Source: Tsukamurella sp. 1534
GTDB lineage: Bacteria; Actinomycetota; Actinomycetes; Mycobacteriales; Mycobacteriaceae
DNA length: 64,000 nucleotides
Direction: 5' to 3'
Assembly: GCF_000312385.1 (NCBI RefSeq)
Contig: NZ_HE997628.1
Coordinates: 516,843-580,842, forward strand
The translations under genes were made by a program, and so were the position numbers. Below are positions 1-64,000 of the stretch, piece after piece. How positions within the stretch are numbered: the first letter of the stretch is position 1; every line of letters starts with the position of its first letter. Below the pieces are notes generated by a model, which worked only from the letters and a program-made list of their open reading frames with translations, made no database searches and was not told the DNA's origin.

Positions 1-200
1 GCGGCGGGAGCGGGGGCGGCCGCAGGTGCTGCTGCCGGAGCGGCTGCCGCCGGGGCGGGCGCCGCGGGTGCAGTGCCGGCATCGGCGACGGGGACGGCCG
101 GCACAGGCGGTGCGGTCGGTTCGGCGAGCGCCGGGCCTGCGGCGAAGGACGCCACCGCGGCAGCGGCGACGAGGGTGCTGAAGGTGCGTGCGATCCGCAT
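1..200 (-). CDS. Ala/Pro-rich secreted protein, N-terminal part (cut by window edge)
   Basis: Only the first 66 codons are inside the window. The ATG is at 198-200 on the minus strand, with a GGAGAGG ribosome site just upstream. The product starts MRIARTFSTLVAAAAVASF and has a classic Sec signal peptide ending near ALA-EP (about residue 26). It is followed by a low-complexity stretch made almost only of Ala and Pro, typical of cell-wall-spanning linkers in Mycobacteriales. The functional domain lies outside the window, so no function can be given. It is divergent from rpe across an AT-rich 120-bp spacer. Confidence 0.7.
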   Translation of the reverse strand, partial: MRIARTFSTLVAAAAVASFAAGPALAEPTAPPVPAVPVADAGTAPAAPAPAAAAPAAAPAAAPAPA

Positions 201-229
201 GACGACCTCTCCACTAGCGACTTCACAGG

Positions 230-245
230 AGTTACCCGTGTAACT
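230..245. repeat. Inverted repeat AGTTAC-N4-GTAACT in AT-rich divergent spacer
   Basis: A 16-bp inverted repeat with perfect 6-bp arms lies between the divergent secreted-protein gene and rpe. A further GTTACTAA follows at 256-263. The region 225-275 is strikingly AT-rich for this genome, which suggests promoter and operator sites. No known regulator motif was recognised. Confidence 0.35.
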
Positions 246-321
246 AATGGTGCTGATGTTACTAAAGTGATTAATGAAGGGCAACGCGGCCCGGCTCGGC
301 CGTGTCGCGGGAGGCCATACA

Positions 322-1008
322 ATGCGGTCCATGTCTTCGCCGATGATCGCGCCGTCCATCCTGTCCGCCGATTTCGCCCGACTGGGCGCGGAGATCGACG
401 CCGTGGACGGCACCGAGGGCGCCGACTGGGTGCACGTCGACGTGATGGACAACCACTTCGTGCCGAACCTCACGCTGGGCCTGCCCGTGGTGCAGAGCCT
501 GCTCAAGTCCACGACGATCCCGCTCGACTGCCACCTCATGATCGACGAGCCGGGCCGCTGGGCCCCGCCGTACGCCGAGGCCGGCGCCCACAACGTGACC
601 TTCCACGCCGAGGCCACCGACGATCCGATCGCCGTCGCGAAGGACATCCGCGCCGCGGGTGGCAAGGCGGGCCTCGCGATCAAGCCGGGGACCGATTTCG
701 AGCCCTACATCGAGATCCTCAAAAGCTTCGACACCCTGCTCGTGATGAGCGTCGAGCCGGGCTTCGGCGGCCAGTCGTTCATCGCCGAGGTCCTGGACAA
801 GGCGCGCGCCGCCCGCAAGCTGGTGGACTCGGGAGAACTGAAGCTGCTCGTCGAGATCGACGGCGGCATCAACGCCGACACCATCGAACAGGCCGCGGCC
901 GCCGGGGTGGACTGCTTCGTCGCGGGCTCCGCCGTCTACAACGCCGCGGATCCCGCCGAGGCCGTGCGCAGGCTCCGCGCGCAGGCGGCGGCCACCGCGC
1001 GGGTGTGA
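322..1008 (+). CDS. rpe: Ribulose-phosphate 3-epimerase
   Basis: 228-aa TIM-barrel enzyme that interconverts ribulose 5-phosphate and xylulose 5-phosphate in the pentose phosphate pathway (cytosol). The sequence has the family start [15 protein letters not shown], the metal and catalytic segments [13 protein letters not shown] and DCHLMI, the [12 protein letters not shown] loop, and the phosphate-binding DGGIN and VAGSAVY segments near the C-terminus. ATG 322 is chosen because GGGAGG at 309-314 sits about 7 nt upstream; ATG 331 is the alternative. The stop overlaps the ribD start (GTGA), so the two are probably co-transcribed. Ribulose 5-phosphate is also the precursor of the riboflavin xylene ring, which links the two genes. 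Confidence 0.97.
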
Positions 1009-2003
1009 CCGCGCCCGTGGACATCGACGCCGCGCTGGCGCTCGCCGTCGCGGAATCGGCGGCCGCACGCGGGGTGAGTACCCCCAATCCGCCGGTCGGT
1101 GCGGTGATCCTCGATGCGGACGGCGCCGTCGTCGGGAGGGGGCGCACCGCACCCGCGGGCGGACCCCACGCCGAGGTCGTCGCGCTCGCCGAGGCCGGCG
1201 CCGCCGCCCGCGGCGGGACCGCGGTGGTCACGCTCGAACCCTGCGATCACACGGGCCGCACGGGCCCGTGCACGCAGGCGCTCCTCGCAGCCGGTGTCGC
1301 GCACGTCGCCTATGCCGCGGCAGACCCCAATCCCGTGGCCGCGGGCGGCGCGCGCACGCTCCGGGACGGGGGCGTCGACGTCGCGCACCTCGCCGTCGAA
1401 CCGTGGCCCCTGACCGAGTGGCTGTTCCGGCAGCGGCACGGCCGGCCGATGGTCACCGTCAAGCTCGCCGCCACCGTCGACGGCCGGATCGCCGCGCCCG
1501 ACGGCACCAGCCAGTGGATCACCGGGCCCGCCGCGCGGGAGCGCGTGCACGCCGAACGTGCGCAGCTCGACGCTATCGTCGTGGGCACGGGCACCGTCGC
1601 CGCCGACGATCCCGCGCTCACCGCCCGGCGGCCCGACGGTACGCCGTACCCGCATCAGCCGCGACGGATCATCGTGGGGGAGAGGGAGATTCCGCAGGAG
1701 GCGCAGGTCTTCGCCGGGCCCGGAGCGGCCCAGCAGGTCTTCTCGCGCCGCCCCGAGGACGCGATCGCCGCGGCCGGGGACGCGGTCAACGTCCAGGTGG
1801 AGGGCGGATCCCGGCTGATCGGCGCCTTCTTCGCCGCGGGGCTGGTGGACCGGGTCCAGGCGTACATCGCGCCGGTCCTGCTGGGGGCCGGGCTGCCGGC
1901 CCTGACCGTGCCCGGCGTGGGCACGCTGACGGACGCGCTGCGCATGCGCCTGGACACCGTCGAGCGGATCGGCGACGACGTGCTGCTGACGCTCGTGCGC
2001 TGA
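1005..2003 (+). CDS. ribD: Bifunctional riboflavin deaminase/reductase RibD
   Basis: 332-aa two-domain enzyme for the second and third steps of riboflavin synthesis (pyrimidine deamination, then NADPH-dependent ribose side-chain reduction). The N-terminal deaminase domain shows the zinc site HAE (H55, E57) and [11 protein letters not shown] (C80, C89). The C-terminal reductase domain starts near residue 145 with [17 protein letters not shown] and ends with the [11 protein letters not shown] segment. The GTG at 1005 overlaps the rpe stop; GTG 1017 is an alternative. A hairpin and the FMN riboswitch follow, so ribD lies upstream of the riboswitch and is probably not controlled by it. Lengths and domain order match full-length family members. 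Confidence 0.96.
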
Positions 2004-2020
2004 ACCCTTGCGCTCGCCAT

Positions 2021-2040
2021 GAGCCCAACACTTGGGGCTC
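2021..2040 (+). terminator. Short hairpin after ribD
   Basis: GAGCCC at 2021-2026 pairs with GGGCTC at 2035-2040 across an 8-nt loop, 18 nt after the ribD stop. There is no T-tract. It could be a weak terminator for rpe-ribD, or an accidental hairpin. Confidence 0.3.
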
Positions 2041-2070
2041 GCGCGAACAGGTGCTACCTTCGAAAGCGGA

Positions 2071-2222
2071 AGTTCTCAGGGCGGGGTGCAATTCCCCACC
2101 GGCGGTGATGGTCCCCAGGCGATCCTGGTGCCCGAGCCCGCGAGCGCCCCGGCAGAGCCGGGGGTCAGCAGATTCCGGTGCGATCCCGGAGCCGACGGTC
2201 ATAGTCCGGATGGAAGAGAACT
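2071..2222 (+). promoter_or_regulatory. FMN riboswitch (RFN element)
   Basis: The hallmark RFN conserved segments appear in order: TTCTCAGGGCGGGGTGCAAT at about 2073, CCACCGGCGGTGAT, GCCCGCGAGCG at about 2132, GGTCAGCAGATTCCGGTG, and GAGCCGACGGTCATAGTCCG at about 2190 followed by GATGGAAGAGAA. It lies 59 nt before ribE and so should control ribE-ribBA-ribH. The downstream platform has no T-run. TCGCC (2249-2253) can pair with GGCGA (2276-2280) next to the ribE start and flank its AGGAG site, which suggests control of translation. That last point is inference. Confidence 0.95.
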
Positions 2223-2280
2223 ACGCGGGCGTATCCCGCGTCGTCGTGTCGCCCTGAGGCCGAAGTGGCAGGAGCGGCGA

Positions 2281-2913
2281 ATGTTCACCGGCATCGTCGA
2301 GGAGCTGGGCGTGATCACCGCCCGCGAGGACCTCCCGGATGCGGCCCGGTTCACCGTGCACGGCACCACGGTGACCTCCGACGCCCGGCACGGCGATTCG
2401 ATCGCCGTGAACGGCGTCTGTCTCACCGTGGTCACCGTCGCCGACGGGGCGTTCACCGCCGACGTCATGGCGGAATCCCTGCGCCGCAGCTCGCTGAGCA
2501 AGCTCGGACCCGGCGACCGGGTCAACCTCGAGCGCGCCGCCGCCGTGAACTCGCGGCTCGGCGGCCACATCGTGCAGGGCCACGTCGACGGCACCGGCGT
2601 CGTCCTCGGCCTCAGCCCCTCGGAGCACTGGACCGTGGTGCGGATCGGCATCCCCACGGGCCTCGCCCGATACGTCGTGGAGAAGGGCTCGATCACCCTC
2701 GACGGGGTCTCGCTCACCGTGTCCGCGCTGGGCCTGGGCGTGCCCGGCGACGACGCCCAGCACTGGCTCGAGGTGTCGCTCATCCCCACCACCCTGGACC
2801 TGACGAACCTGGGCCTCGCCGAGCCCGGCACCGTCGTCAATCTCGAAGTCGACATCGTCGCCAAGTACGTCGAGCGCCTCACGGGGTTCGCCGCAGCCGA
2901 GGAGGAGAAGTAG
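2281..2913 (+). CDS. ribE: Riboflavin synthase, alpha chain
   Basis: 210-aa enzyme that dismutates two 6,7-dimethyl-8-ribityllumazines to riboflavin. It begins with the invariant [10 protein letters not shown] and has the two tandem lumazine-binding domains of the family: about 1-97, with VNGVCLTVV, and 98-200, with [12 protein letters not shown] and [11 protein letters not shown] 2281 follows AGGAG at 2270-2274. The gene is the first behind the FMN riboswitch and sits 2 nt from ribBA. The symbol follows Bacillus usage; mycobacterial annotations often call this ribC. Confidence 0.97.
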
Positions 2914-2915
2914 CC

Positions 2916-4642
<1,727 letters not shown>

Positions 4643-4652
4643 TCCGGTTCCG

Positions 4653-4664
4653 TACACTCGTCCC
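4653..4664 (+). promoter_or_regulatory. Leaderless promoter before PH-domain gene
   Basis: TACACT (4653-4658) matches the actinobacterial -10 pattern TANNNT. It is followed by exactly 6 nt and then GTG 4665, so transcription would start at the start codon. No ribosome-binding site is visible. Confidence 0.45.
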
Positions 4665-5123
4665 GTGATGACCGACGCCGCCACGCAGCCCACCTTCGAG
4701 GCCAGTCCCCGCAAGATCAAGATCTACGCGTGGGCCGTGGCCATCGTGCTCATCGTGGGCCACGGCGCCGTCGGCCTCTCGCTCACGATGGGCGGCGACA
4801 CCGGGCCGCTGTTCCGCACGTCCGACAAGATCGGCATGGCGCTGATCGGCGTGGTCCTCGCGGGTGGGGCGCTGCTCTTCACCCGGCCGCGGCTGCGGAT
4901 CGGGCCCGACGGGGTGGCCGTGCGCAACCTGCTCAACGAGAACACCTACGGCTGGGACGTGGTGCAGGGCTTCAGCTTCCCGAAGGGCACCGCGTTCGCC
5001 CGGCTCGAACTGCCGCAGGACGAGTACGTGTCCGTGTGGGCGATCCAGGCCCGCGACGGTGAACTCGCGGTCCAGGCCATCGCCCGGGCCCGCGAGCTCT
5101 CCGACATCTACCGGCGGGGCTAG
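4665..5123 (+). CDS. PH-domain membrane protein
   Basis: 152-aa protein with two predicted membrane helices (about residues 20-42 and 57-75), followed by a compact domain that starts RLRIGPDGVAVRNLLNE. This has the look of the bacterial PH (bPH2/YdbT-like) domain annotated in mycobacterial homologues found directly after ribH (Rv1417 in M. tuberculosis, from memory). The W in NTYGWDVVQGFSF fits the PH fold. Function is unknown. Starts are GTG 4665 or ATG 4668; a leaderless -10 box favours either. Its stop codon abuts the stop of the convergent aldehyde dehydrogenase gene with no spacer. Confidence 0.8.
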   Translation: MMTDAATQPTFEASPRKIKIYAWAVAIVLIVGHGAVGLSLTMGGDTGPLFRTSDKIGMALIGVVLAGGALLFTRPRLRIGPDGVAVRNLLNENTYGWDVVQGFSFPKGTAFARLELPQDEYVSVWAIQARDGELAVQAIARARELSDIYRRG

Positions 5124-6617
5124 CTACTTCTCGATCGTGCCCGTGCGGCCGTGCAGCAGCGTCATGATCTGCGCGAGCTGTCCCTCCTGCGCGGCGGTGC
5201 GGGCGAAGCTGGTGAGGTTGAGCAGAGGCGTGAACCGCTTGCGCGCGATGCCCTTGGCGTAGGTGAACTCGCGCAGCCCGTCCGGCCCGTGGATGCGGCC
5301 GAAACCGGAGTCCCCGACGCCGCCGAACGGCAGGCTGGGGACGCCGGCGAAGGTGATGATCCCGTTCACCGCGGCCATCCCGGAGCGGATCCGGTCGGCC
5401 AGCTCCATCCCGCGGGCCTTGGAGAACACGGTCGCTGCGAGGCCGTACTTGGTGGCGTTCGCCAACTCGATCGCGTCGTCCATCGACTCCACCCGGGCGA
5501 CGGTGACCGTGGGCCCGAACGTCTCCTCGGTCACGGCCAGTGAGTCCTCGGGCACGTCGACGAGCACCGTCGGCTGGACGAACCGGTCGCCGACCGCGTC
5601 GACTCCGCCGACCAGGGCGCGGCCGCCGCGCGCGAGGGCGTCCTCGATGTGCGACTTGATGATCGGCAGCTGGCCCGGCATGGTGATCGGGCCGATCTGG
5701 GACTCGTCGGAGGCGTTCGCGGTGACGTCGCGGGCCTTGGCCACGAGCTTCTCCAGGAACGGGTCGTAGACGTCCTTGTGCACGTAGACCCGCTCCACGC
5801 CCACGCACGTCTGGCCGGCGTTGGCGAAGGCGCCCCAGGCCGCGGCGTCGGCGGCCGCGTCGAGGTCGGCGTCGCGGTCCACGAGGAAGGCGTCCTTGCC
5901 GCCGGCCTCGATGACCACGGGGGTGAGGGTCTCGGCGCAGGCCGCCATGACCTTCTTGCCGGTGTTGGTGGAGCCGGTGAACGCGACCTTGTTCACTCCG
6001 GACGTGCACAGCGCGTTGCCGGTGGGGCCGAGGCCGGTGACGGTCTGCAGCACGGGGCGGCCCACGGCCTCCTCGAACGTGCGAGCCAGCCACACCCCGA
6101 CTCCGGGGGTGTACTCGGACGGCTTGAACACCACGGCGTTGCCCGCGGCGAGGGCGTACGCGATGGAGCCCATCGGGGTGAACACCGGGTAGTTCCACGG
6201 GCCGATCACGCCGACCACGCCGAGCGGGTGGTAGCGCACCGTCGAGGCCTGGTTCGCCATGAGCAGGCCCGAGGACACCTTCCGCGGGCCGAGCACCTTC
6301 TTCGCGTGCGAGGCCGCGTACGCGAGGTGGTCGATCCCGAGGGAGGCCTCGAGCAGGGCGTCGCCGTGCGGCTTGCCGGTCTCGTCGTGGATGATCTGCG
6401 CCAGCTGGTTGATCCGGCGGGTGATCACGCCCTTCCACTTGTTGAGCTGGTGCTTGCGGCCCTCGAAGCCGAGTTCCTGCCACCAGTCGGCCTGCTCGCG
6501 GGCGCGCGCCACCACGGCGTGCACGTGGTCGGTGGAGTGGACGGGGTAGGTCTCGACCACGTCGCCGGTGCGCGGGTTGATCGAATCGAACGTGGCGGTC
6601 TGCTCTGATGCGGTCAT
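5124..6617 (-). CDS. NAD(P)-dependent aldehyde dehydrogenase
   Basis: 497-aa aldehyde dehydrogenase that oxidises an aldehyde to the acid. The general-base Glu lies in VIEAGGKDAF, the catalytic Cys in NAGQTCVGVERV, and the NAD-fold segments GPWNYPVFTP and AFTGSTNTGKK are intact. The C-terminus is longer than in soluble ALDHs and ends in a hydrophobic tail (LLNLTSFARTAAQEG), as in class-3-type enzymes that act on fatty aldehydes. The ATG at 6615-6617 overlaps the stop of the upstream GMC oxidoreductase gene (ATGA), so alcohol oxidation and aldehyde oxidation are coupled. Substrate is unknown; long-chain aldehydes are my inference. Betaine aldehyde is less likely because the sequence does not look like BetB. 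Confidence 0.88.
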   Translation of the reverse strand: MTASEQTATFDSINPRTGDVVETYPVHSTDHVHAVVARAREQADWWQELGFEGRKHQLNKWKGVITRRINQLAQIIHDETGKPHGDALLEASLGIDHLAYAASHAKKVLGPRKVSSGLLMANQASTVRYHPLGVVGVIGPWNYPVFTPMGSIAYALAAGNAVVFKPSEYTPGVGVWLARTFEEAVGRPVLQTVTGLGPTGNALCTSGVNKVAFTGSTNTGKKVMAACAETLTPVVIEAGGKDAFLVDRDADLDAAADAAAWGAFANAGQTCVGVERVYVHKDVYDPFLEKLVAKARDVTANASDESQIGPITMPGQLPIIKSHIEDALARGGRALVGGVDAVGDRFVQPTVLVDVPEDSLAVTEETFGPTVTVARVESMDDAIELANATKYGLAATVFSKARGMELADRIRSGMAAVNGIITFAGVPSLPFGGVGDSGFGRIHGPDGLREFTYAKGIARKRFTPLLNLTSFARTAAQEGQLAQIMTLLHGRTGTIEK

Positions 6618-8194
6618 GCTGACTTCCTGATCTCGTCTGCCGCCTTCTCGGCGATCATGATGGTGGGGGCGTTGGTGTTTCCGCGGGTGATCATCGGCAT
6701 CACCGAGGCGTCGACCACGCGCAGGCCCTCGGTGCCGCGCACCCGCAGCTGCGGGTCGACGACGGCGTTCTCGCCCGTACCCATGGCGCAGGTGCCGACG
6801 GGGTGGAACAGGGTCTGGGCGTACTGCCGGATGTGCGCGAGGTAGTCGTCGTCCGACGGGTCCTCGGGCAGGTGCCAGGGCTTGCCCAGGTGCTTCGCCA
6901 GCGGTCCCTGCCGGCACAGCTCGAAGGTCTCGCGGACGCCGACGAGCATGGCGTCGAGGTCCTCGGGCGCCTCGAAGTAGTTGGGCTCCAGGGACGGGTG
7001 CCAGTCGGGGTTCGCCGACCGCAGCCGGAGGCGGCCGCGGCTGGCGACGTTGACGAGGGTGGGGCCGCACACCAGTCCGCGCTTGGTGGGCTCGTGCAGC
7101 ATGTTGTCGTAGAAGCCCGACGCCATGACGTGGTACTGCAGGTCCGGCAGCTCGAGATCCTCACGGGAGCGGAAGAAGCCGCCGGCCTCGCCCGCGTTGG
7201 ACGCGAGCGGGCCCGTGCCGAAGATCTTCCAGCGCAACAGGTTCTGCAGGTTCTGCGCCTCCATCAGGTCGGAGGTGCCGTGCGTGTCGAAGATGACGGG
7301 GACGATGGGATGGTCGTGCAGGTTCTCGCCGACGCCGGGCAGGGGGACGCGCACGTCGATGCCGTGTTCGCCGAGGTGCTCGGCCGGGCCGACGCCCGAG
7401 AGCATCAGCAGCTGAGGCGAATTCACCGCGCCGCCGGAGAGGATCACCTCGCGGCGGGCCTTCGCCGTGTGCTCGGTCGCGGACTGCGCGAACGTCACCC
7501 CCGTCGCGCGGGCACCGTCGAACTCGATGCGGCGCGCCGTGGCGCCCAGCGCCACCGTGAGATTCGGCCGCGAGCGGGCGGGCTCGAGGTAGGCCTTGTC
7601 GGTGGACCAGCGGCGGCCGCCCTTGCACGTCACCTGGTAGAGCCCCGCCCCGTCCTGAACGGCGCCGTTGAAATCGTCGTTGCGCTTGAGGCCGTGGCTC
7701 ACCGCGCTGTCCACCCAGTCGTGCACCAGCGGATGCGTGTACACCCGGTCCTCGACGTTCAGCGGGCCCGACGTGCCGTGGTACGCGTCGTCGATGCTGG
7801 TGTTGCCCTCCGCTTTGCGGAAGTAGGGGAGCACCTCGTCGTGGGACCAGCCGGTGGCGCCGTGCTCGTTCGCCCACGCGTCGAAATCGCCGTGGTTGCC
7901 GCGGATGTAGATCATCGCGTTCATCGACGAGCAGCCGCCGAGCGCCTTCATCCGCGGCCAGTAGGTGGGACGGTCGTCCAGGTGCTTCTGCGGGACGGTG
8001 GTGTAGTTCCAGTCCCACTTGGTCTTGAACAGCGCGGAGAACGCCAGCGGGATGTGGATCTCGTCCGCATCCGCCTCGCCCCCGGCCTCCAGGAGCAGCA
8101 CGCTGGTGCCGGGATCCTCGGAGAGGCGGGCGGCGACCACGGCCCCGGCGCTGCCGGCCCCCACCACGATGTAGTCGTATTCGTCGGACGGCAC
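6614..8194 (-). CDS. GMC-family FAD alcohol dehydrogenase/oxidase
   Basis: 526-aa glucose-methanol-choline oxidoreductase. The N-terminal FAD-binding motif is VVGAGSAGAVVAARL, followed by LLLEAGG and the GMC signature around PRMKALGGCSSMNAMIYIRG. The C-terminal catalytic His is in HPVGTCAMG, followed by VVDASVMPMITRGNTNAPTI. The GTG start at 8192-8194 has an AGGAGC site 6-7 nt upstream. It is translationally coupled to the downstream aldehyde dehydrogenase gene. The general class is sure; whether it is a choline dehydrogenase (BetA) or an AlkJ-like alcohol dehydrogenase cannot be decided from the sequence, and I favour AlkJ-like because the partner is not BetB-like. Confidence 0.9.
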   Translation of the reverse strand: MPSDEYDYIVVGAGSAGAVVAARLSEDPGTSVLLLEAGGEADADEIHIPLAFSALFKTKWDWNYTTVPQKHLDDRPTYWPRMKALGGCSSMNAMIYIRGNHGDFDAWANEHGATGWSHDEVLPYFRKAEGNTSIDDAYHGTSGPLNVEDRVYTHPLVHDWVDSAVSHGLKRNDDFNGAVQDGAGLYQVTCKGGRRWSTDKAYLEPARSRPNLTVALGATARRIEFDGARATGVTFAQSATEHTAKARREVILSGGAVNSPQLLMLSGVGPAEHLGEHGIDVRVPLPGVGENLHDHPIVPVIFDTHGTSDLMEAQNLQNLLRWKIFGTGPLASNAGEAGGFFRSREDLELPDLQYHVMASGFYDNMLHEPTKRGLVCGPTLVNVASRGRLRLRSANPDWHPSLEPNYFEAPEDLDAMLVGVRETFELCRQGPLAKHLGKPWHLPEDPSDDDYLAHIRQYAQTLFHPVGTCAMGTGENAVVDPQLRVRGTEGLRVVDASVMPMITRGNTNAPTIMIAEKAADEIRKSA

Positions 8195-8271
8195 GTAGCA
8201 GCTCCTCGCGTCGATGTTCCGACCTCGAAACTACCCGCGAGTACGTCCGGTTTCCAGGGTTTGGCCGAAGG

Positions 8272-9735
8272 TCAGACGACCTCCGGAGCCAGGCGCTTGA
8301 TCGTCGGGGTCAGGGCCGCGACGCCCAGGCCGATCGCGATGGCCACGCCGCCCAGCACGATGAAGTACGGCGCCTCGTTGTTCATGTCGTAGAAGGTGGC
8401 CAGGCGCCCCGCGAGCGCCGAACCGAGGCTGATCGAGAGGAAGTTGAGCGCCACCATCTGAGTGGGGAAGGCGTGCGGCGCCAGCTTGGTGGACACGCTG
8501 AGGCCCACGGGCGAGATGCACAGCTCGGAGAGGGCGAAGATCAGCATGATCGCCAGCAGGCCGATGACGGGGACCGTGTTCTGCCCGGACGGCATGAACA
8601 GGAACGCCAGGAAGGCGACGCCGATCCCGGCGGTGCCGATGGCGAACTTGATCGGTGTGCTGGGCTGGCGCGGACCGAGCTTGACCCACAGGGTGGCGAG
8701 CACGGGCGCGAAGATCAGGACGTACACCGGGTCGATGGATTGGACCCAGGAGGCGGGGAACTCCCAGCCGAGGATGTTGCGGTTCAACCGCTTGTCCGCG
8801 TAGACGGCGACGAACGAGAACAGCTGCTGGAACAGCGCCCAGAACGCCACCTGGGAGAGGAACAGCGGGATGAACGCGATCACGCCGCTGCGCTCTCCGG
8901 GCGTGACCCGCTTACTGGAGAGCAGGAACGCGAAGTATGCGATCGAGGCGATGATCACCGCGATGATCACGGCGTCCACCAGGTTGTCCGCGGTGATGAC
9001 GCCGACGGCGATGAGGACGCCGACGAGCACGAGCGCGGCGAGGAGGATGCCGCCGGCGTTCAGGATGTCGGCGGCCGAGGCGGGATTCGGCACCTCCTGG
9101 CTGATCCGCGGCAGCATCCGGCGGGTCAGCGCGTACTGCACCAGCCCGAGTGCCATGCCGACGGCGGCCAGGCCGAAGCCCCAGTGGAAGCCCGCCGTGT
9201 CCTGCAGGTACCCGGTGAGCAGCGGGCCGATGAAGGCGCCGAGGTTCACGCCCATGTAGAAGAGGGAGAAGCCCGCGTCCCGGCGGAGGTCGCCCTGGGG
9301 GTAGAGGTCGCCGACCACCTTGGTGGCGTTGCCCTTCACGCCGCCCGAGCCGATCGCGACGCATACCAGGCCCACCACGACGCCCGTCGAGCCGGGCAGG
9401 ACGGCCAGCGCGATGTGGCCCACCATGACCAGGCACGCGGAGTAGAACAGCGTCCGCTCGGCGCCCAGCAGGCGATCGGAGATCCAGCCGCCCGCGATCG
9501 TCGAGAGGTAGACGAATCCGCTGTAGGCGCCGACGATGCCGAGCGCCGTGCCCTCGTCGTAGCCGAGCCCGCCCTGCGATGCGGTGTAGTACAGGTAGTA
9601 CGCCAGGATCGCCTGCATCCCGTAGAACGAGAAGCGTTCCCACATCTCCACGCCGAACAGGTTGACCAGCGGGAGCGGATGGCCGAAGAAGCGGTTGTCG
9701 GGTTTGTAGCCCGTGGTCGACTGAGGATTGCTCAT
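8272..9735 (-). CDS. POT-family peptide/H+ symporter
   Basis: 487-aa inner-membrane transporter with about 14 hydrophobic helices. It has the POT (PTR2) signatures: FGVEMWERFSFYGMQAIL in TM1 (the ExxER motif), GGWISDRLLGAERT after TM2, and GSGGVKGNATKVVGD in place of the usual G-G-x-K-P segment. These proteins import di- and tripeptides with protons (DtpT/YjdL type). The ATG is at 9733-9735 on the minus strand. It lies 77 nt upstream of the GMC gene; co-transcription is possible but unproven. Confidence 0.92.
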   Translation of the reverse strand: MSNPQSTTGYKPDNRFFGHPLPLVNLFGVEMWERFSFYGMQAILAYYLYYTASQGGLGYDEGTALGIVGAYSGFVYLSTIAGGWISDRLLGAERTLFYSACLVMVGHIALAVLPGSTGVVVGLVCVAIGSGGVKGNATKVVGDLYPQGDLRRDAGFSLFYMGVNLGAFIGPLLTGYLQDTAGFHWGFGLAAVGMALGLVQYALTRRMLPRISQEVPNPASAADILNAGGILLAALVLVGVLIAVGVITADNLVDAVIIAVIIASIAYFAFLLSSKRVTPGERSGVIAFIPLFLSQVAFWALFQQLFSFVAVYADKRLNRNILGWEFPASWVQSIDPVYVLIFAPVLATLWVKLGPRQPSTPIKFAIGTAGIGVAFLAFLFMPSGQNTVPVIGLLAIMLIFALSELCISPVGLSVSTKLAPHAFPTQMVALNFLSISLGSALAGRLATFYDMNNEAPYFIVLGGVAIAIGLGVAALTPTIKRLAPEVV

Positions 9736-9772
9736 CCGTTGATGAAACCACGGTTCACCGGGTGTGCGGGGC

Positions 9773-10780
9773 TCAGCGCAGGAGGTTGGTGCGCGCCACC
9801 TGTTCTCGGAGGAAGTGGAATTGGGTGTCCAGGCTGGCCTGGAGGTCCCGCAGTTCGTCCGCGTGTTCCTGGAAGCGCCGGGCGTCGGCCTCGTTGCCGA
9901 CGGCGTCCCGGTACAGCTGATCGAGCAGCTCGCGGTGGGCGCCGGTGGCGGTGCGGTCGAGGAGCTGCAGGTCGTGCAGGAGGCGCTCGACGGGGCGCAG
10001 CTCGCCCAGGTACTCGGCCAGCGCGGCCACGTGGTCGCGCAGCGCGTTCTCGGCCATCCGGGCCGCGGTCGCGTATTCGTCCAGGTGCTCGGCCAGGGCG
10101 CTCGTCACCGGCGAGTCGCCCGACGGGCGGGGCGTATCGGTCCGGAGCCGCCACACGCGGTAGGCGCGGTGGCTGATGTCCTGCAGCGTGGCGTCCAGGT
10201 TGATCCGCACGCGGTGCTGGTCGAGGATCGGGTTGTTCCACGCCGGGGAGCGGCGGACCTCTTCGGCGAGCAGGACCGCGATGCCCAGCAAGCGGGTCTC
10301 GACCCGGGTGCTGCCCGGTTCCGCGTCGGGGTTGTACGCGGGGGTCCGGTCGGCCTGGAAGGGCCAAGGGTTCTGCGCGAGGCGCCGTTCCTCCGCCTCC
10401 TCGCGCTGCTGCGCGCGTCGCTGGTTCTGCCAGATCCGGTACCCGGCGGCGCCGCCACCGGCGATCAGCAGGCCGATGAACGCACCTGTCATCGACGACG
10501 TGACGGCGGCGCCCAGAACGAACACGGCCGCGAGTGCGATGACCAGCCCCATCGGGCTGATGCGCGGCCCCGTGTCCGGTGGGCGCAGTCGCGCCAGGTA
10601 GGCGGGGTTGTTGTTCGCGGTGTACCGCCGATAGGCGTCGTCGACCGTCATCGGCGATATGGACTCGAGGAAGCCGGAGGCGTCGCGGGCGGCGAGCTGC
10701 GCGTGCTCGCGGCCGACGGTGACCCCCTCCGCCGCCGCGGCGACTCGCACCGCGATCTCCTGTGGGACGCTGTCCGCCAT
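9773..10780 (-). CDS. Hypothetical membrane protein with long helical C-terminus
   Basis: 335-aa protein of unknown function. Residues about 75-112 form two close hydrophobic segments (GLVIALAAVFVLGAAV and MTGAFIGLLIAGGGAAGY). After them comes a charged, mostly helical cytoplasmic region rich in Ala, Glu, Arg and Leu that may form coiled coils (for example ALAEHLDEYATAARMAENAL). The start at 10778-10780 is supported by a strong GGAGGAGG site; an earlier in-frame start at 10840 lacks one. It is adjacent to the accessory island but shows ordinary high-GC codon use. No family was recognised. Confidence 0.75.
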   Translation of the reverse strand: MADSVPQEIAVRVAAAAEGVTVGREHAQLAARDASGFLESISPMTVDDAYRRYTANNNPAYLARLRPPDTGPRISPMGLVIALAAVFVLGAAVTSSMTGAFIGLLIAGGGAAGYRIWQNQRRAQQREEAEERRLAQNPWPFQADRTPAYNPDAEPGSTRVETRLLGIAVLLAEEVRRSPAWNNPILDQHRVRINLDATLQDISHRAYRVWRLRTDTPRPSGDSPVTSALAEHLDEYATAARMAENALRDHVAALAEYLGELRPVERLLHDLQLLDRTATGAHRELLDQLYRDAVGNEADARRFQEHADELRDLQASLDTQFHFLREQVARTNLLR

Positions 10781-11222
10781 CTCGAACCTCCTCCTACCTA
10801 CCCCCGAATGTACCGACGTTTCAGGCCTCCGCGCCGCCACGGTCGCGCCACAGTGCAGTCAGCTCGACGGGCGCCCATCCGGGCCAGCGGGCGACCCGAG
10901 GGGAATGCCCTGGACGCACTCGGCGACGATGGCGGGCCCGTTCCGCCGGGAGTCGTCGTAGAACGCGGCGGTGGTCGCCGCTTCCACCGCTGTTGTCACC
11001 AGTGCCCAGACGACGGTGGCGTTCGCGGATCTTGGCCTCCGGTACGTCGTGCTCCCGGCGATGACACGATGCGCGACGCGCTGGTCCCGCGGTGTCGGCG
11101 TCGCGCGGCGCGGCTCGTCTCCGTGGCGCCGGGTAGTACGCTCGCCCCAGCGGTTCGACGGAACTCTCGTACAGGGCAGATCCCCTCCGCACGATCATTC
11201 GTGCTGCCCTGGGGGATGTTGC
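10781..11222. other. 442-bp gene-free boundary of the accessory island
   Basis: No intact gene is recognised here. The minus strand holds a possible frameshifted coding remnant (see the separate entry). The plus strand ends in a purine-rich stretch that leads to the GTG of the helicase gene; TAGTACGCT at about 11132 could contain a -10 element. No tRNA, integrase or direct-repeat attachment site was seen. Confidence 0.5.
10821..11040 (-). pseudogene. Possible frameshifted gene remnant
   Basis: Two overlapping minus-strand frames each look coding over part of their length. One reads ANATVVWALVTTAVEAATTA, then AAFYDDSRRNGPAIVAECVQ and GIPLG, with strongly G/C-ending codons, and then runs out of sense at a stop at 10859. 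In the next frame RVARWPGWAPVELTALWRDR continues to a stop at 10821. A single-base shift near 10895-10905 would join them into one C-terminus. The 5' end is unclear and no family was recognised. It may instead be chance open frame in GC-rich DNA. Confidence 0.3.
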
Positions 11223-13097
11223 GTGACCTATCTGCGGGTGACCGCGGACCGACTGCTCGACGAATACGACGCGCAGTCGCTCGTGGAGACGCTGCTGGAG
11301 CGCATGCTGTTCGAACGCGGGATCACCGTCGGCGACGCGGAACAGCGCGCCTGGAGCAACAGCCTGCCGAAGCTCGCGGCCGACCTCCGGCAGGGTGGCC
11401 TAGGCGACGTCGAGATGCTCATCGAATACAAGCTGCCGCTGACGTCGCGGCGTGCCGACGTGGTGCTCGCCGGGATGCACCCGGGCACCGGCGCACCGTC
11501 GTACGTGGTGGTCGAGTTGAAGCAGTGGTCGTCGGCGACGGCCTTCGAGGACGATCCGAACCTCGTCTCCGTACCGCACATCGGTGGTCCGCTCCTGCAT
11601 CCGGGGGCGCAGGTGGCGGGGTATTGCGAGTACATCGGTGACTTCGCGCGCGTCCTGCGCGACCACGAGGACGCGCTCGCGGGGATCGCCTACCTGCACA
11701 ACGTGACGGAGCCCGGGGCGGTCTCCGATCTCCGCTCCTATCCGATCACCACGACGGGGCGCATGTTCACCGGTGCCGACACCGACGCGATGTTGAGCTT
11801 CCTCCGCAGCCGCCTCGCGCCCGGGGTCCGCGGAGGCGCCGCGGCGGACGCCCTGCTCAACTCACCGGCCGCCCCGTCGCAACAACTCCTCGCGGTGGCG
11901 GCCCAGGAGGTGCGCGACCGGCAGGTGTTCCATCTGCTCGGCGAGCAGCGACTCGCCGTCGATACCGTCCTGCACGACGTGGAACGGGCACGGGCAGCGA
12001 ACACCAAGCGGGTTCTGGTGGTGACGGGCGGTCCAGGCAGCGGAAAGAGCGCGATCGCCCTTGCCGTTCTCGGCGACCTGGCGCGCCGTGGACGGACGGT
12101 GCTGCACGCCACCGGTTCACGGTCGTTCACGACGACGCTGCGACAGGTCGCCGGTCACCGGGCCCCGCGAGTCAAGAGCCTCTTCAAGTACTTCAACCAG
12201 TTCATCACAGCGGCCCCCAACGAGATCGACGTCCTCATCCTCGATGAGGCCCACCGGATCAGGGAGACGTCGGCGAACAGATTCACCAAGGCGGAGAACA
12301 GGACCGGGCGGCCGCAGGTCGACGAGCTGATCTCGGCGGCCCGCGTTCCGTTGTTCCTCCTCGACGAGCATCAGATCGTGCGGCCGGGCGAGCTCGGATC
12401 GCCAGCACAGATCCGTGCGTACGCGGCCTCGCTCGGACTCGAGACCGTGCACATCCGCCTCGACGACCAGTTCCGCTGCGGGGGAAGCGAGCGGTACGTC
12501 GAGTGGGTGCTCGATCTCGTGGGACTCGGCGGCCGCGAGCCGTGGGTATGGCGCGGCGACGGCGACTTCGACGTCCGGGTGGCGGAGACGCCGTGGGACC
12601 TGGAGCGTTCACTCGACGAGAAGCGCACACAGGGATATTCGGCGCGGATGACGGCCGGATACTGCTGGACGTGGAGCGACCCGACTCCGGAGAAGACATT
12701 GATCCCGGACGTGCGGATCGGCGACTGGGCGCGGCCGTGGAACTCGAAGTCGGAGAGGCGTATCGGCGACGCCCCGCCGTCACAGCTGTGGGCGACCGAG
12801 GAGGGCGGATTCGGGCAGGTGGGCTGCGTGTACACCGCGCAGGGATTCGAATACGACTACAACGGCGTGATCCTGGGGCCCGACCTGGTGTGGCGCGACG
12901 GCCGACTCGTGGTTCGGCGCGACGAGAACAAGGACCCGAGCCTGAAGTCGAAGAAGAACCTCACGGACGTCCGGTTCGACCTGCTGATCCGCAACACCTA
13001 CAAGGTGCTGCTCACGCGCGGAATGGCGGGCACGGTCCTGTACTCACCCGACGAAGAGACCCGCGAGGCGCTTCGGCGCCTCGTGCAACCGCAGTAG
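11223..13097 (+). CDS. PD-(D/E)XK-like nuclease fused to Schlafen-group-3 (DUF2075) helicase
   Basis: 624-aa two-domain protein. Residues about 60-105 resemble a restriction-nuclease core: an acidic E68, then RRADVV with D79, then a beta-strand ending VVVELKQW with E98 and K100, which is the D...ExK pattern. Residues about 262-610 form a P-loop ATPase/helicase of the DUF2075 type: Walker A TGGPGSGKS (268-276), Walker B LILDEAH (D341, E342), and later QFRCGGSERYVEWV, GQVGCVYTAQGFEYDYNGVI and IRNTYKVLLTRGMAGTVLYS, the canonical C-terminal helicase signatures. GTG 11223 gives the first convincing residues (YLRVTADRLLDEYD); its ribosome site is weak. The EVE-HNH nuclease gene follows 78 nt later on the same strand. 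A role in phage defence is inference; the family itself has no settled bacterial function that I know of. Confidence 0.85.
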   Translation: MTYLRVTADRLLDEYDAQSLVETLLERMLFERGITVGDAEQRAWSNSLPKLAADLRQGGLGDVEMLIEYKLPLTSRRADVVLAGMHPGTGAPSYVVVELKQWSSATAFEDDPNLVSVPHIGGPLLHPGAQVAGYCEYIGDFARVLRDHEDALAGIAYLHNVTEPGAVSDLRSYPITTTGRMFTGADTDAMLSFLRSRLAPGVRGGAAADALLNSPAAPSQQLLAVAAQEVRDRQVFHLLGEQRLAVDTVLHDVERARAANTKRVLVVTGGPGSGKSAIALAVLGDLARRGRTVLHATGSRSFTTTLRQVAGHRAPRVKSLFKYFNQFITAAPNEIDVLILDEAHRIRETSANRFTKAENRTGRPQVDELISAARVPLFLLDEHQIVRPGELGSPAQIRAYAASLGLETVHIRLDDQFRCGGSERYVEWVLDLVGLGGREPWVWRGDGDFDVRVAETPWDLERSLDEKRTQGYSARMTAGYCWTWSDPTPEKTLIPDVRIGDWARPWNSKSERRIGDAPPSQLWATEEGGFGQVGCVYTAQGFEYDYNGVILGPDLVWRDGRLVVRRDENKDPSLKSKKNLTDVRFDLLIRNTYKVLLTRGMAGTVLYSPDEETREALRRLVQPQ

Positions 13098-13175
13098 CGA
13101 AACGAGCTCGGCCCGACAGGCTTCCGCTGAGGACATGCCTCCACCCGATGCGAACCTCTGGAAGGCGCATGGGCG

Positions 13176-14042
13176 ATGACGGCGTGGCTCCTGTCGATCA
13201 GTCGGAAATTCCCCCAACACCTGCAGTACGCGATGGAGAAGGGGTTCTGGGACATGAAGGAGGCGGCGGACGTTCGACGCGGCGACGAGCTGTATTTCCG
13301 GCTCTCCCGGGCCTCGCTCGTCGGGGTGCTACGAGCGACGAGCGACATGTACCAGAGTGACTCGGCGGGCCGATTACTTCAGGACGCGAATCCGACCTGG
13401 GACGGTGGCGGACCGTACGCGGCGCGCGTCGACGTCGAGCCCGTCAGCGTCACATCCGTTCGGCAACCCGGCTACGAAACGTTGCTCGAAGAGGCCGGCT
13501 ACAAGCGCACCTACACGATGGGACTCACCCGGGTACTCCCTGTTCGTCGTGCTGCCGGCCAGCAGTTTCTGCGTAGCTGCTTCTTCTACGGCTCAGCTGT
13601 CGACCTGTCTCCTGAGCCGGTGACCCCGCATCTCTTCACGACGGGGCCGGTCCACCGGAGGACTGTGGAAGTCGCCAGTCGTGAAGGGCAGGACCTTTTC
13701 CGGGAGAAGCTGCTGGACGCGTATGGAGGCAGGTGTGCGCTCAGCGGTACCGCGGTCGAAGGGACTCTGGATGGCGCGCACATCATCGAGCACCGCGACA
13801 ACGGCGTGAACGAATGCTGGAACGGGCTCCTTCTGCGTGCGGACATTCATCGCCTTTTTGATCGGTCATTGATCAGGGTGAGATCGCGGGGCCGCATCGA
13901 AGTGGACCTATCACTCGCCGGAACCGAGTACGCGACGTTCACCCGGCTGCGTCAGCCCCTGAAGGCGGAAAATCAGCCGTTGCGGTCGGCGTTCGCACAC
14001 CGGTGGGTGCACAAGAACGGCCGAGACCTCGCCGACTTCTGA
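13176..14042 (+). CDS. EVE-domain HNH endonuclease (likely modification-dependent)
   Basis: 288-aa protein. Residues 1 to about 125 look like an EVE/PUA-like reader domain: WLLSIS at the start, KGFWDMKEAADVRRGDELYF (W25, GDE), LVGVLRATSDMY, then NPTWDGG and a beta-strand RVDVEPV. Residues about 175-285 are an HNH_2-type nuclease: CALSGTAVEGTLDGAHIIEH (H202), NECWNGLLLRADIHRLFD (N216, H225). The combination matches EVE-HNH enzymes, known to cut DNA that carries modified cytosine. The base composition is visibly less GC-rich than the flanks, suggesting transfer. ATG 13176 is the first start compatible with the EVE fold. Domain calls are from motif reading. Confidence 0.85.
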   Translation: MTAWLLSISRKFPQHLQYAMEKGFWDMKEAADVRRGDELYFRLSRASLVGVLRATSDMYQSDSAGRLLQDANPTWDGGGPYAARVDVEPVSVTSVRQPGYETLLEEAGYKRTYTMGLTRVLPVRRAAGQQFLRSCFFYGSAVDLSPEPVTPHLFTTGPVHRRTVEVASREGQDLFREKLLDAYGGRCALSGTAVEGTLDGAHIIEHRDNGVNECWNGLLLRADIHRLFDRSLIRVRSRGRIEVDLSLAGTEYATFTRLRQPLKAENQPLRSAFAHRWVHKNGRDLADF

Positions 14043-14120
14043 AGCGCGCGGTGGGGGCGCCACCGACTCCACCTGTCAGACCTCGGCGATACCGTTCGGG
14101 CATCGTCGAGGGGAGTCACG

Positions 14121-14792
14121 ATGGCAGGCCACGAATCGCTACGCGCGCAACTGATCATCCCGCCCGATCGTGCGGCCACGTACCTGCGTGCGATGGACAT
14201 CGAGGTCTCCGCCATCCATCGGGCGGTCGCCGCGGGTGATCGCGCCGCGGCCACGATGAGCGCAGATCCGTACGCCCCCGCGTTCGCCTCCGGGATGAGC
14301 AGGTGGATCGCGGTGGTCTCCACCCTGCGCAGGTCTCTCGCCGAGACGGGACTGTGGGTGCCCGACGAGAGGTCCAATCAGCCGATCAGTCGACACCTGC
14401 GGAGCGGGCGCACTCTCGCCGTCTTCAGCGGGGATCCGGCCACGGGAAACGCGGAGAACGCCTTCGGCCCGCGGGCGGTGCACCGCAAGGGCGCGGCCAC
14501 CGCGAGGTCCCTCGAACCGGAGGAGCCGCTCATCTCCCTCGAGTCCCTCCTCCCGGCGAGGCCCACCGCGACAGCGGCCCTCACCGGGGCTTGGGTCCTG
14601 CTGTACCGCGACATCGGAGGAGCCGTCCGCCTCGAGGTCTCGCAGCCCACGGGATTCGACCGGGACGAGGGGCAGTACACGGGCTGGGCCGTCCGGGTGA
14701 TCCTGGACGAATGGTCGCCCGGCGATCAGGCCCACCCGCCGCTCTTCCCGGCCCTCGCGATCGACTTCCAGGCAGGAGGTGTCGCGGCGTGA
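14121..14792 (+). CDS. Unknown protein, third gene of the island
   Basis: 223-aa protein with no family recognised. The start is well supported: AGGGGAG lies 7 nt before ATG 14121. The N-terminal half is helical (RAATYLRAMDIEVSAIHRAV). The C-terminal half has beta-like segments (GAWVLLYRDIGGAVRLEVSQ, YTGWAVRVILDEW). No signal peptide, membrane helix or nuclease motif is visible. It lies 78 nt behind the EVE-HNH gene on the same strand and may belong to the same unit. It ends 6 nt from the stop of the convergent monooxygenase gene. Confidence 0.7.
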   Translation: MAGHESLRAQLIIPPDRAATYLRAMDIEVSAIHRAVAAGDRAAATMSADPYAPAFASGMSRWIAVVSTLRRSLAETGLWVPDERSNQPISRHLRSGRTLAVFSGDPATGNAENAFGPRAVHRKGAATARSLEPEEPLISLESLLPARPTATAALTGAWVLLYRDIGGAVRLEVSQPTGFDRDEGQYTGWAVRVILDEWSPGDQAHPPLFPALAIDFQAGGVAA

Positions 14793-14798
14793 TCGCCG

Positions 14799-16163
14799 TC
14801 AGCCCGCCGCGGCCGCCGCCGGGGGAGCGGTCGCCGGCGCGAACGGGTCGGCGGGCAGTTCGAGATGCTCGCGCAGCGTCGAGCCGGTGTACTCGCGCCG
14901 GAACAGCCCGCGCCGCTGCAACTCCGGCACCACGAAATCGACGAAGTCGTTGAACGTGCCCGGCGAGCTGGCGGCGGAGAGGATGTATCCGTCGGCCTCG
15001 CCGCCGGTGAAACCCTCTTCGATCTGATCCGCGATATCGGACGCGGTGCCCACGAATTGGGGGAGCAGCACCCCCTGCGCGTACAGCTTGCCGATGTCGC
15101 GCAGCGTCAGGTTGTCGCGTTCGGAGAGGCGGCGCGCCACGTCGAACAGCCCCTGCGTCCCGCCGACGGTCACGTCCTCCACCGGCTTGTCCAGGTCGTA
15201 CTGCGAGAAGTCGTGGTCGGTGTGTACCGACAGCGTGATGAGCCCCGAGATCGGGTCGGCCAGGTCGTTGTGGAAGGCCTGCTTCTCCCGGGCGATGGAC
15301 TCCGTCTCGCCGACGAACGGGATGAACGAGGGAAAGATCTTCACGTCCTCCGGGCGGCGCCCGAAGTTCTCGGCCCGCGATTTCACGTCGTCGTAGTACG
15401 CCCGCCGCCCCTCGGGCGTGGGGTCGATCTCGAAGATCGCCTCCGCCCAGCGCGCCGCGAAATCCTTCCCGCGGTTGGACGCGCCCGCCTGGATCAGCAC
15501 CGGCCGCCCCTGCGGCGACCGCGGCGTGGGCAGCGGGCCGCGCGTGCGGAAATGCTCCGAGGCCCGGTCCACCACGCGGATCCGGGCGGGATCGGCGAAC
15601 ACCCCGGACTCCTTGTCCTGCACCAACGCGTCGGGGCCCCACGACTGCCACAGCTCCACCGCGGTCTCCACGAACTCCTGCGCCCGCACGTACCGCAGGT
15701 CGTGTTCCAGGTGCTCGTCGTGCCCGAAGTTCAGCGCCTCCGATTGGCTCAGCGAGGTCACGATGTTCCACGCGATCCGGCCGCGCGTCACGTGGTCCAG
15801 GCTGGAGAGGATCCGTGCCAGTTCGAACGGGTGGAAGTACGTGGTGGACTTGGTGATCGCGATCCCCAGCCGGCTGGTCACCGCGCCGATCGAAGCCGCC
15901 ACGATCGAGGGATCCAGCGTGGCCGAGGCCTGCGTCCCGCGCCGCAGCGATTCGTCGATGTCGTCGCCGAACCGCGTCGGCACGGACAACAGGTCCGCGA
16001 AGAACACGAAGTCGAACTTCCCGCGCTCCAGGATCCGGCCGATCCGGTGGTAGTACTCCGGTGTGAGGAAGGCCGGATCGGAGGCGGGGTGCCGCCACGC
16101 CGCGTGCGAATGCGTGACGTGCGAGGCGATCTGGAATCCGCCGAGATGCAACTGCCGGGCCAT
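14799..16163 (-). CDS. FMN-dependent LLM-class monooxygenase (NtaA/SnaA/DszA family)
   Basis: 454-aa flavin monooxygenase that uses reduced FMN from a partner reductase. Diagnostic segments are LHLGGFQIASHVTHSHAAWR at the N-terminus, RGKFDFVFFADLLS, LAITKSTTYFHPFELARILS-like strands and RGRIAWNIVTSLSQSEALNFG, all typical of the nitrilotriacetate/dibenzothiophene-sulfone subfamily. Such enzymes open C-N or C-S bonds in xenobiotics, sulfonates or aminopolycarboxylates; the substrate here is unknown. Start ATG 16161-16163 has a GGAAGGA site. No flavin reductase gene is next to it. The C-terminus ends in an Ala/Pro-rich tail (PATAPPAAAAAG). Confidence 0.9.
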   Translation of the reverse strand: MARQLHLGGFQIASHVTHSHAAWRHPASDPAFLTPEYYHRIGRILERGKFDFVFFADLLSVPTRFGDDIDESLRRGTQASATLDPSIVAASIGAVTSRLGIAITKSTTYFHPFELARILSSLDHVTRGRIAWNIVTSLSQSEALNFGHDEHLEHDLRYVRAQEFVETAVELWQSWGPDALVQDKESGVFADPARIRVVDRASEHFRTRGPLPTPRSPQGRPVLIQAGASNRGKDFAARWAEAIFEIDPTPEGRRAYYDDVKSRAENFGRRPEDVKIFPSFIPFVGETESIAREKQAFHNDLADPISGLITLSVHTDHDFSQYDLDKPVEDVTVGGTQGLFDVARRLSERDNLTLRDIGKLYAQGVLLPQFVGTASDIADQIEEGFTGGEADGYILSAASSPGTFNDFVDFVVPELQRRGLFRREYTGSTLREHLELPADPFAPATAPPAAAAAG

Positions 16164-16252
16164 CTGGTTCCTTCCGTCGGGACGATGCAGCCAGTCTCGG
16201 GCGCTACAGACCTGCTCGGAACCCTTGCGCTCCCGGTGGGCGAAACCTCCCG

Positions 16253-17179
16253 CTACCGGGGGCCAGCACCCGGCCCGCCGCCCGGCGGCGGGCCGGACAT
16301 CGCGTCGGCCTTCGGCGCGGTGCGGGTGTCCACGCCCACGGGCAGCGTCACCCGGTACCCCGCCGTCACGTCGCCGGTCACCGTCGCCAGCTGCAGGGCG
16401 GCGGAGTCCTCGCCGAACACGCCGTCGGAAGTCAGCGAGACCCGGCTCATGTTCTGCACGGACGCCTCGTAGCCCGCGGTGGCGTACACGGCGTCGCACA
16501 CGTCCTTGGGGAGCGCCTGCTGGGAGGTCGCGACGGCCTTCGTCGAGTCCGTGATGTCCGCGCGCCCGCGGTAGACCTCGAAATGGATGTGCGGCCACCG
16601 TCCGTCGTAGCAGGCGGGGAACACGCTCGTGAACCGCACCAGGCCCGCGTCGTCGGCGATCTGCACGCCGCGCAGATAGTTCTGGTCCGTCACCCCGTCG
16701 GAGTACAGCGAGTACCGGCCCGCGCGATCGCAGTGCCACACGTACACCGCGGCCCCGGCGAACGGCGTCCCTCCGTTCGCGAGGTCGCGCACCGTCAGCT
16801 CCAGGGTGATCGGGACGCCCTCGGCGGTCCCGCGCATCTCGCCGAAGCTCGACCGCAGGTCGCTGCGGACCACACCGGACTGTTCCAGGACGTCGGGCCC
16901 GTTCGACCCGTCGCCGGGGTAGGGGCCGGCCGTCTCGTCCGGGATCTCCTGCAGCGCGGCCCCGGAACCGCCCGACGACGGAGCGGAACTGCTCGACGAC
17001 GGTGATGCCGTCGTTGCGCCCTGCCCGCACGCTGCGAGCCCGACGCCGACGGTGCCGATGCCCAGGATGGACAACATCCGGCGCCGGCTGGTCAGCGTGC
17101 CGAGGTCGAAGCCGAGCCCCTGATCGACGAGCTCTTCTTCGGGGCGCGGGAGGGGCCGCCCGCGGTAGGTGCGTGTCAT
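16253..17179 (-). CDS. Tat-exported lipoprotein intradiol dioxygenase
   Basis: 308-aa protein. The N-terminus holds a twin-arginine motif (SRRRMLSIL, R32-R34) followed by a hydrophobic stretch and a lipobox LAAC (C51), then a Ser-rich linker, so it should be folded before export and anchored outside the membrane. The catalytic domain has intradiol-dioxygenase features: ETAGPYPGDG, VYVWHCDRAGRYSLYS (Tyr ligands), and CYDGRWPHIHFEVY (two His ligands of Fe3+). It is close to actinobacterial extracellular members of the family, not to the cytosolic catechol 1,2-dioxygenases. The substrate is probably an external aromatic; this is inference. The gene has a 180-bp divergent spacer with fadD. Confidence 0.88.
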   Translation of the reverse strand: MTRTYRGRPLPRPEEELVDQGLGFDLGTLTSRRRMLSILGIGTVGVGLAACGQGATTASPSSSSSAPSSGGSGAALQEIPDETAGPYPGDGSNGPDVLEQSGVVRSDLRSSFGEMRGTAEGVPITLELTVRDLANGGTPFAGAAVYVWHCDRAGRYSLYSDGVTDQNYLRGVQIADDAGLVRFTSVFPACYDGRWPHIHFEVYRGRADITDSTKAVATSQQALPKDVCDAVYATAGYEASVQNMSRVSLTSDGVFGEDSAALQLATVTGDVTAGYRVTLPVGVDTRTAPKADAMSGPPPGGGPGAGPR

Positions 17180-17359
17180 GACGAATCCTTTCGTGGCGCC
17201 GGCCGACGGCGCCGTCACGATCGGAACGTATCGGCCCGAACCGGCCGCGCGGCTGTGATCCGGCTGCGGACTCGCTGTGCGCGGCGCAGCTCGTGGTCGC
17301 GCGCCGCGACCTGGCCGAAACGGGACCGCGGACCGTCGGGCATGCGGTACGCATGGTCC

Positions 17360-19021
17360 ATGACCGAGCGGATCCTGCCCCTGACTTCGACGATGCAAGA
17401 CGAGCACCTGTCGCTCGCGACGCTGCTCCGGCACGCGACCACCTGGTACGCGGACGCGGCCGAGGTCGCGACGTGGACGCCCGAGAAGACGACGAGGATG
17501 AGTTTCGGGCAGCTCGGAGTGGAAGCGGCCAAGCTCGCCAACGCCCTGACGTCGCTCGGCGTCACCCCCGGCGATCGCGTGGGCACGTTCCAGTGGAACA
17601 ACAACGAGCACATGACGGCGTACGTCGCGATCCCCGCGATGGGCAGCGTGCTGCACACCCTCAACATCCGGCTGTTCCCGAACCAGGTCACGTTCATCGC
17701 CAACCACGCCGAGGACCGGGTGATCATCGCCGACGGCAGCCTGATACCGCAGCTCAACGCGGCGCTGGGCGGCATGACGACGGTGAGGCACATCGTGATC
17801 GTGGACGGCGACACCGGCGCGGTCGAGGCGCCCGCCGGCGTGGAGGTGCACGACTACCGGCAGCTCGTGGACGCGCAGTCGGGCGAGTACGACTGGCCCG
17901 AGATCGACGAACGCGCCGCGGCCGCAGCGTGTTACACCTCGGGCACCACCGGTGACCCCAAGGGCGTCATGTACAGCCACCGCAGCATCTGGCTGCACTC
18001 GACCGCGGTCTGCGCCAGCTACGGCCTCGCGATGGGCCCGTCCGACACCGTGCTCCCGATCGTGCCGATGTTCCACGCGATGAGCTGGGGCACCCCGTTC
18101 GGCGCACTGATGTCCGGCGCGTCCCTCATCCTTCCGGACCGGTACCTGCAGCCCGAGCCGATGACCCGCCTGCTCGCCGAGGAGAAGCCCACGATGTCCG
18201 CCGCGGTGCCCGCCGTGTGGATCGGCATCGTGAACCACCTCGAGACGCACCCGCAGGACATCAGCCACCTGCGCCACATCGCCTGCGGCGGTTCCGCTGT
18301 CCCGCTCAGCCTGGCGAAGACGCTGCAGGAGAAGCACGGCGTCCAGATGGTGCAGGCGTGGGGCATGACGGAGACCTCCCCGCTGGCCAGCATCGCGTGG
18401 CCGCCCCGCGGTGTGGACGGCGACGAGGCCTGGCGGTACCGGAACACCCAGGGCCGCTTCCTTCCCGGCGTCCAGGGCCGACTCGTGGACGACCTGGGCC
18501 AGACGGTGCCCGCCGACGGCGTCTCGCAGGGCGAGGTCCAGGTGCGGGGCCCGTGGATCACGGGCAGTTACTACAGCCCGGAGGGCGCGGAACCGGTGGG
18601 CGCCGACAAGTTCGAGGACGGCTGGCTGCGCACCGGCGACATCGGCAAGCTCACCGAGGACGGCTACGTGACCCTGGTCGACCGGTCCAAGGACGTCATC
18701 AAGTCCGGCGGCGAATGGATCAGCTCCGTCGAGCTGGAGAACGAGGTCATGGCGCACCCGGCCGTGCTCGAGGCCGTCGCGATCGGCGTCCCCGACCCGA
18801 AATGGGACGAGCGCCCGCTGGTCGCCGTCGTCCTGCAGCCGGGCCGGACTGTGACCGTGGCCGAGCTGCGGGAACACCTTTCGGGCAAGTTCGCCAAGTG
18901 GCAGATCCCCGACACCTGGTCGTTCATCGCCGAGGTGCCCAAGACCTCGGTGGGCAAGTTCGACAAGAAGGTGCTCCGGGCTCAGCACGCCGACGGCCGC
19001 CTGGACGTCCGGACCGACTGA
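17360..19021 (+). CDS. Acyl-CoA ligase (long/medium-chain fatty acid AMP-binding)
   Basis: 553-aa ANL-superfamily enzyme that activates a carboxylic acid as acyl-AMP and then acyl-CoA. Motifs are in order: the P-loop [17 protein letters not shown], the gate region [23 protein letters not shown], and the C-terminal hinge [16 protein letters not shown] with the catalytic Lys in TSVGKFDKK. The layout matches FadD-like ligases. ATG 17360 is preferred; ATG 17342 (MRYAWS) is an alternative. Nothing in the neighbourhood fixes the substrate. An aromatic or fatty acid related to the divergent dioxygenase is possible. Confidence 0.92.
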
Positions 19022-19064
19022 CACCCTCGGATTCCGACGCGGTCAGGGATCCCCCAGGTTGCTC

Positions 19065-19085
19065 CCGGGCCGCTTGCAGGCCCGG
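19065..19085 (+). terminator. GC hairpin between fadD-like gene and small secreted protein
   Basis: CCGGGCC (19065-19071) pairs perfectly with GGCCCGG (19079-19085) over a 7-nt loop. There is no T-tract, and the hairpin ends only 2 nt before the next ATG. It may be a terminator for the ligase gene or it may shape translation of the next gene. Confidence 0.3.
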
Positions 19086-19087
19086 AG

Positions 19088-19429
19088 ATGAAGCTGATCG
19101 GCATGACCAAGATGAAGAAGTTGATCGGATCAGCACTCCTCGGCGCCACCGTTCTCGGCGGCGTCGCCTCCGTGGGCGCCGGCGCGGCGTCCGCCGACCC
19201 GGGTAGGCCCGCCCAGCCCGGCGTCGTCCAGCACGACGACCGGAACAAGCAGGCACCGGGCCAGGCGCAGCGGCCCGCCCAGAAGGCGAAGCCGCAGGCC
19301 AACGGCCAGAACCCGGACTGGCGGCCGGGCCCGGTCTATCGCCAGGGCCAGTGGCACACCCCGATCTGGGACGCGGGCAAGAACCACTGGGGCTTCTGGC
19401 TCGGCCCGGTGTGGATCCCCGTCGGCTGA
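19088..19429 (+). CDS. Small secreted protein, Trp/Pro-rich
   Basis: 113-aa protein with a Sec signal peptide ([17 protein letters not shown]...ASA-DP; cleavage near residue 37 counted from ATG 19088). The mature part has a Gln/Pro/Lys-rich linker ([15 protein letters not shown]) and then a compact C-terminus with repeated W-P and G-P units ([33 protein letters not shown]). No family was recognised. Three in-frame ATGs exist (19088, 19103, 19112), none with a good ribosome site; the last gives the tidiest signal peptide. Confidence 0.65.
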
Positions 19430-19470
19430 CCCCGGCGCCGCACCCCGAACCACTCGACACCGAACCTGTC

Positions 19471-19500
19471 GGCCACCCGTCCTACCCTGGACGGGTGGCC
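19471..19500 (+). promoter_or_regulatory. Perfect 12-bp inverted repeat framing the uvrC -10 box
   Basis: GGCCACCCGTCC (19471-19482) and its exact complement GGACGGGTGGCC (19489-19500) flank a 6-nt loop, TACCCT (19483-19488), which itself fits the -10 pattern TANNNT. The uvrC GTG (19495) lies 6 nt after it, inside the right arm. The structure could be a terminator for the gene ending at 19429, an operator, or a hairpin that masks a leaderless start. Confidence 0.5.
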
Positions 19501-21465
19501 GACCCGCAGAGTTACCGCCCGGCACCGGGCACCATCCCCACGCAGCCCGGGGTGTACAAGTTCCGTGACAAGCACGGACGCGTCATCTACGTGGGCAAGG
19601 CCAAGTCGTTGCGCAGCCGCCTGAACTCCTACTTCGCGGACGTCTACGGCCTGCATCCCCGCACCCACCAGATGGTGACCACGGCCGCCTCGGTCGAGTG
19701 GACCGTCGTGGGCACCGAGGTCGAGGCCCTCCAGCTCGAATACAACTGGATCAAGGAGTTCGATCCCCAGTTCAACGTGCGCTACCGGGACGACAAGACG
19801 TACCCGATGCTCGCGGTCACCCTCAACGAGGAGTTCCCGCGGCTGTACGTCTACCGCGGTCCGCGCCGCAAGGGCGTGCGTTACTTCGGCCCGTACAGCC
19901 ACGCCTGGGCCATCCGCGAGACGCTGGACCTGCTGCTCCGCGTGTTCCCCGCCCGTACCTGCTCGGCGGGGGTCTTCAAGCGGCACAGCCAGATGGGGCG
20001 CCCCTGCCTCCTCGGTTACATCGACAAGTGCTCCGCGCCGTGCATCGGCCGGGTCACCCCGGCGGAGCACCGGCAGATCGTGGAGGACTTCTGCGACTTC
20101 CTCGCCGGCAAGACCGACAACCTGATCCGGCAGCTGGAGAACGACATGCTCGGAGCGTCGGAGGCCCTCGATTTCGAGCGCGCGGCCCGCCTCCGGGACG
20201 ACGTGGCCGCCCTCCGCAAAGCGGTGGAGAAGCAGGCCGTCGTGCTCGGCGACGGCACCGATGCCGACGTGATCGCCTTCGCCTCGGACGATCTCGAGGC
20301 CGCGGTGCAGATCTTCCACGTGCGCGGCGGCCGCGTGCGCGGCCAGCGCGGGTGGGTGGTGGAGAAGCCCGGAGACGCAGAGGGGGACGAGAACGCCGAG
20401 TTCGTCGAGCAGTTCCTCACCCAGTTCTACGGCGAGGAGGCCGAGCGCGCCGAGCAGTCCGGCGACGGCGCCGCCAATCCGGTCCCGCGCGAGGTGCTGG
20501 TCCCGGTGATCCCCACGGACCCGGACGAGGTGCAGGCCTGGCTCAGTGAACTCCGCGGATCCCGTGTCTCCCTGCGTATCCCGCAGCGGGGAGACAAGCG
20601 GTCGCTGATGGAGACCGTGGAGCGCAACGCCGCGGACGCGCTGCACCAGCACAAGCTCAAGCGCTCGGGGGATCTCACGGCCCGCTCCGCCGCGTTGCAG
20701 GGACTGCAGGACGCCCTCGACCTCGACGAGGCGCCGCTCCGGATCGAGTGCGTCGACATCAGCCACATCCAGGGCTCCGACGTGGTCGCGTCCCTCGTGG
20801 TGTTCGAGGACGGCCTGGCGAAGAAGTCGGACTACCGGCACTACTCGATCAAGGAGGCCGCGGGGGAGGGGCACAGTGACGACGTGGCGTCGATCGCCGA
20901 GGTCACCCGCCGCCGCTTCCTGCGGCACCGGGCCGATGCCCGGCAGGAGGAGGGCGCCGACGGGGGAGACATGGCGCCCGAGGCGGCGATCGACCCGCAG
21001 ACCGGGCGTCCCCGCCGCTTCGCCTATCCGCCCAATCTGTACGTGGTCGACGGCGGCGCGCCGCAGGCGGCGGCCGCGCAGGAGGTGCTCGACGAGCTCG
21101 GCGTCACCGACGTCGCCGTGATCGGCCTGGCGAAGCGCCTGGAGGAGGTGTGGGTGCCGGGGGAGGAGGACCCGGTGATCCTTCCGCGCAGCTCCGATTC
21201 GCTGTTCCTACTGCAGCGGGTGCGCGACGAGGCGCACCGGTTCGCCATCACCTTCCACCGCAGCAAGCGCACGAAGCGCATGACCAGCAGCGCGCTGGAC
21301 GCGATCCCCGGTCTCGGCGACACTCGGAAAACTGCTCTCATCAAGCACTTCGGTTCGGTGGCCAAGCTGCGCGAGGCGAGCCTCGAGGAGATCACGGAGG
21401 TGCCCGGAATCGGGCTCACCACCGCACGCACCGTGCTCGACGGCCTGCGCACCGGCGGCGCGTGA
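19495..21465 (+). CDS. uvrC: Excinuclease ABC subunit C
   Basis: 656-aa nuclease of UvrABC nucleotide excision repair, which cuts on both sides of the lesion. The N-terminal GIY-YIG domain starts [20 protein letters not shown], the Cys-rich region has [16 protein letters not shown], the UVR (UvrB-binding) motif is near residues 205-240 ([12 protein letters not shown]-like), the RNase-H-like domain has [20 protein letters not shown] and [10 protein letters not shown], and the C-terminal helix-hairpin-helix is [20 protein letters not shown]. The start GTG 19495 fits a leaderless transcript. Its stop overlaps the start of the downstream permease gene. Confidence 0.97.
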
Positions 21466-22529
21466 GCCTCGCCGGCGTGGCGGCGCAGGTCGCCCCCGTC
21501 CTCGTCTTCCTGTTCGCGATCACCGTGGTCGCGGAGGTCGCCCAGGTGGCCGGCGTGTTCGATGCGGTGGGGGTGATCGCCGCCCGCCTGGGGCGCGGGC
21601 GGGTGCTGTTCATGTGGCTGTGGGTGGTGCTGGCGGCGTGCGCGGCGACGATCGCGCTGAGCCTCGACACCACCGCGGTGCTGCTCACCCCGGTCGTGCT
21701 GGCCGCCGCGACCCGGTTGGGGCTGGCGCCGGTGCCGTTCGCAATGACCACCGTGTGGCTGGCGAACACGGCCTCGCTCCTGCTGCCGGTCTCGAACCTC
21801 ACGAATCTCCTTGCGGTGTACCACTTCGACGGCGGGACGCGGGAGTATCTCGCGGTGTCGTGGCGCCCGGCGATCGCGGCGATCGCGGTCACGGCCGTCG
21901 TGCTGTGGCTGCTGCACCGGCGGGAACTGCGGGGCCGTTACGAGATGCCGATCTTCCACGCCCCTCCCGATCGGGTGCTGTTCGGAGCCGCCGCCGCGGT
22001 GTGCGCCGCGCTGGGGCCGGCGTTCGCGCTGGGAGTGCCGCCCGCCGTGGCGGCGTCGGTGGCCGCCGCCGGGCTGGTCGCGGTGCTCGCGGTCAGGGCG
22101 CCGGCACGCGTGCGGGATCTGGTGGTGCCGTGGCGGATGGTGCTGATCCTCGCCGCCGTCTTCACCCTCGTTCAGGTGGCGCTCGCGCTGGGGCTCGAGG
22201 GCGTGCTGCGCGGTATCGCGGGTGCCGGGTCCGGGCCCGTCGATCTCCTGCGGCTGGCCGGGACGGGCGCGGTCGCCTCCAACGCGGCGAACAACCTACC
22301 CGCGTACCTCGCTCTGGAGCCCGTCGCATCGGGGGATCCGGTGCGGCTCATGGCCCTGCTCGTGGGCGTCGGCGTGGCGCCCGTCGTCACCCTGTGGGCG
22401 TCGCTCGCGACGCTGCTCTGGCGGGAGCGGTGCACGCGGGCGGGCGTGCGCATCTCCGCCCGGCGGTTCGCGGTGCACGGACTGGTCCTCGCGCTGCCCG
22501 CGACCGCCGCCGCGGTCCTCGTGCTCTGA
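21462..22529 (+). CDS. ArsB/NhaD-like ion transporter family permease
   Basis: 355-aa membrane protein with about 10 hydrophobic helices. It has the look of the ion-transporter superfamily: a first half with [18 protein letters not shown] and [16 protein letters not shown], and a second half with [19 protein letters not shown]. These two paired re-entrant SxT/NxxN-like motifs are what ArsB/ArsAD anion pumps show. It is shorter than the usual 420 residues of ArsB. The GTG start overlaps the uvrC stop (GTGA), so it would be co-translated with uvrC. The substrate is not known; there is no arsR or arsC gene nearby. Confidence 0.75.
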
Positions 22530-22575
22530 CCGGGGGAACGCGGTATTCGCCGTCCGTGTTCTGCGCGCAACGCAC

Positions 22576-22594
22576 TTAGTGTAGCGTCGCCTTA
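22576..22594 (+). promoter_or_regulatory. Candidate iron box (IdeR/DtxR site) before fbpA
   Basis: TTAGTGTAGCGTCGCCTTA agrees at 12 of 19 positions with the DtxR/IdeR consensus (TTAGGTTAGGCTAACCTAA), with both outer arms kept. It lies 48 nt before the fbpA start and contains a possible -10 element (TAGTGT). The position suits repression by iron-loaded IdeR. Confidence 0.6.
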
Positions 22595-22641
22595 CTCGCA
22601 TCCGAGCGGGTGATTTCGTTGTTCAAGAAAAGGATTCGACG

Positions 22642-23688
22642 ATGTCGTTGCGCAAGCGCACTACTCTCGCCGCCGCCCTGGTGGCGGTGGCCTCCCTGAC
22701 GATCACCGCCTGCGGTTCGAGCGACGACGGTGCGGCACCGTCGACCTCCTCGGCCGCGGGCGGCGAGCTGACCCTGTACAACGCCCAGCACGACACGCTC
22801 ACCAAGGAGTGGGTCGAGAAGTTCACCGCCGAGACGGGCATCACGGTGACGATCCGGCAGGGGAAGGATTCCGAGCTCGCGCAGCAGATCATCGCCGAGG
22901 GCGACAAGTCGCCCGCCGACGTGTTCCTCACCGAGAACTCCCCGGCCATGACGCAGGTCGAGAACAAGGACCTGTTCGCGGACGTCGACCCCGCGACCCT
23001 CGCCCAGGTGGGGGCGGGGCTCAAGCCCTCCACCGGCAAGTGGACCGGCATCGCGGCCCGCTCGACGGTCCTCGTCTACGACAAGCGCAAGGTGACGCCC
23101 GAGCAGCTGCCGAAGTCGATGGCCGACCTCGCCTCCCCGGACTGGAAGGGCCGCTGGGGTGCCTCCCCGTCGGGCGCCGACTTCCAGGCCATCGTCTCGG
23201 CCTACCTCCAGCTCAAGGGCGAGCAGCCCACGAAGGACTGGCTGAAGGCCATGAAGGAGAACTCGAAGGCGTACAAGGGAAACGGCGCAGCCATGAAGGC
23301 CGTCAACGCCGGCGAGGTCGACACCGCGCTGATCTACCACTACTACTTCTACGGTGACCAGGCGAAGACGGGCGAGAACTCCGGCAACGTGGGCACGCAC
23401 TACTTCAAGAACCAGGACCCGGGCGCATTCGTCTCGGTCTCGGGTGGCGGCGTCCTCAAGTCCTCGAAGCACGCCGCGCAGGCGCAGCAGCTGTTGAAGT
23501 TCATCACGTCCAAGAAGGGCCAGGAGGTGCTGCAGAACGGCACGTCGTTCGAGTACCCCGTCGCGTCCGAGGTGCCGGCGAACGCGAAGCTGGTGCCGCT
23601 CCCGGACCTGCAGGCGCCCACCGTCGACCCCGCGAAGCTGAACGGACCGCAGGTCGTGACCCTCATGACCGACGCCGGCCTGCTCTGA
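22642..23688 (+). CDS. fbpA: Iron(III) ABC transporter, substrate-binding lipoprotein
   Basis: 348-aa lipoprotein: a signal peptide of 23 residues ends at a lipobox TITAC (C24), then a Ser/Gly linker and a periplasmic-binding fold beginning ELTLYNAQHDTLTKEWVEKF. The order of motifs is that of the FbpA/SfuA/FutA iron-binding family, including DVFLTENSPAM and the metal-binding tyrosines in ALIYHYYFYGD. It binds Fe3+ outside the membrane and passes it to the downstream permease. It is first in a three-gene operon (spacing 4 nt to fbpB) behind a candidate iron box. Confidence 0.92.
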   Translation: MSLRKRTTLAAALVAVASLTITACGSSDDGAAPSTSSAAGGELTLYNAQHDTLTKEWVEKFTAETGITVTIRQGKDSELAQQIIAEGDKSPADVFLTENSPAMTQVENKDLFADVDPATLAQVGAGLKPSTGKWTGIAARSTVLVYDKRKVTPEQLPKSMADLASPDWKGRWGASPSGADFQAIVSAYLQLKGEQPTKDWLKAMKENSKAYKGNGAAMKAVNAGEVDTALIYHYYFYGDQAKTGENSGNVGTHYFKNQDPGAFVSVSGGGVLKSSKHAAQAQQLLKFITSKKGQEVLQNGTSFEYPVASEVPANAKLVPLPDLQAPTVDPAKLNGPQVVTLMTDAGLL

Positions 23689-23692
23689 CCGG

Positions 23693-25282
23693 GTGACCGC
23701 ACCCGCCGCCGCGACGCACGACCACGCACCGGGCCGCCCGCGCGGCCCGGTGCGCCGTCCTGTACTCGTGGCGACGGCGGTCCTGGTCGCCGCGTTCGCG
23801 GCCCTTCCCCTCGGGTTCGTGGTCGCGATGACCGTGGACACCGGCTGGTCTCAGACGCTCGACCTGGTCCTGCGGCCCCGCGTGGGGGAACTGCTCGCCA
23901 ACACCGTGCTGCTCACCGTCACCGCGGTACCGCTCAGCGTGGCGCTCGGCGTCGGAGGCGCGTGGCTGGTGGAACGGACCACGCTGTGGGGCAGGCGCAT
24001 CTGGTCCCTGCTCCTCGCGGCGCCGTTGGCGGTCCCGGCGTTCGTGGGCAGCTACGGATGGGTCTCGGCCGTACCGTCGCTCGCAGGGCTGTGGTCGGGC
24101 GTGCTCATCGCGGTGCTGTTCTACTACCCGCTGGTGTACATCCCGGTGGCGGCGGCGCTGAGCCGGCTCGATCCGGCGCTGGAGGAGACCGCCGCGTCGC
24201 TCGGCCTGGGCCGCTGGGCGGTGTTCCTCCGTGTCGTCCTCCCGCAACTGCGACTCGCGGCGCTCGGCGGCGCGGTGCTGGTCGCGTTGCACCTGCTGGC
24301 CGAGTACGGCGCGTTCGCGATGATCCGCTTCGACACCTTCACCACCGCGATCATGGTGCAGTACCAGTCGACGTTCAACGGCACCGCCGGGACGATGCTC
24401 GCGGGCGTCCTCGCCGTCCTCTGCCTCGGCCTGCTCGCGATCGAATCACTCGCCCGCGGTCGCGCGCGGTACGCACGGGTGGGTTCCGGTGCCCTGGCCC
24501 GACCCACGCGGATTCCGCTGGGCGGGTATCAGATCGCGGCTCAGGCGGCACTGCTCGCCCTCGTCGCCGCCGCGCTCGGCCTGCCCCTCTGGTTCGTCCT
24601 GCGGTGGACGGCGCGCGGGTGGGCGCAGACCGCGCCCGACGACCTGGTCGAGGCGCTGTCCACGTCCTTCGGCTACGGCGCCGTCACCGCCGGGGTCACA
24701 GTTGCGGCGGCGTTCCCCCTCGCTTATCTCGCGGTGCGGCAGCCGAATCCGCTGACCCGCGCCCTGGAGGCGTCCACCTACGTCAGCAGCGCCATGCCGG
24801 GCATCGTCATCGGGCTCGCGCTGGTCACGGTCTCCATCCGCGCCGTCCCGGATCTGTACCAGAGCGCGACGGTGCTCGTGCTGGCGTACGTCCTGCTGTT
24901 CCTGCCCCGGGCCGCCGTCGGCCTCCGTGCCGGGCTGGCGCAGGCGCCGGTGTCGCTGGAGGAGGCGGCGCGCGCGCTGGGCGCGCCACCGGCCGCCGCC
25001 TTCGCGCGGATCACGCTGCGCCTCACCGCCCCCGCGTCCGCGGCCGGCGCGGCCCTGGTGTTCCTCGCCGTGACCAACGAGCTGACGGCCACGCTGATCC
25101 TCGCGCCCAACGGGACCCACACGCTGGCGACCGAGTTCTGGGCCAGGAGCAGCGAGATCGACTACGCCGGCGCCGCGCCGTACGCCCTGACGATGGTCGT
25201 GTTGTCCCTCCCCACCACCTATCTGCTGTTCCGCCAATCCCGACGGGCCGCCGGACGCGGTGGCCGCTCCAGGAGCCGATGA
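23693..25282 (+). CDS. fbpB: Iron(III) ABC transporter, fused permease
   Basis: 529-aa permease with two homologous halves of about 6 helices each, as in FbpB/SfuB/CysW-type iron importers. Each half ends with an EAA-type coupling loop: EETAASLGLGRWAVFLRVVL at about residue 165 and EEAARALGAPPAAAFARITL at about residue 425. The GTG start (GTGACCGCA) is 4 nt after the fbpA stop. The stop overlaps the ATG of the ATPase gene. Both coupling loops would contact the ATPase dimer on the cytoplasmic face. Confidence 0.93.
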   Translation: MTAPAAATHDHAPGRPRGPVRRPVLVATAVLVAAFAALPLGFVVAMTVDTGWSQTLDLVLRPRVGELLANTVLLTVTAVPLSVALGVGGAWLVERTTLWGRRIWSLLLAAPLAVPAFVGSYGWVSAVPSLAGLWSGVLIAVLFYYPLVYIPVAAALSRLDPALEETAASLGLGRWAVFLRVVLPQLRLAALGGAVLVALHLLAEYGAFAMIRFDTFTTAIMVQYQSTFNGTAGTMLAGVLAVLCLGLLAIESLARGRARYARVGSGALARPTRIPLGGYQIAAQAALLALVAAALGLPLWFVLRWTARGWAQTAPDDLVEALSTSFGYGAVTAGVTVAAAFPLAYLAVRQPNPLTRALEASTYVSSAMPGIVIGLALVTVSIRAVPDLYQSATVLVLAYVLLFLPRAAVGLRAGLAQAPVSLEEAARALGAPPAAAFARITLRLTAPASAAGAALVFLAVTNELTATLILAPNGTHTLATEFWARSSEIDYAGAAPYALTMVVLSLPTTYLLFRQSRRAAGRGGRSRSR

Positions 25283-26337
25283 TGACTCAGATCCCCGGCG
25301 CCGAGCTGCGACTGCGCGGCCTCACCAAGCGCTTCGGCGGCACCACTGTGTTGCGGGGAGTCGATCTCACCGTGCCCGCCGCGTCGATCACCGCGGTGGT
25401 CGGGCCGTCCGGCTCGGGGAAGACGACGCTGCTGCGGCTCGTCGCCGGGTTCGCCCGCCCCGACGCGGGTTCCGTGCGGCTCGGCGAGCGTGAGCTCGCC
25501 TCCGACGGTGCCTGGACCGACGCGCACCGTCGTGCCGTGGGCTACGTGGCGCAGGACGGCGCACTCTTCCCGCACCTGTCGGTGGCCCGGAACATCGCTT
25601 TCGGGCTCGACCGCTCGGTACTTCCGGCGCGGCGACGCGCGGCCGCCGCCCGCGTCGCCGAACTGCTGGAGATGGTCTCGTTGTCACCGGACCTTCGTGG
25701 GCGCTATCCGCACGAGCTCTCCGGCGGGCAGCAGCAACGCGTTGCCCTCGCCCGCGCCCTCGCCGGCCGTCCGGTGCTGATGCTGCTCGACGAGTCCTTC
25801 TCCGCGCTCGACGCGGGCCTGCGGGTGGAGACCCGTGCCGCCGTCGCCGCGGTGCTCGGCGAAGCGGGCGTCACCACGATGCTCGTGACGCACGACCAGG
25901 CGGAGGCGCTGTCCTTCGCCGACCAGGTCGCGGTGCTGCGCGACGGCGTTCTCGCACAGGTCGGCCCGCCCGCGGAGCTGTACCTGCGGCCGGCCGGAGC
26001 GGAGACCGCCCGTTTCCTCGGCGACGTGGTGCTGCTCGACGGTGCGCCTTCGGGCGGTGTCGCCGAGACGGCGCTCGGCAGCATCCCCGTCGACGGCGGA
26101 AGTGGCGGCGGCGCGACGTCGCTCATGCTCCGGCCGGAGCAGATCAGGATCGCCCCCGACGGTACGGAGGCCACGGTCGAGCGGGTGGAGTTTTTCGGCC
26201 CGGACACGACCGTCGCGCTGCGGCTGCCCGACGGTACGCCCGTCTCGATCCGGCACCCCAGTACCGAACTGCCGAGCGTGGGCGACGTCGTGCACCTGAC
26301 GGTCGTGGGCTCCGCCGTGCCGCTCGGTCAGCGGTAG
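25279..26337 (+). CDS. fbpC: Iron(III) ABC transporter, ATP-binding protein
   Basis: 352-aa ATPase: Walker A GPSGSGKTTLL, Q-loop YVAQDGALFPHLSV, signature LSGGQQQRVALARAL, Walker B VLMLLDESF followed by SALD, and the switch His in LVTHDQAEAL. Walker B has Glu as Asp-Glu-Ser, which is normal. Residues from about 240 form a TOBE-like regulatory domain (MLRPEQIRIAPDG, VEFFGPDTTVAL), as in FbpC and PotA. ATG 25279 overlaps the permease stop, but ATG 25282 has the better distance to AGGAG at 25271-25275. It powers iron import. Confidence 0.94.
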   Translation: MMTQIPGAELRLRGLTKRFGGTTVLRGVDLTVPAASITAVVGPSGSGKTTLLRLVAGFARPDAGSVRLGERELASDGAWTDAHRRAVGYVAQDGALFPHLSVARNIAFGLDRSVLPARRRAAAARVAELLEMVSLSPDLRGRYPHELSGGQQQRVALARALAGRPVLMLLDESFSALDAGLRVETRAAVAAVLGEAGVTTMLVTHDQAEALSFADQVAVLRDGVLAQVGPPAELYLRPAGAETARFLGDVVLLDGAPSGGVAETALGSIPVDGGSGGGATSLMLRPEQIRIAPDGTEATVERVEFFGPDTTVALRLPDGTPVSIRHPSTELPSVGDVVHLTVVGSAVPLGQR

Positions 26338-26347
26338 CCTCGCTCGG

Positions 26348-26375
26348 CGCCCGCCGGGAGCCGGCCGGACGGGCG
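26348..26375. terminator. GC hairpin between convergent fbpC and ggt
   Basis: CGCCCG (26348-26353) pairs with CGGGCG (26370-26375), with a further inner CGG/CCG stem. It lies in the 42-bp gap between two convergent genes and has no T-tract; it may serve both directions. Confidence 0.35.
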
Positions 26376-26379
26376 TGGG

Positions 26380-28344
26380 CTACCCGCCGCCGAGCACGAT
26401 CCCCTCGCGACGCGGATCGGCGCCGCCCGCGTAGACGCCGTCCTGTTTGACGATCGCGGACAGCCCGGAGATCTGCGGGGAGAGGTTCATCGTGTGCCCC
26501 AGCCCGCGCAGCTGTTCGGCGACCTTCGCGCCCTCGGGGCCCGACACCGCCGGGTGCTCGGTTCCGAGGTTGGTCTTCGCGGAGTTGGCGGCGCCGAAGT
26601 TCGCCATGGAGACCGCCTGCTGCGGGTCCAGGCCCCAGTCCGTGAGGCCGATCATCGTCTTGATCACGTACTGGATGATCACCGCTCCGCCGGGGGAGCC
26701 GAGGGCGCCGAGCACATCGCCGCGGCCGCCGTCGGCACCGCGGCCGAAGAGGATCGTCGGCGACATGGAGGAGCGCGGCCGCTTGCCCGCCTCGACGCGG
26801 TTCGCAACGGGCGCGCCCGCGGAATCGGCGGGCTCCGTGGAGAAGTCGGTGAGCTGGTTGTTCAGCAGGAAGCCGTGGGTCATGTGGTACGAGCCGAACG
26901 CCGACTCGATCGTGGTGGTCATCGAGGCGACGTCGCCGTACTTGTCGAGCACGGTGATGTGGCTGGTGCCGTGTTCGGGGGTCTGCGTCACACCCGGCGT
27001 CGCGGTGGGAAGGTCGCCCGCCTTCGCCGTGCCCATGGACTTGCCGCGGTCGATGAGCGTCGCGCGGCCCTCGAGGTAGCCGGGGTTCACCATGGCGGCG
27101 GGTGAACCGCCGGGCAGGGGAACGAAATCGGGGTCGGCGATGTACTTGTCGCGGTCCGCGTAGGCGAGGCGTTCGGCCTCCGAGATCAGGTGGATGGCCT
27201 CCGCGGTGGGCAGGCCCCCGTCGGGCCCGGGATCCGCACCGTGCTGCGCCGCAGGGCCGAGATCCGACAGGTCGAACGAGTCCAGGATGCCGAGTGCCTG
27301 CGCCACGGTGATGCCGCCCGAGGACGGCGCCGGCATGCCGCACAGTTCGCGGTCGCGGTACGGGGTGCACACCGCCTCACGCGTCTTCACCTGGTACTTC
27401 GCCAGGTCCTCCAGCGTGATCGAGCCCGCGGTGCGGCCTCCGGTGGTGTCGGCGACGGAATCGACTATCCCCTGGGCGATCTCGCCGGTGTAGAAGGCCT
27501 TCGCGCCCTCGCTCGCGACCGCGCCGAGCGTCTTCGCATAGGCGGGGTTGACGAGCTTGGTGCCGGCCTTCTTGGGCGTACCGTCGGGCTCCAGGAGGTA
27601 GGCCTTGAGGTCGGCGTCGTTCCCGAAGTTCTCCGCCTCCTCGGCGATCGCCGACGCCATGCGGGGGCTGATGTCGAAACCGTCGTCGGAGATCCGGACG
27701 GCGGGGTCGAACAGTTCCCGCCACTGCCGCTTGCCGTGCTCGCCGTGCACGGTCTCGAGGAGGCGCAGCGCTCCGGGGACGCCGATCGCACGGCCCGACG
27801 ACCGGGCGTCCGGCTTGGGGGCGCCGCGGTCCTCGGGGGAGACCCAGCGCAGGTAGTTCTCATCGGCCGCGGCGGGGGCCACCTCTCGACCGTCGTACGC
27901 CTGCACCTTCTTCGACTCCGCGTCGTAGTACAGCAGGAACGCCCCGCCCGCGATGCCGGAGGATTGCGGCTCCACCAGCCCCAGCACCGTCTGCGCCGTC
28001 ACGAGCGCGTCGGCGGCGGTGCCGCCCGCCTCCAGCACCTCGCACGCGGCGCGGGTGGCGACGGGGTTGGCGGTGGCGACCGAGTAGTCCTTGGTGTGGG
28101 TGACGGGGAGACCGGACCGGTATCCCGACGAGCCCTCCGGCGTCACGCTGATGTCCCGCGGTCCCGACGGATCCGCCGCCTTCGACGGGGTGAACATCGT
28201 GCCCTGTTCGCCTGTGGCGTCACATCCGCCGGCGGCGATCCGCACCGCGGACGACGGTGCGCCGCCGGAACCGGGGTCGCCGCAACCGGCGACGGCGAGG
28301 GGGATCACGAAGACCGCCGCGGCGATGGACTTGAGACGGAACAC
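26380..28344 (-). CDS. ggt: Gamma-glutamyltransferase, lipoprotein form
   Basis: 654-aa Ntn-hydrolase proenzyme that splits gamma-glutamyl bonds (glutathione or gamma-glutamyl peptides) outside the membrane. A signal peptide ends in a lipobox LAVAGC (C21). The large subunit region has MASAIAEEAENFG and SGIAGGAFLLYYD. The self-cleavage and catalytic Thr is in EHGTSHITVLDKYGDVASMT, and the oxyanion and substrate segments RPRSSMSPTI and LGSPGG follow. GTG 28342-28344 has an AGGAGG site. Mycobacteriales use mycothiol, whose breakdown does not need this enzyme, so the substrate is open. TAGGTT, about 30 nt upstream, may be its -10 box. Confidence 0.95.
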   Translation of the reverse strand: MFRLKSIAAAVFVIPLAVAGCGDPGSGGAPSSAVRIAAGGCDATGEQGTMFTPSKAADPSGPRDISVTPEGSSGYRSGLPVTHTKDYSVATANPVATRAACEVLEAGGTAADALVTAQTVLGLVEPQSSGIAGGAFLLYYDAESKKVQAYDGREVAPAAADENYLRWVSPEDRGAPKPDARSSGRAIGVPGALRLLETVHGEHGKRQWRELFDPAVRISDDGFDISPRMASAIAEEAENFGNDADLKAYLLEPDGTPKKAGTKLVNPAYAKTLGAVASEGAKAFYTGEIAQGIVDSVADTTGGRTAGSITLEDLAKYQVKTREAVCTPYRDRELCGMPAPSSGGITVAQALGILDSFDLSDLGPAAQHGADPGPDGGLPTAEAIHLISEAERLAYADRDKYIADPDFVPLPGGSPAAMVNPGYLEGRATLIDRGKSMGTAKAGDLPTATPGVTQTPEHGTSHITVLDKYGDVASMTTTIESAFGSYHMTHGFLLNNQLTDFSTEPADSAGAPVANRVEAGKRPRSSMSPTILFGRGADGGRGDVLGALGSPGGAVIIQYVIKTMIGLTDWGLDPQQAVSMANFGAANSAKTNLGTEHPAVSGPEGAKVAEQLRGLGHTMNLSPQISGLSAIVKQDGVYAGGADPRREGIVLGGG

Positions 28345-28435
28345 GGGGTCCTCCTGGCGCTCGGGATAGCGGCAAACCTAACACCGCGGTGAGCGGCGCA
28401 CCGGAGGTTCGGTGCGAGGCCGGGAGGGGCCGCGG

Positions 28436-28912
28436 TCAGCGCATCGAAGCGTCGGGCACCGTCGCGGGGCAGGCCGCGCCCGGGGCGGTGGCGACCTCGA
28501 AATGCCACCACTCGTTGTCGAAGGTGCGGCACAGGCCCCAGCGGTTGCCGTTGCGCTGCAGCCACGCCGCTCCCCGCCACGGACCCACGTCCACCGCGTC
28601 GCCGCTGACGTGCGTCGATTCCGCCGGCGGCAGGACCCACCTGCGCGCGGCCGCGGGGGAGCCGTACTGCGCGACTCCCTGTTGCCACAGCGATTCCTGT
28701 TGGGCCCACGAGCGCAGCCCCGAGGTGACGCGCAGGGGGACGCCCTCCGCGGTGGCCTGCCGGTACGCAGCCGAATACGCCTCCGCCAGAGGCGGGTTGA
28801 GGCCCGCGGCTCCGGGTGCCGTGTCGGCGGCCGCGGGCGCGGTGCCGAGTACGGTCGCGGCGGCCACGGCCAGCGCCGCCGCAGAGACGAGGGACGCGCG
28901 GGTGCGAAGCAT
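28436..28912 (-). CDS. Small secreted LAS-family D,D-carboxypeptidase
   Basis: 158-aa protein with a Sec signal peptide (MLRTRASLVSAAALAVAAAT... APAAA-DTAP). The mature domain carries the zinc sites of the LAS/VanY family: STHVSGDAVDVG (His, Asp) and NEWWHFEV (His), preceded by VTSGLRSWAQQ. The family removes or trims the terminal D-Ala of peptidoglycan stem peptides. It is shorter than most VanY proteins but has all ligands. It could be involved in peptidoglycan recycling with the neighbouring Ggt; that is inference. Confidence 0.88.
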   Translation of the reverse strand: MLRTRASLVSAAALAVAAATVLGTAPAAADTAPGAAGLNPPLAEAYSAAYRQATAEGVPLRVTSGLRSWAQQESLWQQGVAQYGSPAAARRWVLPPAESTHVSGDAVDVGPWRGAAWLQRNGNRWGLCRTFDNEWWHFEVATAPGAACPATVPDASMR

Positions 28913-28952
28913 GGCTCGACCCTAACGCCGCCCCTCCCGCGGTCCCGATGGC

Positions 28953-28958
28953 TAGGCT
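28953..28958 (+). promoter_or_regulatory. Possible -10 box of rapZ
   Basis: TAGGCT fits TANNNT and gives a leader of about 35 nt before rapZ; a strong GGGGAGGAA ribosome site lies in that leader. Confidence 0.35.
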
Positions 28959-28999
28959 GAAACCGGAAGAATTCGTCATCGCGAGGCAGGGGAGGAACC

Positions 29000-29929
29000 G
29001 TGCGCCCATCCGGGCAGGAACGGGCAGCCGATACCGAACGGACGGTCGGCGAGCACCGCAGCGACGGGCCGATGGACGTCCTGCTGGTCACGGGCCTGTC
29101 CGGCGCGGGCAGGGGCACCGCGGCCAAGGTTCTCGAGGACCTGGGGTGGTACGTGGCGGACAACCTGCCGCCGGCGCTCATCAGCAACATGGTGGACATC
29201 TCGTTGTCCGACGAATCGCGCATCCACCGCCTGTGCATCGTCACCGATGTGCGCAGTCGCACGTTCACGGGTGATTTCGCCAACATCCGCCGCGAGCTCG
29301 CGGAGAAGGACATCGAGCCCCGCGTGCTGTTCCTCGACGCATCCGATTCCACGCTGATCCGGCGGTTCGAGCAGGTGCGCCGCAAGCACCCGCTACAGGG
29401 GAGCGGCACCCTCGCCGAGGGGATCGCTGCGGAACGCCGCATCCTGCAACCGATCCGGTCCACCGCCGACCTCGTGCTCGACACCTCGAACCTGTCCGTC
29501 GCGCGGCTGCGCGAGACGATCGAGAACTCCTTCCGCACGCTGCGCTCCGGGACCATCACGGTGACCGTGGAGTCCTTCGGATTCAAGAACGGCATTCTGC
29601 TGGACGCCGACATGGTGCTCGACGTGCGATTCCTCCCCAATCCGTTCTGGGTACCCGAACTGCGCCCGCTCAACGGTCTCACGCCCGAGGTGTCCGGTTA
29701 CGTGCTCGGGCAGCCCGGCGCCGCAGGTTTCCTCGACGCCTACGCGCAGCTCATCGAACCTGTGCTGGAGGGCTACCGCCGGGAGGGCAAGACGTACTTG
29801 ACAGTCGGCATAGGCTGCACCGGCGGCAAGCATCGCAGCGTGGCGATGACCGAGGAACTGGTGCGGCGCCTGTCCGGCCGCGAGGGCATCGAAGTGCGTG
29901 CGGCACACCGCGATCTGGGTTTGGAGTGA
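29000..29929 (+). CDS. rapZ: RNase adaptor RapZ / nucleotide-binding protein YvcJ
   Basis: 309-aa protein of the RapZ family (P-loop regulator; in E. coli it senses glucosamine 6-phosphate and steers small-RNA decay; role in Actinobacteria is less known). The N-terminal nucleotide site reads GLSGAGRGT (residues 32-40), with Arg38 where most P-loops have Lys and Gly39 where they have Ser/Thr. Next come DNLPPAL and FLDASDSTLIRRFEQVRRKHPL; the C-terminal domain has RFLPNPFWVPELRPL and IGCTGGKHRSV. The GTG start follows GGGGAGGAA. The stop overlaps yvcK. It is the first gene of the rapZ-yvcK(-whiA) set. Confidence 0.95.
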   Translation: MRPSGQERAADTERTVGEHRSDGPMDVLLVTGLSGAGRGTAAKVLEDLGWYVADNLPPALISNMVDISLSDESRIHRLCIVTDVRSRTFTGDFANIRRELAEKDIEPRVLFLDASDSTLIRRFEQVRRKHPLQGSGTLAEGIAAERRILQPIRSTADLVLDTSNLSVARLRETIENSFRTLRSGTITVTVESFGFKNGILLDADMVLDVRFLPNPFWVPELRPLNGLTPEVSGYVLGQPGAAGFLDAYAQLIEPVLEGYRREGKTYLTVGIGCTGGKHRSVAMTEELVRRLSGREGIEVRAAHRDLGLE

Positions 29930-30879
29930 GTGCCATGCGGGTAGCGTCCCTGGGCGGTGGCCACGGACTGTTCGCCACGCTGCGCGCCATGCGCGCACTG
30001 GAGGCGGACATCACCGCGATCGTCACCGTGGCCGACGACGGGGGATCCTCGGGGCGGCTGCGGACCGAGTTGGGCATCATCCCGCCGGGCGATCTGCGGA
30101 TGGCCCTGGCGGCTCTCATGCCCGACGACGACCGGGGCGAGTTCTGGGCCGGTGTCCTCCAGCACCGGTTCGGCGGCGGCGGCGCGATGGCCGGCCACCC
30201 CGTCGGGAATCTCGTACTGGCGGGGCTGTGCGAAGTGCTCGGTGATCCCGTGGAGGCGCTCGAAGCGATCGCCGACCGGTTCGGTGTCCAGGGGCGGGTG
30301 TTGCCGATGGTGCCGGGGCCGTTGCGGATCGAGGCCGATGTGACCGGGTTGGAGGACGACCCGCGCCTGTCGCGGGTGATCCGCGGGCAGGTCGCCGTCG
30401 CGGTCACGCCGGGGCGGGTGCGCCGCGTGCGTCTGCTCCCCGCGCATCCCGAGGCGTGCCCCGAATCGGTCGAGGCGATCCTCCGCGCCGACGTCGTGAC
30501 ACTGGGCCCGGGCTCCTGGTTCAGCTCCGTGATCCCGCACGTGCTCGTCCCCGAACAGTTGGATGCTTTGCGCCGCACCGATGCCCGACGGGTACTCATC
30601 CTCAACCTCGCTCCGGAGCCCGAGGAGACGGGTGGCTACTCACCGGAGCGGCACCTGCACGTGCTCGCCGCGCACGCCGAGGGACTGAAGTTCGACGACG
30701 TGCTCGTCGACGCCGCGACGGTGCCGCCCGGTCCGGAACGCGACCACCTCGTGCGTGCGACCGCGCTGTTCGGCGCACAGCCCCACTTCGTCGAGGTCGG
30801 CATGCCCGGTACGCACCAGCACGACCCGGAGGCGCTGGCCGCGGGCCTGCGGGGCGTTCTCGACGAGCCGGCGCCGTGA
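29926..30879 (+). CDS. yvcK: Gluconeogenesis/morphogenesis factor YvcK (CuvA)
   Basis: 317-aa YvcK-family protein, related to CofD, which binds UDP-sugars and is needed for cell shape on gluconeogenic carbon sources. The Rossmann-type start is [18 protein letters not shown], followed by [16 protein letters not shown] and [18 protein letters not shown], and [19 protein letters not shown] 29926 overlaps the rapZ stop; ATG 29935 (MRVASLGG) is equally good and closer to the family start. In M. tuberculosis the orthologue (CuvA) is a PknB substrate at the growing pole. Confidence 0.94.
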
Positions 30880-30943
30880 CGGCCGCGAGAACCGGTCGAA
30901 CGGGGAGGAATCGGCGTCCTCACCCGCAATCCGCGCGATGGCC

Positions 30944-30949
30944 TACAGT
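30944..30949 (+). promoter_or_regulatory. Possible -10 box of whiA
   Basis: TACAGT fits TANNNT and lies 48 nt before the whiA GTG, in the 118-bp gap after yvcK. It suggests that whiA also has its own promoter. Confidence 0.35.
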
Positions 30950-30997
30950 GAATATCTGCTCCCACAATCCGTACGCGAAGCCCGGAAGGACGTCGTA

Positions 30998-31981
30998 GTG
31001 GCGTTGACATCCCAGGTCAAGGACGAGCTCAGTCGGCTCTCCATCACCCAGGTGAGCGCACGCCGCGCCGAGGTGGCGTCGCTCCTGCGATTCGCGGGTG
31101 GCCTGCACATCCAGGGCGGTCGTGTGATCGTCGAAGCCGAGGTGGACATGGGCATCATCGCCCGGCGCCTCCGCAAGGAGATCCTCGACCTGTACGGATA
31201 CAACTCCGACGTGCACGTTCTCGGCGCCGGCGGCTTGCGCAAGGCCGCGCGCTACATCGTCCGCGTGGTCAAGGACGGCGAGGCCCTCGCCCGGCAGACC
31301 GGTCTTCTCGACATGCGTGGCCGCCCCGTCGTGGGACTGCCCTCCCAGATCGTCGGCGGGTCCGTGCACGACTCCGAGGCTGCTTGGCGCGGCGCGTTCC
31401 TCGCGCACGGCTCGTTGACCGAGCCCGGACGGTCCAGCGCCCTCGAGGTGTCCTGTCCGGGGCCCGAGGTCGCGCTCGCGCTGGTCGGCTGCGCGCGGCG
31501 GCTCGGCGTCACCGCCAAGGCCCGGGAGGTCCGCGGCGCGGACAGGGTGGTCGTCCGCGACGGCGAGGCCATCGGCGCGCTGCTCACCCGGATGGGTGCC
31601 AATGACACCCGGCTGGTCTGGGAGGAGCGCCGGATGCGCCGCGAGGTCCGGGCCACCGCGAACCGTCTGGCCAACTTCGACGACGCCAACCTCCGACGGT
31701 CCGCCCGCGCCGCCGTGGCCGCCGCGGCCCGCGTCGAGCGCGCGCTGGAGATCCTGGGCCCGGACGTCCCCGATCATCTCGCCCAGGCCGGCTCGCTGCG
31801 TGTGCAGCACCGTCAGGCTTCGCTGGAGGAACTCGGGCAGCTCGCGGATCCGCCGATGACCAAGGACGCCGTGGCGGGCCGCATCCGTCGCCTGCTGTCG
31901 ATGGCCGATAAGCGCGCCGCGACGGACGGCGTTCCGGACACCGAATCCGCCGTCACCGCGGACATGCTCGACGAGGGCTGA
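30998..31981 (+). CDS. whiA: Sporulation/cell-division regulator WhiA
   Basis: 327-aa DNA-binding protein. The N-terminal part is a degenerate LAGLIDADG homing-endonuclease fold ([34 protein letters not shown]), and the C-terminal helix-turn-helix is in [26 protein letters not shown]. In Streptomyces WhiA works with WhiB for septation; in non-sporulating Mycobacteriales it is essential or important for division. GTG 30998 has GGAAGGA 7 nt upstream and gives the family start [14 protein letters not shown]. It follows yvcK as in most Gram-positive bacteria. Confidence 0.95.
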
Positions 31982-32017
31982 ATTCACATTCGCGCACATT
32001 CTGTTCGGTAAACCGGA

Positions 32018-32030
32018 TATCATCTTCACC
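32018..32030 (+). promoter_or_regulatory. Leaderless promoter before the 211-aa membrane protein gene
   Basis: TATCAT (32018-32023) is followed by 7 nt and GTG 32031. No ribosome site exists. The stretch around it is AT-richer than its flanks. Confidence 0.45.
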
Positions 32031-32666
32031 GTGGGTGGAGATGCGGGAGGGGCCGGGCGGACCGGCGGTGGGACGGCGCACCTGTCGCGGTGGGCCGCCG
32101 GCATCGCGTGCGCGGTGGTGCTCCTCGTGGTGTGTGCACTCGTCGGGTTCGGTCCGGCGATGTACGGCGCCGTATCCGTGGACTCGTCGCCGAACCGGGT
32201 GGCGGTCGTTCTCGCCGCGGTGTTCGCGTCGCTGCATCTACTGCTGGCGGTGGCGGTCTCGGGGTGGGGCGCGCTCGCCGCAGTCCGCCGGATCCATTGG
32301 TGCGTGCACCGGAGGCGCGCGGTCCGACGGTGGTCGGTGATCGCCCGCTCCGGCGGGTTCGATTGGAGCAGAACGGCTCTCGCCTTGTTCGCGGGAACGA
32401 ATGATCCGACGAAGCGATCGATCCGGCGCCTGTGGCGTGCCCGGGTCCCGCGATGGCAGCGGTCGCTTCCGTTTCTCGGCGGCGCGGGGGCGACCCTCGG
32501 CCTCTGGGCCGTGACCGGTGCGCGGCTGTCGGATCCACCGGTGATGCAGGCCTACGTGCTGTTCGCCGCGGCCCTCGTGTACGGCGGCACGCGGGCGCCG
32601 AGCGTCTTCGAATCGAGCGCCGTCGGCAGGCACGCGAGGGGGCGCCGGCGGGCGGCGCCGGGGTAG
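32031..32666 (+). CDS. Hypothetical membrane protein
   Basis: 211-aa protein of unknown function. There is a first helix at about residues 20-45 (AAGIACAVVLLVVCALVGFG), a second at about 57-80 (VAVVLAAVFASLHLLLAVAV), a Arg/His-rich loop with IHWCVHRRRAVRRW, and a third and fourth hydrophobic stretch near residues 140-190. GTG 32031 is supported by the leaderless -10 box. It stands between whiA and gap and has no clear partner. Confidence 0.6.
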   Translation: MGGDAGGAGRTGGGTAHLSRWAAGIACAVVLLVVCALVGFGPAMYGAVSVDSSPNRVAVVLAAVFASLHLLLAVAVSGWGALAAVRRIHWCVHRRRAVRRWSVIARSGGFDWSRTALALFAGTNDPTKRSIRRLWRARVPRWQRSLPFLGGAGATLGLWAVTGARLSDPPVMQAYVLFAAALVYGGTRAPSVFESSAVGRHARGRRRAAPG

Positions 32667-32674
32667 TCGCGGTG

Positions 32675-32686
32675 CGAGTGCACTCG
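32675..32686. repeat. Perfect 12-bp palindrome CGAGTGCACTCG
   Basis: A gapless palindrome lies just after the hypothetical membrane protein gene and 188 bp before gap. It could be an operator or part of the nearby hairpin region. No regulator is known to me for this sequence. Confidence 0.4.
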
Positions 32687-32692
32687 ATGGTC

Positions 32693-32716
32693 GGTCTTGC
32701 GCCGCGACGCAAGACC
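32693..32716 (+). terminator. Perfect 9-bp hairpin upstream of gap
   Basis: GGTCTTGCG (32693-32701) pairs with CGCAAGACC (32708-32716) across a 6-nt loop; it is followed by TTACG. It fits a terminator for the preceding gene and insulates gap. Confidence 0.5.
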
Positions 32717-32831
32717 TTACGTGCGCCGCGACCGGGGCCCGACGCTTTCGGCCTGGTAGACAGAATTCCCGGCGCTGTCCGGACCGTGGGACGAACGCTC
32801 CGCTCGCCGCCTGTTCGGGGCGCCCGCGCGA

Positions 32832-33890
<1,059 letters not shown>

Positions 33891-33924
33891 GTTTCCACAC
33901 GTTCCAAGGGAGAACACCACAACT

Positions 33925-35163
33925 ATGAGTTCTGTGTCCACGCTGTCCGATCTGCTCGCCGAGGGGGTCGAGGGCCGCACGGTCCTGGTCCGCAGCGACC
34001 TCAACGTGCCGCTCGACGGTGACCGCATCACCGACGCCGGTCGCATCGTCGCATCGGTGCCCACCATCAAGGCGCTCGCCGAGGCGGGCGCCAAGGTGAT
34101 CGTCACCGCGCACCTCGGCCGCCCCAAGGGCGAACCGGATCCCCAGTTCTCGCTCGCGCCCGTGGCGGCCGCGCTGGGGGAGAAGCTGGGCCGCAACGTG
34201 CAGCTCGCGGGCGACGTCGTCGGCCAGGACGCCCTGGCCCGCGCGGAGGGCCTCACCGACGGTGACGTCCTGCTCCTGGAGAACGTTCGTTTCGACGCCC
34301 GCGAGACCAGCAAGGACGACGCCGAGCGCGCGGCGCTCGCCCGCGACCTGGCCGAGCTGGTCGACGTGTCGTCGCACGCCGGTCCGGGGGCGTTCGTCTC
34401 CGACGGTTTCGGTGTGGTGCACCGCAAGCAGGCGTCGGTGTACGACGTGGCGGCGCTTCTCCCGGCCTACGCGGGCCGGCTCGTCGACGCCGAGGTGCGC
34501 GTCCTCGCGCAGTTGACCGAGAACCCCTCGCGTCCGTACGCGGTGGTTCTCGGTGGCTCCAAGGTGTCCGACAAGCTCGGCGTGATCCGGGCCCTCGCCC
34601 CCAAGGTCGACACCCTGGTGATCGGCGGCGGCATGGCGTTCACCTTCCTTGCGGCGCAGGGTTACTCGGTCGGTGGATCGCTGCTGCAGGAGGATCAGAT
34701 CGACACCTGCAAGCAGTTGCTGGAGGAGTTCGGCGACGTTCTGCACCTGCCCGTGGACGTGGTGGCGGCCGATGCGTTCGCCGCCGACGCCGCGACCGAG
34801 ACGGTCCCGGCCGACGCGATCCCGGACGGCTGGATGGGCCTCGACATCGGTCCCGAGTCCGCGAAGCGCTTCGGCTCCGTTCTCACCGAGGCCAAGACGG
34901 TCTTCTGGAACGGCCCCATGGGCGTGTTCGAGTTCCCCGCGTTCGCCGCGGGCACCAAGACGGTGGCCGAGGCCGTCATCAGGGCCACCAGCAACGGGGC
35001 CTTCACCGTGGTCGGCGGCGGCGATTCGGCCGCTGCCGTGCGCACCTTGGGTCTGGACGAGGACGGCTTCAGCCACATCTCGACCGGCGGCGGCGCATCG
35101 CTGGAGTACCTCGAGGGCAAGGAGCTCCCGGGGCTGAAGGTCCTGGAGAGGGGTGACGCATGA
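33925..35163 (+). CDS. pgk: Phosphoglycerate kinase
   Basis: 412-aa monomeric glycolytic kinase that makes ATP and 3-phosphoglycerate. Signature [19 protein letters not shown] lies at about residues 24-42, followed by TAHLGRPKG (substrate-binding basic patch), [11 protein letters not shown], and the ATP-site [20 protein letters not shown] and GGGDSAAAV. The ATG at 33925 is preceded by AAGGGAG. The stop overlaps the tpiA start (ATGA). Confidence 0.98.
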
Positions 35164-35942
35164 GCCGCAAACCGCTCATCGCCGGCAACTGGAAGATGAA
35201 CCTCAACCACCTCGAGGCGATCGCGGTGGTGCAGAAGCTGGCGTTCGCGCTGCCGGAGAAGTACTTCGCGCACGTCGACGTGACGGTGATCCCGCCGTTC
35301 ACCGACCTGCGCTCGGTGCAGACCGCGGTGGACGGCGACGACCTGAAGATCACGTACGGCGCGCAGGATCTGTCGCCGCACGACGCGGGCGCCTACACCG
35401 GTGACATCTCGGGCGCGTTCCTCGCGAAGCTCGGCTGCACCTACGTCGTGATCGGGCACAGCGAACGGCGCACCATCCACGGCGAGACGAACGAGATCGT
35501 CCTGGAGAAGACCAAGGCGGCGCTGCGGCACGGGCTGACGCCCATCGTGTGCATCGGCGAGGGGCTCGACATCAGGGAGCAGGGAAACCAGGTCGAGTAC
35601 AACGTGGAGCAGCTCAAGGGCTCGCTCGCGGGTCTCACCGCGGAGGAACTGAGCAAGACGGTCATCGCGTACGAGCCCGTCTGGGCGATCGGCACCGGCA
35701 AGGTCGCCACGCCGGCGGACGCGCAGGAGGTGTGCGCCGCGGTACGCGCCACCATCGCCGAGATCGGTGGCGACGAGGTGGCGGCGGGTATCCGCGTCCT
35801 CTACGGCGGCTCCGTGAGCAGCAAGAACGTGGGCGATCTGATCGCCCAGCCCGACGTCGACGGCGGCCTGGTGGGCGGCGCGTCGCTCAAGCCGGACGAG
35901 TTCGCCGCGCTGAGTGCCATCGCCGCCGGCGGCCCGCTCTGA
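35160..35942 (+). CDS. tpiA: Triosephosphate isomerase
   Basis: 260-aa TIM barrel that equilibrates dihydroxyacetone phosphate and glyceraldehyde 3-phosphate. The catalytic Lys is in AGNWKMN (Lys at residue 12), the His in IGHSERR, the Glu in [12 protein letters not shown] (with loop 6 right after it), and the phosphate loop is YGGSV and LVGGASLK. It is translationally coupled to pgk. secG follows 22 nt downstream. Confidence 0.98.
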
Positions 35943-35950
35943 GCGGAAGG

Positions 35951-35956
35951 TAGACT
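35951..35956 (+). promoter_or_regulatory. Possible -10 box of secG
   Basis: TAGACT fits TANNNT and lies 8 nt before GTG 35965, so a nearly leaderless secG transcript may exist besides read-through from tpiA. Confidence 0.35.
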
Positions 35957-35964
35957 GGCTCCTC

Positions 35965-36210
35965 GTGGAAACTTTGCAGCTGGTGCTCAAGATCGCCATC
36001 ATCGTGCTGAGCGTGCTGCTGGTGGTGCTCGTCCTGCTCCACCGCGGCAAGGGCGGAGGCCTGTCGTCGCTGTTCGGCGGTGGCGTGCAGTCGTCCCTGT
36101 CCGGCTCGTCCGTGGTGGAGAAGAACCTCGACCGCGTGACGATCTTCGTCGGCCTGGTCTGGACGATCTGCATCGTCGGCGTCACCCTGAGCATCAAGCT
36201 CAGTACGTAA
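35965..36210 (+). CDS. secG: Preprotein translocase subunit SecG
   Basis: 81-aa two-helix subunit of the SecYEG channel: helix 1 at about residues 5-26 ([21 protein letters not shown]), a Gly/Ser loop with [20 protein letters not shown], the typical SecG cytoplasmic segment, and helix 2 at about residues 58-77. The position after tpiA and before ppc is standard in Actinobacteria. The GTG start gives [10 protein letters not shown] strong terminator follows. Confidence 0.93.
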
Positions 36211-36227
36211 ACATCTGCCTCTCGGAG

Positions 36228-36258
36228 GGCGCCGCGAACCCAGGGGGCTCGCGGCGCC
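36228..36258 (+). terminator. Terminator of the gap-pgk-tpiA-secG operon
   Basis: GGCGCCGCGA (36228-36237) pairs perfectly with TCGCGGCGCC (36249-36258) across an 11-nt loop, followed by TTCTGC. The 10-bp GC stem, 18 nt after the secG stop, is convincing although the T-tract is short. Confidence 0.75.
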
Positions 36259-36276
36259 TTCTGCGTACTCCACCGG

Positions 36277-36289
36277 CATAATCATGGGC
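36277..36289 (+). promoter_or_regulatory. Leaderless promoter before ppc
   Basis: CATAAT (36277-36282) is 7 nt before ATG 36290, so ppc probably starts without a leader. This favours 36290 over ATG 36284, which would lie only 1 nt after the box. Confidence 0.45.
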
Positions 36290-39043
<2,754 letters not shown>

Positions 39044-39127
39044 GGGAGTGCGACTCCGCCGCGCGGCCGCGAGAACCTGTTCCGATTTCTCCTACTCGGG
39101 GAGGACGACGGGACGCGGCCGGCGCGG

Positions 39128-39139
39128 TATTGTCGGGCC
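39128..39139 (+). promoter_or_regulatory. Leaderless promoter before the epoxide hydrolase-like gene
   Basis: TATTGT (39128-39133) is followed by 6 nt and ATG 39140; no ribosome site is visible. Confidence 0.45.
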
Positions 39140-39583
39140 ATGACTGAGGTTTCGGTACTCGACGATCAGGCGATCGTCCGGAAGTTCCTGGCGGATATGG
39201 CCGACGCGCGCGTCGACGAGGCGATCGCCGCGTTCGACGAGGACGTGGTGTACACGAACGTCGGGCTGCCCACAGTGCGCGGCAAGCGGCGCGCCGGCGG
39301 CGTGATCCGGCTGCTGAGCCGCCCCGGCCTGGGATTCGGTGTGGAGATCATCTCGTCGGCGGCCGAGAACGGCACCGTTCTCACCGAGCGCGTGGACGAA
39401 CTGCGCGTGGGGCCGCTGGCCGTCCGGTTCTGGGTCTGCGGGCGGTTCGACGTCCGCGACGGACGGATCGTGCTGTGGCGGGACTACTTCGACAACGTCG
39501 ACATCGTCAAGGGCGTCATCCGCGGCGTGCTGGCGCTCGCCGTGCCCGCGGTGCAGCGCCCGATGACGCCGCTGGAGCGCTGA
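39140..39583 (+). CDS. Limonene-1,2-epoxide hydrolase-family protein
   Basis: 147-aa NTF2-fold protein. The pattern VRKFLADMADARVDEAIAAF, DEDVVYTNVGLPTVRGKRRA and DVRDGRIVLWRDYFDNVD matches the LEH/EphG family, where an Arg and two Asp activate water to open an epoxide. Here the RDGRIVLWRDYFD stretch supplies the Arg and Asp. The substrate is unknown. The start is supported by the leaderless -10 box. The stop touches the stop of the convergent kinase gene with no spacer. Confidence 0.8.
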   Translation: MTEVSVLDDQAIVRKFLADMADARVDEAIAAFDEDVVYTNVGLPTVRGKRRAGGVIRLLSRPGLGFGVEIISSAAENGTVLTERVDELRVGPLAVRFWVCGRFDVRDGRIVLWRDYFDNVDIVKGVIRGVLALAVPAVQRPMTPLER

Positions 39584-41239
39584 TCACTCGTTGTAGCGGG
39601 AACTTCCGGCCACCGGATGGGTGGTGGAGATGAGCTTCGCCGCGCAGTGGTCCCTGTCGTAGTTCTGCTGGAGACACCACGCCAGTGCGGGCTCTGCCGA
39701 ATCCCAGCCGGCTCCCGCGTAGATCGTGATCCAGACTTGCCGGGTGCTGTCGTACACCGGCCAGTCGTAGTTCGAGAGGACCCGGATCGCGCCGTAACGC
39801 CGGTCGTACGCGGCGATCTCGGCGAGGATGTCGGCGTCGAGCCATGTTTTTCCCCGGTCGATCACGCCGGAGTACTTGGATGCGAGCTGGACCACCCAGC
39901 GGTCGTTGAGCGTCGCCTCGACCACCGGCCGGTCGGCCGCGGCGCGGGCCCGCAGGGCCGCGAGCGGGTCGGCGGCCGCTGACGATGTGGTTGCGGGCTC
40001 CGTCGTCGTGGCGGTGCCGCCCGTGGTCGGCTGCGACGCCGCGGTCGCGGTCACCGTCTCCGTCGACGCGGCCGGAGTCGAATCGCCCCCGCGGAGGGCG
40101 ACGTAGCCGAGAACGGCGGTGGCACCGACGAGGACGGCCGCCACGACCGCGAGGACCGGCACCAGCCGGTTCGGCCGCGGCGGCTGCGGATAGGAGCCCT
40201 GCGGTGCGGCCGGGTACGACGGGGCGGCCCGATACGGCGGCGCGGGCGGGTACGACGGCGCGGCCGGGTAGGACGGGGGAGGAGCAGACAGGTGGGGCGT
40301 GGTCGGTTGCACCGGGAAGGGATGCGAGATCACCGTCGGGTCCGACGATGCGGGCGCCGGGCGGATGATCGTCGGGTCGTACTCCGACGGCGGCACGGGC
40401 GCGTCGACGCTGTGACCGTCGAGCGCGTCGAGGGCCGCGGCGGCGAGCGCGCCGCAGCTCCCGAACCGTTCCGCGGGATCCTTGGCCATGCCCGTGGCGA
40501 TGACCGAGTCCATCGCGGCGGGAACCGGGGCCTGCGCGGAGGGGCGCGGGACGGGAGCGGTGAGGTGCTGCTTGAGCATCACGCCCAGGCTCTCGCCCCG
40601 GTACGGCGGATGGCCCGTGAGCGCCTCGAACAGGACGCAGGTGAGCGAGTAGACGTCGCTCGCGACCGTCGCGGAATCCCCGTCGAACCGCTCCGGCGCC
40701 GCGTACGCCTGCGACCCCACGAACACACCCGCCGAGGTCATCCGGGACTGCGTATCGGCCACGGCGAGGCCGAAATCCAGGAGGTACGGGAATCCGGCCT
40801 CGGTGAGCTCGATGTTGGCGGGCTTGACGTCCCGGTGCACGAGGCCGCGGGCGTGCGCGGCGTCCAGCGCGCCCGCCACCTGTTCGACGAGGGCGACGGC
40901 CCGGGCCGGCGGCAGCGGACCGTCGCGCAGCACCTCCGCGAGGTTGCGCCCCTCCACGAGCCGCATGTCGATGAAGAGCACGCCGTCGATCTCGCCGAAG
41001 TCGTGGATCGGGATGACGTGCGGGTCCGCCAGTTTCGCGACGGTCCGGGATTCGCGGGTGAACCGTTCGCGGAACTGCGGATCCTGCGCGGCCGAGAGGT
41101 GCAGCACCTTGAGCGCCACGTCGCGGCCCCGCTGCTCGTCGTGCGCGAGGTACACCTCGCCCATGCCGCCGCGACCCAACAGCCGCCCGATGGAATACGG
41201 CCCCAGCCTGGTTCCGCTGCGCTCGCCCTCGCCCGTCAT
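39584..41239 (-). CDS. Membrane Ser/Thr protein kinase with extracellular sensor
   Basis: 551-aa PknB-type kinase. The kinase domain covers residues 12-275: Gly loop LLGRGGMGEVYLA, VALKVL (catalytic Lys), HRDVKPANIELTEAGFPYLL then DFGLA, activation loop SRMTSAGVFVGSQAYAAPERF. A Pro-rich linker (PAAPSYPAAPQGSYP) leads to one membrane helix (about residues 370-390, VPVLAVVAAVLVGATAVLGY). The external part is Thr/Ser-rich, then a compact domain of about 130 residues with WVVQLASKY, WDSAEPALAWCLQQNYDRDHC (two Cys that may pair) and KLISTTHPVAGS. There are no PASTA repeats. This ectodomain type recurs in mycobacterial kinases and its ligand is unknown. Confidence 0.93.
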   Translation of the reverse strand: MTGEGERSGTRLGPYSIGRLLGRGGMGEVYLAHDEQRGRDVALKVLHLSAAQDPQFRERFTRESRTVAKLADPHVIPIHDFGEIDGVLFIDMRLVEGRNLAEVLRDGPLPPARAVALVEQVAGALDAAHARGLVHRDVKPANIELTEAGFPYLLDFGLAVADTQSRMTSAGVFVGSQAYAAPERFDGDSATVASDVYSLTCVLFEALTGHPPYRGESLGVMLKQHLTAPVPRPSAQAPVPAAMDSVIATGMAKDPAERFGSCGALAAAALDALDGHSVDAPVPPSEYDPTIIRPAPASSDPTVISHPFPVQPTTPHLSAPPPSYPAAPSYPPAPPYRAAPSYPAAPQGSYPQPPRPNRLVPVLAVVAAVLVGATAVLGYVALRGGDSTPAASTETVTATAASQPTTGGTATTTEPATTSSAAADPLAALRARAAADRPVVEATLNDRWVVQLASKYSGVIDRGKTWLDADILAEIAAYDRRYGAIRVLSNYDWPVYDSTRQVWITIYAGAGWDSAEPALAWCLQQNYDRDHCAAKLISTTHPVAGSSRYNE

Positions 41240-41280
41240 GTCCGCCCCTCCGCCGCACTCGCGATGATCGTAGCGAGACG

Positions 41281-41318
41281 CGCGGGGCGCCGCGGTCCGA
41301 TGACCGCGACGCCCCGCG
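41281..41318 (-). terminator. Long hairpin terminator of the acyl-CoA dehydrogenase gene
   Basis: CGCGGGGCG (41281-41289) pairs with CGCCCCGCG (41310-41318). After one mismatch, CGCGGT pairs with ACCGCG around a 6-nt loop. It lies 26 nt downstream of the minus-strand acyl-CoA dehydrogenase stop, so it probably ends that transcript. Confidence 0.65.
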
Positions 41319-41343
41319 TGGGTACTGCGTGGAGACCCGCCCG

Positions 41344-42492
41344 TCAGAGGGTGCGGGCGATGATCTCCTTCATGATCTCGTTGGTGCCCGCGTAGATCAT
41401 CTGGACGCGGTTGTCGGCCCAGAACCGGGCGACGGGGTACTCGGCCATGTACCCGTAGCCGCCGAACAGCTGCAGGCACTCGCTCGCGACGTTCTGTGCG
41501 GTGTCGGACGTCCACCACTTGGCCATGGCCACCGTCGGGATGTCGAGCTCGCCCTTGACGTGCTTCTCGATGCAGTCGTCCACGAAGACGCGCGCGATCG
41601 TGGTCTCCGTGAGCGCCTCGGCGAGTTTGAACTTGGTGTTCTGGAACCCGAAGACGGGGCGGCCGAAGGCCTCCCGCTCCTTGGTGTAGCGCAGGGTCTC
41701 CTCGAAGATGACCTCCATGCCGGCGACACAGGCCTGGCCGATGATGAGGCGCTCCTGCGGCAGCTGCTGCATGAGCTGGTAGAAGCCGAGGCCCTCCTGG
41801 TCGCCGAGCAGGTTCGCGACCGGGACGTGGACGTCGTCGAAGAACAGCTCCGACGTGTCCTGGCCCTTCTGGCCGATCTTGTTGAGAACCTTGCCGCGGC
41901 GGAAGCCCTCGCGGTCGGCCTCGACCAGGACCAGCGAGATGCCCGCGGCGCCCTCGTCCGGGTTGGTCTTGCAGACCACGACGATCAGGTCGGCCTGCTG
42001 GCCGTTGGTGATGAACGTCTTGCTGCCGTTGATCACGTACTCGTCGCCGGACTTGATGGCACGGGTCTTGACGTTCTGCAGGTCCGAACCGGTGCCGGGC
42101 TCCGTCATCGCGATGGCGCCGACGGCCTCGCCCGAGGCCATCTTGGGCAGCCACGTCTTCTTCTGCTCCTCGGTGCCGTACGCGAGGATGTAATGCGCGA
42201 CGATGCCGTTGTGCAGCGAGACGCCCCAGCTGGTGTCGAAGGCCTGCGCCTGCGCGGCGATCAGGACGGCCTCGTGGCGGAAGTCGCCGCCACCGCCGCC
42301 GTACTCCTCGGGGATGGACAGGCACAGCAGGCCCAGGTCGCCGGCCTTGTTCCACAGGTCGCGGTCCACGTGGTGCTGCTCGGCGTACTTCTCGATGTTG
42401 GGGGTGAGTTCCTTCGCCAGGAACTTGTCCGCGAGGTCGCGGAGGGCGTCGAGCTCGTCGTTCATCCAGCTCGGACGGCGGCGTGCGGCCAT
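41344..42492 (-). CDS. Acyl-CoA dehydrogenase
   Basis: 382-aa FAD flavoprotein for the first step of beta-oxidation or a related alpha/beta desaturation. It has the N-terminal helical domain, the middle beta domain with AIAMTEPGTGSDLQNVKTRA and VINGSKTFITNG, and the C-terminal domain with REAFGRPVFGFQNTKFKLAE, LFGGYGYMAEYPVARFWADN and the catalytic-base area IYAGTNEIMKEIIAR. ATG 42492 is preferred because an AGGTGG lies 8 nt upstream; GTG 42504 has no room for a ribosome site. It is in the same orientation as the downstream kinase gene but separated from it by a hairpin. Confidence 0.94.
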   Translation of the reverse strand: MAARRRPSWMNDELDALRDLADKFLAKELTPNIEKYAEQHHVDRDLWNKAGDLGLLCLSIPEEYGGGGGDFRHEAVLIAAQAQAFDTSWGVSLHNGIVAHYILAYGTEEQKKTWLPKMASGEAVGAIAMTEPGTGSDLQNVKTRAIKSGDEYVINGSKTFITNGQQADLIVVVCKTNPDEGAAGISLVLVEADREGFRRGKVLNKIGQKGQDTSELFFDDVHVPVANLLGDQEGLGFYQLMQQLPQERLIIGQACVAGMEVIFEETLRYTKEREAFGRPVFGFQNTKFKLAEALTETTIARVFVDDCIEKHVKGELDIPTVAMAKWWTSDTAQNVASECLQLFGGYGYMAEYPVARFWADNRVQMIYAGTNEIMKEIIARTL

Positions 42493-42594
42493 GTCGGTGA
42501 CCACCTTTCTGCGAGGGTTGCCGACTCACTAAATCAGACCCGCACAGTGGAAAACAAGCACGGGTGCCTGGTTTGTGGTGTAGTCGCAGGTCGC

Positions 42595-43023
42595 TCAGGC
42601 GAGCGCGGCGGGATCCGGAGCGGGGACCGCGCCCATCTGCACCATCGCCCCGAGCTCGTCGCGCACGCCCCAGTGTTCGGCCAGGCGGTCGCCTTCGGTG
42701 CGGTAGACGTGCACGGTGGTCATTGCGAACGGCTTCCCGGCGGCGATCGGCCCGTGGACCTCGGGGACGCCGATGCCGCGGCCCGTCGCCCGAACGACGA
42801 TCCGGTCGTCGGTCTCGATGACGTCCTCGATCTCGTAGCGCAGCCGCAGGGTGCCGCTCACCCACGTCAGGATGCGGCGGAAGCCCTCCGGTCCGGGCGG
42901 GATGGGGAACGGTGATCCGTGGTCCACGAAATCGTCCGTGACCAGGTCGCCGAGCCGCGACAGGTCGCCCGTGTTGATCGCGGCGAACAGTGCGCGTGCC
43001 GCCCCCATGGCCTCGTTGCTCAT
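42595..43023 (-). CDS. SnoaL-like polyketide-cyclase/ester-cyclase family protein
   Basis: 142-aa NTF2-fold protein: helix AARALFAAINTGDLSRLGDL, then DDFVDHGSPFPIPPGPEGFR, TGRGIGVPEVHGPIAAGKPF and a final strand TVHVYRTEGDRLAEHWGVRDELG. This is the SnoaL-like pattern (H.P..PG...F). Such proteins act as cyclases, isomerases or binding proteins and the motif does not predict the substrate. The ATG is at 43021-43023 and is divergent from the TetR gene over 63 bp that contain a tandem operator-like repeat, so it is the likely target of that repressor. Confidence 0.8.
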   Translation of the reverse strand: MSNEAMGAARALFAAINTGDLSRLGDLVTDDFVDHGSPFPIPPGPEGFRRILTWVSGTLRLRYEIEDVIETDDRIVVRATGRGIGVPEVHGPIAAGKPFAMTTVHVYRTEGDRLAEHWGVRDELGAMVQMGAVPAPDPAALA

Positions 43024-43040
43024 GATTACCTCCAGTTTCG

Positions 43041-43070
43041 ATGGAATCTGATTCCATTGGAATGTGATTC
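43041..43070. promoter_or_regulatory. Tandem operator between SnoaL-like gene and tetR
   Basis: GGAATCTGATTC (43043-43054) and GGAATGTGATTC (43059-43070) are near-identical direct repeats 16 bp apart. They overlap two perfect palindromes: ATGGAATCTGATTCCAT at 43041-43057 and ATTCCATTGGAAT at 43051-43063. It is very likely the binding site for the neighbouring TetR regulator. It is also the most AT-rich part of this stretch. Confidence 0.65.
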
Positions 43071-43086
43071 TAAGCGATATGGCACG

Positions 43087-43731
43087 ATGACGGCAATGGT
43101 CCGAAGCACGCGCAACTACGACAACTCCGGGCGCAAGCGCGCCGCGGAGGAGACGCGCGCGGCGATCCTCGACGCGGCGCGGACGATCCTGCTCGAGGGC
43201 GGGTACGACGAGATGACCATCGCGAGCCTGGCGCGCGCGGCCGGCGTCAGCCCACAGACCATCTACAACTCCGTCGGAGACAAGGCCGCCGTGGTCAAGG
43301 CCTGCTACGACGTGGTGCTCGCGGGCGACGCCGAGCCCGTCCCGATGAGCGAGCGGCCCGCCTTCCGCGCGCTCTCACTGGCCACCGACAGGCCGGCGTT
43401 CCTCCGCGCCTACGCGCACTGGTGCCGCGACATCAACTCCCGAGTCGGGGGCTTGCTCGGCCGGCTCCTCACCGCAGGCGGCCGCGACGAGTCGTTGCGG
43501 TCCTTCCTCCGGGCCATCGACCAGGAACGCCGCCTGGGCACGACCCACGCGATGACCGCGCTGCAACGCGCCCACGGGCTACCCGACGCGGTGCCGCTCG
43601 AGCGGGCGATCGACGTGGCGTGGACACTCAATTCGCCCGAGGTCTACGAGCGTCTCGTCACCCGGTGCGGGTGGCCGCTCGACGACTACGAGCACTGGCT
43701 CGCCAACCAGCTCGCTGCCGTGCTGCGCTGA
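43087..43731 (+). CDS. TetR-family transcriptional regulator
   Basis: 214-aa repressor. The DNA-binding domain spans residues about 15-60: RAAILDAARTILLEGGYDEM followed by TIASLARAAGVSPQTIYNSVGDKAAVV. The C-terminal helical domain for ligand binding is unknown. ATG 43087 is chosen; ATG 43096 (MVRSTRNYDNSG) is equally possible. The gene is divergent from a SnoaL-like gene, with a tandem palindromic site between them. Confidence 0.9.
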   Translation: MTAMVRSTRNYDNSGRKRAAEETRAAILDAARTILLEGGYDEMTIASLARAAGVSPQTIYNSVGDKAAVVKACYDVVLAGDAEPVPMSERPAFRALSLATDRPAFLRAYAHWCRDINSRVGGLLGRLLTAGGRDESLRSFLRAIDQERRLGTTHAMTALQRAHGLPDAVPLERAIDVAWTLNSPEVYERLVTRCGWPLDDYEHWLANQLAAVLR

Positions 43732-43797
43732 GTTGTGGCCCTCCCACCTGCGGTGACACGAATGTGGAACCGTTCGCCGAGTTGGTGCGTCTAATTG

Positions 43798-44172
43798 ATG
43801 CGGACGAAAAACCAACGAGATCGGGGGAACGAGTTGGAGACGACACCGCAGGTCTGGTCGGACGCCGCAGAAGCGGAGGTGGTGCACGACCGGGCCGTCG
43901 AGGTTCGTGAGCTCCTGGCCCGAGTGCGGGGGACGGGGACGGGCGCACGGGGGGATGTGCGAGTCACCGTCGGTCTGGGGGGACGGCTCACGGGGGTGGT
44001 GATCGCGGGGCGCGCCATGGAGCTGTCGGGGGACGCTCTGGGCGCGGAGATCATGGCCGCGGCCTCCCTGGCTGAGAATCACGCAGCCGGGGAGGTCCAC
44101 TCGATCGCCTCGCAGTACTACCCGGACATCGACACGACCGATGTGTGGAACTCGGGGTCGGGGGAGCCGTGA
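43798..44172 (+). CDS. YbaB/EbfC-like small protein of a T7SS-type cassette
   Basis: 124-aa protein: N-terminal helix AAEAEVVHDRAVEVRELLAR, then strands VRVTVGLGGRLTGVVIAG and a helix ELSGDALGAEIMAAASLAEN. This is the YbaB-like nucleoid-protein fold seen in small proteins next to ESX effectors. The start is uncertain: ATG 43798 lacks a ribosome site, while TTG 43834 has GGGGGAA 5-6 nt upstream. The stop overlaps the next gene. Confidence 0.6.
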   Translation: MRTKNQRDRGNELETTPQVWSDAAEAEVVHDRAVEVRELLARVRGTGTGARGDVRVTVGLGGRLTGVVIAGRAMELSGDALGAEIMAAASLAENHAAGEVHSIASQYYPDIDTTDVWNSGSGEP

Positions 44173-44477
44173 CCGACTTCGAGCTCGAGCCGGGAACCGT
44201 CGAAGCGCACCAGAGGGCGCTGTCCACCGTCGCGGCAACGGTGTGTACGGCCGGCGCCGCCGCGACCAAGCGGGTGGGCGGCATGGACTTCGGTGCGCTG
44301 TTCGCCTCCACGCTGGTCCCTGACGTCAACCGCACCCTGGACGATGTGCGCGACGCGATCACGCGGCACAAGGCCGAGGTGGAGCAGCACCGGGCGGACT
44401 TCCTCCGCAACATCCAGGCGGATACCGACACCGACAGCGGCGGCGCGTCCGCGATCACCGGATCGGCCGGATCATGA
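44169..44477 (+). CDS. ESX-1 secretion-associated (EspC/DUF2580-like) protein
   Basis: 102-aa helical protein: TDFELEPGTVEAHQRALSTV at the start, a Gly-hinge VGGMDFGALFAST, then LDDVRDAITRHKAEVEQHRA and DFLRNI. Length and pattern resemble EspC/DUF2580 proteins that leave through type VII secretion. The GTG start overlaps the upstream stop, and its own stop overlaps the next ATG, so all three cassette genes are coupled. The family call rests on pattern, not on a search. Confidence 0.6.
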   Translation: MTDFELEPGTVEAHQRALSTVAATVCTAGAAATKRVGGMDFGALFASTLVPDVNRTLDDVRDAITRHKAEVEQHRADFLRNIQADTDTDSGGASAITGSAGS

Positions 44478-45403
44478 GCATCACCGAGACCATCGACGAC
44501 GCCACGAAGGGCGTGCCCCTCGCCGAATCCGTGTACGAGGCCGTGGAAGGACTCGCCGAGCAGAATCCGATGCAGTTCGCGGGCAACGTCTTCACCGGCG
44601 GGATCGCCGTCCAGGAAATCGTCACCGACCCCGTCGGGACGTTCTTCGCCTCCGGCGTCGGATGGATCTTCGAGCACGTGCCGGCGTTGAAGTCCAGCCT
44701 CGACGCGGTGTCCGGGAATCCGGACGCCATCGACGACCTCACCGACACCTGGGAGAAGCAGGTGGCCGCGCCCCTCGCGGCTGTGTCGTCGACCGTCGAG
44801 AACGCGGGTGGGGCCACCGCCTCCGGGTGGTCCGGGTCGGACGGGAACGCGTACCGCGCGGCGACGGCGAGGCTCGCGGTCAGCAGCGACGCGCTCAGCG
44901 AATCCGCCCGGTCCGCCGCATCCACGCTGGCGTTCGCCGGCGGGCTCGTCGAAGAGGTGCGGAACTTCATCCGGGACGAGCTCTCGAAATTGTGCGCATG
45001 GGCGGTCGCCACGTGGGCCGCCGGCGCGGCGGCCTCGGTCCCCACGGGCGGGGCGTCGGTGGTGGGGGCGACCAACACCATCGTTCTTCGCGCAACGGCG
45101 CTGGCGCAGAAGTTCGCAGGCCTGCTGCGCACGCTCACCGGCAAGCTCCAAGCGCTCACGAGCAGGCTCGGAACCTTGGGCGACGCGGTCAAGGCGCTCC
45201 GGGTGGCCGGCGCGAAACTCGACGGTGCCGCGACTGCGACCGCCAAGGCCGTCGACAACGGGGCCGTCGTCCGTACGGTGATCGACCTCGCGGAGTCGAA
45301 ACCCTCCATCGGCGCCGGTGACATCCTGCTCAACGGAGTGGTCGCCGAGTACAAGGCCGCCGGCGACGCCTGGGCGGCCGACCAGGGGACCCGGCCGGCC
45401 TGA
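44474..45403 (+). CDS. WXG100-like protein with C-terminal helical extension
   Basis: 309-aa protein, Ala-rich and mostly helical. Residues about 85-165 resemble a WXG100 unit: DDLTDTWEKQVAAPLAAVSS, then W-S-G at 119-121 within SGWSGSDGNAYRAATA, then a second helix. Two hydrophobic stretches follow at about residues 175-205 and a long amphipathic region LTGKLQALTSRLGTLGDAVK. There is no known toxin domain at the end and no immunity-like gene behind it. It is likely a T7SS substrate or a scaffold; the exact role is unknown. Confidence 0.6.
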   Translation: MSITETIDDATKGVPLAESVYEAVEGLAEQNPMQFAGNVFTGGIAVQEIVTDPVGTFFASGVGWIFEHVPALKSSLDAVSGNPDAIDDLTDTWEKQVAAPLAAVSSTVENAGGATASGWSGSDGNAYRAATARLAVSSDALSESARSAASTLAFAGGLVEEVRNFIRDELSKLCAWAVATWAAGAAASVPTGGASVVGATNTIVLRATALAQKFAGLLRTLTGKLQALTSRLGTLGDAVKALRVAGAKLDGAATATAKAVDNGAVVRTVIDLAESKPSIGAGDILLNGVVAEYKAAGDAWAADQGTRPA

Positions 45404-45426
45404 GCGGCGTGAGGCAGGATGGCGGT

Positions 45427-46128
45427 GTGAGCACCGTGCCGGAAGCCCGTGACCTCCTGATCGCCGACGTCCCCGCCGCCTCGCGCGCCGCCCATGCCCG
45501 GCTCCTCGCCGCGGATGAAGCCGCCGAGTACGCGGTCGGCGGCGTGGACGTGGTCGTGGGTTCGCCCGCCTGGGCGGGCTCCTCAGGGCTGCTCGTGGCC
45601 ACCGACGACCCGGCCGAGGGCGCACGCCTCGCGGGCCGCCGGGGTCTGCCCGTCGAACAGGTCGGTGACCGCGGGTTCGCCGCGGCCGCAGCGGGGCTCA
45701 CCCTCGGACTCTCCGGCCCGACGGTGCCCGCCGGGGCGCGGCCCGGCGCCGAGATCCAGGCCGTGGACCACCTGGTGCTGACCTCGCCGAACCGGGACCG
45801 CATCATCGCGACCCTGTGCGGGCGGCTCGATTTCGACCTCCGGCTCGACCGCGTGCAGTCCTGGGGCGTGCATCAGTTGTTCCTCCGCCGCGGAGACCTG
45901 CTCGTCGAGGTCGTGCTGACGGAGGGCGACACCGCGGATCCGTCGGGGCCGGATGCGCTGTGGGGCATCGCCTACCGCACCGCCGACGCCGACGCCACCG
46001 TCGAGCGCCTCACCGGAGCGGGCGTCACGATGAGTGAGGTCCGCCGGGGTGCGAAGCCCGGTACCCGGGTCGCGACGATCAAGGATCCCGCGCTGGGGCT
46101 CCCCACGATCGTCCTCGAACAGTCTTGA
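45427..46128 (+). CDS. VOC-family (glyoxalase-fold) protein
   Basis: 233-aa protein with two vicinal-oxygen-chelate halves. The second is clear: AVDHLVLTSPNRDRIIATLC, VHQLFLRRGDLLVEVV, WGIAYRTADADATVERL and IKDPALGLPTIVLE. The first half (residues about 10-95) is degenerate. VOC proteins are metal-dependent lyases, dioxygenases or binding proteins, so no reaction is proposed. GTG 45427 has AGGATGG upstream; GTG 45409 is an alternative. Confidence 0.75.
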   Translation: MSTVPEARDLLIADVPAASRAAHARLLAADEAAEYAVGGVDVVVGSPAWAGSSGLLVATDDPAEGARLAGRRGLPVEQVGDRGFAAAAAGLTLGLSGPTVPAGARPGAEIQAVDHLVLTSPNRDRIIATLCGRLDFDLRLDRVQSWGVHQLFLRRGDLLVEVVLTEGDTADPSGPDALWGIAYRTADADATVERLTGAGVTMSEVRRGAKPGTRVATIKDPALGLPTIVLEQS

Positions 46129-46138
46129 GTCCCGCCGA

Positions 46139-46906
46139 CTAGCGGGGGAGGTCCGCCGCCGCGGATTCGTCCACGTACCACACGGTTTCGAGAGTCCCGT
46201 GCGCACCGGCGCAGGGCCAGTCGTCGGGGCTGGCGCCGCCGACGCCCGCGAACACCGCCTGCGATTTCTCCGCGCCCGACACGAGGAACCAGACCCGGCG
46301 GGCCGCGCAGATCGCCGGTAGCGTCAGGGTGAGGCGCTTGGGCGGAGGCTTCGGGGAGTCCGTCACCGACACCACGGTGTCCTCGCTCTCGCGGACGGCG
46401 GGGGTGTGCGGGAACAGCGAATTGATGTGTCCCTCACCGCCCATGCCCAGGAGGTGCACGTCGAACTGCGGCACGACACCGGCCCCGGCCCGTACCGCGT
46501 TACCGCGCCGCTGCGCGTTCTGCACCAGTCGCTCGGCGTACACGCGGGCCGCCAGATCGCCGTCGCCGTTGAACTCGTCGGCGGCGGGGAAGCGGTAGAG
46601 GTTGTCCGGATCCACCGGCACGTGATCGAGGAGGGCCTCGCGCGCCTGCCGCTCGTTCCGGTCGGGGGACCCGTCCCGCACGAACCGCTCGTCGCCGAAG
46701 AACACGTCGACGCGCGTCCAGTCGATCTCCCTGCCGCGCAGCGCGTCCGAGAGCGCGTTGCCGTTGGTGCCGCCCGTGATCACGATCGAGGCGAAGCCGC
46801 GGTCGGCCTGCGCCTCGGCGATCACCGCGACCAGGTCGTTCGCGGCGGCCGCGACCAGGCCGTCGGCATCGTCGAACCTGCGGACAGAGGTGGGGGCCAC
46901 CGTCAT
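46139..46906 (-). CDS. pgl: 6-phosphogluconolactonase
   Basis: 255-aa enzyme (DevB/SOL type) that hydrolyses 6-phosphogluconolactone, the product of Zwf. It shows GGTNGNALSDALRG in place of the usual G-G-T/S-P, followed by VFFGDERFV, PDRNERQAREALLDHVPV, and FDVHLLGMGGEGHINSLFPH with the catalytic His. The ATG overlaps the opcA stop by one base. It ends the pentose-phosphate operon tkt-tal-zwf-opcA-pgl. Confidence 0.95.
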   Translation of the reverse strand: MTVAPTSVRRFDDADGLVAAAANDLVAVIAEAQADRGFASIVITGGTNGNALSDALRGREIDWTRVDVFFGDERFVRDGSPDRNERQAREALLDHVPVDPDNLYRFPAADEFNGDGDLAARVYAERLVQNAQRRGNAVRAGAGVVPQFDVHLLGMGGEGHINSLFPHTPAVRESEDTVVSVTDSPKPPPKRLTLTLPAICAARRVWFLVSGAEKSQAVFAGVGGASPDDWPCAGAHGTLETVWYVDESAAADLPR

Positions 46907-47820
46907 CAGACCATCTCCGATCGGTCGACGCCGGCCACGCCGCCGAGCGCCTTGTAGTAGATCACGTCGTCGTCCAGGCGGCGCAGCTCCTCGGCGAGGC
47001 TGGCCGCCACGCCCCTGCGCCGCAACGCGACCCGGCCGTCGGGTTGACCGGGGCGGACGAGCACAGCCGTCGAGTTCTGGTCGAACTCCAGGAGCAGCGG
47101 GCCGCCGGTGCGCTCCAGTTTCACCCCGAAGCTGCCGAGGGTCCGGCGGACCGGGACGCCGAGCTGCGCGTGCAGCCAGCCCGCCAACAGGTCCACGCCG
47201 GGTCGCTCCGCGGGGCCGGTGACCTCCGCGCCGGTGACCTCGTCGTACGGGGGCTGGTCGAGCGCCGACGTCAACAGTGCGCGCCAGGGCGTGATCCGCG
47301 ACCACGCGAGATCGGAATCGCCCGGGGTGTAGCCGGTTCGGCGCTGCTCCAGGGCCGCGACCGCGTCCGGGGCCTCCATCGAGTCGGTGATCCGCCGCGA
47401 GGCGAGGCGGCCCACCTTGTCGTCCGCGGGTACCGCGGGCGCCGCGCCCGGCCACCACGCCACGACGGGGGTGTCCGGCAGCAGGAACGGCACCACGACG
47501 GAGGCGCCGTGGTCGGCCATCTCTCCGAACAGCCGGAGCACCACCACCTCGGAGGCTCCGGCGTCGCCGCCGACGCGGATCTGCGCGTCCAAGCGCGCCT
47601 CCACCCCGCGTGAGCCCCGCGCGAGAACGATGACGCGGCAGGGGTGCTCGCGCGAGGCGGCGTTCGTCGCTTCGATCGCGCTCTCCGTCGGCTCGCCCTC
47701 CTCCGCGGAGATGATCAGGGTGAGGACGCGGCCGAGCGTGACCGCGCCGCCCGTCTCGCGCAGCTGGACGAGTTTCTTCGACACTTCCTGGGTCGAGGTG
47801 TCCGGGAGATCCAGAATCAT
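46906..47820 (-). CDS. opcA: Glucose-6-phosphate dehydrogenase assembly protein OpcA
   Basis: 304-aa OpcA, which activates Zwf allosterically in Actinobacteria and cyanobacteria. The N-terminus starts MILDLPDTSTQEVSKKLVQL, followed by VLTLIISAEEG, PCRVIVLARGSRG, VVVPFLLPDTPVVAWWPG and the conserved LAWSRITPWRALLTSALDQP segment. The start overlaps the zwf stop, so both proteins are made in step, as expected for a complex. Confidence 0.94.
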   Translation of the reverse strand: MILDLPDTSTQEVSKKLVQLRETGGAVTLGRVLTLIISAEEGEPTESAIEATNAASREHPCRVIVLARGSRGVEARLDAQIRVGGDAGASEVVVLRLFGEMADHGASVVVPFLLPDTPVVAWWPGAAPAVPADDKVGRLASRRITDSMEAPDAVAALEQRRTGYTPGDSDLAWSRITPWRALLTSALDQPPYDEVTGAEVTGPAERPGVDLLAGWLHAQLGVPVRRTLGSFGVKLERTGGPLLLEFDQNSTAVLVRPGQPDGRVALRRRGVAASLAEELRRLDDDVIYYKALGGVAGVDRSEMV

Positions 47821-49355
47821 GGTCGGCGCCACGTCCTTCCGGTCCGGGCCAGCATCGAGTCGGCCGACGACGGGCCCCACGTGCCCGATTCGTACTCCTC
47901 GGGGCGCCCGTTCGCGGCCCAGTGCTCCAGCACCGGATCGAGGATGCGCCAGGACAGTTCGACCTCGGCGTTCACCGGGAACAGCGACGGCACGCCCAGC
48001 AGCACGTCGAGGATCAGCCGCTCGTAGGCCTCGGGCGAGCTCACCGTGAACGCCTCGCCGTAGCTGAAGTCCATGTTGACGTCGCGGACCTCCATCGAGC
48101 TGCCGGGCACCTTCGAGCCGAACCGCAGCGTGACACCCTCGTCGGGCTGGACGCGGATGACGAGCGCGTTCTGGCCCAGCTCCTCGGTCATGGTGTCGTC
48201 GAACGGCAGGTGCGGAGCGCGCTTGAACACCAGGGCGATCTCGGTGACCCGGCGGCCGAGCCGCTTGCCGGTGCGCAGGTAGAACGGCACGCCGGCCCAC
48301 CGGCGGGACGCGATCTCGACGGTGATCGCCGCATACGTCTCGGTGGTGGAGGTGTGGCTGAAGCCCTCCTCCTGGAGCAGTCCGACCACCTTCTCGCTGC
48401 CCTGCCACCCGGGGCCGTACTGCCCACGCGCCGAGGTCTCGTCGAGCGGCTCCACGAGGGAGGCCGCCGACAGCACCTTGATCTTCTCGGACTGCAGTTC
48501 GGACGGGTGGAAGCTGGTGGGTTCCTCCATCGCGACCAGCGCCATCAGCTGCAGCAGGTGATTCTGGATCACGTCGCGCGCGGCGCCGATGCCGTCGTAG
48601 TACCCGGCACGACCGCCCAGGCCGATGTCTTCGGCCATGGTGATCTGCACGTGGTCCACGTAGTGGCTGTTCCACGTCGGCTCGAACAACTGGTTCGCGA
48701 ACCGCAGCGCCAGGATGTTCTGCACCGTCTCCTTGCCGAGGTAGTGGTCGATGCGGAACACCGACTGCTCGGGGAAGACGTCGTTGACGACGGCGTTGAG
48801 CTTCTTCGCCGATTCGAGGTCGTGCCCGAACGGCTTCTCGATCACCACGCGCCGCCAGCCGCCCTCGGGGTCGTTCGGGCCGGCACCGTCGGCCAGGCCG
48901 GAACGCTTGAGCTGCTCGCAGACCGTGGGGAAGGCGTCCGGCGGGACCGACAGGTAGAACGCGTGATTGCCGCCCGTGCCCCGCGTCTCGTCGAGCGTGC
49001 GGAGGGTCTCCGCGAGGCGGTCGAACGCGTCGTCATCGTCGAAGACGCCCTGCACGAACCGGATCCCCTCGGCGAGGCGATCCCACACCTCGTCGCGGAA
49101 CTCGGTGCGCGCGTTCTGCTTCACGGCGTCGCGGACGATCTCCGCGAAGTCCTCGTGACTCCACGAGCGGCGGGCGAACCCGACCAATGCGAATCCGGGA
49201 GGCAGCAGCCCGCGGTTCGCCAGATCGTACACCGCGGGCATCAGCTTCCGGCGCGACAGGTCGCCCGTCACACCGAAGATCACCAATGCCGACGGGCCCG
49301 CGATGCGCGGGAGCCTCCGGTCCCTCGGGTCGCGAAGCGGGTTCGCCCGGCTCAA
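47817..49355 (-). CDS. zwf: Glucose-6-phosphate 1-dehydrogenase
   Basis: 512-aa NADP enzyme, entry step of the oxidative pentose phosphate pathway. Residues 23-37 hold the nucleotide site LVIFGVTGDLSRRKL; then EKPFGHDLESAKKLN, and FRIDHYLGKETVQN with the substrate-binding and catalytic residues. The start codon appears to be TTG (49353-49355), one base after the tal stop. The first in-frame alternatives would remove conserved sequence. The TTG could tune Zwf synthesis relative to tal. Confidence 0.95.
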   Translation of the reverse strand: MSRANPLRDPRDRRLPRIAGPSALVIFGVTGDLSRRKLMPAVYDLANRGLLPPGFALVGFARRSWSHEDFAEIVRDAVKQNARTEFRDEVWDRLAEGIRFVQGVFDDDDAFDRLAETLRTLDETRGTGGNHAFYLSVPPDAFPTVCEQLKRSGLADGAGPNDPEGGWRRVVIEKPFGHDLESAKKLNAVVNDVFPEQSVFRIDHYLGKETVQNILALRFANQLFEPTWNSHYVDHVQITMAEDIGLGGRAGYYDGIGAARDVIQNHLLQLMALVAMEEPTSFHPSELQSEKIKVLSAASLVEPLDETSARGQYGPGWQGSEKVVGLLQEEGFSHTSTTETYAAITVEIASRRWAGVPFYLRTGKRLGRRVTEIALVFKRAPHLPFDDTMTEELGQNALVIRVQPDEGVTLRFGSKVPGSSMEVRDVNMDFSYGEAFTVSSPEAYERLILDVLLGVPSLFPVNAEVELSWRILDPVLEHWAANGRPEEYESGTWGPSSADSMLARTGRTWRRP

Positions 49356-49356
49356 C

Positions 49357-50463
49357 TCAGGCCTCGGCCCGGAGCTGCTCCGCGGTGGCGTCCAGCAGCT
49401 TCTGCCACGCCTGCTCGAACTTCTCGACGCCCTCGGACTCCAGCTGGTCGAAGACGTCGGACAGGTCGATACCGGCGCCCTGCAGGTTCTCGAACACCTG
49501 CAGCGACTCCTCGGCGCGGCCGAGGATCGTGCCGTCGACGACCTCGCCGTGATCGGCGAAGGCCTCCATCGTGGCGCCGGGCATCGTGTTGACGGTGTTC
49601 GGCGCGATCAGGCCGGCGACGTACAGGGTGTCCGGGTAGTCGGGGTTCTTCACGCCGGTCGACGCCCACAGCGGGCGCTGTACGTTCGCGCCCTCGATGG
49701 CGGCGAACCGGGAGCCGCCGAACACCTCCTCGTACGCGGCGTACGCGAGGCGGGCGTTGGCGAGGCCGGCCTGGCCGCGCAGGGCCAGCGCCTCGTCGGT
49801 TCCGGTGGACTCCAGGCGCTTGTCGATCTCGGTGTCCACGCGGGACACGAAGAACGAAGCGACCGAGTAGATCTCGGAGACGTTCCGGCCCGCCGCGGCG
49901 GCGGCCTCCAGGCCGTCCAGGTACGCATCCATGACCTGGCGGTGGCGCTCCACCGAGAAGATCAGGGTCACGTTCACCGAGACGCCCTCGGCGATCACCC
50001 GAGTGATCGCCGGCAGGCCCGCGAGGGTCGCGGGGATCTTGATCAGCACGTTGGGGCGGTCGACGATCTTGTGCAGCTCGAGGGCCTGCGCGACGGTGGC
50101 CTCGGTGTCGTGGGCCAGTCGCGGGTCCACCTCGATGGAGACCCGGCCGTCCACGCCGCCCGTGGCCTCGTACACGGGGGCCAGCACGTCGCACGCCGCG
50201 CGCACGTCGTCGGTGGTGACGGTGCGGATCGTCTGGTCGACGTCGGCGCCGCGGCCCGCGAGCTCGGCCACCTGCGAGGCGTACTCGGTGCCCTTCGACA
50301 GCGCCGCCTGGAAGATCGCGGGGTTGGTGGTGACACCGGTGACGGAGTCGGTCTCGGTGAGCTCCTTGAGCTTCCCGGACTCGATCAGGGTGCGGGAGAG
50401 GTCGTCGAGCCAGACCGAGACGCCCGCCTCGTACAGTGCCGCCAGATTCGGGTTCTGCGTCAT
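49357..50463 (-). CDS. tal: Transaldolase
   Basis: 368-aa class of the long actinobacterial transaldolases. It exchanges dihydroxyacetone units between sugar phosphates through a Schiff base on Lys in [14 protein letters not shown]. Further landmarks are [25 protein letters not shown] and [17 protein letters not shown]. The ATG at 50461-50463 follows a GGAAGGA site. The stop is 1 nt from the zwf start. Confidence 0.96.
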
Positions 50464-50501
50464 GACACTTGTTCCTTCCGGATTACGGATCGTTGTCGGT
50501 G

Positions 50502-52601
50502 CTACGCGTTCACCGCGGCGAGGGACTTCTCGGCCTTCTGGGCCACCGCCTCGCCGGTGATGCCGTACTTCGCGAACAGCACCTTGTAGTCGGCCGACTC
50601 GCCGAAGTGCTCAAGCGAGACGACCTCGCCGAAGCCGCCGACGATCGGCCACCACGACATGGCGATACCGGCCTCGACGGCGACGCGGGCCTTGATCGAC
50701 GGGGGGAGCACGCTGTCCTGGTAGGCCTGGTCCTGCGCGTGGAACCACTCGACCGACGGCATCGACACCACGCGGGCCTTGATGCCCTTGCCGGCCAGGA
50801 TCTGTGCGCCCTGCACCGCGAGCTGCACCTCCGAACCGGTGCCGATCAGGATGACGTCGGGCGCGCCACCGTCGGGCTCGGAGAGGACGTACCCGCCCTT
50901 CGAAACGCCCTCGGCGGAGGTTCCCTCGAGGATCGGGACACCCTGGCGGGTCAGGACGAGGCCCGTGGGTCCCTCGCCGTTCGAGCGCTCGAGGGTGGTC
51001 CGCCACGCGGCGACGGTCTCGTTGGCGTCGGCGGGGCGGACCACGTTCAGGCCCGGGATCGCGCGCAGCGCGGCCAGGTGCTCGACCGGCTGGTGGGTCG
51101 GGCCGTCCTCGCCGAGGCCGATCGAATCGTGCGTCCACACGTAGATCGGGTCGATCTCCATGAGTGCGGCCAGGCGCACCGCGGGGCGCATGTAATCCGC
51201 GAACTGCAGGAAGGTGCCCGCGTAGGGGCGGGTGGGGCCGTGCAGCACGATGCCGTTGAGGATCGAGCCCATGGCGTGCTCGCGGATGCCGAAGTGCAGG
51301 GTGCGGCCGTAGGGCTGTGCGGTCCAGCTCGGGGTGGAGATGGACGCGGGCCCGAACGACTCGGCGCCCTTGATGGTCGTGTTGTTCGAGCCGGCGAGAT
51401 CGGCGGAGCCGCCCCACAGCTCGGGGAGCGTCTGGCCGGCCGCGGCCAGGAACGCACCCGACGCGGCACGGGTCGCGAGGTCCTTGTCGCCCACCTGCCA
51501 CGACGGCAGGTCGGCGTCCCAGCCCTCGGGCAGGGCCCGGGCCTCGAGCCGGTCCAGCAGCTTCTTGCGGTCCGGATTGGCGGCGGCCCACGCGTCGAAC
51601 TTCGCGTTCCAGGCCTCGTGCTCGGCCTGCCCGCGCTTGACCAGCTGCCGGGTGTGGTCGATGACCTCGGTCGCCACGTCGAAGTTCTTCGTCGTGTCGA
51701 AGCCGAGGATCTCCTTGACGGCGGACACCTCGTCGGTGCCGAGCGCCGAGCCGTGGATGCCGCCGGTGTTCATCTTGGTCGGCGCCGGGTACCCGATGAT
51801 CGTGCGCACGATGATGATCGACGGCTTGTCCGTGACGGCCTTCGCCGCCGCGGTGGCCTCCTCGATGGCGGTGACGTTCTCGCCCCCGTCGACGTGCTGC
51901 ACGTGCCAGCCGTACGCCTCGTACCGCTTCGCCACGTCCTCGGAGAGCGCGATGTCGGTCTCGTTCTCGATCGAGATCTGGTTCGCGTCGTAGAACACGA
52001 CCAGGTTGCCCAGTTGCTGCGTGCCCGCGAGCGACGAGGCCTCGGAGGTCACGCCCTCCTCGATGTCGCCGTCGGAGGCGATGACGTAGATGAAGTGGTC
52101 GAACGGGCTCTGGCCCTGCGCCGTCTCCGGATCGAACAGACCGCGCTCGTACCGCGAGGCCATCGCCATGCCCACGGCGGAGGCCAGGCCCTGGCCCAGC
52201 GGGCCGGTGGTGATCTCGACGCCCTTGGTGTGGTGGAACTCCGGGTGTCCCGGAGTCAGCGAGCCCTCGGTGCGCAGCGCCTCGATGTCCGCGAGTTCGA
52301 GGCCGAAGCCGCCCAGGTACAGCTGCAGGTACAGGGTGAGGCTCGAGTGGCCGCAGGAGAGCACGAACCGGTCCCGGCCGATCCAGTGTGTGTCCGACGG
52401 GTCGTGGCGCATCACGCGCTGGAAGAGCGTGTAGGCGAGGGGGGCGAGGCTCATCGCCGTGCCGGGGTGGCCGCTTCCGACCTTCTGCACCGCGTCGGCC
52501 GCGAGCACCCGGGCGGTGTCCACCGCGCGCGTATCCGTTTCGGTCCAGTCGGCGGGGTGGTGCGGCGTGGTGAGTGCTTGGATCTCGGCGGTGCTGGTCA
52601 C
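50502..52601 (-). CDS. tkt: Transketolase
   Basis: 699-aa thiamine-diphosphate enzyme that moves two-carbon units between pentose and triose phosphates. It has [19 protein letters not shown] near residue 42, the ThDP/Mg site [17 protein letters not shown] followed by FYDANQIS, the pyrimidine-domain [19 protein letters not shown], and a C-terminal domain starting about residue 560. The GTG at 52599-52601 has AGGAGA about 11 nt upstream. It is first in the minus-strand pentose-phosphate operon and divergent from ctaB. Confidence 0.96.
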
Positions 52602-52923
52602 GGCTGGCGGGTTCTCCTGGTCGTGTGGACGTGCGTGGCGGGGTGCGCCCCGGCGTACCCGCCGACCGGCGGGTCACCGGTACGAGGTTCGCGCCCTCAA
52701 GTGTGAACCCTACTCGGCAGCGGTGCACGGTCTGCGGAAACGGTGGGGTGCCGTCCTGGATTCGGTCCAGCGAACCGGGAGGACTACCATGGCCTGTAGT
52801 AGTCGGTCCGGCGCTCGCCGTGATCGTCGGTGAATGGCGCGGGCAGCGCGCAGCCCACCCGGATCAGCCCCGGGCGGGCGCAGGAGGAGTCCGGATCCGT
52901 CCGGGCACGTCACGAGAGAACGG
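52602..52923. other. 322-bp divergent promoter region of tkt and ctaB
   Basis: No gene is recognised. On the minus strand TAGGGT (about 52707-52712) could be a -10 for tkt with a leader of about 100 nt. On the plus side, purine-rich GAGAGA just before ctaB is the ribosome site. No larger repeat or known operator was seen. Confidence 0.5.
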
Positions 52924-53910
52924 GTGCCGATGGTGTTCAAGGGCGGGCATGGGACGAACATCCCCGACGCTCGCGCCGAGGCCGCGGTCGTCCCCTCCTC
53001 GTTCTTCGGCCGCGCGACCCAGACGGTGCTGGCGTACATCGCGCTGACCAAGCCGAAGGTGATCGAGCTCCTCCTCGTCGCGACCATCCCCGTGATGCTG
53101 CTGGCCGATCGCGGCCACGTGAACCTCCCGCTCATCCTGTCCACCCTGTTCGGTGGATGGCTGGGCGCCGCTTCGGCGAACACCCTGAACATGGTGGCGG
53201 ACGCCGACATCGACAAGAAGATGAAGCGCACCGAGCGCCGGCCGCTGGCGCGGCAGGCGGTGCCGACGCGGCACGCGCTGGTCTTCGGCATCGTGCTCGC
53301 CGCCGCCTCGTTCGCCTGGCTCGCCGTCATGGCGAACGTGCTCGCGGCGTCCCTGGTGCTGGTCACCATCGCCTTCTACCTGTTCGTGTACACGATGGTG
53401 CTCAAGCGCCGCACCTCGCAGAACGTGGTGTGGGGCGGGGCCGCCGGTTGCATGCCCACGCTGGTCGGCTGGGCGGCCGCGACCGGCACAATCGCGTGGC
53501 CCGCCGTCGTGCTGTTCCTGGTGATCTTCTTCTGGACGCCGCCGCACACCTGGGCGCTGGCCATGCGGTACCGCGAGGACTACAAGGCCGCCGGAGTCCC
53601 GATGCTGCCCGTCGTGGCGCCGGAGACCACCGTCGCCCGGCAGATGGTCTGGTACACCTGGGCCACCGTGATCACCACGCTGGTGCTCATCCCCGCCGCT
53701 GGCCTCGTCTACGCCGTCTCCGCGGTGCTCTGCGGCGGCTGGTTCCTGTACGCGGTGCACAAGCTCTACAAGCAGACCCGCGCCGGGCAGGAGATCAAGC
53801 CGCTCAAGGTGTTCCTGCAGTCCAACAACTACCTGGCCGTGCTCTTCTGCGCGCTGTCGGTCGACTCGATCCTCAACTACTCCACCGTCGGCCAACTGCT
53901 GGGTCTCTGA
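52924..53910 (+). CDS. ctaB: Protoheme IX farnesyltransferase (heme O synthase)
   Basis: 328-aa integral membrane prenyltransferase that adds farnesyl to heme b for cytochrome aa3 oxidase. It has about 9 helices. The first prenyl-diphosphate motif lies in [18 protein letters not shown] (N-x3-D-x3-D), followed by [14 protein letters not shown]. The second area is [20 protein letters not shown] then [13 protein letters not shown] 52924 is preferred by spacing to GAGAGA; ATG 52930 is the alternative. Product is used by CtaA, encoded 2 kb away. Confidence 0.95.
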
Positions 53911-53913
53911 CCG

Positions 53914-54543
53914 ATGGCCGGAGCGGACGCCCGCCTGTGGGATCTGACGTTCCGGGAGCGCGCCGCCCTCGCAGACGACCTGGAACCGCTCACCGATCAG
54001 CAGTGGGCGGCCCCGTCCCTGTGTGAGGGCCTCACCGTCCGGGAGGTGGTGGCGCACCTCACCGCCGGCGCCTCGGACAACCCGGTGGTGTGGTTCCTCG
54101 GCGTCCTGCGCAACCGGTTCGACTTCGACGCCAACGTCGCCCAGCGCCTCGCGAAACGGCTCGGCGACGACCCCGCGGACACCCTGCGCCGGTTCCGCGC
54201 CGTGCGCGCCAGCAGGACGAAGGCGCCGATCCCCGTGGTCGCGATGCTGGGCGAGGCGATCGTGCACGGCGAGGACGTCCGCCGCCCGCTCGGAATCGGG
54301 CGCGAGTATCCCGTCGAGGCGCTCACCCGGCTCGCCGAGTTCTACTCGGGGTCCGACCTCATGCTGCCCTCCAAGACGCGGGCGGACGGCCTGCGGCTCG
54401 TCGCGACCGACGGTGACTTCACCGTGGGCGACGGCCCGGAGGTGGCCGGCACCACCCTCGCGCTCGTCATGGCTCTCACGGGCCGCCGCGACTACCTGCC
54501 GGAGCTCTCCGGGGACGGCGCCGCCGAATTCGCGTCGCGCTGA
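53914..54543 (+). CDS. DinB/MDMPI-type maleylpyruvate isomerase-like protein
   Basis: 209-aa protein of the mycothiol-dependent/DinB-like superfamily: RERAALADDLEPLTDQQWAA, then CEGLTVREVVAHLTAG with a His at about residue 47, and GEAIVHGEDVRRPLGIG with His and acidic residues at about 108-115. These are the likely metal ligands. Members called TIGR03083 use mycothiol or bind zinc; the reaction here is unknown. ATG is 4 nt after ctaB, so they are probably co-transcribed. Confidence 0.8.
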   Translation: MAGADARLWDLTFRERAALADDLEPLTDQQWAAPSLCEGLTVREVVAHLTAGASDNPVVWFLGVLRNRFDFDANVAQRLAKRLGDDPADTLRRFRAVRASRTKAPIPVVAMLGEAIVHGEDVRRPLGIGREYPVEALTRLAEFYSGSDLMLPSKTRADGLRLVATDGDFTVGDGPEVAGTTLALVMALTGRRDYLPELSGDGAAEFASR

Positions 54544-54565
54544 CCGCGGTGGGCGGCGGCGTCGA

Positions 54566-55531
54566 TCAGGGGAGGAGCGCTACCGAACCGGTGGTCCTGC
54601 GGGACTGCAGATCGGTGTGCGCCCGCGCGGCATCGGCGAGCGGGTAGGTGGCACCCACGGTGAAGGTCAGTGAGCCGTCGCGCAGCCCGTCCATCACGGC
54701 GGCGCTGCGGCGCGCGAAGTCCGCCGCCGTCGCGACGTGGTGCGCCAGCGTCGGCCGCTGCACGAAGAGGGACCCCAGCGGATTGAGCCGCTGCAGGTCG
54801 AACGGCGGCACCGGACCGGACGCCGCGCCGAACAGCACGACGATCCCGCGCTGCCGCGTCGCCGCCAGGGAGGCCTCGAAGGTGTCCGCACCGACGCCGT
54901 CGTACACCGCGGCCGCACCCTCGCCGCCGGTCAGCTCGCGCACCCGCGCGGCCACGTCCTCGTCGTAGCGCAGCACCTCCCAGGCGCCCGCGCCGCGGGA
55001 GAGCCGCTCCTTCTCGTCGGTGGACACCGTCGTGATCACGCGGGCGCCGAGAGCGGTGGCCATCTGCGTGACGAGAAGCCCCGTCCCGCCGGCGCCGGCG
55101 TGCACCAGCACGGTGTCGCCGGGCTGCACCGGATGCGAATCGTGGGTGAGGTAGTGGGCCGTCATGCCCTGCAGCAGGACGGAGGCAGCGACCTCGGGGC
55201 GCACCCCGTCGGGCACCGCGACCGTGCGGTCGGCGGGGACCGCGACCAGCTCGGCGTACGAGCCGGGCCCCTCGCACCAGGCGACCACGTCGCCCACGGA
55301 CCGGTTCGTCACGCCCTCGCCGAGCGCGACGACGGTGCCCGACCCCTCGCTGCCGGGTACGTACGGCAGCGCCGTCGGGTACATGCCCTCGCGGAAGTAG
55401 GTGTCGATGAAGTTGACCCCGATGGCCGAGGTGCGCACCAGCACCTGTCCGGGCGCGGGGGCGGGCTCGGGCGCCTCACCGTAGGCGAGGACCTCGGGGC
55501 CGCCGTGCCGGCTGACCGTGATCGCGTGCAC
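54566..55531 (-). CDS. qor: NADPH:quinone reductase (Qor family)
   Basis: 321-aa zinc-free medium-chain reductase that passes electrons from NADPH to quinones. Key segments: GVNFIDTYFREGMYP, the quinone-oxidoreductase signature around VLLQGMTAHYLTHDSHPVQP then GDTVLVHAGAGGTGLLVTQM (Rossmann Gly motif). The zinc ligands of alcohol dehydrogenases are absent, as expected. The start is GTG 55529-55531 (VHAITVSRHGGPEV), 2 nt after the stop of the 97-aa gene upstream. The place next to ctaA is conserved in Mycobacteriales. Confidence 0.93.
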   Translation of the reverse strand: MHAITVSRHGGPEVLAYGEAPEPAPAPGQVLVRTSAIGVNFIDTYFREGMYPTALPYVPGSEGSGTVVALGEGVTNRSVGDVVAWCEGPGSYAELVAVPADRTVAVPDGVRPEVAASVLLQGMTAHYLTHDSHPVQPGDTVLVHAGAGGTGLLVTQMATALGARVITTVSTDEKERLSRGAGAWEVLRYDEDVAARVRELTGGEGAAAVYDGVGADTFEASLAATRQRGIVVLFGAASGPVPPFDLQRLNPLGSLFVQRPTLAHHVATAADFARRSAAVMDGLRDGSLTFTVGATYPLADAARAHTDLQSRRTTGSVALLP

Positions 55532-55533
55532 GG

Positions 55534-55827
55534 CTACTTGTCGTTCGCCAGGTAGCCGGCCATGCGGGCGTGGTGGCCGGGCGCGGTATCGGCCTTGGAG
55601 ACCAACTCGCGGTCCCACTCGGAGGTGTCGATGCCGGCCTTCTCGGCGGCGTCACGGGCCTGCGCCTCGTTCGCGACGATCTGGTCGCCCATCACTCCGT
55701 CGTCGCCGACGAGGGTGATCCGCACGCCCTCCTCGCCCATGTTCTGCAGCACGGTCTTCGCGCCGCCGTGGCGGCCCGCGAAGGCCTTCAGGCGGGAGAC
55801 GACGTTCGACGGGGCCTGATCGCTCAT
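55534..55827 (-). CDS. Conserved small hypothetical protein
   Basis: 97-aa soluble protein: VVSRLKAFAGRHGGAKTVLQ, GEEGVRITLVGDDGVMGDQI, then DTSEWDRELVSKADTAPGHH. The middle strand-rich part with GVRITLVGDDG recalls small DUF2188-like domains, but I do not claim the family. It overlaps the ctaA stop (ATGA) and ends 2 nt before qor, so ctaA, this gene and qor form one unit. Function unknown. Confidence 0.75.
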   Translation of the reverse strand: MSDQAPSNVVSRLKAFAGRHGGAKTVLQNMGEEGVRITLVGDDGVMGDQIVANEAQARDAAEKAGIDTSEWDRELVSKADTAPGHHARMAGYLANDK

Positions 55828-56804
55828 ACCGGCAGCATATCGCCCGTACGGTCGGAGCCCCGCACCACCCGCGGGGACATCAGGCGGTACAGGATCGCGG
55901 TCTCCGTGATCACCGACATCGCCCCCGCGACGTGCAGCACCACCAGCAGCGCGGGCACCCCGGTGAAGTACTGCACGACACCGATCAGGGACTGCGCCGC
56001 GACGACCACGAACACGATCCTCATCCGGCGGCGGACGGCCTCGGACGACGGTCCGCGGGACACCAGGACGGCGACGGTCACCAGGATCAGCGCGTAGACC
56101 ACGACGAGGGCGCCGTGCGCCGAGGACAGCAGCGGGATCGAGGCGTCCAGCCGGTCGATGGCCTTCGGGTTGGTGCGGTCACCGGCGTGCGGGCCCGCCG
56201 CGGTGACCACCACACCGGCGGCCAGCACGAGTGCCATCACCACGGCCGAGACCGCGACGAGGCGGCGCGCCCCGGCGGGGGCCGCTTGGATCTCGGTGCC
56301 GTCGTCCGGCTCGGCCACCTTCGCGTACAGGGTGGCGGCGATCCACACCATCGCGCAGGACACCAGCATGTGTGCTCCCACGACCCACCACCGCAGGCCG
56401 GTGAGGACGGTGACCCCGCCCAGAATGCCCTGCGCGAACGTCGAGAACGGCAGGATCCAGGCGTAGACCAGGATCTCGCGCCGGCGCCGGGCGCGGGTCA
56501 CCGCCAGCACGATCGCGATCGACGTGGTCACCACGATCCAGACCGCGATCTGCCGGTTCCCGAACTCGATCGCCTGATGCCACCACGGCACCTCGTCCTG
56601 CGGGATGGGGAGCAGGGAGTCGTCGAAGCATTTCGGCCAGGTGGGGCAGCCGAGCCCGGAGCCCGTCACCCGGACCACGGATCCGGTGACCGCGATCAGT
56701 GCCTGCGACAGCAGGGCGGCCAGCGCGAACCGCCGCTGCGCCGTGACGCTCGGCATCGGCAGGCGGTCGACGAGGCGCAGGAACAGGCTGTACACGCGGC
56801 TCAT
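55824..56804 (-). CDS. ctaA: Heme A synthase
   Basis: 326-aa membrane enzyme with about 8 helices; it oxidises a methyl of heme O to the formyl of heme A. The first half has QALIAVTGSVVRVTGSGLGC, PTWPKCFD (the paired-Cys loop), EFGNRQIAVWI, and ILGGVTVLTGLRWWVVGAHM; the second half repeats this with SSAHGALVVVYALI and LIGVVQYFTGVPALLVVLHV. The histidines of both heme sites are present. ATG 56802-56804 is followed by the typical short N-terminus. It completes the CtaB pathway. Confidence 0.95.
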   Translation of the reverse strand: MSRVYSLFLRLVDRLPMPSVTAQRRFALAALLSQALIAVTGSVVRVTGSGLGCPTWPKCFDDSLLPIPQDEVPWWHQAIEFGNRQIAVWIVVTTSIAIVLAVTRARRRREILVYAWILPFSTFAQGILGGVTVLTGLRWWVVGAHMLVSCAMVWIAATLYAKVAEPDDGTEIQAAPAGARRLVAVSAVVMALVLAAGVVVTAAGPHAGDRTNPKAIDRLDASIPLLSSAHGALVVVYALILVTVAVLVSRGPSSEAVRRRMRIVFVVVAAQSLIGVVQYFTGVPALLVVLHVAGAMSVITETAILYRLMSPRVVRGSDRTGDMLPV

Positions 56805-56827
56805 CGTACGCGAGCCGCAGCTGTCTA

Positions 56828-58027
56828 CTACAGGGTGTCGGAGGTCGGTGTGAGGGACGCCGCGGCGCCGAGCATCGCGAGTGCCACGGCGCAGAGCGCC
56901 GCGCTCACCAGCGGCAGTGCGCCCGCGCCGGTGGTGGCCAGGAGCGCGCCGCCGACGGCGCCACCGGACGCGACGCCGAGATAGGTGCCGGAGGTGTTGA
57001 GCGCCAACGCCTGCGGTGCCACCGGTCCCGCGAGCGTGAACAACCGGGCCTGGATGGCGGGGGAGTTGAAGAACGCGAGGCCGCCCCACACCGTGCCGAC
57101 AGCGACGACGGCGGCGAACGGGGCGGGACGCGCGAGCCACAGGAGCCACAGGCCCAGCATCGACGCGACGATGCCACCGATACCGGTGGCCAGAGTCCGG
57201 TCGGCGCCCCACCGATCGACGGCGAGGCCGCCCAGCCAGATCCCGGCGATCCCCGCGATGCCCGACAGGCTGAACGTGATCGCGCGCTGGCCCACACTCG
57301 CGGTGGTGGTGTCGGCGAGGAACGGCGCCAGATACGTGAGCATCATCATCGAGCCCGTCATCAGCACGCAGTTCGCACCGAGCCCCAGCGTGATCGGGGC
57401 CCGTCGCAGGGTGCGCACCTGCTCGCGCAGGACGGGGACCTCGCGGTCCGGCTCGGCGCGCGGGAGCGTCAGGAGCACGGCGATCAGGGCGAGGGCGCCC
57501 GCGACGGCCATCGCGCCGAACGTCGCCCGCCAGCCGAGCTGTCCGCCGATCCAGGTGCCCACCGGCACACCGAGCGCGACGGAACCGGTCACGCCGAGGG
57601 AGACGACCGCGATGAAGCGCCCGGTCCGCTCCGGCGGCGCGTGCTCGGCGGCGAAGGCGAACACCGACGGGGTCACGCTCGCCGCCGCGAGGGCCGCGAT
57701 CACGCGTAGTGCCAGCATCGTGGGGTAGTCGGGTACGAGGGTCGCCGCGGCGTTGGCCACGATGAACACGGCGAGGCCGCAGGAGAACAGCCGCCGCCGG
57801 GGCGTCCGGGCGAGGGCGACCGCCGCGATCGGGGCGGCGGCCGCGATCGTCAGGGAGAACACGGTGATCAACTGTCCGGCCGTGGGCTCACTCACCCCGA
57901 GGTCGGCCGCCAGCTCGGGCAGGATCCCGGCGATCACGTAATCGTCGGTGTACAGCACCAGGCAGGTGCCGAGGAGCGCGAAGAGCCACGGCGGAAGGGG
58001 TGATCGGTCGGGCCGGTCGTCGGTCAT
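56828..58027 (-). CDS. MFS transporter, DHA1-type drug efflux
   Basis: 399-aa transporter with 12 helices. It starts with YTDDYVIAGILPELAADLGV and has the motif-A-like loop ALARTPRRRLFSCG between TM2 and TM3, and the efflux motif-C-like GVTGSVALGVPVGTWIGG in TM5. This is the pattern of DHA1 (AraJ/Cml-like) exporters; the substrate is unknown. It ends 23 nt from the ctaA start. Confidence 0.88.
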   Translation of the reverse strand: MTDDRPDRSPLPPWLFALLGTCLVLYTDDYVIAGILPELAADLGVSEPTAGQLITVFSLTIAAAAPIAAVALARTPRRRLFSCGLAVFIVANAAATLVPDYPTMLALRVIAALAAASVTPSVFAFAAEHAPPERTGRFIAVVSLGVTGSVALGVPVGTWIGGQLGWRATFGAMAVAGALALIAVLLTLPRAEPDREVPVLREQVRTLRRAPITLGLGANCVLMTGSMMMLTYLAPFLADTTTASVGQRAITFSLSGIAGIAGIWLGGLAVDRWGADRTLATGIGGIVASMLGLWLLWLARPAPFAAVVAVGTVWGGLAFFNSPAIQARLFTLAGPVAPQALALNTSGTYLGVASGGAVGGALLATTGAGALPLVSAALCAVALAMLGAAASLTPTSDTL

Positions 58028-58079
58028 GGCGTCCAGGTGACCATCCGCACCGCGCGGGCGGCAACCGGATTCTCGGGTG

Positions 58080-58865
58080 TCAACCGGTGAAGCGGAAGAG
58101 CCGCACGGCGGCCGCGGAGCCGACCGCGCCCCACCCCAGCAGCACCAGCACGCCGATCACGTCGAATCCGTTCCCGGTGCTCGCACGGGTGAGCGCCTCG
58201 GTCAGCGCGCCCGACGGGGTGATGCGGGCGATCCACACGACGGCGTCGGGGATGTGCCGGTGCACCACGACGAGCGATCCGACGGCCGCCATCGCGAACC
58301 ACAGCAGGTTCGCCAGGGCGAGAACCACTTCGGCCTTGAGCGTGCCGCCCAACAGGAGGCCGAGCGACGCGAACGCGAACACCCCGGCGGCCAGGACGGG
58401 CAGCCACATGAGCAGGCCCGGTGCGTCCGGCCGCCAGCCGAGCGCGAGTCCGATGCCGCCCAGGATCACCGCTTGCAGCGCGACGACGATGATCACGGCG
58501 AGCGTCTTGCCGGCGATGACGCCCCAGGTCGGCAGCGGGGTGGCGCCGAGCCGTTTGAGGGCGCCGTAGCGGCGGTCGAAACCGACGGCGATGGCCTGCC
58601 CGGTGAACGCCGTCGACATCACGGCCACCGCCATGATCGCGGGCACGAGGTACTCGATCCGGGTCGCGTCGTCGCCGATCGGCAGCACGGTGAGCCCCAC
58701 CAGCAGCGCGATGGGGATGAACATGGTGAGCAGCAGCTGCTCGCCGTTGCGCAGCAGGAGCGTCAGCTCCATCCGGGTCTGCGCGGCGAGCATCGGGCCC
58801 GGCGCCGCCGGGCGGGGTGCCGGCGCGAACGTGCCGGGGGAGAAACGGGATTCGGTCTGTGTCAT
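58080..58865 (-). CDS. ABC-2-type export permease
   Basis: 261-aa permease with 6 helices: RMELTLLLRNGEQLLLTMFI, then the helices between residues about 40 and 255, including FDRRYGALKRLGATPLP, the hallmark cytoplasmic loop of ABC-2 permeases. It pairs with the ATPase whose stop is 1 nt upstream. The pair resembles drug (daunorubicin-type) exporters conserved next to ctaA/mptB in Mycobacteriales. Confidence 0.9.
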   Translation of the reverse strand: MTQTESRFSPGTFAPAPRPAAPGPMLAAQTRMELTLLLRNGEQLLLTMFIPIALLVGLTVLPIGDDATRIEYLVPAIMAVAVMSTAFTGQAIAVGFDRRYGALKRLGATPLPTWGVIAGKTLAVIIVVALQAVILGGIGLALGWRPDAPGLLMWLPVLAAGVFAFASLGLLLGGTLKAEVVLALANLLWFAMAAVGSLVVVHRHIPDAVVWIARITPSGALTEALTRASTGNGFDVIGVLVLLGWGAVGSAAAVRLFRFTG

Positions 58866-58866
58866 C

Positions 58867-59802
58867 TCAGCCCCTCAGGTCGCGGCCGGTGAGATCGAGG
58901 AACACGTCCTGCAACGTCCGGGTGCCCACCCGCAGATCGGTGATGAGCGCGCCGCCCGCCGCGCAGTGGCCCGCGACGTCGGCGACCACCTGCGGTGTCA
59001 CCTCGGCCCCGCGCACCAGGTACACGGATTTCGCGTGCGGCTCACCGTCGTCGACGGTCACGGTGAATCCGGCGCCGAGTCGCTCCGCGAGTGCGTCGGT
59101 GTCGATGCCCGCGTCCGCGGTCACCCGCAGTTCGTGTTCGGCGCCCGCGCGCGTGAGCTCGTCGGGCGTACCGTCGGCCACCGCCCGGCCGCGGTCGATG
59201 ATGACGACCCGGTCGGCGAGGGCCTCGGCCTCGTCCAGCAGGTGCGTGGTCAGGAGGACGGAGACGCCGTCGCGGCGCAACGCGGACACCAGGTCCCACA
59301 CCAGCAGGCGCGCCTGCGCGTCGAGGCCCGCGGTCGGCTCGTCGAGGAACACGAGTTCGGGTCGACCGACGAGGGCGCACGCCAGCGCGAGCCGCTGCTG
59401 CTGGCCGCCGGACAGCCGGCGATAGCTCACGCCGGTGACGTCGGTGAGGCCGAGCGTTCTGAGCAGCCAGTCCGGGTCGAGCGGGTTCGCGGAGTACGCG
59501 GCGACCAGTCGGAGCATCTCGCCGGCCTTGGCGCCCGGGTAGGCGCCGCCGCCCTGCAGCATGACGCCGATGCGGGGCTTGAGCTCGGCGGCGTCGGCGA
59601 CCGGATCGAGGCCGAGAACGCGCACGGTGCCGGCGTCGGGGGAGCCGAAGCCCTCGCACATCTCGACGGTGGTCGTCTTGCCGGCGCCGTTCGGGCCGAG
59701 GAGCGCCAGGACCGAGCCCTGCTCGAGGTTCAGGTCCAGCCCGTCGACGGCGACGACGTCACCGAAGCGCTTGGTGACGGAGGTCGCGGTCAGTGCGGGC
59801 AC
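58867..59802 (-). CDS. ABC exporter ATPase
   Basis: 311-aa ATPase of the DrrA/ABC-2 type: Walker A LGPNGAGKTTTVEM, signature LSGGQQQRLALA, Walker B LVFLDEPTAGLD, switch His in LTTHLLDEAEAL. Residues from about 220 form the C-terminal domain of drug exporters. GTG 59800-59802 starts the gene. The stop is 1 nt before the permease start, so they are one operon. Confidence 0.93.
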   Translation of the reverse strand: MPALTATSVTKRFGDVVAVDGLDLNLEQGSVLALLGPNGAGKTTTVEMCEGFGSPDAGTVRVLGLDPVADAAELKPRIGVMLQGGGAYPGAKAGEMLRLVAAYSANPLDPDWLLRTLGLTDVTGVSYRRLSGGQQQRLALACALVGRPELVFLDEPTAGLDAQARLLVWDLVSALRRDGVSVLLTTHLLDEAEALADRVVIIDRGRAVADGTPDELTRAGAEHELRVTADAGIDTDALAERLGAGFTVTVDDGEPHAKSVYLVRGAEVTPQVVADVAGHCAAGGALITDLRVGTRTLQDVFLDLTGRDLRG

Positions 59803-59846
59803 GGGAGGTCAGCCTACCGTCGCCCGACGGTGCGCCGACGGCCCGC

Positions 59847-61622
59847 TCACCGGAGCGCGCGCCGCCGGGCGCGCACGCGGGGGAGTTCGAAGGTCGCGTA
59901 CACGGCGACCGCGACCACGACGACGGTGGTCATGCCCGCGCGGGCGATGACGTACGGCTCGATCTCGCCGCCGTTGGGCATGAGCATCACCGACACCACA
60001 CTGGAGACGATCACGGCCGCGAGGCGGAAGCCGGGCGCAGTGGCCCAGGCGGCCAGGGGGACGATCGCCCACAGCAGGTACCAGGGCTGGACGACGGGGA
60101 ACAGCAGCACGAGAGCCGCCATCGAAATGCCGACGGAGCCCACGGGGTGGATCCGGTTCGAGAGGGTCGCGATGAGCATCCGGCACACGATCAGCGCGGC
60201 CAGGGCCGCGGCGATCGGTCGGGTGATCGAGAGTACGGCGGTCGTGTGGTCGCCGAGCCCCAGGAGCACCCCGACCAGGCCGGTCGCCATGCCGAGCACG
60301 GTGGGGATCGACATCCAGGAGCGCACCTTGTTCGCCGCGCCCAGAGTGCCCACGTCGAGCCAGCCGTAGCCGAGCCCCGTGGCCTGGCAGACGACGATGA
60401 CGACGACGATCAATACCACCGCGAGGAACGCGGCGGCGATCACGAGCGCGCGGACCGTGCGCGCCGCATCGGGCCGGAACTCCCGGAGCGCGGTCCGCCA
60501 ATCGCGGATGCGGCCGCCGATGTCCGGGAAGGTGCCGCCCAGGCGCCGGGCCAGGGCCATGCCGACGAAGCCGAGGGCGAGCACGGAGGTGATCTTGATG
60601 AGGCCGGACGCGGCGATCAGCGCCGCTCCGGCGGTGAGCAGCCATCCCGTCGAGGTGGGGCGGTAGCCGTCCACGAAGCGCAGGCCGGAGGAGATCGCCC
60701 GCAGCGCCCACTCCATACCGACGAGCATCATGCCGAGCATGAGCGCCTCGTTGTGGATGCCGGCGATGAGATGGAAGATCACCAGCGGGTTCGCGGCGCC
60801 GAGCCACAGCGCCGCCACCTCGTTGACGCCGCAGCGGCGGGCGAGCCGGGGGAGCGCCCACACGATCATCGCGACGCCGCAGAGCGCGAGCACCCGGTGC
60901 AGGACCACCCCGGCGACCACGTTCTCCCCGGTCAACCACGTGATGCCGCGGCCGAGGTAGAGGAACAGCGGTCCGTACGGAGCTGCGGTGTCGCGCCAGA
61001 TGTTGGGTACCGAGCGGGTGAAGACGTGATCGATGCCCAGCGCCTCGGCGGGGCCGATCGCGTACGGGTCAAGGCCGCGGGCGGTGATCTCGCTCTGCGC
61101 GAGATAGGAGTAGACGTCCTTACTGAACATCGGCGGCGCGAACAGGAACGGCAGTACCCACAGGGCGAGGATCCGGTCGAATCCGCGCCGGGTGAGCCGG
61201 CGCGGCTGCGCGGGCTCGGAGTGGGCCCCCGGGTTGAGGTAGCCGATCGCGTACCTGCGGAGCAGCACCCAGGCGATCATGAGCATCGCGGTGCCGACCA
61301 TCGTGACCGTGAGCGCCGTGGACTGCATGCGGAACATCAGTCCCAGCACGCGCCGCCCCGCGATCGGGTTCTGCACGACGGGCAGGGCGCCCACGCCCAG
61401 CGCGCCGAACGCGATGAGCACGGCGCCGACGCCGCCGAACGTCGCGATCTTGCGGACGGTGGCCTTCTCGTCCGCGTTGAGGTCCGGGTACTGGTGCTCA
61501 TCCCGGTGCAGGCGGGTGACCGCGCCGTGCCCGTCGGGCCGCGGCGCACCGGCGGGCTTGCTCAGTCCCAGGAAATCCGCCGCCGAACGCACGGGTCCGG
61601 CGACGGTGGGGGGCAGATGCAC
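59847..61622 (-). CDS. mptB: Polyprenol-phosphate-mannose alpha-(1->6)-mannosyltransferase (MptB family)
   Basis: 591-aa GT-C glycosyltransferase with about 13 membrane helices. It has the N-terminal helix-loop FSKDVYSYLAQSEITARGLD with the catalytic Asp, then PYGPLFLYLGRGITWLTGEN and IAGIHNEALMLGMMLVGM. In Mycobacteriales MptB starts the mannan backbone of lipomannan/lipoarabinomannan. The neighbourhood (ABC exporter upstream, divergent sufR) is the M. tuberculosis Rv1459c-Rv1460 arrangement. GTG 61622 lies 7 nt after TAGTGT, so a leaderless start is likely; upstream in-frame sequence is not protein-like. Confidence 0.9.
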   Translation of the reverse strand: MHLPPTVAGPVRSAADFLGLSKPAGAPRPDGHGAVTRLHRDEHQYPDLNADEKATVRKIATFGGVGAVLIAFGALGVGALPVVQNPIAGRRVLGLMFRMQSTALTVTMVGTAMLMIAWVLLRRYAIGYLNPGAHSEPAQPRRLTRRGFDRILALWVLPFLFAPPMFSKDVYSYLAQSEITARGLDPYAIGPAEALGIDHVFTRSVPNIWRDTAAPYGPLFLYLGRGITWLTGENVVAGVVLHRVLALCGVAMIVWALPRLARRCGVNEVAALWLGAANPLVIFHLIAGIHNEALMLGMMLVGMEWALRAISSGLRFVDGYRPTSTGWLLTAGAALIAASGLIKITSVLALGFVGMALARRLGGTFPDIGGRIRDWRTALREFRPDAARTVRALVIAAAFLAVVLIVVVIVVCQATGLGYGWLDVGTLGAANKVRSWMSIPTVLGMATGLVGVLLGLGDHTTAVLSITRPIAAALAALIVCRMLIATLSNRIHPVGSVGISMAALVLLFPVVQPWYLLWAIVPLAAWATAPGFRLAAVIVSSVVSVMLMPNGGEIEPYVIARAGMTTVVVVAVAVYATFELPRVRARRRALR

Positions 61623-61635
61623 GTCCGCAACACTA
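61623..61635 (-). promoter_or_regulatory. Leaderless promoter before mptB
   Basis: On the minus strand TAGTGT (61635-61630) is followed by 7 nt and GTG (61622-61620). It sets the start of mptB. Confidence 0.45.
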
Positions 61636-61676
61636 GACCGTGCGACGACGCGTGCAAGCACGGCTCGCGGGGACGT

Positions 61677-61695
61677 GCAGCTTAGCCTCACCTTG
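61677..61695 (+). promoter_or_regulatory. Candidate iron box in the mptB/sufR spacer
   Basis: GCAGCTTAGCCTCACCTTG agrees at about 12 of 19 positions with the IdeR/DtxR consensus, mainly in the TTAGnCTnACCT core. The left arm is weak. It lies 37 nt before the sufR start. Confidence 0.35.
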
Positions 61696-61720
61696 CTGGA
61701 AGTGCTCGGCGAATTAGGAA

Positions 61721-61735
61721 ACAATCGTGTTGTGA
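61721..61735 (+). promoter_or_regulatory. Candidate SufR autoregulatory operator
   Basis: ACAAT-N5-TGTGA (61721-61735) differs by one base from ACACT-N5-TGTGA, the site I recall for M. tuberculosis SufR. It overlaps the sufR start codon (GTG 61732), which suits self-repression of the suf operon. The consensus is from memory. Confidence 0.5.
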
Positions 61736-62448
61736 AATACGAGCAGCACGAGACGCAGCGCGACGGGGACACCCGTGACGCCGTGGTCGCGCTGCTCGCG
61801 AACCGGGGCCAGGCCACGGCCGCCGACATCGGCGAGGCCCTCGGGATCACGACCACCGCCGTACGCCGCCACCTCGACAACCTGCTCGAGGCCGGCGACG
61901 TGACGGCGGCGCCGCCCTCCGCGACGGTGGGCCGGGGCGGGGCCGCTGCGGCGGCCCGTCGCCGCGGCCGGCCCGCGAAGGAGTTCCTCCTCACGCAGAC
62001 CGGGCGCCGTCGCCTCGGGCAGGGCTACGACGCCCTCGCCGTCGACGCGCTGCGGGCGCTGCGCGAGGTGGGCGGCGAAGAGGCGGTGCGCGCGTTCGCG
62101 CGCCGCCGCGCCGATCAGGCGCTGGGCGCCATCAGCCCGGCCGATCCCGATGCGGATCCGGTCGACGGTGCCCGTAGGATCGCGGCGGCCCTCTCGGACG
62201 CCGGATTCGCCGCCGACGCCCGGGAAGTGGGCGCCGGTGTCCAGATCTGCCAACACCACTGCCCGGTGTCGGAGGTCGCAGCCGAGTTCCCCGAATTGTG
62301 CGAGGCCGAAATTTCGGCGATCGAGCAGGCGTTGGGAACTCATGTACAGCGATTGGCCACCATCGCCAACGGTGACCGCGCATGCACCACCCACGTGCCC
62401 CTCGAGCGCGTGGCACCACGAGCAACCCCCGCGAAGGAGCTTCGATGA
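61732..62448 (+). CDS. sufR: Fe-S-sensing repressor SufR
   Basis: 238-aa winged-helix regulator. The DNA-binding domain is at residues about 12-60 ([36 protein letters not shown]). The C-terminal domain has the Fe-S ligands in [20 protein letters not shown] then C (Cys-x3-Cys...Cys), as in SufR/ArsR-like 4Fe-4S sensors. It should hold a 4Fe-4S cluster and lose repression when Fe-S supply is poor. It overlaps sufB (ATGA), so repressor and target are in one operon. GTG 61732 is preferred. Confidence 0.94.
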
Positions 62449-63875
62449 CAACGGTCGAGAACGGCCCGCTGTCCCAAGAGGAGACGATCGCCTCACTGGG
62501 CAATTACGGCTACGGCTGGCATGATTCCGACGCCGCGGGCGCGTCGGCCCAGCGCGGGCTCTCCGAGGCCATCGTCGCGGACATCTCCGCGAAGAAGAAC
62601 GAGTCCGAGTGGATGCTGCAGCAGCGCCTCAAGGCCCTGAGCATCTTCGACAAGAAGCCGATGCCCACCTGGGGCAGCAACCTCGACGGCATCGATTTCG
62701 ACAACATCAAGTACTTCGTGCGCTCGTCCGAGAAGCAGGCCGAGTCGTGGGAGGACCTTCCCGAGGACATCAAGAACACGTACGACAAGCTCGGCATCCC
62801 CGAGGCGGAGAAGCAGCGGCTCGTCGCCGGTGTGGCCGCGCAGTACGAGTCCGAGGTGGTCTACCACTCCATCCGTGAGGACCTGGAGGAGAAGGGTGTC
62901 ATCTTCATGGACACCGACACCGGCCTCCGTGAGCATCCGGAGCTCTTCGAGGAGTACTTCGGCTCCGTGATCCCCGCGGGCGACAACAAGTTCTCCGCGC
63001 TGAACACGGCCGTGTGGTCCGGAGGCTCCTTCATCTACGTGCCGCCGGGCGTCCACGTGGACATCCCGCTGCAGGCCTACTTCCGGATCAACACCGAGAA
63101 CATGGGCCAGTTCGAGCGCACCCTGATCATCGTCGACGAGGACGCCTACGTGCACTACGTCGAGGGCTGCACCGCGCCGATCTACAAGTCGGACTCGTTG
63201 CACTCCGCGGTCGTCGAGATCGTCGTCAAGAAGGGCGGCCGCTGCCGCTACACGACCATCCAGAACTGGTCGAACAACGTGTACAACCTGGTGACCAAGC
63301 GCGCCAAGGCCGAGGCCGGCGCCACCATGGAGTGGATCGACGGCAACATCGGCTCCAAGGTCACCATGAAGTACCCGGCCGTGTGGATGACCGGCGAGCA
63401 CGCCAAGGGCGAGGTGCTCTCCGTGGCGTTCGCCGGCGAGGGCCAGCACCAGGACACCGGCTCGAAGATGGTGCACCTCGCGCCGAACACGTCGAGCAAC
63501 ATCGTCAGCAAGTCGGTGGCGCGCGGCGGCGGCCGCGCCAGCTACCGCGGCCTGATCCAGGTGAACAAGGGCGCGCACGGCAGCCGGTCGACGGTGAAGT
63601 GCGACGCGCTGCTGGTGGACACCATCTCGCGGTCGGACACCTACCCGTACGTGGACATCCGCGAGGACGACGTGACGATGGGCCACGAGGCCACCGTCTC
63701 GAAGGTCTCCGACGACCAGCTGTTCTACCTGATGAGCCGCGGCCTCACCGAGGACGAGGCCATGGCCATGGTGGTGCGCGGCTTCGTCGAGCCCATCGCC
63801 AAGGAGCTGCCGATGGAGTACGCCCTCGAGTTGAACCGCCTGATCGAGCTGCAGATGGAAGGATCGGTGGGCTAG
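62445..63875 (+). CDS. sufB: Fe-S cluster assembly scaffold SufB
   Basis: 476-aa core subunit of the SUF SufBC2D complex, where Fe-S clusters are built; in Mycobacteriales SUF is the sole assembly system. The beta-helix core shows [58 protein letters not shown] and the C-terminal [20 protein letters not shown]. The length, about 476 residues, means there is no intein, unlike the M. tuberculosis orthologue (Rv1461), which carries one. ATG 62445 has a GAAGGAG site and overlaps the sufR stop. Confidence 0.97.
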
Positions 63876-64000
63876 TGACGGCCACTCCGCTGAACGAGGC
63901 CGTCGAGGCCCACCCCGTCGCGAACAAGGGCGAGCTCTTCACCTCGTTCGACGCCGCGGCGTTCGAGATCCCCAGCCACCGCGACGAGGCGTGGCGGTTC
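63875..64000 (+). CDS. sufD: Fe-S cluster assembly protein SufD, N-terminus (cut by window edge)
   Basis: 42 codons only. GTG 63875 overlaps the sufB stop by one base (TAGTGA), with GGAAGGA about 11 nt upstream. The product starts MTATPLNEAVEAHPVANKGE and reaches FEIPSHRDEAWRF, the SufD-like N-terminal segment. Place and overlap make the call safe. SufC and other suf genes should follow beyond the window. Confidence 0.85.
   Translation, partial: MTATPLNEAVEAHPVANKGELFTSFDAAAFEIPSHRDEAWRF

Follow-up and report, generated by a model that had tools for sequence, protein, structure and literature searches.

The window, that is, the whole 64,000-nucleotide stretch of Tsukamurella sp. 1534 DNA analysed here, carries two neighbouring putative nuclease genes that probably form a single anti-phage module, with RNA leaders that most likely restrain their translation. 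We put the probability of this reading at about 0.6. Gene 1 encodes a PD-(D/E)XK-like nuclease part at the N-terminus, joined to a superfamily 1 helicase of Schlafen (SLFN) group 3 (DUF2075), and gene 2 encodes an EVE-HNH protein. A more specific form of the proposal is offered only tentatively: an actinobacterial RNA-gated two-nuclease immune system, in which one undescribed switch family, present in two versions, would couple to infection the translation of a constant nuclease-helicase and of a swappable nuclease that reads modified bases.

The locus and its chromosomal setting

Three open reading frames lie on the forward strand, as follows: gene 1 at positions 11223–13097 (624 aa), gene 2 at 13176–14042 (288 aa), and gene 3 at 14121–14792 (223 aa). 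The initial annotation had called these frames and proposed them as a defence island. All three are retained by a home-made codon-usage caller, and the island setting is borne out by the comparisons below.

Among the genus genomes, core flanks bracket a variable hotspot. The left flank gene (9773–10780, reverse strand) is found in 16 of 16 genus genomes. The right flank gene (14799–16163, reverse strand), which we take to be LLM-class (luciferase-like) monooxygenase-like, nearly abuts the left flank in genome G007. The right outer flank gene (17342–19021, forward strand), presumably acyl-CoA-ligase-like, directly adjoins the left flank in genome G013, where the site has no cargo. Elsewhere in the genus the same slot holds other defence genes: a type I restriction system with Mrr (G001), BREX-type genes (G008), and the Wadjet-type genes JetA/JetD (G009). 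In other genera, the neighbourhoods of gene 1 are richer in defence-model matches than controls taken 300 kb away in the same genomes, at 76 against 1; the 76 models overlap, and the distinct proteins may be far fewer than 76. Of these 76 models, the 25 listed have at most three proteins each. This comparison used 18 test and 18 control regions from 20 each. The test regions had been cleared beforehand of 29 homologues of genes 1 and 2, and control genes overlapping 3500–5500 were left out.

Gene 1, a probable nuclease-helicase

The SLFN group 3 helicase domain extends over residues 262–610 (Pfam PF09848/DUF2075, E 1e-86, full model). The helicase motifs reported earlier are present in the sequence, with the P-loop GGPGSGKS at residues 269–276 and DEAH at 341–344, and in fold searches this part resembles SLFN11, RecD2, and others. 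The PD-(D/E)XK motif pattern places D...E-x-K residues in a three-stranded core with a helix after it. In gene 1, D79, E98, K100, Q130, and Y134 do not vary across the 69 aligned proteins, and the AlphaFold2 model (pLDDT 89.1) predicts strands at 64–70, 77–85, and 92–100, then a helix at 127–141. The invariant D79/E98/K100 and the predicted strand order fit the proposed nuclease-like core, but no solved nuclease was matched. The nuclease part has no sequence match among solved structures, and the fold search returned helicases, in rows (VIA) mainly over residues 136–624. Gene 1 is probably a DNA-cutting helicase. Locus L033, which has a stop inside gene 1, was excluded from alignment A2.

Gene 2 and its pairing with gene 1

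The assignment of gene 2 as an EVE-HNH protein is confirmed. HNH_2 is present in 15 of 15 family members, and fold searches agree with the two-part make-up, placing an EVE/PUA-like fold at the N-terminus (EVE domain, about residues 1–137). The Pfam EVE match itself is weak, found in 5 of the 15 and absent for the window's own protein. The HNH residues H202, N216, and H225 are invariant in alignments of 15 and 12 rows. The best solved-structure match is VcaM4I, and from this relation it is plausible that gene 2 reads modified cytosine. Modification-dependent endonucleases of the EVE-HNH class are marked by cleavage that depends on 5mC or 5hmC, and pocket residues have been reported for VcaM4I.

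The combination of a nuclease-helicase with an EVE-HNH protein, pointed out in the initial annotation, is recurrent. Among the 401 genomes examined, 25 family genomes carry gene 2 (match below E 1e-50), and in 21 of these it lies no more than 300 bp behind gene 1 or a broken copy of it. The remaining four are G065, G153, G230, and G251, in the last of which gene 2 is 2.8 kb away. The order, strand, and short gap of the pair are constant across orders, and the pair is also present in records of Rhodococcus erythropolis (L062) and Gordonia hydrophobica (L059). Seen from gene 1, the association is looser: gene 2 is directly downstream in 16 of 30 family loci (a count that includes L038, with a fused start; L051 lacks the N-terminal part), and 14 are without it. 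In the wider set, 69 of 80 gene-1 loci have no full-length EVE-HNH gene directly downstream, some of them being cut by contig ends. As gene 1 often occurs without gene 2, the latter is not essential to it. We found no description of a DUF2075/Schlafen helicase combined with EVE-HNH in the open-licence literature searched. In the same literature, searching for DUF2075 with HNH and defence returned nothing, MazG with Schlafen returned only unrelated work, and the titles and abstract openings on DUF2075 gave no link to defence.

Gene 2 diverges, or is swapped, far faster than gene 1. Between loci L103 and L124, gene 1 is 94% identical and gene 2 is 39% identical. L036 and L043 are sisters in gene 1, and their sister grouping in gene 2 is rejected (AU test, p 4.9e-5). 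A single gene-2 clade of three Ornithinimicrobiaceae is not rejected (AU test, p 0.29), and the four gene-2 copies of the genus fall on one side of a weakly supported branch (38/81 and 37/37 in two trees). Given these AU results and the weak branch support, the L036/L043 pair demonstrates that gene 2 can be exchanged; elsewhere exchange is only suggested by the identity contrast, which might instead reflect fast change. Gene 2 looks like a swappable cassette downstream of an unchanging gene 1, a pattern suggestive of an arms race over DNA modifications.

These same observations bear on a simpler account, namely that genes 1 and 2 are independent defence genes sharing a hotspot and adjacent only through island clustering. 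The 14 of 30 gene-1 loci without gene 2, the 4 of 25 genomes with gene 2 apart from gene 1, and the faster divergence or exchange of gene 2 would all fit it. The constancy of order, strand, and spacing across orders argues against it, as does the presence of one leader family before both genes and nowhere else in the genomes scanned. We consider independence unlikely, though it is the strongest of the competing accounts.

Gene 3

The third gene, earlier listed as unknown, matches RmrT, the toxin of RosmerTA (PADLOC, E 2.8e-36). No RmrA (ImmA-type) antitoxin gene lies beside it, its neighbours being gene 2 and the LLM-class gene; an RmrT-RmrA pair is present for comparison at locus L028. The idea that all three genes are one system, in which the RmrT-like protein would serve as suicide effector, draws on the shared strand and the 78-bp gap before gene 3. 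It also draws on the chance that gene 3 arrived with the pair, since the window's copy is only 52–55% identical to seven copies of genus relatives and sits at a different spot. Against it, genes 2 and 3 are not neighbours in any of the four further genus genomes with the pair, gene 3 is also found in genomes without gene 1 (12 of 16 genus genomes carry it), and the CM R1 search of the window detects no leader before it. We regard a three-gene system as very improbable. The trio is rarely together elsewhere, and gene 3 is carried independently in the genus; the claim of a three-gene unit is therefore dropped, gene 3 is judged to lie outside the pair, and the pair stands.

The RNA leaders

Two different versions of one leader family precede genes 1 and 2. 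The gene-1 leader (11146–11222, forward strand) ends at the GTG start and includes a P2 region, an inner hairpin GCACGA-UCAU-UCGUGC, and the Shine-Dalgarno sequence GGGGG. It matches CM R1 at 11158–11227 with 54.8 bits, a match by construction because R1's 58 rows include the window. The leader is conserved at other loci, and its pairing is borne out by pair counts. P2 and P3 are paired in 98.0% of cells, with double changes at 4 pairs; slid controls reach at most 49.5%, and 0 of 500 shuffles scored as high in cells paired or in covariation. P3 is almost invariant, whereas the P2a hairpins differ in sequence and length with pairing kept. The variable apical hairpins have a mean z of −1.15 (n = 47), and the advantage of the window's own leader over shuffled sequences in folding is mild (z −1.5). 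In the consensus fold the covariation term is small (−0.28), and 12 of the 74 unique leaders have an A-C mismatch at one P2 pair. Alignment A9 begins with a stray row, a 27-base fragment of the window, which counts as a gap in nearly all pairs.

The gene-2 leader (13109–13175, forward strand) has the same 5′ core as the gene-1 leader. R1 matches it weakly at 13115–13188 (18.1 bits, E 0.032), and the leader pattern matches it exactly. Among the gene-2 loci listed, the core is found before 22 of 22. In 21 aligned gene-2 leaders, P2 is paired in all cells, and only one of its seven pairs varies. These leaders lack the exact inner dyad and retain the 5′ core.

No known RNA family stands for either leader. 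Searching 10800–14900 of the window against Rfam (4227 families, up to E 10) gave no match to the gene-1 leader and, for the gene-2 leader, only a chance-level sucC row overlapping the first 12 bases (17.3 bits against a gathering value of 50, E 4.3). At gathering there were 0 matches in 10 loci.

Across the genomes scanned, the leaders occur with this system alone. Two overlapping scans, of 201 family genomes and of 335 class-wide genomes, gave 34 and 29 exact pattern matches, and every one of these precedes gene 1, a tandem copy or remnant of it, or a gene occupying the gene-2 slot. A reversed-pattern control gave 0 matches. In G065, where gene 2 is away from gene 1, its leader is still present. 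The patterns are strict: the gene-1 leaders that R1 detects in G000, G004, and G008 escape them, and among the class-wide genomes in which gene 1 is present (E up to 1e-60) they match in 23 of 45. R1 itself matches before gene 1 in 77 of 80 loci, most by construction, as its 58 rows were mostly drawn from those loci. The whole-genome R1 and pattern scans are independent of the loci picked for their leaders, the patterns themselves being derived from those loci. R1 is absent from the regions around three distant DUF2075 homologues (L208–L210), and viral contigs gave 0 exact matches to the strict pattern.

How might such an element act? The GCCY strand can pair either with an upstream (R)GGC, forming helix P2, or with the Shine-Dalgarno purines, forming P4. 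On account of these alternative pairings, the leader most likely restrains translation. It could instead be a DNA operator, the palindrome GCACGA-N-TCGTGC bound by a repressor, since it sits just upstream of the start codon and has an inner dyad nearly invariant across many families, along with the small covariation term. An operator is difficult to reconcile with the compensatory P2 changes of the gene-1 leaders (and at one pair in the gene-2 leaders), the P2a hairpins that vary while remaining paired, the gene-2 leaders that keep the 5′ core without the exact dyad, and the overlap of the element with the Shine-Dalgarno sequence. This account is doubtful. About equally doubtful is a small RNA or an RNA ligand of the gene products, such as an effector cofactor, a guide, or an RNA antitoxin. 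Sequence conservation that is high beyond pairing would fit such a role, as would the restriction to the gene-1/gene-2 system among the scanned genomes, and RNA-based regulation has a published parallel in the abortive-infection system AbiF, at least as outlined in the part of that work available (PMC12373285). Against such a role, the leader ends at the start codon, has the Shine-Dalgarno region as one pairing partner, and comes in two different versions before the two genes.

The proposed mechanism of the translation-restrained module is as follows. Gene 1 would act as an ATP-driven nuclease-helicase. Gene 2 would be a type IV-like, modification-dependent endonuclease: an altered base would be flipped out and read by its EVE domain, and the HNH domain would cut. 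The two proteins may act jointly. Each gene would be translated behind its own version of the related structured leader, which most likely keeps both nucleases poorly translated until the ribosome site is freed by a signal, probably one linked to infection or DNA damage. Being short and conserved, the leader lends itself to direct functional tests with reporters. Leaders common to separate defence genes would be a sequence tag by which the members of a system could be recognised from their regulation instead of their position, and would prompt the question of what keeps dangerous nucleases in check in bacteria until they are needed.

Relation to known systems

Gene 2 resembles VcaM4I, as far as the consulted sections of its description go, in the EVE-then-HNH order, the best whole-protein fold match, and the conserved HNH residues (PMC7897488). 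It differs in that the likeness at the level of sequence profiles extends over only about the C-terminal half, and in that gene 2 is preceded by an SLFN helicase-nuclease gene and by an RNA leader. EVE-HNH and EVE-PD-(D/E)XK proteins were named putative type IV enzymes in a survey of EVE domains (PMC7641849). A word search of its main text finds no DUF2075, Schlafen, or MazG, and, unlike the case of genes 1 and 2, no RNA leader is mentioned in restriction contexts in the portion of the survey covered here.

For gene 1, the PADLOC candidate PDC-S41, which we take to be a single-gene candidate, is a distant match (E 3.2e-16). The PADLOC profile for Nhi matches over residues 259–390 only (E 4.4e-7); a wider likeness of architecture is presumed. 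Nuclease and helicase are united in one protein in Nhi (nuclease-helicase immunity), as they probably are in gene 1, going by the excerpted account (PMC12904381). Schlafen-family RNases have been noted beside BREX systems (PMC12839542, in the part consulted); these are RNase-type, whereas gene 1 has the SLFN helicase part, and both stand in a defence setting. RosmerTA consists of RmrA and RmrT (PMC10440598), and the window copy of RmrT differs in having no RmrA beside it.

MazG appears among predicted, unvalidated defence domains in the part of one compilation available (PMC13092281). A MazG-like gene is the commonest neighbour of gene 1 (38 of 80 loci); in the window, no called gene adjoining gene 1 is MazG-like. 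Gene 1 is also found in 4 of 50,697 phage records, three of the matches covering at least 80% of gene 1 and all having less than 60% identity.

Genes 1 and 2 as a Recurrent Pair

In the window, gene 1 (11223–13097, + strand), an SLFN-g3 helicase gene with an N-terminal PD-(D/E)XK-like part, is followed by gene 2 (13176–14042, +), an EVE-HNH gene. Gene 1 was found in 6 of the 16 genus genomes: four have whole copies, including the window's, one has the gene in two pieces, and one has only remnants. Gene 2 is immediately behind gene 1 in five of these six carriers, the exception being the remnant carrier. Across 30 loci of the wider family, 16 have gene 2 downstream of gene 1. Among 401 genomes examined at E < 1e-50, gene 2 was matched in 25 (partially in G298, G230, G009, and G153), and comparison of match positions puts it no more than 300 bp downstream of an intact or broken gene 1 in 21 of the 25. 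In G251, gene 2 sits 2.8 kb from gene 1; the remaining genomes are G065, G153, and G230. These counts support the nuclease-helicase and EVE-HNH pairing proposed in the initial annotation as a recurrent one. A wider set comprised 80 named gene-1 loci, the best of at least 578, and spanned many actinobacterial families; a complete EVE-HNH gene lies directly 3′ of gene 1 in 11 of them, and an HNH-cluster protein of some kind is found inside the locus stretch in 18.

Gene 3 (14121–14792, +), which is RmrT-like, had been counted as a third member of the unit. That membership is not supported, as gene 3 is present in 12 of 16 genus genomes irrespective of gene 1 and lies elsewhere in relatives. Its usual site in relatives, a different spot from that of the window's copy, is next to a dioxygenase-like gene and an acyl-CoA-ligase-like gene. 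The window's gene 3 shares 52–55% identity with seven copies from the genus; with L026 and L028 the figures are 47% and 33%. Locus L028 (1480–3238, genome G012) carries an RmrT-RmrA pair: behind the RmrT homologue lies a clear RmrA (E 1e-120). An RmrA-like gene is also found close to the hotspot flank in genome G010 (L152, 2441–3439).

A Constant Gene 1 and a Variable Gene 2

Mean pairwise identity across 22 loci is 72% for the helicase part, 61% for the nuclease part, 46% for HNH, and 33% for EVE. In close relatives gene 1 can be alike and gene 2 different, with gene 1 versus gene 2 identities of 94% versus 39% for loci L103 and L124, 88% versus 34% for L036 and L043, and 83% versus 38% for the window and L002; in L030 and L034, both genes are kept (95% and 91%). 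DNA identity drops at the gene-1/gene-2 junction. For gene 2, an AU test rejected sisterhood of L036 and L043 (p 4.9e-5) and did not reject a single Ornithinimicrobiaceae clade. In genome G544, the gene in the gene-2 slot (L212, 3324–4670), itself preceded by a leader, encodes a protein whose start is EVE-like and which matches SRA weakly; its C-terminus is different, and a PD-(D/E)XK-like motif was read there by eye. Given this variability beside a constant gene 1, and the G544 protein, gene 2 seems to be an exchangeable slot for a reader-nuclease.

The Pair Lies in a Defence Hotspot

The left-flank gene (9773–10780) is present in all 16 genus genomes (16/16). Between the left and right flanks, G013 has no cargo, and in G007 the right-flank LLM-class gene nearly abuts the left flank. 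The site holds a decayed gene 1 in G003, a type I restriction system plus Mrr in G001, and, by eye, similar genes in G005 and G014. G008 has matches to PglW, PglX, PglZ, BrxD, and BrxHI on the same flank side as genes 1 and 2, a set we take to be BREX type 2. In G009, JetA and JetD, presumably Wadjet, lie next to a broken gene-1/gene-2 pair. Elsewhere in the family, 18 gene-1 regions from other genera supplied 83 neighbour proteins, which matched 76 PADLOC families (E up to 1e-20); the models overlap, and the 25 listed have at most three proteins each. The control set, 103 proteins taken 300 kb from those regions in the same genomes, matched one family. The relatives' defence genes at the same site and these neighbourhoods support the earlier defence-island claim.

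A Structured Leader Precedes Both Genes

The conserved gene-1 leader reads, 5′ to 3′, CGGCCCGACRGRCUUCC, a variable-length hairpin, GGACAYGYCCCCACCC, the hairpin GCACGA-N-UCGUGC, UGCCYGGGG in the Shine-Dalgarno position, and the start codon. A search with a loose text pattern located it at 102 of 110 gene-1 loci. The covariance model R1 matches before gene 1 in 77 of 80 loci, most of those rows belonging to R1 itself. Among 151 family genomes, R1 detects the leader in 24, at gene 1 or what is left of it. The gene-2 leader shares the 5′ core and differs in its 3′ half (22 of 22 printed loci). With an exact core pattern, 24 of the 201 family genomes scanned showed 34 matches in all; judged by the positions of gene-1 and gene-2 matches, 19 of these precede gene 1 and the other 15 gene 2. 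The class-wide pattern was scanned against 335 genomes, a sample overlapping the 201, and matched 29 times in 24 of them. A gene 1 (intact or broken) or a tandem copy follows 27 of these matches, and genes in the gene-2 slot follow the other two. The reversed patterns gave none in either scan (201 family and 335 class-wide genomes). The patterns are strict, matching in 23 of the 45 class-wide genomes with gene 1. No Rfam family was found for the leader at the thresholds used, apart from a chance-level row that overlaps the first 12 bases of the gene-2 leader.

In gene-1 leaders, P2 and P3 together hold standard pairs in 98.0% of cells, with both-sided changes at four pairs (12 cells). None of 500 shuffles reached the observed pairing or covariation score, and slid controls were at most 49.5% paired. 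P2 of gene-2 leaders is 100% paired, with a single varying pair (A-U 18, G-C 3). Although the apical hairpins vary both in length and in sequence, they fold better than shuffles (mean z −1.15, Wilcoxon p 5e-11, over 47 unique hairpins uncorrected for relatedness). P4, the competing pairing, involves the Shine-Dalgarno region; 94.6% of its cells are paired, and two pairs covary. Against an RNA reading, P3 is almost without variation, 12 of 74 unique leaders have A-C at one P2 pair, the RNAalifold covariation term is small, and the window's leader on its own is only mildly stable (z −1.5). We judge the leader most likely to be a cis-acting RNA.

Proposed Mechanism

What the analysis shows is structure, linkage, and setting; the mechanism is a proposal. 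The gene-2 EVE pocket would take a flipped modified base and HNH would cut nearby, after the model of VcaM4I (PMC7897488). Gene 1 would process DNA by helicase and nuclease, either after gene 2's cuts or upon sensing something else. The leaders would keep translation of both genes low, because nucleases threaten self-damage, until opened by a signal. Both protein families are already known; among the matches listed in the searched open-licence literature, no description of the gene-1/gene-2 pairing or of the RNA leader was found. We file the system as type IV-like restriction plus a nuclease-helicase, with an RNA element outside Rfam families.

Other Neighbours and Copies of Gene 1

The commonest gene-1 neighbour found (L056–L135) is MazG-like; a member of this cluster, two representatives of which were checked with Pfam, lies near gene 1 on either strand in 38 loci of the wider set of 80, directly after gene 2 in L086, L103, and L124. 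The gene 1 of L056, 79% identical to the window's, comes from a record titled Acidobacteriaceae, a title that looks wrong. A second, tandem copy of a gene-1 paralogue that has its own leader occurs in L089, L111, L127, G469, G569, G608, and G655. Large helicase-like genes with similar sequence starts lie near gene 1 in L073, L077, L083, L091, and L100, that of L073 having DUF3427, ResIII, and PLD-like domains (Pfam). Relatives of gene 1 also occur in four records of a phage collection (H1–H4), one of them with 57% identity across 97% of the protein, in an unannotated 9-kb faecal record.
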